Virus record (IMG/VR): IMGVR_UViG_3300032285_001741
Location: 1 to 31,481 of that record
Reading direction: 5' to 3' (one strand)
DNA from: a virus
Length of the DNA stretch: 31,481 nucleotides
The translations under genes were made by a program, and so were the position numbers. Of the stretch, positions 1 through 31,481 are shown piece by piece; position 1 is the first letter of the stretch, and each line of letters begins with the position of its first letter. The notes under the pieces were generated by a model. The model was given only the letters and a program-made list of their open reading frames with translations. It had not been told where the DNA came from and made no database searches.

Positions 1-41
1 CTTTTTTGCACACGGCCGGGAAACCCGAGCGTTTTTGGATA

Positions 42-61
42 TTTGGCTCAACAGAGCCAAA
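42..61. other. Perfect 8-bp hairpin upstream of terminase small subunit
   Basis: TTTGGCTC and GAGCCAAA pair around an AACA tetraloop. The hairpin ends 16 bases before the small terminase ATG. No U-tract follows on either strand, so it is not a standard intrinsic terminator. A shorter CGGG-AAA-CCCG hairpin lies just before it at about 17-27. Hairpins beside terS can belong to the packaging (cos/pac) region or can shield the translation start; neither role can be decided here. Confidence 0.5.
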
Positions 62-77
62 AAGCGGGGGTTGTGTG

Positions 78-611
78 ATGGCGACGGGTCGGCCAGCTGG
101 ACGGCCTGCGAAGCCGTTGGCGCAGCATCGTGCGCTTGGCAATCCGAGCAAGAAGCATCTTCCGGCTGAGCCGACGCCAGAGTTTGCGCTTGCGGTTGTA
201 AAATCTGGTGACGTACCAAGTCCGCCGAGTTCGTTTGGTCGGGTTGCGCTTGAGGCGTGGGATCGGGTGTGGCGCTCGGGTCGTCGGTGGATGCATGATG
301 ATCAGGATCGGATCATCGTTGAGCGTTTGTGTCGGCGCCTAGATGAGATCGCAACGCTTGAGGCGTGGCTTGGTGAGGATGTGACGCGGCGCTGGTATGA
401 GACGGGTTCGGGTCAGATCAAGCCGCATCCGGCGGTTGCGCAGATCAAAGAGGCGGATGTGCAGATAACGGCGTGGCTTTCGATGCTCGGGTTTTCGCCG
501 AGTGATCGGGCGCGTCTTGGACTAGCGGAGATTCGAGTAGCGAATGAGCTTGATGAGTATCGGCAGCGGAAGGCCCGTGTGGTCGACGCCGTCGCTGTTT
601 CCGACGACTGA
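78..611 (+). CDS. terS: Terminase small subunit, P27 family
   Basis: This 177-residue protein should recognise the phage packaging site and load the large terminase on DNA. The N-terminus (GRPAGRPAKPLAQHRALGNP followed by SKKHLP) is the proline/basic signature of P27-type small terminases, and the rest is a helical region that ends in a charged segment. The ATG at 78 is chosen because the signature starts there; a GTG at 75 is directly adjacent, and the frame is open further upstream without family-like sequence. The 3' end overlaps the large terminase by 68 bases, which couples the two subunits. Family assignment is from motif recognition, not from a search. Confidence 0.88.
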   Translation: MATGRPAGRPAKPLAQHRALGNPSKKHLPAEPTPEFALAVVKSGDVPSPPSSFGRVALEAWDRVWRSGRRWMHDDQDRIIVERLCRRLDEIATLEAWLGEDVTRRWYETGSGQIKPHPAVAQIKEADVQITAWLSMLGFSPSDRARLGLAEIRVANELDEYRQRKARVVDAVAVSDD

Positions 612-2013
612 AGGTCCGTTCGTCGCGGATTTCGCGCGGTCGTTTCTGCATGCGTCGACGGGGATGCGTGCGGGCTCGGCGCTCGAGCTTGTGCCGTGGC
701 AGTCGTGGCTGATCGATCAGCTGTACGAGCGCCGGCCGGACGGGCTGCTGAGGTATCGGCGGAGCCTGGTCGGCATGCCTCGTAAGCAGGGCAAGTCGAT
801 GCTGGGATCGCTGATTGCGTTGTATGCGCTGATCGAGGGCGAGGACGGCGCGAAAGAGGTCTACAGCGCGGCGGGTGATCGACAGCAGGCGCGCATTGTG
901 TTTGGTGAGGCGAAACGGCAGATCAGCGCGTCGCCGGCGCTGAATGGGATCTGCAAGGTGTATCGCGACGTGATCGAGGTGCCGGCGACGGGTTCGATCT
1001 ATCGCGTGCTCTCGAGCGATGCAAAGTTGGCACAGGGCTATAACGCGAGTTGTGTGGTCTTTGACGAGCTGCACGTGCAGCCGAACTCGGATTTGTGGGA
1101 TGCGTTGACGCTCGGGTCGGGCGCTAGGCGCGACCCTCAGATCGTCGCCATCACGACGGCCGGGCATGACTTGAACACGATCTGTGGTCAGATGTATCAG
1201 TACGGGCAGCGCGTATGCGATGGCACGCTTGACGATGACGCGTTCGGATTCTTCTGGTGGGAAGCGCCCAAGGATTGTGACTTGCTGAGCGAGTCGGCCT
1301 GGCGCGAAGCGAACCCGAATCTTGACGAGGGCCTTCTCAGCCTAGACGACATGAAAGTCAGCGTGAAGCAGACCAATGAGATCGCGTTCCGCCGGTACCG
1401 ATTGAATCAGTGGGTCCGCGCGTCCGAGTCGTTCCTTCCGGCGGGAGCGTGGGACAAGTGCCGCAACAAAGATCTAGACATCGACCCCGATCTTCCAATC
1501 TTCCTCGGTATTGACATGGCGCTCAAGCACGATTCGATCGCGGTTGTGTGGGTTCAGCAGCAGGACGACGTGCTCGTGGCGCGATCAAAGATCTGGTTCC
1601 CTGAGGGTGACGCGATCGACGTGCAAGCGGTGGAGAACTTCATTCGCGAGCTGCATCAGTCGTATCGGATCGATGTTGCCGCGTTTGACCCGGCGTACTT
1701 TCTTAGGTCGGCTCAGGTCTTGGCGGATGATGGTGTGCCGATGGTGGAGTTTCCTCAGTCGGCGGCGCGGATGGTGCCAGCGTCGGGGACGCTTTTTGAG
1801 GAGATCGTGAATGGGCGCATTGCGCACTCGGGCGACAGCACGTTTGCGGATCAGGTTCTTTCGGCTACGCCTCGAGCGACCGATACGGGTTGGCGATTGT
1901 CGAAGGGCAGGAGCAAACGGAAGATCGATGCGGCTATTGCGCTTGCGATGGCGGTCGATGTTGCGTTGAAGCGTCGCGAGCCGGAAGTGGTTCCCGGCTT
2001 CTATTCGTGGTAG
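544..2013 (+). CDS. terL: Terminase large subunit, ATPase plus nuclease
   Basis: The packaging motor and genome-cutting enzyme, 489 residues, Terminase_1-like. Visible motifs are a deviant Walker A around residues 77-85 (GMPRKQGKS), Walker B CVVFDE at 170-175, and the TTAG coupling motif at 204-207. The C-terminal RNase H-like nuclease follows, with acidic residues D324 (LGIDMA), D382 (AFDPAYF) and D462 (DAAIALAMA). Both domains are complete. Several starts are possible in the overlap with terS; the first ATG at 544 is given, and ATG 553 is an alternative. The very short gap to the next gene fits a single packaging/head operon. Confidence 0.95.
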   Translation: MSLMSIGSGRPVWSTPSLFPTTEGPFVADFARSFLHASTGMRAGSALELVPWQSWLIDQLYERRPDGLLRYRRSLVGMPRKQGKSMLGSLIALYALIEGEDGAKEVYSAAGDRQQARIVFGEAKRQISASPALNGICKVYRDVIEVPATGSIYRVLSSDAKLAQGYNASCVVFDELHVQPNSDLWDALTLGSGARRDPQIVAITTAGHDLNTICGQMYQYGQRVCDGTLDDDAFGFFWWEAPKDCDLLSESAWREANPNLDEGLLSLDDMKVSVKQTNEIAFRRYRLNQWVRASESFLPAGAWDKCRNKDLDIDPDLPIFLGIDMALKHDSIAVVWVQQQDDVLVARSKIWFPEGDAIDVQAVENFIRELHQSYRIDVAAFDPAYFLRSAQVLADDGVPMVEFPQSAARMVPASGTLFEEIVNGRIAHSGDSTFADQVLSATPRATDTGWRLSKGRSKRKIDAAIALAMAVDVALKRREPEVVPGFYSW

Positions 2014-2037
2014 TACGCTCGGCTATCATATTTCACA

Positions 2038-2193
2038 ATGGTTTTGGTAGCCCAGATCGTCGGCCTGTTGCTGCTCGTGATCGGTGTCGCGCTCTTGAGT
2101 GTTCCGGCTGCGCTGATTGTGGCTGGCCTTGCGCTTCTTGCGTTTGGTGTGGCGTGGGAGCGCGCGACGAGTTTTGCGCGAGAGGGCGAGTAG
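2038..2193 (+). CDS. Small membrane protein between terminase and portal
   Basis: A 51-residue ORF, too short for most gene finders, fills the gap between terminase and portal. It encodes two hydrophobic stretches (about residues 2-22 and 24-40) followed by a charged tail ending WERATSFAREGE, so a hairpin-like membrane protein is likely. The stop at 2191 lies 3 bases before the portal ATG. An AT-rich stretch (TATCATATTTCACA) directly precedes the ATG and could be a -10 element giving a leaderless or near-leaderless message; no Shine-Dalgarno sequence is visible. Tiny membrane proteins at this place are frequent in actinophages, but their function is unknown. Confidence 0.6.
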   Translation: MVLVAQIVGLLLLVIGVALLSVPAALIVAGLALLAFGVAWERATSFAREGE

Positions 2194-2196
2194 CGG

Positions 2197-3543
2197 ATGC
2201 TCGGGAACCTGCTGCCGGGCGCTGAGAAGCGCGCGATCTCGTATCAGACGCTGTTTGCGTCGGGCGATTCGATCCTCTTCTCGACGAATTCCGGCGTTGT
2301 CATCAATGAGGAGAATGTCCTCAAGGTCAACGCGGTTTATGCGGCGGTTAGGATCATCGCGGATTCGATCTCGACGCTGCCGGTCGATACGTTCAAGCGC
2401 GTCAGCGGGACGCGCGTTCCGTATCGTCCGAAGCCCGAGTGGCTGGACATGCCCGAGATCGGCGTGACGTTTTCCGACTTGACGCAGGTCGCGCTTGTCT
2501 CGCTGCTGCTGAACGGCAATGCGTTCATTCGAATCCTGCGTGATGAGCGCGGCGTCGCTGGCCTGGTCGTGCTGAATCCGATCAAGGTGCAGGTGACGCG
2601 CACGTCGGATCAGACGCGACCGTTGTACATCTACGACAATCACACCACGATCACGCATGACGAGATGCTTCACATCAAGGAGCTCGTGATGCCTGGTCAG
2701 CAGCGCGGCAAGAGCCGGATCGAGCTCGTGAAGGAGAACCTCGGTCTTGCGTCTGCGCTCGAGCAGTTCGCGGCGCGATTCTTTTCGGGCGCGAACTCGA
2801 GCGGCATCATCGAATATCCCGGCAACCTGACGAAAGAGCAGGCGCTCGATCTCGCTTCGTCGTTTGAGAACGAGCACAAGGGGCTGCGGAAGTCTCACCG
2901 GACCGGCGTTCTCTTCGGTGGTGCAAAGTTTCAGCGGACGACGCCGGACAACAACACGAGTCAGTTCATTGAGTCGCGCAAGTTCGCGGTTGAGGAGATC
3001 GCGCGCGTCTTCCGCGTGCCGCCGTCGATGCTCGGTGTGATCGAGCCGGGCGCATCTTCGTACAACTCGCTCGAGCAGAACTCGATCAACTTCGTCGTGC
3101 ATACGCTCAGGCCGTATATCTACAAGCTGGAGCAGGCATTCACGCGTCTGCTGCCGCAGGGCGTTTTCGTGAAGTACAACGTCGACGGGTTGCTCCGTGG
3201 TGACACGGCCGCACGATCCGCCTACTACGCAAGCGCGATTCAGAACGGCTACATGAGCATCAATCAGGTTCGCGCGCTCGAGGACGCTGCGCCCGTCGAC
3301 GGTGGTGACGAGCTGCGCGTGCCGCTGCACTCCGTTGACCTTGGCGCGGCGAACATCGCCGAGATCGACAAAAAGACCACGATCGCGCAGCGCCTGATCC
3401 AGGCGGGTTTCGAGCCTGCGGCCGTGCTCGAGTCGCTCGGGTTGCCGCCGATCGCGCACACGGGCCTGCCGACCGTGATGCTTCAGCCCGTCGCGCAGGT
3501 CGATCCCGAAAACCCGCAGGCCGCGTACGAGGTGCAGAGCTAA
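2197..3543 (+). CDS. Portal protein, HK97 family
   Basis: This 448-residue protein forms the dodecameric ring at the unique capsid vertex through which DNA enters and leaves. HK97-type portal features are seen in order: the N-terminal KVNAVYAAVRIIADSISTLP segment, the GNAFIRILRD stretch with VVLNPIKVQV, the HIKELVMPGQQRGKSRIEL motif, and the FRVPPSMLGVIEPGASSYNS region with SINFVVHTLRPYIYKLEQAF near the clip/wing. Length is normal for the family. The stop codon TAA shares its last base with the ATG of the protease fusion gene, so translation is coupled. Confidence 0.94.
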   Translation: MLGNLLPGAEKRAISYQTLFASGDSILFSTNSGVVINEENVLKVNAVYAAVRIIADSISTLPVDTFKRVSGTRVPYRPKPEWLDMPEIGVTFSDLTQVALVSLLLNGNAFIRILRDERGVAGLVVLNPIKVQVTRTSDQTRPLYIYDNHTTITHDEMLHIKELVMPGQQRGKSRIELVKENLGLASALEQFAARFFSGANSSGIIEYPGNLTKEQALDLASSFENEHKGLRKSHRTGVLFGGAKFQRTTPDNNTSQFIESRKFAVEEIARVFRVPPSMLGVIEPGASSYNSLEQNSINFVVHTLRPYIYKLEQAFTRLLPQGVFVKYNVDGLLRGDTAARSAYYASAIQNGYMSINQVRALEDAAPVDGGDELRVPLHSVDLGAANIAEIDKKTTIAQRLIQAGFEPAAVLESLGLPPIAHTGLPTVMLQPVAQVDPENPQAAYEVQS

Positions 3544-5360
3544 TGCCCGACATCATCGTCAGCGACGTGGACGACACGATTCTCCGCAACGGTCGCGAGC
3601 CAATCGACAAGACGATCGCGTTCTTGAACGATTCGGATGTGCCCGTGGTGATCGTGACGGGCCGGACCGAGGATGAGCGCGACGAGACCGCCGCCCAGCT
3701 TGAGGCCGCTGGTGTCGAGTACGCGATGCTGATGACGAATAACACGGATGCGGGCACGCTTGATTACAAGCGCTCGACGATGCGAAGCCTGCTTGAGAAG
3801 TTCGACGTTGTGCTTGCCGTCGACAACGACGCTGATGTGCGCGCCGCCTATGCCGATCTTGGCGTAGAGGCGGTTGACCCGACTGATCTGCCCGACGCGG
3901 TGCGCGCCGACGCGGGCTCCTACGTTCCCGACATGCCCAGTATCGAGCAGAAAGCCCTTCCGATGGATCCCGACCAGACGACCGAAGATGCCCTGGAGGC
4001 CACAGAAGGCCCCGAAACCCTCTGCCAGCTTCTCGCCGAGCAGCTGTCCGATGTCGTCGCGTTCAAGTTCATCGCGCACGGCTATCACTGGAACGTCAAG
4101 GGATCTCAGTTCACCGAGTATCACTCGCTCTTCGGAATGATTTACGAGGATGCGAACGAGTCGATCGACCCGCTTGCGGAGAACATTCTCAAGCTCGGCT
4201 ACGACGCGCCGTTCCGCCTGTCGGACTTTCAGCAGCTGCGCGAGCTGGATGAGCCGGCGCTGACGCCGGACACGCCGGCCGCGATGGCCGCGAGCCTGCT
4301 CGATCTCAACGATGACATCATCGATGGGTACAACGAGGCGTACGCGCAGTCTCAGGTTGAGAATCAGCAGGGCGTCGCAAACTTCCTTGCAGAGCGCATC
4401 GATGCGCATCAGAAGTGGGCGTGGCAGCTTCGCTCGAGTATCGGCGCACAGGCGCAGGTGCTGATGCAGCCGGTCGAGAACAAGGTTCCGGCTGAGACGG
4501 GCGAGACGGTGGAGATGATGGACGCGACCGGCATGACGGATCAGATTGATCCCGTCGGTGCGGTTGTGCCTGACTCAAAGATTCGCAGCGTCACGAAGAT
4601 CGCGCGTCCCGTTGAGTACGACGCGCCGACGACGCGCGCGAAGCAGGATGAGCAGGGCGTTGAGCATCGTGTGATGGAGCACGCCAACATTGAGATTCGC
4701 GAAATGACGGACGCTGCTGATGCTGGCGGGATGACGTTCTACGGGTACGCCGCCGTGTTCAACTCGCCGTCTGAGCCGCTGCCGTTTACCGAGACGATCG
4801 CGCCTGGCGCATTCTCGCGAACGCTGAAGGCTCGCAACGAAGTGAAGCTGCTGATGAATCACGACACGGGCCGCGTTCTCGCATCGCGCCGCGCTGGCAC
4901 GCTTCGCCTTAGCGAGGACGCTACGGGACTCCGCGTTGAGGCTGACCTGCCCGACACAAGCGACGGCCGTGATCTCGCCTACCTGCTGAAGCGTGGCGAC
5001 ATCACCACCATGAGCTTCGGATTCACGGTTCCCGCCGGCGGCGACTACTGGTCGGACGAGAACAATCGTCAGCTCCGCGACGTGCGCTTGCACGAAGTGT
5101 CGATCGCGCCGTACGCCGCTTACCCCGCATCGATGGCAAACGTTCGAAGCGTCGACATGCTGGCCGACAAGACCGGCCTCAATGCTGACACGCTGGCCGA
5201 GGCGATGAACGCGCTCGAGCGCGGCGACAAGCTCACCGATGAGCAGGCCGCCGTGCTTGAGGAGAGCGTCGCGAAGCTGCGCGATCACAAGCCTCAGCCG
5301 TCTCCGAGCATTGCCGAGCTGCAGGCTCAGCTCGAGTCTAAGCTGCACGCCGCCGCCTAG
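3543..5360 (+). CDS. HAD phosphatase + Dps ferritin-like + HK97 prohead protease (S78) fusion
   Basis: A single 605-residue ORF with three recognisable domains, about 2.5 times the usual prohead protease length. Residues 3-115 are a HAD phosphatase: DVDDT (D8, D10, T12), VTGR with T39, K77, and hhhhDxxxD at D94/D98. Residues 157-303 are a Dps/ferritin four-helix domain. H182, H194, D209 and E213 have exactly the spacing of the E. coli Dps ferroxidase ligands H51, H63, D78 and E82. Residues 375-537 are a peptidase S78 domain with LLMNHD (H440), MSFGF (S491) and LHEVSIAPYAAYP (E518 as likely third residue). The linkers are Pro/Glu-rich. The gene sits in the standard protease position between portal and capsid. 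The protease call is firm, Dps is strong, HAD is good; the joint function is unknown. Confidence 0.9.
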   Translation: MPDIIVSDVDDTILRNGREPIDKTIAFLNDSDVPVVIVTGRTEDERDETAAQLEAAGVEYAMLMTNNTDAGTLDYKRSTMRSLLEKFDVVLAVDNDADVRAAYADLGVEAVDPTDLPDAVRADAGSYVPDMPSIEQKALPMDPDQTTEDALEATEGPETLCQLLAEQLSDVVAFKFIAHGYHWNVKGSQFTEYHSLFGMIYEDANESIDPLAENILKLGYDAPFRLSDFQQLRELDEPALTPDTPAAMAASLLDLNDDIIDGYNEAYAQSQVENQQGVANFLAERIDAHQKWAWQLRSSIGAQAQVLMQPVENKVPAETGETVEMMDATGMTDQIDPVGAVVPDSKIRSVTKIARPVEYDAPTTRAKQDEQGVEHRVMEHANIEIREMTDAADAGGMTFYGYAAVFNSPSEPLPFTETIAPGAFSRTLKARNEVKLLMNHDTGRVLASRRAGTLRLSEDATGLRVEADLPDTSDGRDLAYLLKRGDITTMSFGFTVPAGGDYWSDENNRQLRDVRLHEVSIAPYAAYPASMANVRSVDMLADKTGLNADTLAEAMNALERGDKLTDEQAAVLEESVAKLRDHKPQPSPSIAELQAQLESKLHAAA

Positions 5361-5376
5361 TACTAACTTTGCATCG

Positions 5377-5404
5377 TTTGGTACGTCCGGCGTTGTTGTA
5401 AAAT
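5377..5404 (+). promoter_or_regulatory. Putative promoter for major capsid gene
   Basis: TTTGGTAC at 5377 is followed after 14 bases by TTGTAAAATACT, where TAAAAT (5399-5404) is the -10-like core. The same TTTGGTAC plus TTGnTAnAAT arrangement occurs before the connector gene at 9774-9800. It would start a message about 90 bases before the capsid ATG, giving the most abundant virion protein its own promoter. Confidence 0.5.
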
Positions 5405-5438
5405 ACTCGTGCTCGTCTGCGGAGCCGCGCGGGCTATT

Positions 5439-5459
5439 CCACCCGAGGAGCCTCGGTGG
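5439..5459 (+). promoter_or_regulatory. Leader hairpin before capsid gene
   Basis: CCAC (5439-5442) pairs with GTGG (5456-5459) and CGAG (5444-5447) with CTCG (5452-5455), with one bulged C and a GAGC loop. The stem hides the alternative GTG start at 5456 together with its GGAG, leaving the SD and ATG at 5501 free. It may stabilise the capsid message or tune its translation. Confidence 0.4.
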
Positions 5460-5500
5460 GGATCGTCAACGCAACTACGAACGCAGATTGGAGCCGGACA

Positions 5501-6703
5501 ATGTCCGCAGATTTCCTGAAGCAGCAGGTGGAAGGCCGTCAGGCCGCCTGGCACGAGGCCAAGCACCTGCTCGACACGGCAGCCGCCGAAAACCGCGACC
5601 TCACCCTCGAGGAGCGCGAGCAGTACGACCGCATCAACGCTGATCTTGACGAGCGCGCCGCGCTGATCGAGAAGGTCAAGGCCGACGAGAAGCGCGAGGA
5701 GCGCATCGGCAAGGCCATCGAGGGCATGGAGCGCGTCGTGCGCGACGCCAAGGCCAACGGCACCGACGCGGACGTGCTCCGCGCGATGGCAAAGGGCGAC
5801 ATCCGCTCGCACCTGTTCGGTCCCGAGACCCGCGACGTCTACTCGACGTCGACCGGCGCCCCGGTGCCCACGTCGTTCTACGACCAGGTCATTCTGCTTG
5901 CCCGTTACACAGGACCCATGCTTGATCCTGCCGTAACTTCGCATATCACCACCGCTGGTGGTGAGGCGCTGCAGATCCCAAGCCTCGCTTCGTACTCGGC
6001 CGGCACCGCGTTCGCTCAGGGCAGCGCGATCGGCGAGTCCGACACGATCTTCAACAGCTTCGTCACGCTGAACGCGTACAAGTACGCGTTCATCACGCAG
6101 CTGTCGCAGGAGCTGCTCCAGGACGCCGGCGTCGACATCCAGGCGCTGCTGGCGGAGAACACCGCCAACGGCCTCGGCTACTCGGTCGGCAACAAGCTCA
6201 CCGTCGGCACCGGCACCGTCGAGCCGAAGGGCATCGTCGCGGCTGCTGGCTCGGGCATCACGGGCGGCACGGGTGTCTCCGGCACCTTCACGGCTGCCAA
6301 CATCCTTGACCTGATCTGGAGCGTCGACACCGCCGCGCGTATGCGCCCGGGCGCCGGCTTCATGATGAACGCGTCGAGCATCTCGAAGGTGCGCCAGCTC
6401 CAGTCGAGCGGCGGCTACTACATCTTCAGCCCCGCCGCCTCGGCCGACCAGCGCGACCTGATCGGTGGCTACCCGGTCTTCGAGAACCCGCACATGGTGT
6501 CGACGGGCACGTCGGCCAAGTCGGTCATCTTCGGCGACCTCAAGAGCTACATGGTGCGCATCGCCGGCGGCGGCATCCAGATGGATCGCTCCGACGAGTT
6601 CGCCTTCAACCAGGGCCTCGTGACCTACCGCTCGATGATCCGCGTGGACGGGAATCTCCCGCAGTCCAGCCACGTCAAGTACTTCGTCGGCGCTGCTTCC
6701 TAG
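5501..6703 (+). CDS. Major capsid protein, HK97 fold, with N-terminal delta domain
   Basis: This 400-residue shell protein has HK97-type architecture. Residues 1-100 are a charged helical region (LLDTAAAENRDLTLEEREQY, then NADLDERAALIEKVKADEKR) like the HK97 delta scaffold that the protease removes. The capsid core follows: VPTSFYDQVILLARYTGPML, EALQIPSLASYS, a long FVTLNAYKYAFITQLSQELL helix, and a C-terminus ending in VTYRSMIRVDGNLPQSSHVK. No separate scaffolding gene is visible, as expected with a fused delta domain. ATG 5501 has GGAG seven bases upstream. A GTG at 5456 also has GGAG but lies in a hairpin, and its extra 15 residues look unstructured, so 5501 is preferred. Confidence 0.93.
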   Translation: MSADFLKQQVEGRQAAWHEAKHLLDTAAAENRDLTLEEREQYDRINADLDERAALIEKVKADEKREERIGKAIEGMERVVRDAKANGTDADVLRAMAKGDIRSHLFGPETRDVYSTSTGAPVPTSFYDQVILLARYTGPMLDPAVTSHITTAGGEALQIPSLASYSAGTAFAQGSAIGESDTIFNSFVTLNAYKYAFITQLSQELLQDAGVDIQALLAENTANGLGYSVGNKLTVGTGTVEPKGIVAAAGSGITGGTGVSGTFTAANILDLIWSVDTAARMRPGAGFMMNASSISKVRQLQSSGGYYIFSPAASADQRDLIGGYPVFENPHMVSTGTSAKSVIFGDLKSYMVRIAGGGIQMDRSDEFAFNQGLVTYRSMIRVDGNLPQSSHVKYFVGAAS

Positions 6704-6720
6704 TCCCTGACGAAACCACT

Positions 6721-6759
6721 GTGAGCCCCTCGCTACGCACGATGTAGCGGGGGGCTCAC
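6721..6759 (+). terminator. Strong stem-loop after capsid gene
   Basis: A 16-bp stem (GTGAGCCCCTCGCTAC with GTAGCGGGGGGCTCAC, one G-U pair) encloses a 7-base loop, 18 bases after the capsid stop. No U-tract follows, which is common for hairpin terminators in high-GC actinobacteria. It likely separates abundant capsid mRNA from the glycosylation cassette by termination or by blocking 3' decay. Confidence 0.65.
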
Positions 6760-6779
6760 GCCCCAACCAAGGAGACTCG

Positions 6780-8024
6780 ATGAATCGTGCTCATCGACGC
6801 GCCACCGGCGCAACCAGCACCAAGAATGGACCCGCCAAAAAGTCGGCGACGAGTCCGCTCCGAATCACCTGGTGCAGCAACAGCCCGCTCGTCGCCACCG
6901 GCTACGGAACGCAGACGGCACAAGTTACGCGCCGCATGCACAACGCTGGCCACGAAGTCGCCGTAGCGTGCAACTACGGCCTTGAGGGCTCTTCGATGAA
7001 TTGGGAAGGGATACACGTATATCCGCGTGGCCTTGCCAACTACAGCGAAGACGTGATGGTCGCGTATTCGATGCATTGGGCGTCACAGAATCCGGCGGCG
7101 AAGAGCGTGCTGTTCACGTTGTATGACGTGTGGGTCTACAACCAGAATCCGAGTCTCAAGACGATCCCGCGGATTTACAGTTGGGTTCCCGTAGATCATC
7201 AGCCCGCACCACCACAAGTGCTGGAGTGGTGCAAGCGCGACAACGTCACGCCAATCGCGATGAGCAAGTTCGGCAAGGACATGCTTGAGCTGGACGGTGT
7301 CAAGTGCGAGTACATTCCGCACGCGATCGAGCCCGTCTTCAAGCCGACGCTCACGATTGATGGGCCGATGGGTCGTCAGACGCCGCGCGAGCTGCTCGGC
7401 ATTCCCAACGACGCGTTCGTCGTGATGATGAACAGCGCGAACAAGGGCGTCACGCCGTGTCGGAAGGCATTCGGCCAGGCAATCCTCGCATTCAGCATCT
7501 TCGCGCTTGAGCATCCCGACGCGATCCTCTACCTGCACACCGAGGACACGGGCGCGATGAGTGGCATCAACCTGCGAGAGCTGCTCAAGGCCGCGAGTGT
7601 CAAGCCGGAGCAGGTTCGTTTTGTGGATCAGTTCGCGTATCGGTTGGGCATTCCGCAGGAGACGCTGGCCGCGTTCTACACGATGAGCGACGTATTGCTT
7701 GCGCCGAGCATGGGCGAGGGCTTCGGCATCCCGGTCATTGAGGCGCAGGCTTGCGGGTTGCCGGTGATCGTCAGTGACTTCTCGGCGCAGCCCGAGCTTG
7801 TGGGCGATGGTTGGACGGTCGCGGGCCAGCCCGAATGGGACGCGATGCAGACCTCGTGGTTCTTCACGCCACACGTTGGCGCCATCGTTGACGCGCTGAA
7901 CAAGGCGTACCAGGCTGAGCGCGGACCGAGCGACAAAGCGATTGAGTTTGCCGCTGACTACGCGGCCGACAAGGTTTTTGCTGAGTCGTGGAAGCCGCTG
8001 CTGGAGAAGGCGGCGAACGAGTGA
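6780..8024 (+). CDS. Glycosyltransferase, GT4-like (GT-B fold)
   Basis: A 414-residue retaining-type glycosyltransferase. The N-terminal Rossmann domain has VATGYGTQTAQVTRRMHNAG, where the glycine loop contacts the acceptor and nucleotide sugar. The C-terminal donor domain has DVLLAPSMGEGFGIPVIEAQ with the E-x7-E pair E313/E321. The first 25 residues (MNRAHRRATG...) are basic and Thr/Lys-rich and look like an added tail. A good GGAGA lies before the ATG. It heads a four-gene cassette placed between capsid and connector genes, so virion proteins are the likely acceptors; the sugar is unknown. DNA or host glycan modification is an alternative. Confidence 0.88.
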   Translation: MNRAHRRATGATSTKNGPAKKSATSPLRITWCSNSPLVATGYGTQTAQVTRRMHNAGHEVAVACNYGLEGSSMNWEGIHVYPRGLANYSEDVMVAYSMHWASQNPAAKSVLFTLYDVWVYNQNPSLKTIPRIYSWVPVDHQPAPPQVLEWCKRDNVTPIAMSKFGKDMLELDGVKCEYIPHAIEPVFKPTLTIDGPMGRQTPRELLGIPNDAFVVMMNSANKGVTPCRKAFGQAILAFSIFALEHPDAILYLHTEDTGAMSGINLRELLKAASVKPEQVRFVDQFAYRLGIPQETLAAFYTMSDVLLAPSMGEGFGIPVIEAQACGLPVIVSDFSAQPELVGDGWTVAGQPEWDAMQTSWFFTPHVGAIVDALNKAYQAERGPSDKAIEFAADYAADKVFAESWKPLLEKAANE

Positions 8025-8683
8025 TTACGACCGTCGTCATGCCGGTGCTCAACGGGTACGACTTGCTCAAGCGCAGCATTGGATCGCTGCCGGATTCGGT
8101 GCGGAACGTGCTGATTATCGACAATGGTGATTGCCTGAGCCGGTGGGATTTGGACGAGCTCTCGCACCCCGGCCTGCGTCTTCTCAGCATGCCGTCGAAT
8201 CTGGGCGTGCCGCAGTCGTGGAACCTCGGCATCAAGCTCTATCCGCACGAGCCCGGCTGGCTCTTGATGAATCACGACGCGTGGTTCGGTGAGGGAGCGT
8301 GGGAGCGATTCTCAGCGGACGTGGGGGAGGATCGCATCACGCTCGCCGGTAGCCCGCCGTGGTGCTGCGCGTGGATCGGTCGCGGCGTCGTCGATCGCGT
8401 CGGATTGTTCTGCGAAGCGTTCTACCCCGCCTACATGGAAGACGTGGACTACGAGCGTCGCGCTCGAGCACTCGGCATTCCCGTCGAGACGAGCACGGCC
8501 ACGGTCGGGCACGACAACTCCAGCACGATCCGCTCAGACGAGCGCCTGCTGCGCCGAAACGACGCATCGCACGCGCGTAACGCGGCCATTTACGACAATC
8601 GATGGCACGGCCTGCACGACCACGAAGTACCCGCGCAGCTCGATTGGAGCCTGTATCAGCGGACGGTGAACCGGTGGGACTAG
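8021..8683 (+). CDS. Glycosyltransferase, GT2-like (GT-A fold)
   Basis: A 220-residue protein with the GT-A fold of family 2, similar to rhamnosyltransferase-like enzymes. ITTVVMPVLNGYDLLKRSI opens the nucleotide-binding half. The DxD-position motif reads NHD at residues 84-86, and the acceptor/base motif YMEDVDYERRARALG (E140, D141, D143) is well conserved. The GTG at 8021 is chosen because it overlaps the preceding stop as GTGA and the homology starts there. Coupled translation with the GT4 gene suggests successive sugar additions on the same glycan. Confidence 0.85.
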   Translation: MITTVVMPVLNGYDLLKRSIGSLPDSVRNVLIIDNGDCLSRWDLDELSHPGLRLLSMPSNLGVPQSWNLGIKLYPHEPGWLLMNHDAWFGEGAWERFSADVGEDRITLAGSPPWCCAWIGRGVVDRVGLFCEAFYPAYMEDVDYERRARALGIPVETSTATVGHDNSSTIRSDERLLRRNDASHARNAAIYDNRWHGLHDHEVPAQLDWSLYQRTVNRWD

Positions 8684-9261
8684 ACCTCACGCATCCGCGC
8701 AGCACCGAGCTGGGACCTGCGGCGCCCGTTCCGATTCTGCAGCGCGAGTGGGAGTTCGACACGCTGCTGCATATCTACGCGGATAAGAAGCCGAAGCGTG
8801 TTCTTGAGATTGGCACGTATCACGGCGGCACGCTCTTTCACTGGTTATCGACGCATGCGCCAGAAACGGTCGTCGCGGTCGACTCGTATCAGACCGGCGT
8901 CGACAATCGGCACCTCTTTCACGAGTGGGCAACCGAGCACGACTCCAAACTCGTGATCGTTCAGGGCGATTCGATGCATCCCGACACGGTCGCGGCCGTT
9001 GCCGAGCACGCGCCGTTTGATTGGGTTTGGATTGACGCGGGTCATTTTGAGCACGAAGCACAAGCCGATTGGGACAATTACGGCAGTCTCTGCGCGCCTG
9101 GCGGGATCGTCTGCCTGCACGACATTCTCACGCACCCGTCGCATCCAGCGATCGAGGTTGAGCCCGTCTGGCGACGCATCCAATCCTCGGGGTACTTGAC
9201 GCGCGAGCTCGTCGCCGACCCGCACGCGGAGTGGGGCGGTATCGGAGTCGTCTACCTGTGA
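8674..9261 (+). CDS. SAM-dependent methyltransferase, class I (Methyltransf_24 / CmcI-like)
   Basis: A 195-residue Rossmann methyltransferase. VLEIGTYHGGTLFHW (residues 43-57) is the SAM-binding motif I, AVDSYQ (D70) is motif II, and WIDAGHFEHEAQADWDNYGS followed by LCAPGGIVCLHDIL is the signature region of cephalosporin-hydroxylase-like or sugar O-methyltransferases. The start GTG 8674 overlaps the GT2 stop by 10 bases; upstream codons in this frame are Arg/Pro-rich and unlike the family. In this cassette it plausibly methylates a sugar added by the neighbouring transferases, which would cap the glycan. The substrate is inferred from context only. Confidence 0.82.
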   Translation: MGLDLTHPRSTELGPAAPVPILQREWEFDTLLHIYADKKPKRVLEIGTYHGGTLFHWLSTHAPETVVAVDSYQTGVDNRHLFHEWATEHDSKLVIVQGDSMHPDTVAAVAEHAPFDWVWIDAGHFEHEAQADWDNYGSLCAPGGIVCLHDILTHPSHPAIEVEPVWRRIQSSGYLTRELVADPHAEWGGIGVVYL

Positions 9262-9770
9262 AGCTCCATGTCGTCACAGCGGTCACGCGACCCGCAAACC
9301 TCGGCAAGATTGCTGACTCGCTTGCAGCTGCGTGCTGCACGGCACGCATCGATCTCGTCTGGCATTGGCGGTTCGATTGGCAGCGCGAGCACGTCGGCGG
9401 TCAGAAACTCAAAAACGACGCGCTCGACACGATCGATGATGGCTGGGTGTGGATGCTCGACGACGACACGATCGCGCACTCCGAGATCCTGCAAGCGTGG
9501 GCGCAGCACGCGCGTCACGAGGGCGTGACTGCGGTTGTTTTCGGTCAGTCTCGAGCTGATGGTCGGATCCTCGTCGCTGATCGTGACAATGCGCGGCGCG
9601 GCTCAATCGACATCGGCCAGGCATTCCTGCGTCGCGACATGATCGGCGAGCACCGCCTGCCTGAGCACTATGACGGCGACGGCATGTTCCTCGAGGCTGT
9701 ATTGCCGAATTGCGAGACGATTTACGACAATCGACTGTTGTCGTTTCATAATCGCCTTGAAGCGGCGTAG
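9258..9770 (+). CDS. Short GT-A-like glycosyltransferase
   Basis: A 170-residue protein, last of the cassette. GWVWMLDDDTIAH carries a DDD triplet (68-70) typical of the metal/nucleotide-sugar site of GT-A enzymes, and a second acidic motif DGDGMFLE (139-146) could be the catalytic or acceptor region. WHWRFDWQ and the C-terminal YDNRLLSFHNRLE resemble the ends of small phage transferases. It is about half the size of typical GT2 enzymes, so it may be a minimal transferase or may act as a partner. Its GTG overlaps the methyltransferase stop (GTGA). Glycosyltransferase-like is well supported; activity is not proven. Confidence 0.72.
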   Translation: MKLHVVTAVTRPANLGKIADSLAAACCTARIDLVWHWRFDWQREHVGGQKLKNDALDTIDDGWVWMLDDDTIAHSEILQAWAQHARHEGVTAVVFGQSRADGRILVADRDNARRGSIDIGQAFLRRDMIGEHRLPEHYDGDGMFLEAVLPNCETIYDNRLLSFHNRLEAA

Positions 9771-9773
9771 AGT

Positions 9774-9800
9774 TTTGGTACTAGACCCGATTGGTAGAAT
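9774..9800 (+). promoter_or_regulatory. Promoter for connector gene, likely leaderless
   Basis: TTTGGTAC (9774-9781) and, 13 bases later, TTGGTAGAAT whose TAGAAT (9795-9800) is the -10-like box. The GTG of the connector gene starts only 6 bases downstream, so the transcript would begin at or near the start codon. No Shine-Dalgarno sequence is present. Confidence 0.55.
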
Positions 9801-9806
9801 CTCAGC

Positions 9807-10442
9807 GTGGCTATTACTAACGGCTATTGCACGCTTGCGCAGGTCAAGGCCGCGCTTCGCATCACCGACACCGTTGACGACGCGCTGCTCGAGGGCAGCG
9901 TTGAGTCTGCGTCGCGGCTGATCGATGGGTATTGCAATCGCAGCTTTTACAGCCAAGGTTCGGCTGTGCGCGTCTACACGTCTCGTGATCCGTACTTCTG
10001 TATGGTGGACGACTTTTCCACGATCTACTCGTTGAAGACGAGCGTGCTTTCGCCTGGCACGTTTGAGATCACGTGGAACCTTGCAAGCGGCACGGCGACG
10101 CCAGTTGATGTCCAGCTCGAGCCGCTCAACGGTGTGATCGAAGGATCGGCCTGGTCGTACGATCGGCTCCGCGCTGTCGGCCGCTACTTCTTCCCGACCC
10201 TCACCACGAACTATGGTCAGCAGGCGCTCGTGCAGCTGACGGCGAACTTCGGATGGAGCGCGGTGCCGAAGGTCGTCGAGCAGGCCACGATCATCCAGGC
10301 ATCCCGCTTGTACAAGCGTCTCGACTCGCCGCTTGGCGTCGCGGGTTTTGGCGATATGGGCGTGATGCGCGTCTCGCGCGCGATCGATCCTGACGTGGCG
10401 ATGCTGGTCGATCCGTATCGCAAGATGGTCGCGCTCGTCTGA
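9807..10442 (+). CDS. Head-tail connector (adaptor) protein, HK97 gp6-like
   Basis: A 211-residue protein expected to form the ring below the portal. The N-terminal helices (YCTLAQVKAALRITDTVDDA, then LLEGSVESASRLIDGYCNRSF) are the classic gp6-like adaptor signature. A beta-rich insertion follows, and then VPKVVEQATIIQASRLYKRLDSPLG, the long C-terminal helix found in the family. The GTG at 9807 follows a -10-like box by 6 bases, pointing to leaderless translation. The stop overlaps the next ATG by one base. The location after a sugar-modification cassette rather than directly after capsid is unusual. Confidence 0.85.
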   Translation: MAITNGYCTLAQVKAALRITDTVDDALLEGSVESASRLIDGYCNRSFYSQGSAVRVYTSRDPYFCMVDDFSTIYSLKTSVLSPGTFEITWNLASGTATPVDVQLEPLNGVIEGSAWSYDRLRAVGRYFFPTLTTNYGQQALVQLTANFGWSAVPKVVEQATIIQASRLYKRLDSPLGVAGFGDMGVMRVSRAIDPDVAMLVDPYRKMVALV

Positions 10443-10837
10443 TGGCGGCTGCGATCAGCACCGTCAAAGCGGCGATCGGCACGGCCCTCGCCACCGTCAG
10501 CGGCCTTCGCACGTTCGATTACCAGCCCGATCAGGTAAACCCGCCGATGGCGTGGCCGATCCTTGACGAGGTCGATTATCACGACGCGATGGCGGGCAGC
10601 ATGGTGCAGAAGTACCGCATCGGCGTCATTGTCGGCCGACAGACGGATCGCGCAGCGCAGCGCACCCTTGACGCGTACCTCGCGCCTACGGGCATCCCCG
10701 CCGCGCTTGAGGCTGATCCGACATTAGGACACACCGTGCAGGCCAGCGTTTGCGACTCGGCCACGCATATCAGCTCCATCGACGCTGGCGACACGACGTA
10801 TTTGTACGTTGAGTTCCGCTTCACGGTTTACGCTTGA
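10442..10837 (+). CDS. Tail terminator-like / neck protein
   Basis: A 131-residue protein in the place usually taken by tail terminator or tail completion proteins, between connector and tail tube. Its alpha/beta pattern fits: an N-terminal helix (ISTVKAAIGTALATVSGL), a central IGVIVGRQTDRAAQRTLDAYL segment and a C-terminal strand DTTYLYVEFRFTVYA. Such proteins cap the growing tail and join it to the head. Identification rests on position, size and fold pattern; no catalytic motif exists to confirm it. Confidence 0.6.
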   Translation: MAAAISTVKAAIGTALATVSGLRTFDYQPDQVNPPMAWPILDEVDYHDAMAGSMVQKYRIGVIVGRQTDRAAQRTLDAYLAPTGIPAALEADPTLGHTVQASVCDSATHISSIDAGDTTYLYVEFRFTVYA

Positions 10838-10840
10838 CGC

Positions 10841-11074
10841 ATGGCAAAGTCGTATCTGATCACGGGCCCCTTGCACGTAGCCAATAGGAAGCCGGGCGAC
10901 ACGGTCACGAGCGACGAGCTTACCGACGCGACTCATCTTCTCGCGATTGGGTATATCGCACCGATCAAGGCTTCTGATACCAAAAAGGCCGAGTCCTCGG
11001 ATGCGGGTATTGTAGAATCTACGACAGATTCCGTTGTGGAATCCGAATCCGTTTCCTCTCAGGAGAAGCTCTAG
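10841..11074 (+). CDS. Small neck/tail-region protein of unknown function
   Basis: A 77-residue protein not recognised as a named family. The first 45 residues (YLITGPLHVANRKPGDTVTS then DELTDATHLLAIGYIAPI) look like a small folded domain. The last 30 are a Ser/Glu/Asp-rich, probably disordered tail ending SSQEKL. Genes of this size and place are common just before the tail tube gene in actinophages. Its 3' part contains a TTGTAGAATCT promoter-like element at 11010-11020 that probably serves the tail tube gene, so the low-complexity tail may partly reflect that dual use. Confidence 0.65.
   Translation: MAKSYLITGPLHVANRKPGDTVTSDELTDATHLLAIGYIAPIKASDTKKAESSDAGIVESTTDSVVESESVSSQEKL
11010..11020 (+). 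promoter_or_regulatory. Internal promoter-like element before tail tube gene
   Basis: TTGTAGAATCT, identical over 11 bases to the element at 16105-16115, lies inside the preceding gene and 56 bases before the tail tube ATG. It would give a leader of about 50 bases containing the AGGAGA Shine-Dalgarno site. No clear -35 is seen. Confidence 0.45.
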
Positions 11075-11076
11075 CA

Positions 11077-11481
11077 ATGGCGAAGATCGTCCTCACCAAC
11101 GCGAATGTCCAGCTCGCCGGTACGGACATCTCGTCGTACGTCAAGCAGGTCACGCTCACCACGTCCGTCAACGAGGTCGAGACGACCGCGTTCGGCAACA
11201 CCGCGAAGACGCGCGTTGCCGGCCTCCTTGACAACAAGATCCAGCTGGACATTCAGCAGGACTACTCGGCAGTTGAGGGCCTTGTCTATCCGCTGATCGG
11301 CGGCACGGCCGTCACGGTCATCGTCCGTCCGAACGGTACGGGCGCCGCGTCGACCGCGAACCCGCAGTACCAGGCGCAGGTGCTTGTCACCGAGTGGATG
11401 CCGGTCAACGGCGCCGTCGGTGATCTCGCGACAGCGAGCGTCTCGTGGCCGATCTCGGGCACGATCACTAAGACCCCGTAA
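11077..11481 (+). CDS. Major tail tube protein
   Basis: A 134-residue beta-rich protein. The opening AKIVLTNANVQLAGTDISSY plus VKQVTLTTSVNEVETTAFGN is the signature of short siphovirus tail tube proteins, in which the loop after the first strands and the TTAFG segment line the tube. GLVYPLIGGTAVTVIVRPNG and VSWPISGTITKT complete the beta sandwich. It has the strongest ribosome site in this block (AGGAGA, about 10 bases before ATG) and an internal promoter-like element upstream, as expected for an abundant structural protein. A short hairpin follows the stop. Confidence 0.85.
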   Translation: MAKIVLTNANVQLAGTDISSYVKQVTLTTSVNEVETTAFGNTAKTRVAGLLDNKIQLDIQQDYSAVEGLVYPLIGGTAVTVIVRPNGTGAASTANPQYQAQVLVTEWMPVNGAVGDLATASVSWPISGTITKTP

Positions 11482-11491
11482 GCCATCAGAT

Positions 11492-11507
11492 AACCGCTCT
11501 GGCGGTT
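11492..11507 (+). other. Short hairpin after tail tube gene
   Basis: AACCGC-TCTG-GCGGTT forms a perfect 6-bp stem with a tetraloop, 10 bases after the tail tube stop and just before the next SD (AGGAG). It may be a weak attenuator or processing site that lowers chaperone expression relative to tube protein. Confidence 0.4.
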
Positions 11508-11520
11508 TAGGAGATCTATC

Positions 11521-11823
11521 GTGCAGATCGACTTTGCAATCAAGGAAAAGGGCGCAGCCGCGCCGACGCTCGTCACGACCGAGATCGTCGACATGATCGC
11601 GTTCGAGCAGGAGTTCAACCTCTCGATCAGCACGCTCGGCGAGAACCCGCGGATGAGCTACCTGTCTTGGCTCGCCTGGCACGCCATGCACCGAACCGGC
11701 CGCACGCAGCTTCCATTCATGGAATGGGCCGCGACGCTCGAGGACATCACCGGCGAAGAGGCTGCTGATCCCGTCCCTTTGGAGAGCACTCCCAGCACTG
11801 GCTCATCGCCGGCCTCGCAGTAG
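11521..11823 (+). CDS. Tail assembly chaperone, upstream frame (gpG-like)
   Basis: A 100-residue protein in the position of lambda gpG, between tail tube and tape measure. It is helical (EIVDMIAFEQEFNLSISTLG, then MSYLSWLAWHAMHRTGRTQL) and ends in a Pro/Ser/Thr-rich tail that lies beyond the frameshift site. The slippery heptamer CCCTTTG at 11775-11781 lies 42 bases before the stop, so most ribosomes make this short form and some continue into the -1 frame. The GTG start has AGGAG upstream. These chaperones coat the tape measure protein while the tail tube polymerises. Confidence 0.82.
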   Translation: MQIDFAIKEKGAAAPTLVTTEIVDMIAFEQEFNLSISTLGENPRMSYLSWLAWHAMHRTGRTQLPFMEWAATLEDITGEEAADPVPLESTPSTGSSPASQ

Positions 11824-11927
11824 AAACCGGCATCGCTCCGAGCGTTCTGGCAGCCGAGTCTGAACGAATGCTCGTGACCATGCTTCGGTATATTTACTAC
11901 CGGAACGTGAAAGCAAATACGGAGTAG
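11521..11927 (+). CDS. Tail assembly chaperone fusion made by -1 frameshift (gpGT-like)
   Basis: After slipping on CCCTTTG the ribosome would read GGA GAG CAC and continue to the TAG at 11925, giving a fused protein of about 135 residues. The -1 frame encodes HWLIAGLAVETGIAPSVLAA and then a helix ending MLVTMLRYIYYRNVK, a typical T-domain with no start codon of its own near the junction. The heptamer fits X XXY YYZ with zero-frame codons CCT TTG. The T part interacts with tail tube subunits in lambda. The fused reading is inferred from the sequence; slippage rate is unknown. Confidence 0.85.
11775..11781 (+). other. Programmed -1 frameshift slippery site CCCTTTG
   Basis: The zero frame reads GTC CCT TTG GAG; slipping back one base gives CCC TTT GGA. 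This is the X XXY YYZ pattern with full re-pairing at both first and second codon positions. It lies exactly where the protein-like sequence changes frame between the two tail chaperone domains. Confidence 0.88.
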
Positions 11928-11929
11928 AA

Positions 11930-12475
11930 GTGGCAACGCATCAGGTTCGCGTCAAAGGGTTAGAGGCGACGATGCGTCAGCTAAAAGAGATTGAGCCCGA
12001 GCTGTACAAGAAGGCGGTTGCGAACATGCGCAACGACATCAAGCCGATCATCAGCGAAGCTCGCAATATGCTCCCTGGCGCGGCTCCTTTGACGCGGTGG
12101 ACGGTGCCGAAGGGCGGCGGCGTGATCGACAAGCGCAAGCGCGTTCGGACCAGCGGCGGTTTTCCCGTTTACAACGCGACGCAGGCAAAGCGCGGCGTCA
12201 AGGCCGTCGCCACGACAAAGCGCAAGAAGGGCTTCACGGGACGAATGGCGATCATCGGCGTTACCGAGATCGACGGTGCCGGCGTTGTCTTCAACAGCGC
12301 AGGCCACAAGACAAACGGCGTTTTCGTGCAGAACCTGACCGCGAAGTACGGCAAAGGTCAGCGTTTCATGTGGCCAGCGTTCTCGAAGCACAAGACTGAG
12401 GTGCGCGCGAGCGTGCAGCACAGCATTCGCGAAATGGAACTCGTGCTGAATGAGCGCCTGAGGGTGATGCCGTAA
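11930..12475 (+). CDS. HK97 gp10-like tail completion / neck protein
   Basis: A 181-residue basic protein. The opening HQVRVKGLEATMRQLKEIEP, then LYKKAVANMRNDIKPIISEA, and the closing FMWPAFSKHKTEVRASVQHS match the HK97 gp10-like pattern: an amphipathic helix, a basic beta segment, a PAF motif and a final helix. These proteins usually join head and tail or finish the tail. It starts with GTG two bases after the frameshifted chaperone stop. Family members usually lie before the tail tube gene, so its place between chaperone and tape measure is a local rearrangement. Confidence 0.7.
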   Translation: MATHQVRVKGLEATMRQLKEIEPELYKKAVANMRNDIKPIISEARNMLPGAAPLTRWTVPKGGGVIDKRKRVRTSGGFPVYNATQAKRGVKAVATTKRKKGFTGRMAIIGVTEIDGAGVVFNSAGHKTNGVFVQNLTAKYGKGQRFMWPAFSKHKTEVRASVQHSIREMELVLNERLRVMP

Positions 12476-14859
12476 TGGCTATCGTCATTCCCGTAGAGCT
12501 TGATACGCGTGGCCTTCAGAAGCGCATCAATGACACATCGTCTGGCCTCAGTCGGATTGGCAAAGTTGCCGCTGTCGCGGCGGGAGCGGCCGCGTTTGGC
12601 GCTCTTGTTGAGACGCTGAAGATCGGCACCAAGCGTTTCCTCGAGCATGAGAAGATCGCGGTCCGTACGGATGCGGTGATCAAGAGCACCGGCAGCGCTG
12701 CGCATGTCACGGCAAAGCAGGTCGACGAGCTCGCGAAGTCGATCATGTCGAAGACGGGTATCGACAATGAGCAGCTGCAAGCCGGTGAGAACATCCTCTT
12801 GCAGTTCCGCGCGATCGCGAATCAGACCGGCAAGAACAACGACATCTTCGATCAGGCCACTGTCGCCATGTCTGACCTCTCTGTCGTCATGGGCGGAAAC
12901 ACGACGATGGCGGCAAAGGCACTCGGCAAGGCGCTGCAAGATCCTGAGAAGGCGATGGGCGCCCTCAAGCGATCCAACGTCACCTTCACCGATTCGGAAA
13001 AGGACGCGATCAAGTTCCTTGACCATCACAACCGCACGCTCGAGGCGCAGAAGATGGTCCTTGAGGCCGTCACGCGCGCGACCGGTGGTCAGGCCGAAGC
13101 ACTCGGCACGACACTCCAGGGCAAGCTGAACATCGCAAGCCTGACGTTCAAGAATCTCGCAATGGACATTGCCGGCCTGTTCATGCCCGCGCTGGCCGGC
13201 GCCGCGACGCACCTTGCCGACTTCTTCCGCGAGTTGAGCAGCAAGGGCACGATGAAGGCAAAGGTCGATTTTATCTTTGAGACGGCTGAGAGCGTCGCTT
13301 CGCGGTTCTGGACGTGGTGGACACAACCATCGATGACGAAGGTGCGAAGCCCCACGAGTGGCGTGCACGTCGTTTTCACGCCGCCGGGGAGCGAGCAGGT
13401 TGACTCGTTTGTTCGTGCAATCGATTCTGCCGCGAATGCGAAGTTGAACGCGTGGGCGCGCGGCGCCGGCTACGACATGCTCAATGGGCTATTCAGTGGT
13501 GCGAGCGCGAGCGCGGGCGACAAGACCGGTTCGGGCCTCAGCTGGATCATCAAGATCATGAATCCGCAGGAGCTCGGCAAGTGGTCGCTCGGGCGTGGCG
13601 CGCAGCTGCTCGAGTCGTTTTGGAATGGCATGCAGGCATGGTTGAAAAGTCATCCTGGCGTGGCGACGAAAGCGATCAAGGATTGGTTGACGAGCGCGGG
13701 TGACGCGCTTAGTGGTGCGGCGGGCTCCGTGTGGGATAGCGTTTCTCGATCACTGCGCGCGGGGCCGAGCCGCGGCATCCTGCACGCGCCGACGGTTGCG
13801 AAAATCATTACGAATGACATGAAGGCGGCCGTGCAGAGCGCGCGTGGCGGCCTACAAAGCGCGGCCACATCACTTGCCAGCATGTTCGCGCAGATCACAA
13901 GCGCCACGCTTGAAAAGAGCGGCATCTACGGCAATGCGGCAGCTATGACAAAGCAGCAGCGCGACCTTGAGGATCGACGCCTTTCGATTCAAGAGGATTC
14001 GCTGAAGGCTGCTTTGGCGGCGACTGAGGATGGCAGCGCCGAGCAGAAACAGGCGCAACTTGATCTTGATCAGTTCTACTACGACAAGTCGGCAACCCTT
14101 CGGCAGCGCGATGTGGATGACGAGAACTCAAAGAATCAGACCAAGATCGAGAGTCTTGCCGATCGTTTCAATAAGGGGCTGATTAGCGCGCAAGAGTTTT
14201 CGACCGATCTTGACGTGATCATTGGCGCGGATCGCGGCTCGGCTCTTGGCGATGCTTTTGCCACGGCGTTTACGAATGCGCTTGCCAGCATCAAGAATGC
14301 GGCTGCGGACATTTTTGGCATTGTCGCCGGCACGAATGCGCTCGGTCCTGATGTGGGCGCGAGCGGTGGTCCTGTCGCTTCGGCGGCACTCCAGGCGTAT
14401 AACGATGCTCTGAGCAAGTGGCAGGATCGTCAGGACGCGCTTGCCAAGAAGGTGAAGGATCTTCGCGACAAGGCCAATGACGACAAGAGTCCTGGTGGGA
14501 AGGCGATCACGGCTGATGAGAAGGCCGCGATTGACAAGGCGGTTGACGCTCGAGACGCGCACCGAGATTCCAAGCCAAACAAGAAGGACTACGGCCTAGC
14601 CCTGGGTGGCATCCTGACGGGTCCGCGTGTGATCGCTGGCGAGGCCGGCAACGAGGCCGTCATCCCGCTCGGCTCGCCGACGGCGGCGCAGATGATGCGC
14701 AAGGCGTTCAGCGAAGCTGTGAACGGGTCGGGCGATACGGTCTACAACATCAGCATCACGGCTGGGATGGGTGCTGACGGGTCGGACATTGGTCGCCAGA
14801 TCGTCGAGGCGATCAAGGTCTTTGAGCGTCGTAACGGTCCCGTCTTTGCGGGAGCCTGA
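12475..14859 (+). CDS. Tape measure protein
   Basis: At 794 residues this is the longest gene here; it sets tail length and is ejected with the DNA. The N-terminus (LDTRGLQKRINDTSSGLSRI) begins a helical region. Two hydrophobic or Ala/Gly-rich segments (AAVAAGAAAFGALVETL near residue 40; NLAMDIAGLFMPALAGAATHL near 230) could be membrane-active. A charged coiled coil follows at about 480-560 (RDLEDRRLSIQEDSLKAAL). The C-terminus has ALGGILTGPRVIAGEAGNEA followed by VIPLG, a very common phage tape measure ending. At about 1.5 angstrom per residue the tail would be roughly 120 nm. ATG overlaps the previous TAA. Confidence 0.93.
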   Translation: MAIVIPVELDTRGLQKRINDTSSGLSRIGKVAAVAAGAAAFGALVETLKIGTKRFLEHEKIAVRTDAVIKSTGSAAHVTAKQVDELAKSIMSKTGIDNEQLQAGENILLQFRAIANQTGKNNDIFDQATVAMSDLSVVMGGNTTMAAKALGKALQDPEKAMGALKRSNVTFTDSEKDAIKFLDHHNRTLEAQKMVLEAVTRATGGQAEALGTTLQGKLNIASLTFKNLAMDIAGLFMPALAGAATHLADFFRELSSKGTMKAKVDFIFETAESVASRFWTWWTQPSMTKVRSPTSGVHVVFTPPGSEQVDSFVRAIDSAANAKLNAWARGAGYDMLNGLFSGASASAGDKTGSGLSWIIKIMNPQELGKWSLGRGAQLLESFWNGMQAWLKSHPGVATKAIKDWLTSAGDALSGAAGSVWDSVSRSLRAGPSRGILHAPTVAKIITNDMKAAVQSARGGLQSAATSLASMFAQITSATLEKSGIYGNAAAMTKQQRDLEDRRLSIQEDSLKAALAATEDGSAEQKQAQLDLDQFYYDKSATLRQRDVDDENSKNQTKIESLADRFNKGLISAQEFSTDLDVIIGADRGSALGDAFATAFTNALASIKNAAADIFGIVAGTNALGPDVGASGGPVASAALQAYNDALSKWQDRQDALAKKVKDLRDKANDDKSPGGKAITADEKAAIDKAVDARDAHRDSKPNKKDYGLALGGILTGPRVIAGEAGNEAVIPLGSPTAAQMMRKAFSEAVNGSGDTVYNISITAGMGADGSDIGRQIVEAIKVFERRNGPVFAGA

Positions 14860-14861
14860 TC

Positions 14862-16091
14862 GTGGCGCTTCCTACTCGTAAGGTAGAGCTCGGTCTCGAC
14901 CTAAGCGCGCAGGGTGGTCCGTTCTTCAAGCTGAACGATCAGGCTCAGGGCGTGCTTGATAACACGACGTACCTGCTCGGCGGCTCGCTGTTCTATGACG
15001 TGACGAGTTACGTGAAGACGCTGACGACGGATCGTGGTCGTAGTCGCGAGCTCGACCGGTACAACACGGGCAGCGCGAGCGTGACGTTTACGAATCAGTC
15101 GCGCGCGTTTGACCCGTCGTACACCTCGTCTCCTTTTTGGCCGAGCATTCAGCCGCGGCGCGAGATGCGAATCACGATCGGCGGCAGCGCCGTCTATTAC
15201 GGACTCGTCGACGATTGGAACCTTGATTATCAGATCAATGGCGAGTCGACGGCTGGCGCGGTCTGCGTCGACGGTTTCGCAATCCTTGCGAAGCAGAATC
15301 TGAGCGCATTTACGGCAATTGCTGGGCAGACGACGGGCGCGCGTATCGGCACCGTTCTCGCACGCTCAGAGGTTGCGTGGCCGACGGCGCTGCTCAGTTT
15401 GGATGCGGGGCAGCAGACGCTTCAGGCTGATGTTGTCGCGCAAGACACGAACGTTTTGACGTACTTGCAGCTGGTGGAGCAGTCCGAGCCGGGCTCGTTC
15501 TTCATCAGCGCGGCAGGATCGGCGACGTTCAAGGATCGGAACACGGCTGCCGTCGTCGGCACCGCCACGTTCGCTGATGATGGGTCGGGCATTGGATATA
15601 CGGATCTCCAAGTCGTCTACGGCACCGAACTGCTCTACAACCGCGTCAACATCACGCGCGCCGGTGGCACCGTGCAGACGGCCAATTACACGCCTTCGCA
15701 GGATCAGTACTCGATCAGCACGCTTGACGAGGCTGGCCTCCTGATCGACACGGATGCGAATGCGTTGACGCTCGCAAACTATCTGCTTGGCAGGTATCAG
15801 CAGCCCGAGCTGCGGTTTGATCAGCTCACCGTCGAGCTCTCATCGCTGACGACGGCGCAGCAGGCAACCGTCCTCGGCCTTGAGCTGACAAACGTGATCA
15901 CGGTCAAATTCACGCCAAACAAGGTCGGCTCGCAGGTGTCGCAACGGTGTCAGATCATTGGCATTGCGCATGATGCGCGCCCCGATTCGCATAAGGTCAC
16001 GCTGAAGCTTGCTCAGACAGATGGCAAGGTCGCGTTCGTACTCAACTCAACCGCGTATGGCGTACTAGATACGAGCACGCTCGGGTTCTAG
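14862..16091 (+). CDS. Minor tail protein, probable distal tail / baseplate hub
   Basis: A 409-residue protein directly after the tape measure, where distal tail or hub proteins lie. It contains DVTSYVKTLTTDRGRSRELD and YNTGSASVTFTNQSRAFDPS, a beta-rich pattern found in actinophage minor tail proteins that encircle the tail tip. A long middle region ends in QRCQIIGIAHDARPDSHKVT and LKLAQTD, resembling the closing ring domain of hub proteins. GTG start with GGGAG eight bases upstream. No enzymatic motif is seen. The exact tail-tip role is inferred from gene order. Confidence 0.75.
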   Translation: MALPTRKVELGLDLSAQGGPFFKLNDQAQGVLDNTTYLLGGSLFYDVTSYVKTLTTDRGRSRELDRYNTGSASVTFTNQSRAFDPSYTSSPFWPSIQPRREMRITIGGSAVYYGLVDDWNLDYQINGESTAGAVCVDGFAILAKQNLSAFTAIAGQTTGARIGTVLARSEVAWPTALLSLDAGQQTLQADVVAQDTNVLTYLQLVEQSEPGSFFISAAGSATFKDRNTAAVVGTATFADDGSGIGYTDLQVVYGTELLYNRVNITRAGGTVQTANYTPSQDQYSISTLDEAGLLIDTDANALTLANYLLGRYQQPELRFDQLTVELSSLTTAQQATVLGLELTNVITVKFTPNKVGSQVSQRCQIIGIAHDARPDSHKVTLKLAQTDGKVAFVLNSTAYGVLDTSTLGF

Positions 16092-16104
16092 TAGTAGCCT
16101 CGTG

Positions 16105-16115
16105 TTGTAGAATCT
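16105..16115 (+). promoter_or_regulatory. Leaderless-type promoter for tail fibre gene
   Basis: TTGTAGAATCT places a TAGAAT box (16108-16113) seven bases before the ATG at 16121, so transcription would start at or next to the start codon. There is no Shine-Dalgarno sequence in the interval. The element is identical to the one at 11010-11020. Confidence 0.55.
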
Positions 16116-16120
16116 GACGC

Positions 16121-16789
16121 ATGGCTGGCGCTGGTTTTACTACGTTTACCGCGGGCTCGGTTCTTACCGCTGCGCAGGTGAATACGTATCTGATGCAGCA
16201 GGCCGTGATGGTCTTTACAAACGAGGCTGCTCGAGACGCGGCGATCACTTCGCCGTCGGAGGGCATGATTGCGTATCTGACGGCGCCGACGGTGCCAAGC
16301 GCGTCCGGCGACACGTACGCAGCCACGCCAACCGGTGTTGAGACGATTTACAACGGATCCAATTGGGTGTGCGTCACGCCTGTTTCCGCAACGACAAATA
16401 CCACAGGCACAACAAGTTCTGCCACATTTACGCCAACTCTTACAAGCGGCGGGACAAATCCGAGCGTCACGCTTGTCACAGGGACAAGCGTCAAAATAGA
16501 TTTTGGCGCTATTGCGTATTCTGCTTCGGCTACGCGAGAGTCCGGGATGGCTATTGCTGTTTCGGGTGCTACAACTCTGAGCCCGTCAGGTGCCGTAAGA
16601 AGCCTTACATCGCTTCAGTTTGGTTCGTATGCGTATCTTGATACTGCCGCTCTGCCGAGAGCGATGAATCGCTCAATGGTTCTTACCGGCCTTACCGCCG
16701 GCACGAACACGTTCACTCTGAACTACATCACAGACAACATCACGGTTTCTTTTAGTGCTCGCAGCATCACTGTGCAGGGTATCGCGTAA
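16121..16789 (+). CDS. Tail fibre / receptor-binding minor tail protein
   Basis: A 222-residue protein. The N-terminal stretch FTAGSVLTAAQVNTYLMQQA and EGMIAYLTAPTVPSASGDTY with ETIYNGSNWVCV is a widespread actinophage tail fibre attachment module. The C-terminal 120 residues are Thr/Ser/Gly-rich beta strands (TLTSGGTNPSVTLVTGTSVK), like a trimeric receptor-binding tip. DNA here is slightly AT-richer, with more A/T third positions than neighbours, which suggests a separate history of the tip domain. It is the only fibre candidate, so host range probably depends on it. The start is set by the promoter box 7 bases upstream. Confidence 0.75.
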   Translation: MAGAGFTTFTAGSVLTAAQVNTYLMQQAVMVFTNEAARDAAITSPSEGMIAYLTAPTVPSASGDTYAATPTGVETIYNGSNWVCVTPVSATTNTTGTTSSATFTPTLTSGGTNPSVTLVTGTSVKIDFGAIAYSASATRESGMAIAVSGATTLSPSGAVRSLTSLQFGSYAYLDTAALPRAMNRSMVLTGLTAGTNTFTLNYITDNITVSFSARSITVQGIA

Positions 16790-16797
16790 GTCTTGTT

Positions 16798-17007
16798 ATG
16801 ACGACGAGTGAGGTTCAGCTGCTCTCGGCCAAGCTTGATCGGATTGATGAGCGGCTGAGGAGTATGGAGCAGGAGATTGCGGAGCGGAGGGGCGCTGAGG
16901 AGGCGCGATCGCTCTCTAGGGGTCAGTTGATCGGGTGGGTGATGGTGATCGCGGCGGTCGTGGGAGCGGCTAGCGCGGTTGCAAGTCAGGTACTCAACCA
17001 GCTGTAG
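16798..17007 (+). CDS. Small membrane protein, XhlA/holin-associated type
   Basis: A 69-residue protein: an N-terminal charged coiled coil (LLSAKLDRIDERLRSMEQEI) followed by one transmembrane helix (LIGWVMVIAAVVGAASAVAS). This coiled coil plus C-terminal anchor resembles the XhlA-like proteins that accompany holins. It sits immediately before the holin and endolysin genes, so a role in lysis timing, possibly as a second holin or an antiholin, is likely but unproven. Confidence 0.7.
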   Translation: MTTSEVQLLSAKLDRIDERLRSMEQEIAERRGAEEARSLSRGQLIGWVMVIAAVVGAASAVASQVLNQL

Positions 17008-17017
17008 GAGGCTCATT

Positions 17018-17194
17018 GTGAGCAGTGTTTCCCCGAAGGTCATCGCTGGCACGCTTGCCGCGGCGATCGTGACCATCATCGTCTGGGCAGCCTCTGCCGC
17101 CGGCGTCAACGTTCCGGTCGAGGTTGCAGGCGCGCTGACCGTGATCGTTACGTTCCTTGCCGGTTACATCAAGACGGATCCGGCTCGCTCGTGA
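17018..17194 (+). CDS. Holin
   Basis: A 58-residue protein with two hydrophobic segments (VIAGTLAAAIVTIIVWAASA and VEVAGALTVIVTFLAGYI) joined by a short turn and ending in a charged tail KTDPARS, the class II / r1t-like holin layout. It would form the membrane lesion that lets the endolysin out. GTG 17018 is chosen for its strong AGGAGG site six bases upstream; the frame is open further upstream but that part is not hydrophobic. The stop overlaps the endolysin GTG (GTGA). Confidence 0.82.
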   Translation: MSSVSPKVIAGTLAAAIVTIIVWAASAAGVNVPVEVAGALTVIVTFLAGYIKTDPARS

Positions 17195-17883
17195 CGCATC
17201 GTCAGGCATTCAAGACGGCCTGCCAGGCGTACGCGCGGCAGGCTGGCATTCCGATCCCCGAGGGCTTCAACACGAGCGACACGTACGGTCCCGCTGCGCG
17301 CACGCTGACGAAGGCGATTCAGAAGAAGCACAAGCTGCCACAGTCGGGCAACATCACGCCCGAGACGCTGCTGATCGTCGGCAAGTGGATGCCTGGCGCG
17401 ACCGTTGGTGAGCGCGCGGTGTGGTGCATGCGCTGCATGGAAGGCCCGCTTGAGACGATGGGCAACAACCTCGGCCCCGAAGTGCAGGCCATCCAGAAGC
17501 TCGGCTCTGATCTGGCGCCTGGGGCGTGGCCGTGGTGTGCCGCGACCGTCAGTTGGGCGCTTAGGTGTGCGGGTTGGAAGTCGTGGGCGGCGTTCTGCAA
17601 GACCGGCGGCGAGGCCGCGGTCATTAGCTGGAAGAACGCGGCGATCGCTGGGCGCTACGGCCTCAGCGTCAAGAGCTACCGGACCGGAACGACCGGCGAC
17701 CTCGTCGTCTTCGGCACCGACGCGCACCACATCGGCTTCCTCAACGCTCGCGTCAACCCGCTCAACGGCAACGTGCAGACGATCGAGGGAAACACCTCGA
17801 GCACGAAGCCGGGCAAGAACGACGGCCTCTGGCGCCGCTCGCGTAATGCTGCGCCGCCGCAGATGGTGATCCGCGTCAAGTAA
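17191..17883 (+). CDS. Endolysin: peptidoglycan-binding-like domain + CHAP
   Basis: A 230-residue lysin. Residues 5-70 (TYGPAARTLTKAIQKKHKLP with TPETLLIVGKWMPG) resemble a helical peptidoglycan-binding domain. Residues 105-230 form a CHAP cysteine peptidase/amidase with PWCAATVSW (C116), DAHHIGFLN (H179 or H180) and TIEGNTS (E199, N201). This gives a Cys-His-Asn/Glu active site cutting the peptide part of the cell wall. There is no signal peptide, so release depends on the holin just upstream. The binding domain lies at the N-terminus, the reverse of many Gram-positive lysins. Confidence 0.88.
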   Translation: MTHRQAFKTACQAYARQAGIPIPEGFNTSDTYGPAARTLTKAIQKKHKLPQSGNITPETLLIVGKWMPGATVGERAVWCMRCMEGPLETMGNNLGPEVQAIQKLGSDLAPGAWPWCAATVSWALRCAGWKSWAAFCKTGGEAAVISWKNAAIAGRYGLSVKSYRTGTTGDLVVFGTDAHHIGFLNARVNPLNGNVQTIEGNTSSTKPGKNDGLWRRSRNAAPPQMVIRVK

Positions 17884-17923
17884 GGCGCACTTACTCCGCA
17901 CCCCATCCGAAAGGCGGGCAATC

Positions 17924-18172
17924 GTGAGCGGACTACTCGACGACATACAGACACTAAACACGGACGCGAGACCGAACGGTTGCGTTGTCGCGCGCGTGAT
18001 GGAGAGCCTGTCAGAAAAAGACAAGGCCGACCTCGTAATCGCCCTGGCTGATCCGAGCGTCATGCACGTCGCGATCGCACGCGCCCTCATAAATCGTGGC
18101 CACGACGTAGGCGCACACGGCAAGAGCATCGCCTCTCATCGGAAGGGGCAGTGTGGCTGCGCTCGAGGATGA
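17924..18172 (+). CDS. Small HTH-like protein
   Basis: An 82-residue protein starting at GTG with an AAAGG site upstream. The core LSEKDKADLVIALADPSVMH followed by VAIARALINRGHDVGAHGKS has the helix spacing of a small DNA-binding helix-turn-helix, and it ends with the basic Cys-containing tail ASHRKGQCGCARG. Proteins of this pattern are often found just before the phosphoesterase gene in actinophages. It overlaps that gene by 20 bases. A regulatory role is inferred; no operator is evident nearby. Confidence 0.6.
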   Translation: MSGLLDDIQTLNTDARPNGCVVARVMESLSEKDKADLVIALADPSVMHVAIARALINRGHDVGAHGKSIASHRKGQCGCARG

Positions 18173-19157
18173 CATCAAAACAGAGCAGCAGTTGCACGAG
18201 CTACAGAAGACGTGCACGCGGTTGCAGCGACAGCTTGCGACGGCGAAGGCGAAGAGTGTGGATCTGATTGACGCGGTGGAGCGCGCAGCTGCGGATGCGG
18301 CGCTGATCGCAGGACCGCCAAGGCGGATCAAGGCGCCGAAGCGTGACAAGCGCCGCGGCTCCGAAAGTGCGCTGCTGCATTTGACTGATTGGCAGCTCGG
18401 CAAGGAGACATCGTCGTACTCGACGGAGACGTGCCGCAAGCGCGTTGAGAAAGTCGTGCAGAAGACGATCCGCCTGGCTGAGATTCAGCGTGCCGCGCAC
18501 CCGGTCGATGAGATCGTGGTGATGCTTGGCGGCGACATGATTGAGAACATTCAGACGTTTCCCGGCCAGCCGTTCGAGGTCGACTCCACACTCTTCGGCA
18601 TGGTCTTCGAAGCAGCGAACCTGATCGAATCCGTCCTGCTCACACTGCTTGAGCACTTCCAGACCGTCCGCGTCTACGAAGTCGCCGGCAATCATGGACG
18701 GATCGGTAAGAAGAGTGATGGCGTGCCCGACAATTGGGACAGGATCCTCTGTCGCATCGCGCGTGATCGCATCAAGCAGGATCGCCTCACCTGGCACGAA
18801 CCATCCTCCTGGTACGAGATCGTTGAGGTGGGGGAGTATCGCGCAATGCTTGTCCACGGCGATCAGATCAAGAGCTTTGGCGGCAATACGCCAGCGTTCG
18901 GCATTATCCGCAAGACGACCGCATGGTCGTCAGGCGTCACGGAACCATTCCAGGACGCGTACCTCGGCCACTATCACCACGTGTCGCAGTTTCAGATTGC
19001 GAATGGTGGCCGAGTCTTTATGACGGGCAGCACCGAATCGGGCTCAGAGTATGCGCGCGAATTCGTCGCAGCAAAGGGCCGACCATCCCAGCGCCTGCAC
19101 TTTGTCGATCCCGACGCGGGTCGCGTGACGGCTGAGTACATCATCTGGCTGGACTAG
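18153..19157 (+). CDS. Metallophosphoesterase, calcineurin-like
   Basis: A 334-residue protein: an N-terminal coiled coil (about residues 4-50) followed by a two-metal phosphoesterase domain. Motifs are LHLTDWQL (D79), LGGDMIEN (D128), VAGNHGR (N180, H181), MLVHGDQ (H235) and LGHYHH (H273, H275). The usual DxH of the first motif reads D-W-Q, so one metal ligand is changed. Phage relatives are often labelled SbcD-like or DNA repair exonucleases, yet the substrate (DNA ends, cyclic nucleotides or phosphomonoesters) cannot be read from sequence. It is the last rightward gene before the switch region. Confidence 0.85.
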   Translation: MAALEDDIKTEQQLHELQKTCTRLQRQLATAKAKSVDLIDAVERAAADAALIAGPPRRIKAPKRDKRRGSESALLHLTDWQLGKETSSYSTETCRKRVEKVVQKTIRLAEIQRAAHPVDEIVVMLGGDMIENIQTFPGQPFEVDSTLFGMVFEAANLIESVLLTLLEHFQTVRVYEVAGNHGRIGKKSDGVPDNWDRILCRIARDRIKQDRLTWHEPSSWYEIVEVGEYRAMLVHGDQIKSFGGNTPAFGIIRKTTAWSSGVTEPFQDAYLGHYHHVSQFQIANGGRVFMTGSTESGSEYAREFVAAKGRPSQRLHFVDPDAGRVTAEYIIWLD

Positions 19158-19219
19158 CGCCACGTTTTTGCCGTCCGAATGCTGGCGAAATACCTGCAAA
19201 AGTCGTGAGTTTGAGCCTC

Positions 19220-19251
19220 TTGACTTAGGGGGGGGGGGGGGGTAGTTTAAT
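19220..19251 (+). promoter_or_regulatory. Possible promoter with G15 spacer, facing the repressor gene
   Basis: TTGACT (19220-19225), a 17-base spacer of TA plus fifteen G, then TAGTTT (19243-19248) with an overlapping TTTAAT (19246-19251). The spacing for TAGTTT is ideal, and nearly the whole spacer is a homopolymer. A GTG lies 6 bases after TTTAAT, the same distance as at the connector promoter. Confidence 0.45.
19228..19242 (+). repeat. Homopolymer of 15 G
   Basis: An uninterrupted run of fifteen G in the intergenic space between the convergent late operon and repressor gene. Such a tract is prone to slippage, could fold as a G-quadruplex (four G3 runs with single-G loops), and could pair with the CCCCC at 19253-19257. 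The exact count in raw sequence may be uncertain. Confidence 0.9.
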
Positions 19252-19257
19252 GCCCCC

Positions 19258-19464
19258 GTGCACCGCAATGATGTTTACGCCATGACAGTGACGCGCCAGG
19301 CGCGACTGCTTGCGATCAGGATCGCCGGCGGTTGGATCGCTCTCGAGGCCGCGGCGGATTCGCTGCCAACTCGTCCGTCATCGCGACGATCTCAGCAGCG
19401 GTACGCGACCGCACAACAACGCGGGTCCGCTCGGTCGACAGACCAAGAATCCAATCGGCGCTGA
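19258..19464 (+). CDS. Doubtful 68-residue ORF antisense to repressor
   Basis: A GTG lies 6 bases downstream of the TTTAAT box after the G tract, opening a 68-codon frame that runs into the 3' part of the repressor gene on the opposite strand. The product is Arg/Ser/Gln-rich with no recognisable domain (ending DQESNRR), which is typical of a shadow frame. It is listed because of the promoter-like spacing. An antisense RNA is a better guess than a protein. Confidence 0.2.
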   Translation: MHRNDVYAMTVTRQARLLAIRIAGGWIALEAAADSLPTRPSSRRSQQRYATAQQRGSARSTDQESNRR

Positions 19465-19663
19465 CACCAAAGTGCTCGGCAATACGGACGATGCTTTCCG
19501 TTGACGGCAGGTTCACGCCAGCGCACCATCGGCTGAGCACGGGCGTCTGAACACGCAAGTCGAAGCTCGTCTCAGTCTGCGTCACGCCGCTCTCTTCAAT
19601 CAGAAGAGCGAGACGCTTGCCAACTTGCTTGGCGAACTCGGTGTTGCGCGGGGGACTTGCCAT
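19316..19663 (-). CDS. XRE-family repressor (Cro/CI-like)
   Basis: A 115-residue leftward DNA-binding protein, the likely immunity repressor. FAKQVGKRLALLIEESGVTQ followed by ETSFDLRVQTPVLSRWCAGV forms the XRE helix-turn-helix, and NLPSTESIVRIAEHFGVSAD completes the domain with WILGLS. The C-terminal 45 residues are Arg/Pro-rich without a peptidase domain, so it should not be cleaved in a LexA-like way. The ATG at 19663 is preferred over one at 19705, since a TTAGAT box lies exactly 6 bases upstream, implying a leaderless transcript. Its gene diverges from the early operon. Confidence 0.8.
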   Translation of the reverse strand: MASPPRNTEFAKQVGKRLALLIEESGVTQTETSFDLRVQTPVLSRWCAGVNLPSTESIVRIAEHFGVSADWILGLSTERTRVVVRSRTAAEIVAMTDELAANPPRPRERSNRRRS

Positions 19664-19669
19664 ACGCGT

Positions 19670-19675
19670 ATCTAA
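19670..19675 (-). promoter_or_regulatory. -10 box of leaderless repressor promoter
   Basis: Read leftward the sequence is TTAGAT, then ACGCGT, then ATG of the repressor. A six-base gap places the transcription start at the initiation codon. The -35 position holds only a weak TAGGTA 17 bases upstream. A very similar box (TTAGAT) precedes the integrase gene. Confidence 0.45.
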
Positions 19676-19743
19676 GCACAGTTGTGACGAGATACCTACA
19701 CACAATGAGTATTTAGCCGAAACACATTCGTTACGTCAGGGTA

Positions 19744-19773
19744 TTGACAAGCGTGTTGACACGGGTGTACAAC
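19744..19773 (+). promoter_or_regulatory. Rightward early promoter with operator-like repeats
   Basis: TTGACA at 19744 and TACAAC at 19768 are separated by 18 bases; a second TTGACA lies at 19756, giving two direct copies 12 bases apart. The segment 19754-19774 is an imperfect inverted repeat with arms TGTTG and CAACA plus inner ACA/TGT. The position, between repressor and early genes and overlapping the promoter, is where a repressor operator is expected. Confidence 0.55.
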
Positions 19774-19805
19774 ATGCGTACCGATCCGCGGTGAACTACT
19801 TACCA

Positions 19806-19818
19806 ACGATCGGATCGT
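19806..19818. promoter_or_regulatory. Perfect palindrome before first early gene
   Basis: ACGATC-G-GATCGT, a 6-1-6 perfect inverted repeat, ends 3 bases before the ATG of the first early gene. It is a candidate operator or a translation-blocking hairpin. Which protein binds it is unknown. Confidence 0.45.
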
Positions 19819-19821
19819 CGC

Positions 19822-20154
19822 ATGAATTACCCACCTGATCATCCCGATCTCCACACCAACCACCTCCCCTCCTCGGCGGGTGTGGACGCCGCGAGCACGG
19901 CCAGCGACGGGCACGGCTCGCGGCACCCCTATCCCTGCTCGGCCGTCTTCCGCGACGCGCTGAAGGATCTCGTCAGCCACGACGGCATGACGAGCATCAA
20001 CCCGGAGAACCAGAAGTGTCCGTGGGGCATCGCACTCCAGAAGAACGGGTTGGCGCGATGGTCGACGATCAGTGGTCCTGGCAAGTGGACGATCACCAGC
20101 AAGGGATGGGCATTCCTCGAGACCCGCGTCATCTATCCGAAGGAGACACGATGA
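19822..20154 (+). CDS. First early gene, unknown function
   Basis: A 110-residue protein not recognised. The first 40 residues are His/Ser/Pro-rich and probably disordered. The second half, FRDALKDLVSHDGMTSINPE and KCPWGIALQKNGLARWSTIS followed by GPGKWTITSKGWAFLETR, looks like a compact winged-helix-like domain: a W-x-I-T-x-K-G-W wing with preceding helices is common in small phage regulators. As the first gene after the early promoter it could act as a Cro-like or anti-repressor protein, but that is only a guess. The stop overlaps the next ATG (ATGA). Confidence 0.65.
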   Translation: MNYPPDHPDLHTNHLPSSAGVDAASTASDGHGSRHPYPCSAVFRDALKDLVSHDGMTSINPENQKCPWGIALQKNGLARWSTISGPGKWTITSKGWAFLETRVIYPKETR

Positions 20155-20474
20155 GCAACGTCACGCAGATCCGTCCCGACATGTGCCGAGAATGGCGTCG
20201 CATCGACGGCGACCCCGAGCACGCGCGCCGCATGGAACTCGCCCGCGCATTCTTCTCGCGCGACGTCTCGGACGTCGAGCTCGAGTCGACGCGCCGCGAG
20301 CGCGACACCCTCAAGCAGCGCATCACGATCCTCGAGTCGGAGCAGCGCACGCAGCTGCGCACCGCGGAGAAGGCCGAACGGCACGCGCTCGACACCGGCC
20401 GCATCCAGGGCATGGTCGCATGCAGCTGCTTCGTCGCCCTCGGCCTGACCATCGCAAGCATCTGGGCGATCTAG
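20151..20474 (+). CDS. Membrane-anchored coiled-coil protein
   Basis: A 107-residue protein beginning at ATG with AAGGAGA upstream. Residues 40-78 (DVELESTRRERDTLKQRITI, then LESEQRTQLRTAEKAERHAL) form a clear coiled coil, and the C-terminus (MVACSCFVALGLTIASIWAI) is one transmembrane helix ending at the stop. This tail-anchored layout would place the coiled coil in the cytoplasm. Function is unknown; superinfection control or membrane tethering of replication are possibilities. Its stop shares a base with the next GTG. Confidence 0.65.
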   Translation: MSNVTQIRPDMCREWRRIDGDPEHARRMELARAFFSRDVSDVELESTRRERDTLKQRITILESEQRTQLRTAEKAERHALDTGRIQGMVACSCFVALGLTIASIWAI

Positions 20475-20683
20475 TGGCAAAGCCCGCTTCTGCGATCGGC
20501 AAGGCCAAAAAGGCCGCCGCATTCCAGCGTCGTCTCGATCGGGGCGCGAAGAAGCTCGCACGCCGCGCCTCTCGCATTTCTCTCAACCATCAATCGGTCG
20601 GGGGACCGAGCGCGTCCGAGGCCGTGAACACCTCGGACGCGCACCCCAACACCAACACCCAACCCAAGGAGCACCAAGCATGA
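20474..20683 (+). CDS. Small basic protein, unknown function
   Basis: A 69-residue ORF starting with GTG that shares a base with the preceding stop, with its own stop overlapping the SSB-like ATG. The first 40 residues are strongly basic (AKPASAIGKAKKAAAFQRRL then DRGAKKLARRASR), suggesting nucleic acid binding, and the rest is Asn/Thr/Pro-rich and probably disordered. The tight fit between two genes supports it. No family was recognised. Confidence 0.55.
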   Translation: MAKPASAIGKAKKAAAFQRRLDRGAKKLARRASRISLNHQSVGGPSASEAVNTSDAHPNTNTQPKEHQA

Positions 20684-21129
20684 GCACCATCGACCTCAGC
20701 GACGCACTCAGCGGAGCAAGCGGCGGATCTTTCATCAACGCCGAAGAGAAAGCCAAGCTCGCCGACACGCAGGAGCCGATGTACGTCGTCGGGACGGATC
20801 CGAAGACCGAGACGAACTATGGCGAGCAGACGCACTTCTTCGTCAAGGCCGCTTGTTGGGGTCGTGACGAGCAGCGCATCCTCGCCTTCTCGCACAACTC
20901 GTTCCGCGAGACGCAGGCGTTCAACGTCGGCAAGCTGATCAAGGAGAGCGGCAAGGTTGGAGGACCGATCTACCTCGGACGCTTCCGCACGAGCACGGGC
21001 AAGGACGCCTGGCAGCTCGACACCAAGCCATTCAGCGGTGATGCGGCAAACGCCGTTGTCGCACCCGCAGTCGCGCCAGCGCCGCCTGCAGCTGCCGCTC
21101 CCGTCAACGACGACTCCTTGCCCTTTTAG
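20680..21129 (+). CDS. ssb: Single-stranded DNA-binding protein-like
   Basis: A 149-residue protein. The core (YGEQTHFFVKAACWGRDEQR, then ILAFSHNSFRETQAF and GGPIYLGRFRTSTGKDAWQL) has the strand pattern of an OB fold. A Pro/Ala-rich linker leads to the terminal NDDSLPF, which matches the acidic DDxxPF tip by which SSB proteins recruit replication and repair partners. The body is divergent from bacterial SSB. The gene lies beside nuclease genes in the early operon, and AAGGAG precedes the ATG. The SSB call rests mainly on tip and context. Confidence 0.68.
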   Translation: MSTIDLSDALSGASGGSFINAEEKAKLADTQEPMYVVGTDPKTETNYGEQTHFFVKAACWGRDEQRILAFSHNSFRETQAFNVGKLIKESGKVGGPIYLGRFRTSTGKDAWQLDTKPFSGDAANAVVAPAVAPAPPAAAAPVNDDSLPF

Positions 21130-21133
21130 AGCA

Positions 21134-21517
21134 ATGCGACCTCGATCCTGCAACTGCGGCGAGTGCAACAAGTGCGTGCGCGCTGCCTACATGCGTGACT
21201 GGTACGCCAAGAATCGCGAGCGCGTCCTTGAACAGCAGCGCGAGCGACGCATTACGTCCAACACGACTCGCGAGTACGACAAGATGCGCTGGCATACGGA
21301 TCTTGAGTACCGACGCAAAAAGACTGCGCGAATCAAAGTCAAAACTGCGCTCACTCGCGGGAACCTGGCCCGGCAAGCGTGCGAGGTATGCGCCGCATGG
21401 CCGGCAGAGGCGCATCACGATGACTACGACCGTCCGCTTGACGTTCGTTGGTTGTGCGCAACGCATCATCGTGAGCATCACGTAGCTGAGAACGCAAAGC
21501 GGGTGATGGCGGCATGA
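21134..21517 (+). CDS. HNH-like zinc nuclease
   Basis: A 127-residue protein. The N-terminus has a Cys cluster (SCNCGECNKC: C6, C8, C11, C14), followed by a long basic helix. The C-terminal module is CEVCAAWPAEAHHDDYDRPL (C83, C86, H94, H95, D96) and VRWLCATHHREHH (C108, H111, H112), the usual layout of small phage HNH-type domains with a zinc site and a catalytic HH. It could be a homing-type or recombination nuclease. ATG 21134 follows the SSB-like stop by 4 bases, and its stop overlaps the Cas4-like ATG. Confidence 0.7.
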   Translation: MRPRSCNCGECNKCVRAAYMRDWYAKNRERVLEQQRERRITSNTTREYDKMRWHTDLEYRRKKTARIKVKTALTRGNLARQACEVCAAWPAEAHHDDYDRPLDVRWLCATHHREHHVAENAKRVMAA

Positions 21518-22335
21518 GTCCCGTCGACCTCACTCTCGCGCTTGGCACTGAGCGTCACTCTGGCGCGCTGCCTGATCACGTCTCGTTCTCGCAGCTTGAT
21601 CTGATGATCAAGTGTCCCGAGGCGTGGCGGCAGCGATACCTGGTCGGTCGGCGTGGGGGAGGCTCGGTGGCGCTTGCGACCGGCAGCACCGTCCACGCCG
21701 GCATCGCGGCCATGTTCGACACGCTCGTAGAAAAGCCGAAGGCGGCGCGCGGAACGCTCATTGATGCCGCCATGCAGGCCGCTATGAACGAGTCGCGCGA
21801 TCGCACCGAAGGCTTCGACGGTGAGACGCGCGATTTGGTCGAGATGACAAGCGTCGGCCTTATTGAGACGTACATCGCGCAGCGACCGACACACGTCAAG
21901 CCGATCGCCACAGAGAAAAAGATCGAAGTGCGACTGCCCGACTCGGATATCCCCCTTATCGGCTACATCGACTGCGAGGCCGAGGGCCAGCTCGTTGAGA
22001 TCAAGACGAGCGGAAAGAAGATCACGGTGCCGACGGGCGCGTGGAAGCTCCAAGCGTGGCTCTATCAGGCCGCCGTGCCGAAGCCGGTCGAGTGGCACGT
22101 CCTCGTCAAGCAGAAGACGCCGATCCTGATCGCATCCGCGGCGCTTGCCACGCCCTACAACCCCGTCGTCACGCAAAAGGCCATCGGCCTGGCATCGGCC
22201 ACGCTCGAGCGTATCCAGCAGCTCTACGCCGAGCGTGGACCCGAAGAGGAATGGCCGCTCAGCGGCATCCTGCACCCGTGGGCGTGCGGGATGTGCGACG
22301 CGCGACACGACTGCATCTACGGAGTCGCATTGTGA
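21514..22335 (+). CDS. Cas4/RecB-like PD-(D/E)XK exonuclease
   Basis: A 273-residue nuclease. Seen are SFSQLDLMIKCPEAWRQRYL (C34), GSTVHAGI (H61), then IGYIDCEAEGQLVEIKTSGK with D153 and E162-x-K164, and the QAWLYQ motif near Q180. Together these form the RecB-family active site. The C-terminus has C258, C261 and C267 (ACGMCDARHDC), which with C34 could hold an iron-sulphur cluster as in Cas4 and AddB. It probably resects DNA ends for recombination together with the SSB-like protein. No Cas gene or CRISPR array is present, so a phage recombination role is more likely. Confidence 0.85.
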   Translation: MSPVDLTLALGTERHSGALPDHVSFSQLDLMIKCPEAWRQRYLVGRRGGGSVALATGSTVHAGIAAMFDTLVEKPKAARGTLIDAAMQAAMNESRDRTEGFDGETRDLVEMTSVGLIETYIAQRPTHVKPIATEKKIEVRLPDSDIPLIGYIDCEAEGQLVEIKTSGKKITVPTGAWKLQAWLYQAAVPKPVEWHVLVKQKTPILIASAALATPYNPVVTQKAIGLASATLERIQQLYAERGPEEEWPLSGILHPWACGMCDARHDCIYGVAL

Positions 22336-22353
22336 GTCTGTACGCTCGCCCGC

Positions 22354-22617
22354 ATGGAACAGTTCCTTACGGTGGCGCAGGCAGCCGAACGCTTGCAGGT
22401 GCATCCGGAAACGGTTCGCCGAATGATCCGGCGTGGCGATCTGCCGTTTGTGAAAGTCGGGACGAGGTATCGGATCGATCCTGCCGACCTTGCAACGCAA
22501 CGCAACGAGAAGATCGTGCGCGCGAAGCCCGAAACGCCATTGTCGCGGTTTGCGACGCCCGAATGGCGGAACGCGGGGCGCAGCGATGACGCTCCTCACG
22601 GTCGAAGAAGCCGCTAA
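22354..22617 (+). CDS. Excisionase-like HTH protein, copy 1
   Basis: An 87-residue MerR/Xis-type winged helix: FLTVAQAAERLQVHPETVRR then MIRRGDLPFVKVGTRYRIDP with ADL (residues 4-46). This helix_turn_helix_17 domain is typical of excisionases and small regulators. The rest is a basic tail. It lies just upstream of a second copy with the same domain and close to the convergent integrase, so it may set the direction of integration or regulate the early operon. The tail overlaps the start of copy 2 by 32 bases. Confidence 0.78.
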   Translation: MEQFLTVAQAAERLQVHPETVRRMIRRGDLPFVKVGTRYRIDPADLATQRNEKIVRAKPETPLSRFATPEWRNAGRSDDAPHGRRSR

Positions 22618-22825
22618 CCGGATCAGCGTCCATCCCGAGACGATCCGGCGCATGATTCGGCGCGGCGAGTTGTCCGCGCTCAAGGTTGGGCCGACGTATC
22701 GCGTCGATCCGTCGGATCTCGTACCTAAGCGTTTTGAGGTTGAGCCGCGAGCGCCGCGGCCTGACGATTCTCCGCTTGCTGGAGTCGTGCGCGCCGAACT
22801 GCTCCGTCGAGGGATCGGCGTTTAG
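22586..22825 (+). CDS. Excisionase-like HTH protein, copy 2
   Basis: A 79-residue paralogue of the preceding protein: LLTVEEAANRISVHPETIRR and MIRRGELSALKVGPTYRVDP with SDL align residue for residue with copy 1. The C-terminal half differs and ends AELLRRGIGV. The last 101 bases overlap the 3' end of the integrase gene on the other strand, so transcription of one may disturb the other. One copy may be the excisionase and the other a regulator; which is which cannot be said. Confidence 0.75.
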   Translation: MTLLTVEEAANRISVHPETIRRMIRRGELSALKVGPTYRVDPSDLVPKRFEVEPRAPRPDDSPLAGVVRAELLRRGIGV

Positions 22826-23831
22826 AACCATGAGCCTCTTGGTACACGTGCGCATAGACGCCGAGCGTCATGTTCGGATTGGCGTGGCCGAGCTCGAGCG
22901 CGACCTCGGGGATCGTCATGCCCGAGTGGATCAGCAGGCTCGCGAATGTGTGGCGCAAGTCGTAGGGGCGCGCGTCGATGCCGGCGGCCTCGGCTGCGGG
23001 AACCCAGATGCGACGGAACCAGTTCTTCCAATGGAGGATGCCGCCGCGCAGGCCGGGCACGACAAGCTCGTCAGGCTCGCCGCGACCATATTCGGCAATG
23101 TCGCCGCGCAGGATCTTGCCGACGTTGACGAGTCGCGTCTTGCCGGTTTTGGTGCGGACGATGATGCCGCTCTGCGCAGACTGCTCGACGCGGATATGCC
23201 GATCGGTGACGTGCTTCCATTGCAGGCCGCACAGCTCTCCCGGTCGGAGTCCGGCATAGGCGAGCAGGCTGACGATGAGTTGGTCGCGCGCGGTCGGCAT
23301 TTGATCGCGGATCTGTTCGACCTCGAGCGGAGTCAGTGCGCGCCGATTGGTCGGGAGCGTTTTGAGGCGTTTGACGCCGAGGCACGGGTTCGATTCGATC
23401 AGTCCTTCATCGCGTGCAGCTGTCATCGCTGCGCTGAGAACGGAGTGCGCCTGGTTGGCGGTCTTTTCGGTGGCGCCGCTGGCGAGCACGTCGACGCGGT
23501 ACTCGCGGATTCGCATGCCGGTGATGCGCGCGATCGGCACGTCACCGAGTTGCTTGTCGATCCAGCAGTCGTAGATGCTCTTGCGACGCTTGAGCGTGGT
23601 CGTCGCCCATTCGGGTCCGTGAGCGCGGAACCATTGGACGAACCAGTCGCGCAGCGTCATGCCGCCGGTAATGATCGGAGTGGGGGCTGCGCCGAGTTTG
23701 GTGGAAGCGTCCAGGCGTCGAGCTTCGGCGAGTGTTTCCACGGTTTTGGAGCGTTGACGGTTCGTTTCGTCGCGCCACATCACTCGGTATCGCGTGCCGC
23801 CTTTCGGCGTGGCGTACTTGTGGATGCTCAT
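22725..23831 (-). CDS. int: Tyrosine integrase
   Basis: A 368-residue leftward site-specific recombinase. Residues 1-60 form the AP2-like arm-binding domain (KGGTRYRVMWRDETNRQRSK), residues 60-150 the SAM-like core-binding domain, and 165-340 the catalytic domain with AYAGLRPGEL (R196), K231 region, YDLRHTFASL (R293, H294), LELGHANPNM (H316) and nucleophile VYAHVY (Y326). The usual first histidine of HxxR is Y290, a frequent variant. ATG 23831 has GGAGGGG upstream; an earlier ATG lacks a ribosome site and would translate through an arm repeat. It should integrate the phage at the tRNA-like attP found at 23994. Confidence 0.93.
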   Translation of the reverse strand: MSIHKYATPKGGTRYRVMWRDETNRQRSKTVETLAEARRLDASTKLGAAPTPIITGGMTLRDWFVQWFRAHGPEWATTTLKRRKSIYDCWIDKQLGDVPIARITGMRIREYRVDVLASGATEKTANQAHSVLSAAMTAARDEGLIESNPCLGVKRLKTLPTNRRALTPLEVEQIRDQMPTARDQLIVSLLAYAGLRPGELCGLQWKHVTDRHIRVEQSAQSGIIVRTKTGKTRLVNVGKILRGDIAEYGRGEPDELVVPGLRGGILHWKNWFRRIWVPAAEAAGIDARPYDLRHTFASLLIHSGMTIPEVALELGHANPNMTLGVYAHVYQEAHGSKRRSLDGAVRRARLQQAENRQAAALAAQPQNA

Positions 23832-23846
23832 GGACCCCTCCGGTCG

Positions 23847-23870
23847 GCATGTTGCATGGATGTTGCATGG
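23847..23870. repeat. Arm-type integrase site, copy 1
   Basis: GC plus two tandem copies of ATGTTGCATGG, a 24-base block repeated exactly, in the same orientation, at 24170-24193. It lies in the integrase leader on the P-arm side of the core, so integrase binding here could also repress its own gene. Confidence 0.7.
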
Positions 23871-23895
23871 AACGGGGTTTTGTCGTCCCGAACGC

Positions 23896-23901
23896 ATCTA
23901 A
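23896..23901 (-). promoter_or_regulatory. -10-like box for integrase
   Basis: Read leftward, TGTGATTAGAT contains a TTAGAT box, the same hexamer as before the repressor gene. It would give a leader of roughly 60 bases that spans the first arm-type repeat before the integrase ATG. Confidence 0.35.
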
Positions 23902-23918
23902 TCACACAGGAGGATGAG

Positions 23919-24251
23919 ATGGAAGCGGAGTGGCTTGGCTCTAGTATTGGAGCCGAAAACGAAGGGTCTGAGGTGTGCTATATTCCTCTGGCCGGGCGAT
24001 TAGCTCAGTTGGTAGAGCACCGCCTCGACAACGTATCCCAAAGCGTTTTTCGCGGTTTTGGCGAGTTGAGCGCAGTCGCTTCGAACGGCTCTGAGGCCGC
24101 ATCGTTGAGCGATAAATCGCCAGACTCATCACAACCCGCCTCAGAGCGGTTTTCGACCGCACTCGCTCCGCATGTTGCATGGATGTTGCATGGCGTAGCA
24201 CCAAGTGACCCCAGTTTTTGCGGGGCTATCCCGAGCGAGGTGGCGTCGTGA
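23919..24251 (+). CDS. Possible ORF spanning the attachment site
   Basis: A 110-codon frame with an ideal ribosome site (AGGAGG, 5 bases, ATG) whose stop overlaps the next gene's GTG as GTGA, the coupling style used all over this genome. It reads straight through the tRNA-like core (giving the familiar tRNA-translation string GRLAQLVEHRLDN) and through the second arm repeat. The product is Ser/Ala/Glu-rich with no domain. If real, integration at the core would cut the gene in two, linking its expression to the lytic state. It may also be chance, since tRNA sequence and repeats dominate it. Confidence 0.35.
   Translation: MEAEWLGSSIGAENEGSEVCYIPLAGRLAQLVEHRLDNVSQSVFRGFGELSAVASNGSEAASLSDKSPDSSQPASERFSTALAPHVAWMLHGVAPSDPSFCGAIPSEVAS
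23979..23984 (+). promoter_or_regulatory. Extended -10 promoter element before the tRNA-like core
   Basis: TGCTATATT carries an extended -10 (TG-n-TATATT) 9 bases upstream of the first base of the tRNA-like segment, the normal distance for a tRNA promoter. The -35 region (AAAACG or GAAAAC) is weak. It could drive the tRNA that is rebuilt on integration. Confidence 0.45.
23994..24031 (+). other. attP: attP core: 5' half of a tRNA-Val(GAC)-like gene
   Basis: GGGCGAT (acceptor strand), TA, GCTC, the AGTTGGTA D-loop, GAGC, A, then CCGCC and a CGACAA anticodon loop reproduce positions 1-38 of a typical bacterial tRNA-Val(GAC) gene. The match stops there: the expected GGCGG return strand and the T-arm are absent, and loop position 33 is C instead of T. 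The block lies between two identical 24-base arm repeats and beside the integrase, so it is read as the attachment core, with crossover in the anticodon stem-loop. Confidence 0.75.
24170..24193. repeat. Arm-type integrase site, copy 2
   Basis: An exact second copy of the 24-base block (GC plus ATGTTGCATGG twice) on the other side of the core, 323 bases from the first copy and in direct orientation. The symmetric placing around the core fits P and P' arm sites of a tyrosine integrase. Confidence 0.7.
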
Positions 24252-24520
24252 CGCTGCCCGTGAACCACGTCGTCCTGGCATCCGGCGCGATCAGCTGGAC
24301 GCCGAAGACGGATGTCGAGTACCTGATCTGCTCGGCGCTCTACGACCCTCAGACGGGCTCAATGCGTCTCGTCCTCGAGGGCACAGACGCGCTTGGTGAC
24401 GAGGTCCGCTCGGTCTTCTATTGGGACAAGCATCAGAGCGAATGGGTCGCGGGTGATTACGCCAGGCGCCACGCAATGCTCTTGCCTCTTGATTACGAGC
24501 TCGAGGAGGACGACGCATGA
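24248..24520 (+). CDS. Small protein of unknown function
   Basis: A 90-residue protein, GTG start with GAGGTGG upstream; an ATG at 24218 is a longer alternative. The visible pattern VVLASGAISWTPKTDVEYLI, ALYDPQTGSMRLVLEGTDAL and SVFYWDKHQSEWVAGDYARR suggests a compact beta-rich fold with an acidic tail (ELEEDDA). It is the first gene of the long right-hand train of small coupled genes; its stop overlaps the next ATG (ATGA). No family was recognised. Confidence 0.65.
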   Translation: MTLPVNHVVLASGAISWTPKTDVEYLICSALYDPQTGSMRLVLEGTDALGDEVRSVFYWDKHQSEWVAGDYARRHAMLLPLDYELEEDDA

Positions 24521-24945
24521 AGCGCCTCATCCTCATCGTGCTCTGCATCGTTGCGATCATCGGCGGCTTTCTCATCGCGAGCATGAACGCGCACGCCGCA
24601 ACCAGAAAGCTGCCGCCGCACTGGCGCCAGTGGCTCCAGACGTGCCACGCCGAGCAGCCCAAGCCGGGCACGTACGCCGGCCGCGGTACCTGGTCGAACA
24701 TCTGGTGGCACCAGACAACGAACTACACGTATCCCGGCGGGTGTGGTTTCACGCAACTGAACTGGGACGACTTCAAGCGGCCAGGACAGCCGCACTACAT
24801 GAGCGACGCAACGCCGCTCGAGCAAGTCTGGGCATGCGAGCGGATCTACCAGCACTACGCGCGCATCGGCGGACCCGCCTACGGCGCAAGCGTCTGGGAC
24901 GCAAACGCCACGATCGGCTTCTACGGCTTCGCGGAAGGCAAATAA
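24517..24945 (+). CDS. Secreted Rpf/lysozyme-like protein
   Basis: A 142-residue protein with a signal peptide: MKR, hydrophobic core at residues 4-21, and AHA as the probable cleavage site near residue 27. The mature part contains PGGCGFTQLNWDDF and TPLEQVWACERIYQHYARIG, which resemble the GGLQFTxxTW and EQxxVAERI segments of resuscitation-promoting factors and related transglycosylases. The catalytic glutamate would be E46 in TCHAEQ, less typical than C-E-S-G. Three cysteines (C43, C76, C107) may form a disulphide. Export suggests wall remodelling or exclusion of other phages. Confidence 0.6.
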   Translation: MKRLILIVLCIVAIIGGFLIASMNAHAATRKLPPHWRQWLQTCHAEQPKPGTYAGRGTWSNIWWHQTTNYTYPGGCGFTQLNWDDFKRPGQPHYMSDATPLEQVWACERIYQHYARIGGPAYGASVWDANATIGFYGFAEGK

Positions 24946-25059
24946 GTGGCTGCCTTCTTCGGATCCGACGAGTTCCTCAACGGCTTCGTCTGGGGCATGC
25001 TCGTCCTGCTGCTCCTCTGCGTGCCGATCGAGATGATCAAAGATCGGAGGCGCAAGTGA
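24946..25059 (+). CDS. 37-residue membrane peptide
   Basis: GTG start directly after the previous stop. It encodes a short N-terminus, one transmembrane helix (FVWGMLVLLLLCVPIEMI) and a basic KDRRRK tail. The positive tail predicts that the C-terminus stays in the cytoplasm. Its stop overlaps the next GTG (GTGA). Tight packing and a plausible topology support it in spite of its size; function is unknown. Confidence 0.55.
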   Translation: MAAFFGSDEFLNGFVWGMLVLLLLCVPIEMIKDRRRK

Positions 25060-25130
25060 ACGCGTCGAACCTGCTCGTCGTCGCCGGCCTCTGCCTACTC
25101 ATCTGGCTCCTCGCGGGGAACCACAAGTGA
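25056..25130 (+). CDS. 24-residue membrane peptide
   Basis: A tiny ORF with a good ribosome site (GGAGG five bases before GTG) and coupled at both ends by GTGA overlaps. The sequence MNASNLLVVAGLCLLIWLLA followed by GNHK is a single transmembrane helix with almost no soluble part. It resembles a toxin-like or accessory lysis peptide in shape only; no assignment is possible. Confidence 0.45.
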   Translation: MNASNLLVVAGLCLLIWLLAGNHK

Positions 25131-25333
25131 TCACGCACTGCCGCACATGCCGCGAAGCGACCATCGTCGCCGAGAAGGTCGGCGCCCGGTGCAGCTTCTG
25201 CGACTCCATCCTCGTCACCGCCTGCGCTTCGTGTGGCCGACCCGTCTACCAGAAGCGACGCGGACGCCCGACACGCAGGTGCGACATCTGTCAAACCCTC
25301 CGAAAGCAGGCACCCCATGAAGCAGCCGCATGA
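25127..25333 (+). CDS. Small zinc-ribbon protein
   Basis: A 68-residue protein with four CxxC pairs (C5/C8, C22/C25, C33/C36, C52/C55), enough to bind two zinc ions. A basic segment QKRRGRPTRR between the third and fourth pair could contact nucleic acid. The reading frame starts with a GTG overlapping the upstream stop. Zinc ribbons of this type often act as adaptor or regulatory proteins in phages; the partner is unknown. Confidence 0.7.
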   Translation: MITHCRTCREATIVAEKVGARCSFCDSILVTACASCGRPVYQKRRGRPTRRCDICQTLRKQAPHEAAA

Positions 25334-25643
25334 TCGTGCAGACGAGCTCCGCACCCTCGACGACATCTGGCCCGAGATTCGCGAGCACCTTGACCTCGCA
25401 GCCGCAGACGCCATCACCGCCGTGCGGTACTTCGAGATCGATTTCACGCACCCGATGGAACGCGGCTGGATCATCACGCAGCTCGAGGAGAAGTTCCGCA
25501 AGGGCGAAGCCGAGCACGGCCGCGACTGGCTCAACATGAGCGAAACAGACCTGCGCAACGAGATCGAAAACGAGATCAAGGACCTCGTCATCTACCACGC
25601 GATGCGTCTCGCTCGCTGGCAGGCGCGGGAGACGGTCGCATGA
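25317..25643 (+). CDS. Helical acidic protein, possibly MazG-like
   Basis: A 108-residue protein starting at ATG inside the end of the zinc-ribbon gene. Its second half, KFRKGEAEHGRDWLNMSETD and LRNEIENEIKDLVIYHAMRL, has an E-x3-E-x2-D style helix reminiscent of all-alpha NTP pyrophosphatases, but the full MazG motif set is not present. It may be a nucleotide-pool enzyme or simply a helical scaffold protein. Confidence in the gene is high; confidence in the function is low. Confidence 0.65.
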   Translation: MKQPHDRADELRTLDDIWPEIREHLDLAAADAITAVRYFEIDFTHPMERGWIITQLEEKFRKGEAEHGRDWLNMSETDLRNEIENEIKDLVIYHAMRLARWQARETVA

Positions 25644-26110
25644 ACACCTCCACGAGTCGCCGCAATGGCGAAAAACAGCAAGCGTTCGACGCGTTCATCG
25701 ATCGCGTCCTCATCGAGCGCGACAAGTACGGCGGTCGCGGCCGCATCATCGCCGAGATCCTTTGGCAGGAGTACGGCTACGCGAGCCCGGAAGCTTGTCA
25801 CGCGTCGATCAGCAAGGGCTTGTCGCGGCGCGGCATCAGCCTCCGACCCAAGTCCGAACCCGACTTTGTTGAGAAGGCTCCGCCTGGTCTGATCAGCACC
25901 GACGCCGTCGACGATCAGGGCGACATCGTCTACCTCACCATCGACGAATGGAAGCAGCAGTACGGCCAGCCGGGAAGTGGCGGCAAGCCCGATCAGAACG
26001 GCCGCATCAACGGCATGTTTCCAACCGAACCGTGCTTCTGCGAAGACGCGCCCGAGTTGTTCCCCTTTCAGGAAACAAACAGGACAGAACAAACAGGAGA
26101 GGCAGCCTAG
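25640..26110 (+). CDS. Unknown protein with HTH-like N-terminus
   Basis: A 156-residue protein, ATG overlapping the previous stop. The N-terminal half (FDAFIDRVLIERDKYGGRGR, then IIAEILWQEYGYASPEACHA) is helical, with a helix-turn-helix-like spacing of RIIAEILWQEYG and SPEACHASISKGLSRRG. The C-terminal 60 residues are Gly/Pro/Asn-rich, containing ELFPFQETNRTEQTGEAA. The last bases hold two near-identical ACAAACAGGA units that also supply the ribosome site of the next gene. No family was recognised. Confidence 0.62.
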   Translation: MNTSTSRRNGEKQQAFDAFIDRVLIERDKYGGRGRIIAEILWQEYGYASPEACHASISKGLSRRGISLRPKSEPDFVEKAPPGLISTDAVDDQGDIVYLTIDEWKQQYGQPGSGGKPDQNGRINGMFPTEPCFCEDAPELFPFQETNRTEQTGEAA

Positions 26111-26112
26111 CC

Positions 26113-26367
26113 ATGTCGACCACCACGAGCGTATGCGACATGGATTCGATAAATCGTGTGATCGCACGAAATATCAAACATTCCTCGCGCGTCACCATCG
26201 AACGCCAGGCCGAACTCATCGCCGAGAAAGAGCAGCTGCTCAAGCGCGGCCTCATCATCCTCATGCGCGCCGATGATTACGCCGGCCGCGAACGCTTCCT
26301 CAACGAGTACAACGCGCTCTGCCGCATCATCAACGAGAACGAGAAGCAGCTCGAGGCCGCAGCATGA
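26113..26367 (+). CDS. Small helical protein, unknown
   Basis: An 84-residue, almost wholly helical protein: INRVIARNIKHSSRVTIERQ then AELIAEKEQLLKRGLIILMR and ERFLNEYNALCRIINENEKQ suggest a coiled coil or helical hairpin. The ATG is 2 bases after the previous stop, with GGAG about 12 bases away. The stop overlaps the next ATG. No known domain was recognised. Confidence 0.6.
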   Translation: MSTTTSVCDMDSINRVIARNIKHSSRVTIERQAELIAEKEQLLKRGLIILMRADDYAGRERFLNEYNALCRIINENEKQLEAAA

Positions 26368-26582
26368 GCAGCACTCGCGAATCGCTCTGCATGTGCGAAT
26401 TGTGCCGCAAGCGCGCAGCCGCGTACGCGCGCACCGAAGCGTTCGCCGCGATCCGACGCGCCGCAGCAGTAGCGCGCGAGGCAGAAAAGTGGTCTGGCGT
26501 TTCAGCCTACGAAGGGTTCGTGATGGCGCGAGGAATCAGATCATCCATTCGTGCGGCCATCGGATCGGAGAAGGCAACGTGA
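26364..26582 (+). CDS. Tandem small-protein family, member 1
   Basis: A 72-residue protein with an N-terminal Cys cluster (C9, C11, C14) and a helical body YARTEAFAAIRRAAAVAREA ending in SIRAAIGSEKAT. The same body and ending recur in the next gene, and the last 29 bases before the variable final codons are identical at DNA level, including the GGAG that serves the following GTG. This is a local duplication. Function is unknown. Confidence 0.6.
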   Translation: MSSTRESLCMCELCRKRAAAYARTEAFAAIRRAAAVAREAEKWSGVSAYEGFVMARGIRSSIRAAIGSEKAT

Positions 26583-26845
26583 GTACGCCGGAGATCGGCC
26601 TCTACCCGGACGCCACGCCCGACGAGCACATCGCGTACTCAATGGGCTGGAACACCGCAACCGCGATCGCACGCACCGAAGCGTTTGCTGCTATCCGAAG
26701 CGCCGCAGAAATCGCACGCACCAGCGATAAGGTTGCCCGCCGTTACGCATGGGCAGGTGATCCGCAGGCGTACGCATTTCGCATTGCGGCGAACGACGTA
26801 CGCCGTGCCATTCGTGCGGCCATCGGATCGGAGAAGCAGTCGTGA
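26579..26845 (+). CDS. Tandem small-protein family, member 2
   Basis: An 88-residue protein sharing IARTEAFAAIRSAAEIAR and VRRAIRAAIGSEKQS with member 1, but with a different N-terminus (YPDATPDEHIAYSMGWNTA) that matches the start of member 3. It thus links the three genes as a chimera of their halves. GTG overlaps the previous stop; the stop overlaps the next GTG. No domain is recognised; the protein is helical. Confidence 0.6.
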   Translation: MSTPEIGLYPDATPDEHIAYSMGWNTATAIARTEAFAAIRSAAEIARTSDKVARRYAWAGDPQAYAFRIAANDVRRAIRAAIGSEKQS

Positions 26846-27054
26846 GCCTTCTCAACTTCCCCGACGACGCCACGCCCGAAGAAATGCAGGCGTACAAGCT
26901 CGGCAAACACGAAGCCCATCGCCAGATCCGAATCTGCGCGCAGCGCGTCCTCGAGTACGAGCTCGCACTCAACAAGATCAGGCGCGCACCCGACACGCGC
27001 ACCACATTCGAGATCGCCACGCGCGCACTCGCCAAGCACGGGAAGAACGCATGA
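26842..27054 (+). CDS. Tandem small-protein family, member 3
   Basis: A 70-residue protein beginning LLNFPDDATPEEMQAYKLGK, which repeats the N-terminal pattern P-D-x-A-T-P-x-E-x2-A-Y-x2-G of member 2, while the C-terminal helix (LNKIRRAPDTRTTFEIATRA) is unrelated. GTG start; ribosome site GGAG supplied by the duplicated end of the previous gene. The stop overlaps the next ATG (ATGA). Unknown function. Confidence 0.6.
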   Translation: MSLLNFPDDATPEEMQAYKLGKHEAHRQIRICAQRVLEYELALNKIRRAPDTRTTFEIATRALAKHGKNA

Positions 27055-27230
27055 AGTGGGAGAAGACGAATCCGGGCGCCTGGGCAAGCAATCCGATGCG
27101 ATTCAAGATCCTGTTCGTCGGCCCGAAACGGTATTGGGTCGGCGACGGCACAACCGAATCAATCCACCCGACCCTTGAACTCGCCAAGCAAGCATGCGAA
27201 AACCGCGTGCGCTGGGAGGACGAGTCGTGA
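27051..27230 (+). CDS. 59-residue protein, unknown
   Basis: A short ORF starting at ATG with GGAAG upstream and overlapping its neighbours at both ends. MKWEKTNPGAWASNPMRFKI with FVGPKRYWVGDGTTES suggests a small beta fold with aromatic residues, followed by a helix (LELAKQACENRVRW). The pattern of a short beta sheet presenting aromatics is common in phage host-takeover proteins, but nothing here proves that. Confidence 0.55.
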   Translation: MKWEKTNPGAWASNPMRFKILFVGPKRYWVGDGTTESIHPTLELAKQACENRVRWEDES

Positions 27231-27715
27231 CGCCGGCCGCCGTCATCATCTCGCTCGACGTATCCGAACGACGTATCGGATATGCCGTCCTCGAGTACGA
27301 CTCCGGCAAGTGCGTCGAAACCGGCGTTATACACACACCGGCCGGTGACGACCTCAACACCCGCGTCCAAGCCTGGCACACCATCAGCCACGCAGCCAAC
27401 CAGACCGGCGACATCGAGCTCGTACTCATCGAAGCACCATGGTCGGGTCCTAACCGGCAAGGCTCAATCAGAGGCGCAATGGCCGTCGGCAACGTCGCCG
27501 GCATCGCAGCCTCGCGCCTCGGCCGCTCTGTATTGGTCGACACGATCCAACCAACCCAATGGCGCAGCCTCTGCGGACTTCCCACACGAGGCAAAGAACC
27601 CGTCATGACATGGGCAACACAAGTCCTAGGCCGAAGCGTCACCCAAGACGAAGCCGACGCACTCGGCATCGCCACCGCCGCACACCACATCGCATGGAAC
27701 AGGAGCAACCCGTGA
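27227..27715 (+). CDS. RuvC-like Holliday junction nuclease
   Basis: A 162-residue RNase H-fold nuclease. IISLDVSERRIGYAVLEYD carries the first catalytic aspartate (D11), VLIEAPWSGPNRQGSIRGAM the glutamate (E69), and TQDEADALGIATAAHHIAW the last acidic pair (D141, D144), in the order and spacing of RuvC. It probably resolves branched intermediates in replicating or recombining phage DNA before packaging. The second GTG of GTC-GTG is taken as start because it overlaps the upstream stop (GTGA). Confidence 0.82.
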   Translation: MTPAAVIISLDVSERRIGYAVLEYDSGKCVETGVIHTPAGDDLNTRVQAWHTISHAANQTGDIELVLIEAPWSGPNRQGSIRGAMAVGNVAGIAASRLGRSVLVDTIQPTQWRSLCGLPTRGKEPVMTWATQVLGRSVTQDEADALGIATAAHHIAWNRSNP

Positions 27716-28578
27716 ACGCCATCACGACAGACGATCACTGGGTGTACGTCCTTTACGCGCCGCAAACGCGACGAATCAAGATCGGACGAAGCAAGACCGA
27801 ACACGGCTGCGAAGACCGGCTGCGCAGCTGCCAAACCGGCAGCCCCGAACCGCTCCACCTCATCGGCATCTTCGAGCCGGGAACGCATCCTGGCGAAAAG
27901 GCTATTCACTCCGAGCTTGCGGCAGCGCGCGTGCACGGCGAATGGTTCTCATGCGAACGACACACCATTTACGAACTTGAGGGCATCGTCGGCCGCGATC
28001 GCCTCGCATGGCCGACGCTGATCAGCAACCCGATCAAGATCGCGCCGACCGATTACACAATTGAACGCGGGGCCGTATGCGTCGATCGCGAACCGTTTGA
28101 GGTCGACATTCGCGGCAAGATTGGCGATCACACACGCACCGGATACCTCTACACGTCATACGCGATCGAATACGAAGCACTAAGCGACGACTACGACGCT
28201 TGCGAACACGATCCGTTCTATCCGTACGACAAATGGCGCGATTGGGCACGCTCGTACGCACTAAAGAATCCTCACAAGCCAGGCATACCGATCTATTGGT
28301 CTATCTGCGGATGCGGGACAGACGCCGACCATCCAAGCGCTTACGACCATTTTCGGGACATCAGCAACGGCGAAAACCATTGGAACAAGTTCTTCCACAA
28401 GCCAACCCGTCGCGACCGCAAGCCATTTCTATTTGCGGACCTCCCAATGCATGTCAAGCGATGGCATCCCGACTTCGCCCAGCACAAAGGCGGATTCATC
28501 GAAGAGTTCACCGGCTTCCGCCCCAGCTATCTACAGCCGTGGGTAACGCTTTCGCAGATCGAAGGAGTCAAAGGGTGA
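27712..28578 (+). CDS. MUG113 / GIY-YIG-like protein with unknown C-terminus
   Basis: A 288-residue protein. Residues 9-85 form a T5orf172/MUG113 domain related to GIY-YIG nucleases: WVYVLYA (GIY position), RIKIGRS (YIG position), EDRLRSCQTG (R36), and AIHSELAAARVHGEWF. The 200-residue C-terminal part has several aromatic and Cys/Asp-rich segments (DDYDACEHDPFYPYDKWRDW; SICGCGTDADHPSAYDHF) and is not recognised. Such proteins are scattered among phages and are suspected DNA-cutting or host-attacking factors. GTG overlaps the RuvC-like stop. Confidence 0.75.
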   Translation: MNAITTDDHWVYVLYAPQTRRIKIGRSKTEHGCEDRLRSCQTGSPEPLHLIGIFEPGTHPGEKAIHSELAAARVHGEWFSCERHTIYELEGIVGRDRLAWPTLISNPIKIAPTDYTIERGAVCVDREPFEVDIRGKIGDHTRTGYLYTSYAIEYEALSDDYDACEHDPFYPYDKWRDWARSYALKNPHKPGIPIYWSICGCGTDADHPSAYDHFRDISNGENHWNKFFHKPTRRDRKPFLFADLPMHVKRWHPDFAQHKGGFIEEFTGFRPSYLQPWVTLSQIEGVKG

Positions 28579-30473
28579 CGAGCCTGCAGACCGAGGCGGT
28601 CAAGTACACGACGCTAGGTTGGGGCGTCATCCGCCTACACCACGTCCTTGAGGACGGCTCGTGCAGCTGCAGACGCGCCGACTGCTCCTCAATCGGTAAG
28701 CACCCGCTCGACCCTAAAGGCGCCAGCCTGCCCGAGCACGACTATGAGAAAGTCCAGCGCCTCTGGGAACAAACCCCCGACGCCAATATCGGCATCGTCG
28801 CCGGCACAAGCAACCTTCTGATCCTCGACTTCGACTCTGACGAAGCCCGCGAACGCTTCAAGCAAATCGCCGACCAGGACACGCTCGAACTCCTACGCCG
28901 CAACCCCATCGTCAAAACCGGCCGCGGCTGGCACATCTACCTCGAAGACCCAACCGGCGGATACTCACCAAGCGTCGGCACCAACGGCGACGCCGGCATC
29001 GACATCCGCGCCGGCGTCTCCTACGTCGTCGCACCACCATCAAATCACGCAAGCGGCAACGACTACACCTGGATCCAATACCCCAAGGATCCGCCCGAAC
29101 CACCCACGCCATGGCTTGACGCATACATCCGCAACCGATACGACAAGCCCGTCCGCATCTACGAAGACGGCGACAAGATCATCACCGGCGGACGCAACAA
29201 AGAACTCGCAAGCCTCGCCGGGACCATGCGCCGCCGCGGATTCACCGAAGGCGCCATCCGCGCAGCTCTCCTTGAGGAAAACGAAAAGCGCGTCGACCCG
29301 CCACTCAGCACAAGCGAAGTCGAAAGCATCGCGCACTCAATCGCCAAGCACCCGCCACAAGACGTACCCCTCGACAACAACCGCCACGACATCGAAACCG
29401 TCGTCGCAGAGATCGAAGAACGCGGCGACGAACCCAAATACAAGTTCCTCAACCTCGACGAAATCAACGCGCTCCCAGACATCCAATACCTCGTCGACGG
29501 ACTCCTACCCATCAACGGCTACGGCATCGTCTACGGCCGCCGAGGCAGCGGCAAGACATTCGAAATGCTTCACCTATCGCTCTGCATCGCCACCGGCAAG
29601 GCGTATCGCGGCCACAAGGTCCAGCAAGGCGGCGTCGCCTACATCATGAGCGAAGGCGCAGCAGGCCTCAAAAAGCGTATCGCAGCCTGGATGAAGCACC
29701 ACCAAGTCGACCAGCTTGAAAACTTCTACGCGCTCACACACAGCGTCCAGCTAAACGATCCCGAGCTACGCGCACACCTCGACATCGCGATCGAGCGTAT
29801 CCCCGCAGACGTTCGACTCCTCGTCATCGACACACTCGCACGCAGCGTCAGCGGACTCGACGAGAACAGCTCAGCCGACATGACACGCTTCATCGGCTAC
29901 GTCGACGAGATCCGCCAACGCCGAAGCCTTGCCGTCGTACCCGTACACCACGCCGGCTGGAACGACGGACACGAGCGCGGCTCAACCGTCATCGGCGACG
30001 CCGCCGATTGGATCTGCAAAGTCGCCAAAGAAGACGACAAAGTCATCGTCAAAACCGAAAAAGTCAAAGACGACGAACTACCCAAACCGCTCCGCCTCGA
30101 CCTCGTACCCGTCGACGGCACCGGCAGCGTCATCCTCGAAGAAGTCGAAGAAGAGACAATCCAAGACGAGCTCGTCGACGCCATCATCCAAATCGTCCAA
30201 ACGCAACAGAACATCACCGAGAAGGACCTCCTCAAACTGCTCGACGAGCGCAACATCAAGGCATCTCAGAACACCATCAAAAACCGCATCGAGCGATCGC
30301 CAGGCGCGTTCAAGTACAAGCGCGTCGAACGCGTTGAAGGGACCGCGCCCGACAAGAAAGGCACGCTACGAGCGTGCATGATCTGGCGAATACGACCCGC
30401 CGAGATCAGCACCATCGGCACCGTCGACGACCCCTTCGCAGACCCCAATCTGAGCGCCGAAGAGGCCGCATGA
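28575..30473 (+). CDS. Primase-polymerase (AEP) fused to RecA-like helicase
   Basis: A 632-residue replication protein. Residues 1-185 are a Prim-Pol domain: LLILDFDSDE gives the D85/D87 metal pair, TGRGWHIYLE the histidine (H120), and GIDIRAGVSYVVAPPS the third acidic residue D143. A small Cys/His cluster (C30, C32, C37, H43) is inserted near the start, as often in Prim-Pol. Residues 205-262 resemble a primase C-terminal helical domain. The helicase domain has GRRGSGKT (321-328), LLVIDT (415-420) and VPVHHAGW. It should open DNA and make primers at the origin; the iteron cluster begins right after its stop. Confidence 0.9.
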   Translation: MTSLQTEAVKYTTLGWGVIRLHHVLEDGSCSCRRADCSSIGKHPLDPKGASLPEHDYEKVQRLWEQTPDANIGIVAGTSNLLILDFDSDEARERFKQIADQDTLELLRRNPIVKTGRGWHIYLEDPTGGYSPSVGTNGDAGIDIRAGVSYVVAPPSNHASGNDYTWIQYPKDPPEPPTPWLDAYIRNRYDKPVRIYEDGDKIITGGRNKELASLAGTMRRRGFTEGAIRAALLEENEKRVDPPLSTSEVESIAHSIAKHPPQDVPLDNNRHDIETVVAEIEERGDEPKYKFLNLDEINALPDIQYLVDGLLPINGYGIVYGRRGSGKTFEMLHLSLCIATGKAYRGHKVQQGGVAYIMSEGAAGLKKRIAAWMKHHQVDQLENFYALTHSVQLNDPELRAHLDIAIERIPADVRLLVIDTLARSVSGLDENSSADMTRFIGYVDEIRQRRSLAVVPVHHAGWNDGHERGSTVIGDAADWICKVAKEDDKVIVKTEKVKDDELPKPLRLDLVPVDGTGSVILEEVEEETIQDELVDAIIQIVQTQQNITEKDLLKLLDERNIKASQNTIKNRIERSPGAFKYKRVERVEGTAPDKKGTLRACMIWRIRPAEISTIGTVDDPFADPNLSAEEAA

Positions 30474-30691
30474 CAACCGTGCAAAAACAGCGTTGCACTG
30501 TGCAACACGGATGCATTCGACCGTGCAACCGTGCAAAAACATTTTGCACGGATGTTTTGGCTTACCTAAGCGGCGTAGAACGTCTATCTGCGTACCGTGC
30601 AAACCATCCCACGGGTCTATACCCGTGGGTGGTTGCACAGTGCAAAGACCGTGCAACGACCAACCGCAGTGAAAGCATGTTCGCGTGCTGA
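30470..30691 (+). CDS. Possible 73-residue ORF within the iteron cluster
   Basis: ATG overlaps the helicase stop (ATGA) and the frame runs to a stop that overlaps the next gene, matching this genome's packing style. The product is Cys-rich (C9, C15, C19, C26) with no known domain. However, ten GTGCAA units and several perfect palindromes fill the same DNA, so the frame may be open by chance or may have been shaped around the origin. Codon choice looks dictated by the repeats. Confidence 0.35.
   Translation: MTTVQKQRCTVQHGCIRPCNRAKTFCTDVLAYLSGVERLSAYRANHPTGLYPWVVAQCKDRATTNRSESMFAC
30476..30658. repeat. ori: Iteron cluster, candidate replication origin
   Basis: Ten GTGCAA units lie within 183 bases: seven rightward (30479, 30500, 30523, 30531, 30597, 30640, 30651) and three leftward (30493, 30544, 30633). 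The fullest form ACCGTGCAAAAAC occurs twice. Adjacent units make perfect inverted repeats: GTTGCAC-T-GTGCAAC (30492-30506), CCGTGCAAAA-ACA-TTTTGCACGG (30529-30551) and TTGCAC-A-GTGCAA (30633-30645). The cluster follows the primase-helicase gene, the usual place for a phage or plasmid origin. Confidence 0.7.
30608..30629. other. Perfect palindrome inside iteron cluster
   Basis: CCCACGGGT-CTAT-ACCCGTGGG is a 9-bp perfect stem with a 4-base loop, lying between iterons at 30597 and 30633. It could serve as a primer-recognition hairpin, a single-strand initiation site or a terminator of the helicase transcript. Confidence 0.6.
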
Positions 30692-30990
30692 TCATCCTCA
30701 CCATTCTCCTCGCCCTCGCGATCGTGATCGTGGTCGCCCGACTCGCCTGGACGTACCATCGCGACAAGCTCGCAGCTGCTCGAGCACGGACCGGCGAAGC
30801 ACAACGCGCCGCGCACATCCTCGCCGACCACATCGAACAAGTAGTCGCAACGCGAGACTCGGCGATCTACGCGCGCGACTTCTACCGCGCCGCACTCAAC
30901 GACATCATCAGCTGCACCGACAGCACCGATCCTGCTGGACAGATCGCACGACGATTCATCAACTACTCAAAGACCGGGGAGGGGGATTGA
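30685..30990 (+). CDS. Membrane protein with cytoplasmic helix
   Basis: A 101-residue protein: an N-terminal transmembrane helix (LIILTILLALAIVIVVARLA) followed by a long charged helix (HRDKLAAARARTGEAQRAAH, then ILADHIEQVVATRDSAIYAR). A single-pass protein with its bulk inside the cell is predicted. It begins at GTG, overlapping the doubtful ORF in the iteron region by 7 bases. It may tether replication complexes to the membrane, though that is inferred from neighbours only. Confidence 0.62.
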   Translation: MLIILTILLALAIVIVVARLAWTYHRDKLAAARARTGEAQRAAHILADHIEQVVATRDSAIYARDFYRAALNDIISCTDSTDPAGQIARRFINYSKTGEGD

Positions 30991-31069
30991 TTCTCATCAA
31001 TCAACTTCGCTCAACACTCTCGCGGGTAATCAAATCTCGGACCGGCAGCACGTCGACACGCTTGGGCAG

Positions 31070-31381
31070 GTGTCCGGCGTAGTGGCAGTGATCAATCACA
31101 TTTGTCTCGACTGCAATCGGATGACGCCACGGCGTACCCGGTGTGCCGAGTGCGAGGCCAGGCGCAACCGTGAACGCGACGCTCGACGCGTGCACAGGCA
31201 CGGCTCGTACCAGTCGCAAGCGCGCAAAGTTCGCGAGTCCGCTTCGGTCTGCTGGATCTGCGGCAAAGGCTCTCGCGCAGGTGATCCGTTCACAGCTGAT
31301 CACGTCTTGCCTGGAAATCCTGAAAGCATCCTCCTGCCCGCGCACCGATCGTGCAACAGTAGAAGAGGTAACAGGGTATGA
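31070..31381 (+). CDS. HNH endonuclease
   Basis: A 103-residue nuclease. The N-terminal zinc knuckle has C12, C15, C25 and C28 (CLDCNRMTPRRTRCAEC). The HNH core is CWICGKGSRAGDPFTADHVL (C61, C64, D77, H78) and PAHRSCNSRRGNR (H92, C95, N96). Such enzymes near the terminase assist cos cleavage in HK97-like phages. If the window ends join, it would lie about 180 bases before the small terminase. The GTG at 31070 is the best of several weak starts; no strong ribosome site is seen. Confidence 0.85.
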   Translation: MSGVVAVINHICLDCNRMTPRRTRCAECEARRNRERDARRVHRHGSYQSQARKVRESASVCWICGKGSRAGDPFTADHVLPGNPESILLPAHRSCNSRRGNRV

Positions 31382-31481
31382 ACGCGTTGCTTGTAAAACA
31401 TTATTTTGGTACTTCGCGCGCATGGCCCGTGGCAATCGTGGGGGGTATCAAGAATCTGATGAAAACTGACTTGCAGATGCC
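31378..31481 (+). CDS. Partial ORF running off the right end
   Basis: ATG overlaps the HNH stop (ATGA), and 34 codons remain open to the window edge: NALLVKHYFGTSRAWPVAIV and GGIKNLMKTDLQM. No family can be named from so short a piece. If the right end is joined to the left end the frame stays open for about 55 more codons, passing under the first bases of the small terminase. It may be a small gene between HNH and terminase, interrupted only by where the sequence was cut. Confidence 0.45.
   Translation, partial: MNALLVKHYFGTSRAWPVAIVGGIKNLMKTDLQM

Follow-up and report, generated by a model that had tools for sequence, protein, structure and literature searches.

Heads of tailed phages are usually seen as shells with DNA, and ejection proteins are carried in a few large phages. 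The stretch of DNA analysed here (the window, 31,481 nucleotides) comes from a small phage, and its head maturation protease gene raises the question of why such a protease carries two further enzyme domains and where these may act. The first-pass annotation had reported one uninterrupted 605-codon frame joining a HAD phosphatase, a Dps ferritin and an S78 prohead protease. Both the frame and the identities were borne out, as no stop interrupts positions 3543-5360 and profiles from Pfam, PHROGs and NCBIfam identified the domains, HAD and Dps included. Its motif positions were right for D8, D10, T12, T39, D94, D98, H440 and S491, but the HAD lysine is K76 and not K77. The locus comprises the following features.

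6-611, plus strand: small terminase subunit (phrog_83, 6e-24)
544-2013, plus strand: large terminase subunit (phrog_9, 1e-113)
2197-3543, plus strand: portal protein (phrog_12, 3e-94)
3543-5360, plus strand: HAD-Dps-S78 fusion gene, head maturation protease precursor (one open frame, 605 aa, with profile matches)
3552-3914, plus strand: HAD phosphatase domain, predicted PNKP 3'-phosphatase type, residues 4-124 (D8, D10, T12, T39, R41, K76, D94, D98)
3915-4013, plus strand: linker 1, acidic, residues 125-157 (pLDDT <50 at 121-141)
4014-4457, plus strand: Dps ferritin domain, residues 158-305 (ferroxidase ligands H182, H194, D209, E213)
4458-4682, plus strand: linker 2, net acidic, residues 306-380 (317-360 disordered, dN/dS 0.45-0.50)
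4683-5162, plus strand: S78 prohead protease domain, residues 381-540 (H440, S491)
5163-5357, plus strand: C-terminal helical segment, residues 541-605 (AlphaFold2 model)
5501-6703, plus strand: HK97-type major capsid protein (phrog_10, 6e-48)

The fusion gene directly follows the portal gene, whose TAA overlaps its ATG by one base (TAATG), and precedes the major capsid gene; the canonical portal-capsid position claimed earlier is thus confirmed by phrog_12 upstream and phrog_10 downstream. The claim that this is the only maturation protease of the phage also holds, since no second S78 match, and likewise no second Dps or HAD match, was found elsewhere in the window. The capsid reading frame opens mechanically at a GTG at 5456, and the ATG at 5501, with GGAG before it, is the likelier start. 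The capsid protein has a helical, delta-domain-like N-terminal extension of about 110 aa. Connector and tail genes are present beside terminase and portal. The interval from the capsid gene to the head-tail connector (6780-9261) contains two glycosyltransferases and a methyltransferase-like gene, which are found in the same place in Pontimonas phage phiPsal1 and in most relatives having proteases with HAD, Dps or the M1 module described below; perhaps they serve capsid glycosylation. Far downstream, a Prim-Pol / AAA primase-helicase occupies 28200-30473, and its N-terminal open frame is overlapped by a GIY-YIG-like T5orf172 protein (27559-28578).

Profile matches were strong for the protease part, with Peptidase_S78 on residues 389-536 (Pfam, E=1e-40; 140 bits against a cut-off of 21) and TIGR01543 (NCBIfam, 112.5 against a cut-off of 59). 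Pfam Ferritin matched residues 162-299 (E=8e-17) and the HAD-type family Acid_phosphat_B residues 25-99 (E=9e-7). Among PHROGs, the protein matched head maturation protease (8e-47), Dps-type DNA-binding protein (2e-22) and, on residues 19-124, the polynucleotide kinase phrog_415 (3e-13). Moreover, a profile of the HAD family found Pnkp1 (2e-5) and T4 Pnkp among PDB sequences. Residues 125-157, which run on from the HAD domain to the Dps domain, are acidic, and a basic N-terminal tail is absent. In E. coli Dps such a tail binds DNA, and it is not present in all Dps members.

An assembly chimera or frame error was considered and rejected. The same HAD-Dps-S78 order was repeated in contigs of other metagenomes at 86, 76 and about 44% identity, and third-position GC was even along the 605 codons and close to that of the flanking genes. 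Hence, the fusion is real and no artefact of assembly.

Structure prediction, which the first-pass annotation had proposed as a check, yielded three globular domains of high confidence joined by disordered linkers. The single-chain AlphaFold2 model, for which 66 locus proteins were aligned, had a mean pLDDT of 82 (HAD about 94, Dps about 96, S78 about 92). The pLDDT of the linkers at 121-141 and 317-360 was below 50 and pTM was 0.41, suggesting that the three domains have no fixed mutual orientation. The Dps domain was modelled as a ferritin-like four-helix bundle with a short BC helix, and in a fold search it matched dodecameric Dps structures with Z about 22 and rmsd 1.3-2.1 Å over about 145 residues; all of its close structural matches assemble as dodecamers. 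Dps matches dominated this search, which therefore gave little information on HAD and S78. For a relative with M1-HAD-DUF5824-M3-S78 architecture (L097), the best PDB match of the model was the T4 Pnkp 3'-phosphatase 5uj0, and its protease part matched the T4 gp21 capsid protease 5jbl among the next families. According to this fold match and the profiles above, the HAD domain of the window is predicted to be of the polynucleotide kinase 3'-phosphatase type.

Purifying selection acts on all three domains. Against the two nearest relatives, L001 and L002, dN/dS was 0.10 and 0.25 for HAD, 0.06 and 0.16 for Dps, and 0.16 and 0.17 for S78, and linker 2 was weakly constrained (0.45 and 0.50). Over all loci, H194, D209 and E213 were kept in 122 of 122 Dps domains, including 51 of 51 fused to S78; D8, D10, T12, R41 and K76 were kept in every one of 84 HAD domains; and the S78 domains retained S491 in 117/117 and H440 in 116/117. 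H182 and D94 belonged to the locus search patterns, and their conservation is therefore partly built in, while the other sites are unbiased. The ferroxidase site of Dps is formed between two subunits, so that conservation of its ligands argues for an assembled, active Dps. In the comparison of window 3543-5357 with L001, dS was 0.22-0.26 over HAD and Dps and 0.6-0.8 over S78 and the C-terminus. This threefold lower synonymous divergence suggests that the HAD-Dps block may have been exchanged as a unit, perhaps recently.

The first-pass annotation knew of no described system with this architecture. This stands for GenBank phages and open-licence PMC papers, but the architecture is recurrent, and a candidate reading of it as unique to the window phage was discarded in view of dozens of HAD/Dps-S78 fusion frames in IMG/VR. 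Five IMG/VR scans gave 272 loci, chosen by motif, and counts of frames were made after removal of near-duplicates. A search for homologues with the same domain order, also proposed by that annotation, found 21 non-redundant HAD-Dps-S78 frames, the window included. In addition, there were 22 Dps-S78 frames, one frame of S78-Dps order (L256) and about 30 HAD-S78 frames that lack Dps. Of 108 non-redundant S78 frames, 87 have the portal gene before and the capsid gene after them, the others being mostly cut contigs. The linker between Dps and S78 was net acidic in all 43 frames of that order.

The N-terminal halves of these proteases are combinatorial, with HAD, Dps, DUF5824, a four-cysteine module and two modules named M1 (DUF2188-like, about 50 aa) and M3 (helical, about 100 aa, overlapping phrog_2859, without a Pfam name) in many orders. 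M3 shows the pattern PxY..AA.RGL..GGDGL..TI.EAR..K..AW.ARH..LWG and is common in head-locus proteins (L002, L056, L067, L096-L116). The four-cysteine module, CGNC...C...C, was found in protease N-termini of L084 (3809-5260), L098, L116 and L153, one case weakly resembling high-potential iron-sulfur proteins. In one Dps-S78 group (L252, L264, L240), the long spacer between the two domains contains a Hva1_TUDOR-like domain.

Such interchange raises the possibility that the N-terminal half acts as a pro-region in the control of the protease (its folding, inhibition until assembly, or targeting), and that the identity of the domains hardly matters. HAD, Dps, M1, M3, DUF5824 and the four-cysteine module do replace each other in many combinations, and more than 150 residues precede S78 in 74 of the 98 uncut S78 frames of our sample. 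However, catalytic and metal sites are kept across module swaps, bare S78 without any N-terminal extension occurs in the closely related L107-L109, and Dps stands after S78 in L256. We regard a pure pro-region as very unlikely.

Alternatively, the role of Dps may be structural: its oligomers (12-mer cage or dimers) would gather proteases inside the prohead, as an assembly core or a device for copy number, HAD being a passenger and iron chemistry secondary. This would agree with the dodecamers formed by all close structural matches, with the absence of a separate scaffold gene between protease and capsid gene, and with the other helical modules that replace Dps at many protease N-termini of the family. 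A mere scaffold would not need the invariant ferroxidase ligands, though; many relatives in similar phages lack Dps and have HAD-S78 or bare S78, and other phages have a standalone Dps beside the portal. Such a structural role is therefore quite unlikely in our estimation.

HAD and Dps were also found near head genes in other arrangements. Among 111 non-redundant Dps ORFs, 44 were fused to S78 and 38 were the next gene after the portal; for 22, no recognised head gene lay within about 4 kb. At 51 loci, a standalone Dps starts 15-62 bp past the end of a phrog_776-type portal; the ORF after such Dps genes (L009-L080, e.g. L029:3974-4435) often exceeds 1000 codons and matches no PHROG. In L141, L160 and L165, HAD is a gene of its own that separates S78 from the capsid gene; L179 (438-3155) and L183 (2813-5443) have a portal-HAD-M3 fusion ahead of a separate S78 gene. 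Dps presence changes at least seven times on a quick tree of S78. A test of whether the first two Dps groups, that of the window and that of L003/L004, arose as one clade rejected this (p-AU 0.013) on an S78 alignment that is short and gives uneven tree support.

Further fusions were seen. In head proteins of about 1600-1700 residues (L008:257-5413, L020:2-4885, L034:2-4945), M3 is close to the N-terminus and Dps close to the C-terminus, and the part between them is weakly S78-like or virion-structural. L022 (3740-6151) joins Dps to a zeta-toxin-type kinase domain, which also matches a minor head protein family. In L040, L044-L058 and others, a Dps-DUF5824 fusion directly follows the portal; DUF5824 is probably head-associated, since it is found inside S78 proteases too.

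These arrangements bear on a third possibility, that HAD and Dps are auxiliary stress enzymes of the infected cell, which ride on a highly expressed late gene and act before assembly or after cleavage. Standalone Dps and catalase of gut phages have been proposed to shield the infected host (PMC8008677), and a Lactobacillus phage Dps adjoins replication genes (PMC6669764). The 22 Dps ORFs away from recognised head genes fit this role as well. However, the fusion partners are repeatedly head proteins (the protease on either side, and the portal), unfused cases follow the portal, and a random auxiliary gene would not re-enter this slot at least seven times. A role confined to the infected cell thus appears unlikely. 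That HAD and Dps are fused to, or adjoin, protease and portal in many lineages argues instead for action in or through the head.

On balance, we think it probable, with some reserve, that the gene encodes a prohead protease precursor whose N-terminal half, HAD plus Dps, is enzymatic cargo for the head. The protease of HK97, gp4, is established to enter the prohead. In accordance with this, the S78 part of the window protein would co-assemble into the prohead and bring HAD and Dps inside. The activated protease would then cut the N-terminal extension of the capsid protein and its own linkers, which are disordered, acidic and weakly conserved and thus may be natural cut sites. Folded HAD and Dps would be too large or too protease-resistant to exit with the peptides, and would remain with the packaged genome and possibly enter the next host. 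Dps would oxidise and sequester Fe(II), which would prevent hydroxyl-radical (Fenton) damage, and the PNKP-type phosphatase would strip 3'-phosphates from DNA ends. Such 3'-phosphates are the typical blocked ends of radical strand breaks. Together, HAD and Dps may form one DNA-care kit against oxidative damage.

Loading as cargo is favoured by three folded domains in one frame at the protease locus, by conserved catalytic or metal-binding residues in all three, and by the recurrence of HAD and Dps fused to or beside head genes in many phages. Against it, PNKP-type HAD domains may have other substrates, the segment before Dps is acidic and has no basic tail of the E. coli Dps type, and a fifth or so of the Dps ORFs lie apart from recognised head genes as counted above. 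Moreover, fragments of HK97-type proteases are generally expected to leave the head (PMC10052503), and cargo might be lost with them.

Small phages of about 31 kb appear to devote more than 1 kb, repeatedly, to iron-oxidising and DNA-end-processing enzymes on a protease that enters the prohead, and the recurrence in dozens of uncultured phages suggests that protective enzymes are loaded into the head by protease fusion. If the domains are in the virion, they would offer a simple route for enzyme loading into phage heads. They could then also explain how virions survive oxidative stress in sunlit water, and the phage head would be the viral analogue of ferritin-loaded encapsulins, whose shells share the HK97 fold. 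A wider proposition, plausible although somewhat short of probable, is that tailed phages have a widespread, undescribed cargo-loading strategy, in which enzymes fused to the protease or portal end up in virions, where they guard and mend the packaged DNA, as a viral counterpart of such encapsulins.

The HAD-Dps-S78 architecture is apparently undescribed, and its likely relatives in UniProt bear only the name 'Prohead protease'. No GenBank phage record covered the fusion: 538 records matched, and among the matches listed essentially all did so through S78 alone. No nucleotide relatives of the window were found among GenBank phages; with the HAD-Dps half, the sole tblastn match there was a cyanophage Dps, and one scan of bacterial genomes gave nothing beyond distant Dps genes. 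Searches of open-licence PMC papers found none that describes a prohead protease with fused Dps or HAD, and none that treats DUF5824. The best BFVD match was a 763-residue UniProt entry 'Prohead protease' from an uncultured phage (A0A6J7WPK9; 640 columns, 36%), which, judged by alignment, probably shares the architecture.

Compared with known systems, the window protein shares with HK97-family prohead proteases (PF04586 / TIGR01543, MEROPS S78) the domain, the catalytic His and Ser, the portal-capsid position and a capsid protein with an N-terminal extension, but adds about 380 N-terminal residues comprising two enzyme domains. The closest cultured or GenBank S78 relative among the matches listed is the prohead protease of phiPsal1 (AUV61415.1, 484 aa), with 48% identity over residues 381-579. 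The gene order of that phage is the same, including the glycosyltransferases after the capsid gene, but its protease begins with M1, the four-cysteine module and M3, without HAD or Dps. phiPsal1 was a minor contig in the culture of a marine Microbacteriaceae strain (PMC6106888). The Dps domain resembles dodecameric ferritins such as P. aeruginosa PA0962 and L. innocua Dps in fold (Z about 22) and ferroxidase ligands; unlike free Dps, it is embedded mid-protein without a basic DNA-binding tail. The HAD domain shares its motifs with the 3'-phosphatase domain of T4 polynucleotide kinase, the best fold match of its family, and with bacterial Pnkp1; unlike the T4 enzyme, it has no kinase domain and is joined to a capsid protease.

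The internal or ejection proteins of T4 and phiKZ-like phages likewise travel in the head and are cut by the maturation protease, as is proposed here for HAD and Dps, but they are encoded by separate genes and have propeptides (PMC10052503), whereas in the window cargo and protease form one chain. Finally, the window phage would resemble encapsulins with ferritin-like cargo in combining an HK97-fold shell with a ferroxidase enzyme brought inside. Fusion-FLP of P. furiosus and IMEF of Firmicutes are ferroxidase cargo inside encapsulins, once by fusion to the shell protein, and IMEF resembles Dps (PMC11202242). In contrast to these, the shell of the window phage is part of a complete phage head, encoded along with terminase, portal, connector and tail genes, and the enzymes would ride on the protease and not on the shell; the likeness is a convergent arrangement, and the window phage is no member of the encapsulins.

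Follow-up and report, generated by a model that had tools for sequence, protein, structure and literature searches.

A Dps-type ferritin domain with an H-H-D-E metal site inside the head maturation protease of a phage

The canonical ferroxidase centre of the Dps miniferritins consists of five conserved residues, among which the residue at position 67, either Asp or Glu, coordinates site B via water (PMC6675082). In E. coli Dps the higher-affinity site is made up of His51, His63 and Glu82 and the low-affinity site of Lys48, Asp67 and Asp78 (PMC9140674; PMC6150300), with the ligands spanning the two-fold interface (PMC9140674), and Glu64 and Asp67 are reported as nucleation residues (PMC6150300). 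Other arrangements are found in NpDps4, which has Asn at position 67, binds iron, oxidises Fe(II) with O2 and was not seen to use H2O2 when O2 was present (PMC6675082), and in CAIP, reported as a 12-mer with 12 iron sites (PMC5225449). Dps proteins are also encoded by phages, where they are known as stand-alone genes (PMC8008677, PMC6669764; phrog_3636) and have so far been read as separate enzymes that aid host survival of oxidative stress. In the present locus the Dps lies inside a head protease, a fusion of which no description was found in a search of openly accessible papers.

The window analysed here, the whole stretch of 31,481 nucleotides, contains a fusion gene whose ATG overlaps the stop codon of the portal gene (TAATG) and whose product is an HK97-type head maturation protease with two N-terminal modules on flexible linkers (Table 1). 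The protease part gives a Pfam match (PF04586) over residues 389-536 with 140 bits against a cutoff of 21, and portal and capsid genes stand on either side of it. The first module is assigned to the HAD phosphatases from profiles (PF03767 over residues 25-99, 29.1 bits against a cutoff of 27) and motif residues, the listed fold matches being filled by Dps entries. The motifs DxDxT, T/S, K and acidic motif IV are all present in the fusion protein; D8, D10, T12, T39 and K76 do not vary among its 12 fused relatives, one of which has Glu at D94. A full-length AlphaFold model, made from 12 sequences and with a pLDDT of 53.5 in the protease, served for domain limits only. Inspection by eye for an internal start that would yield only the protease gave none that is conserved across the fusion loci L001, L002 and L003. 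The nearest cultured homologue of the major capsid protein is that of Pontimonas phage phiPsal1 (41%); two glycosyltransferases and a methyltransferase lie within the head-gene cluster (window 6780-9261, plus strand), as in phiPsal1. A tyrosine integrase (22725-23897) and a helix-turn-helix repressor (19316-19705), both on the minus strand, mark the virus as a temperate phage.

Table 1. Features of the fusion gene and its neighbours (window positions)
Feature	Position	Strand	Basis
Portal protein, directly 5' of fusion gene	2197..3543	+	Phage_portal 8e-81
605-aa ORF, HAD phosphatase–Dps–S78 prohead protease fusion	3543..5360	+	ORF, translation, Pfam
HAD phosphatase domain, residues 1-115	3543..3887	+	Acid_phosphat_B 8.8e-7; phrog_415 polynucleotide kinase 3e-13; motif columns
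Linker 1, acidic, predicted disordered, residues 116-158, net charge -9	3888..4016	+	Disorder prediction, composition
Dps-type ferritin domain, residues 159-303	4017..4451	+	Pfam 8e-17; AF2 pLDDT 94.6; Z 22.9 to MrgA
His179, E. coli K48 position	4077..4079	+	Alignment
His182, E. coli H51 ligand	4086..4088	+	Alignments
His194, E. coli H63 ligand	4122..4124	+	Alignments
Gly198, fifth ligand position (E. coli D67), ligand missing	4134..4136	+	Alignments
Asp209, E. coli D78 ligand	4167..4169	+	Alignments
Glu213, E. coli E82 ligand	4179..4181	+	Alignments
Asn214, replacing Arg83 (Arg in 32/33 cellular Dps)	4182..4184	+	Alignment
Asn280, replacing 3-fold pore Asp (E. coli D146)	4380..4382	+	Alignment
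Linker 2, predicted disordered, fast-evolving, residues 304-383	4452..4691	+	Disorder prediction, dN/dS
S78 prohead (capsid maturation) protease domain, H440 and S491 conserved	4692..5177	+	Pfam 1.1e-40; phrog_80 8e-47
HK97-type major capsid protein, directly 3' of fusion gene	5456..6703	+	Phage_capsid 7e-47

The initial annotation had placed a Dps domain at 4011-4451, which corresponds to residues 157-303 of the open reading frame, and by both profile and fold, with matches well outside the range of chance, this is a genuine Dps-type domain. The Pfam Ferritin family (PF00210) matches residues 162-299 with 61.9 bits against a cutoff of 24.5, phmmer against the PDB gives a Dps match at 4e-13, and the domain matches phrog_3636, labelled 'DNA binding protein', at 1.9e-22. 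A domain-only AF2 model built from 65 related sequences is confidently predicted (Table 1), with helices at model residues 6-32, 38-65, 74-80, 93-120 and 124-148, an order that is that of the Dps four-helix bundle including the short BC helix. All the Foldseek matches listed for this model are Dps-family entries, and VIA-align fits it to MrgA with an rmsd of 1.2 over 145 positions. The Lys-rich N-terminal tail of DNA-binding Dps is absent, the preceding linker (residues 116-158) being acidic with 2 K/R against 11 D/E; DNA binding is not common to all Dps.

The four residues on which the initial annotation had centred, H182, H194, D209 and E213, do occur in the translation at spacings of 12, 15 and 4 and sit, as it said, in HWNVKGSQFTEYH and DPLAENI. 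They align with H51, H63, D78 and E82 of E. coli Dps, and the letters are identical in the solved Dps structures 8ff9, 5lbh and 3iq1. A structural alignment to Dps, which had been proposed as a check, agrees at the level of the predicted monomer, whose residues superpose on the Dps ligand positions. The VIA alignments pair model residues 4..149 with 9..153 of MrgA, 6..153 with 7..156 of Listeria Dps and 6..149 with 1..144 of H. pylori NapA, and these offsets put model residues 30/42/57/61 on 35/47/62/66, 31/43/58/62 and 25/37/52/56, respectively, the known ligand numbers of the three proteins. From this monomer superposition we infer that the four ligands would converge at an inter-subunit site.

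The description of the ligand set as complete does not hold, because the canonical centre has five ligands and position 67 is Gly198. All three residues of the high-affinity site are retained, whereas the low-affinity site is altered, and the domain is to be classed as Dps-like, and not as a canonical-centre Dps, because it lacks the position-67 acid. His179, at the Lys48 position of the low-affinity site, is His in 18 of 33 cellular controls and in 61 of the 69 phage Dps domains that were found without search bias (below). The nucleation residues E64 and D67 of E. coli are Ser195 and Gly198 in the phage domain, and with these and the pore Asp replaced, iron entry and mineral storage may differ even when metal is bound. 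An active iron-oxidising or peroxide-consuming enzyme, as originally proposed, is plausible. Both storage and H2O2 use may be poor in a domain that lacks the fifth ligand as well as the pore Asp and the reported nucleation residues.

What, then, has been held constant in this domain and what has been allowed to change? Among the relatives collected first, 13/13 protease-fused domains and 61/61 others carry all four ligands, the latter including two cellular genes from metagenome bins. Part of this first set had been retrieved by means of the pattern HGYHWNVK, in which H182 is given in advance, and for that reason the search was redone with the C-terminal half only. Search bias as the cause of the invariance could then be rejected, since without the ligand region in the query the four ligands are still invariant in 69/69 distinct phage Dps domains. 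They are likewise kept in 22/22 of a second protease-fused set, and overall in 34/34 distinct prohead-protease-fused domains. Other positions behave quite differently. Position 67 in the 69 phage domains is E in 16, Q in 14, L in 14, G in 10, A in 9, S in 4 and D in 2, and it is acidic in 27/33 cellular controls as against 0/13 of the first and 2/22 of the second protease-fused set. Position 83 is Arg in 32/33 cellular controls and Asn, Tyr, Trp or others in the phage domains, position 141 is Asp in 33/33 controls and mostly Gln or Glu in the phages, and T144, near-invariant in cellular Dps, is likewise replaced. In all these comparisons the cellular control (n=33) covers one class plus two sequences, namely 31 alphaproteobacterial Dps with E. 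coli Dps and MrgA, and Fisher values for phage against cellular sequences overstate independence because the sequences share kinship.

Between the window and L002 the Dps domain has a dN/dS of 0.065, a sign of strong purifying selection, compared with 0.45 for linker 2, and phage and cellular Dps separate in a tree in which the phage domains form a single clade (SH-aLRT 100). Since the core is unchanged while residues nearly invariant in cells have been rewritten, the phage sequences form a Dps subfamily of their own, divergent but with an H-H-D-E site, and the earlier statement that the domain is not a leftover is well supported by the 69/69 core, the dN/dS of 0.065 and the replacement of R83, D141 and T144. 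That it might be a degenerate relic, a captured host Dps retained as an inert spacer, has in its favour a fifth ligand position, R83 position and pore motif unlike those of cellular Dps; set against the invariant core, the low dN/dS, the single well-separated clade and the confident fold, it is in our judgement very improbable indeed. Synonymous divergence between the window and L002 is 0.22 in the HAD and Dps parts and 0.82 in the protease, values suggesting that modules were once exchanged, the breakpoint lying close to linker 2.

Dps–protease fusions recur, in several domain orders, in about 40 viral contigs, and as these are independent contigs an assembly artefact or chimera can be rejected. 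The HAD-Dps-S78 order of the window is found in L001-L006 and L085-L090, with L091 a fragment; in 22 loci the order is WGG-Dps-(about 270 aa)-S78, and four more have Dps-S78 with no WGG domain detected, this second group amounting to 22 distinct Dps sequences, one of them from the L002 contig again. In L009, L021, L035 and L008 a Dps lies near the C-terminus of portal/protease polyproteins of 891 to 1740 aa, three of which also have the WGG domain. In L256, HAD-WGG-Dps and S78 are in different frames, so that the gene may be split, be read by a programmed frameshift or contain a sequencing error. The 798-aa product of L023 (5758-8154) has a Dps in its interior and a zeta-toxin-like kinase region that matches a phage minor head protein. 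Prophage or host copies were considered as a source, and a scan of genome contigs yielded no more than two Dps genes, both distant and both placed with cellular Dps in the tree. Among cultured phages no such fusion was found, only five records matching the Dps domain, all at <60% identity. That two fusion groups captured Dps separately is not favoured: a quick tree needs two changes, but a one-clade tree is not rejected (p-AU 0.57) in a test of 13 fused rows, a third fused group, found later, being outside the tree.

Where Dps is not fused to a protease it still tends to be near head genes, for the immediate upstream neighbours of 51 such genes include 25 portal, 6 minor head and 4 head protease genes. 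Another 8 are endolysin genes, so that head linkage is not universal; stand-alone Dps genes lie directly 3' of an endolysin gene in L061, L063, L067, L068, L069, L057, L075 and L077. Stand-alone genes of this kind, some of them beside endolysin genes, agree with the role in host protection that has been put forward for the Dps of Lactobacillus and Gratiaviridae phages (PMC6669764, PMC8008677), and for the window this would mean that Dps works in the cytoplasm of the infected cell against iron and peroxide stress, the protease fusion only setting its expression level. The repeated fusion to proteases and portals that act in the head, together with the recurring head-gene position, is better matched by a virion role, and host protection we regard as quite improbable.

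The joint explanation that we place first, to which we would give an even chance, is that an iron-binding Dps is carried on the maturation protease, is loaded into the head and guards the phage DNA. By homology, the module would pair two-fold as in Dps, each site drawing His182/His194 from one subunit and Asp209/Glu213 from its partner, and it would bind and probably oxidise Fe(II), at a rate and with an oxidant that are uncertain because the position-67 carboxylate is missing. Carriage into the head is the most likely route because the Dps is fused to a protease that acts inside the procapsid. On the strength of the fusion, it could ride in as N-terminal cargo of the protease and be freed by linker cleavage during maturation. 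In the head, or on entering the next cell, it might then clear Fe(II) and peroxide from around the phage DNA. The recurrence of the domain beside or within head proteins of many aquatic phages suggests that it may be built into the virus particle.

The same arrangement could be read as an assembly device in which Dps, as a dimer or dodecamer, gathers the protease into clusters or sets its position in the procapsid. The metal site would then do no more than stabilise the two-fold interface, with no ferroxidase turnover needed. Such a role would account for the fusion of Dps to, or its position adjoining, head genes in several lineages, for ligands that span the two-fold interface (PMC9140674), and for a storage chemistry that looks weakened by changes in the fifth ligand, pore Asp and nucleation residues. 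It accounts less readily for four invariant ligands, since other contacts could serve a structural role, or for the many close homologues that are stand-alone Dps genes. Related proteases without Dps carry other domains in that region, and Dps is therefore not needed for protease assembly in general. We consider the assembly role unlikely, if the strongest of the competing readings.

The domains found in the Dps-less relatives bear on the protective-cargo explanation more broadly. In these the same protease region holds a HiPIP-like Cys4 domain, HAD alone, DUF3721, DUF5824 or TUDOR. The HiPIP-like four-cysteine domain (a weak Pfam match, 0.014) occurs on the proteases of phiPsal1 (L084:3748-5199), L110-L119 and others, and, in the place of HAD-Dps, represents another possibly iron-binding module on a prohead protease. 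DUF3721, DUF5824 and Hva1_TUDOR are seen on protease N-terminal regions in L128, L143, L166 and L142. DUF5824 additionally occurs joined to Dps next to portal genes (the loci concerned also include L041, L045, L048, L054 and L056), and its presence on both proteases and Dps makes these accessory modules common to unrelated head genes. Prohead proteases carry, in these domains, a set of exchangeable modules. One tentative reading, which we think possible yet doubtful, is that the protease/portal polyproteins of aquatic phages are cargo carriers that load exchangeable Dps, HiPIP-like, HAD phosphatase, DUF5824 and TUDOR domains into the procapsid, in which case some virions would contain Dps, perhaps as ~9 nm cages beside the DNA. 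A Dps within a head maturation protease, with a core invariant across many aquatic phages and a recurring head-gene setting, suggests that the particle or its assembly involves iron or redox chemistry.

Among the closest systems described so far are the phage Dps of phrog_3636, including those of Gratiaviridae and Lactobacillus phages, with whose relatives the H-H-D-E core is shared; the published phage Dps are separate genes interpreted as host-protection enzymes (PMC8008677, PMC6669764), whereas the Dps of the window is a head-protease fusion. Pontimonas phage phiPsal1 has the nearest cultured S78 protease, of the same family and in a similar portal-protease-capsid-glycosyltransferase order, but what precedes its protease, in the place of the window's HAD-Dps, is a HiPIP-like Cys4 together with a 'WGG' domain. 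With the Dps miniferritins (E. coli Dps, B. subtilis MrgA, Listeria Dps and P. aeruginosa PA0962) the phage domain has in common the four-helix fold, the short BC helix, H51/H63/D78/E82, W52 and W160, and it differs from them in (i) Gly at the fifth ligand and the replacement of R83, D141, T144 and D146, (ii) a flanking linker (net -9) that has no Lys-rich tail, and (iii) its position between a phosphatase and a protease in one chain. The want of an acid at position 67 is shared with NpDps4, a His-type Dps, and with CAIP, which has Gln there in the phmmer PDB alignment, and since both still bind metal its loss is evidently tolerated elsewhere. NpDps4 has His at position 78 and a third-subunit His, whereas the phage domain keeps Asp at 78. 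An H-H-D-E site without the fifth ligand is a useful one in which to ask which ligands Dps chemistry needs.
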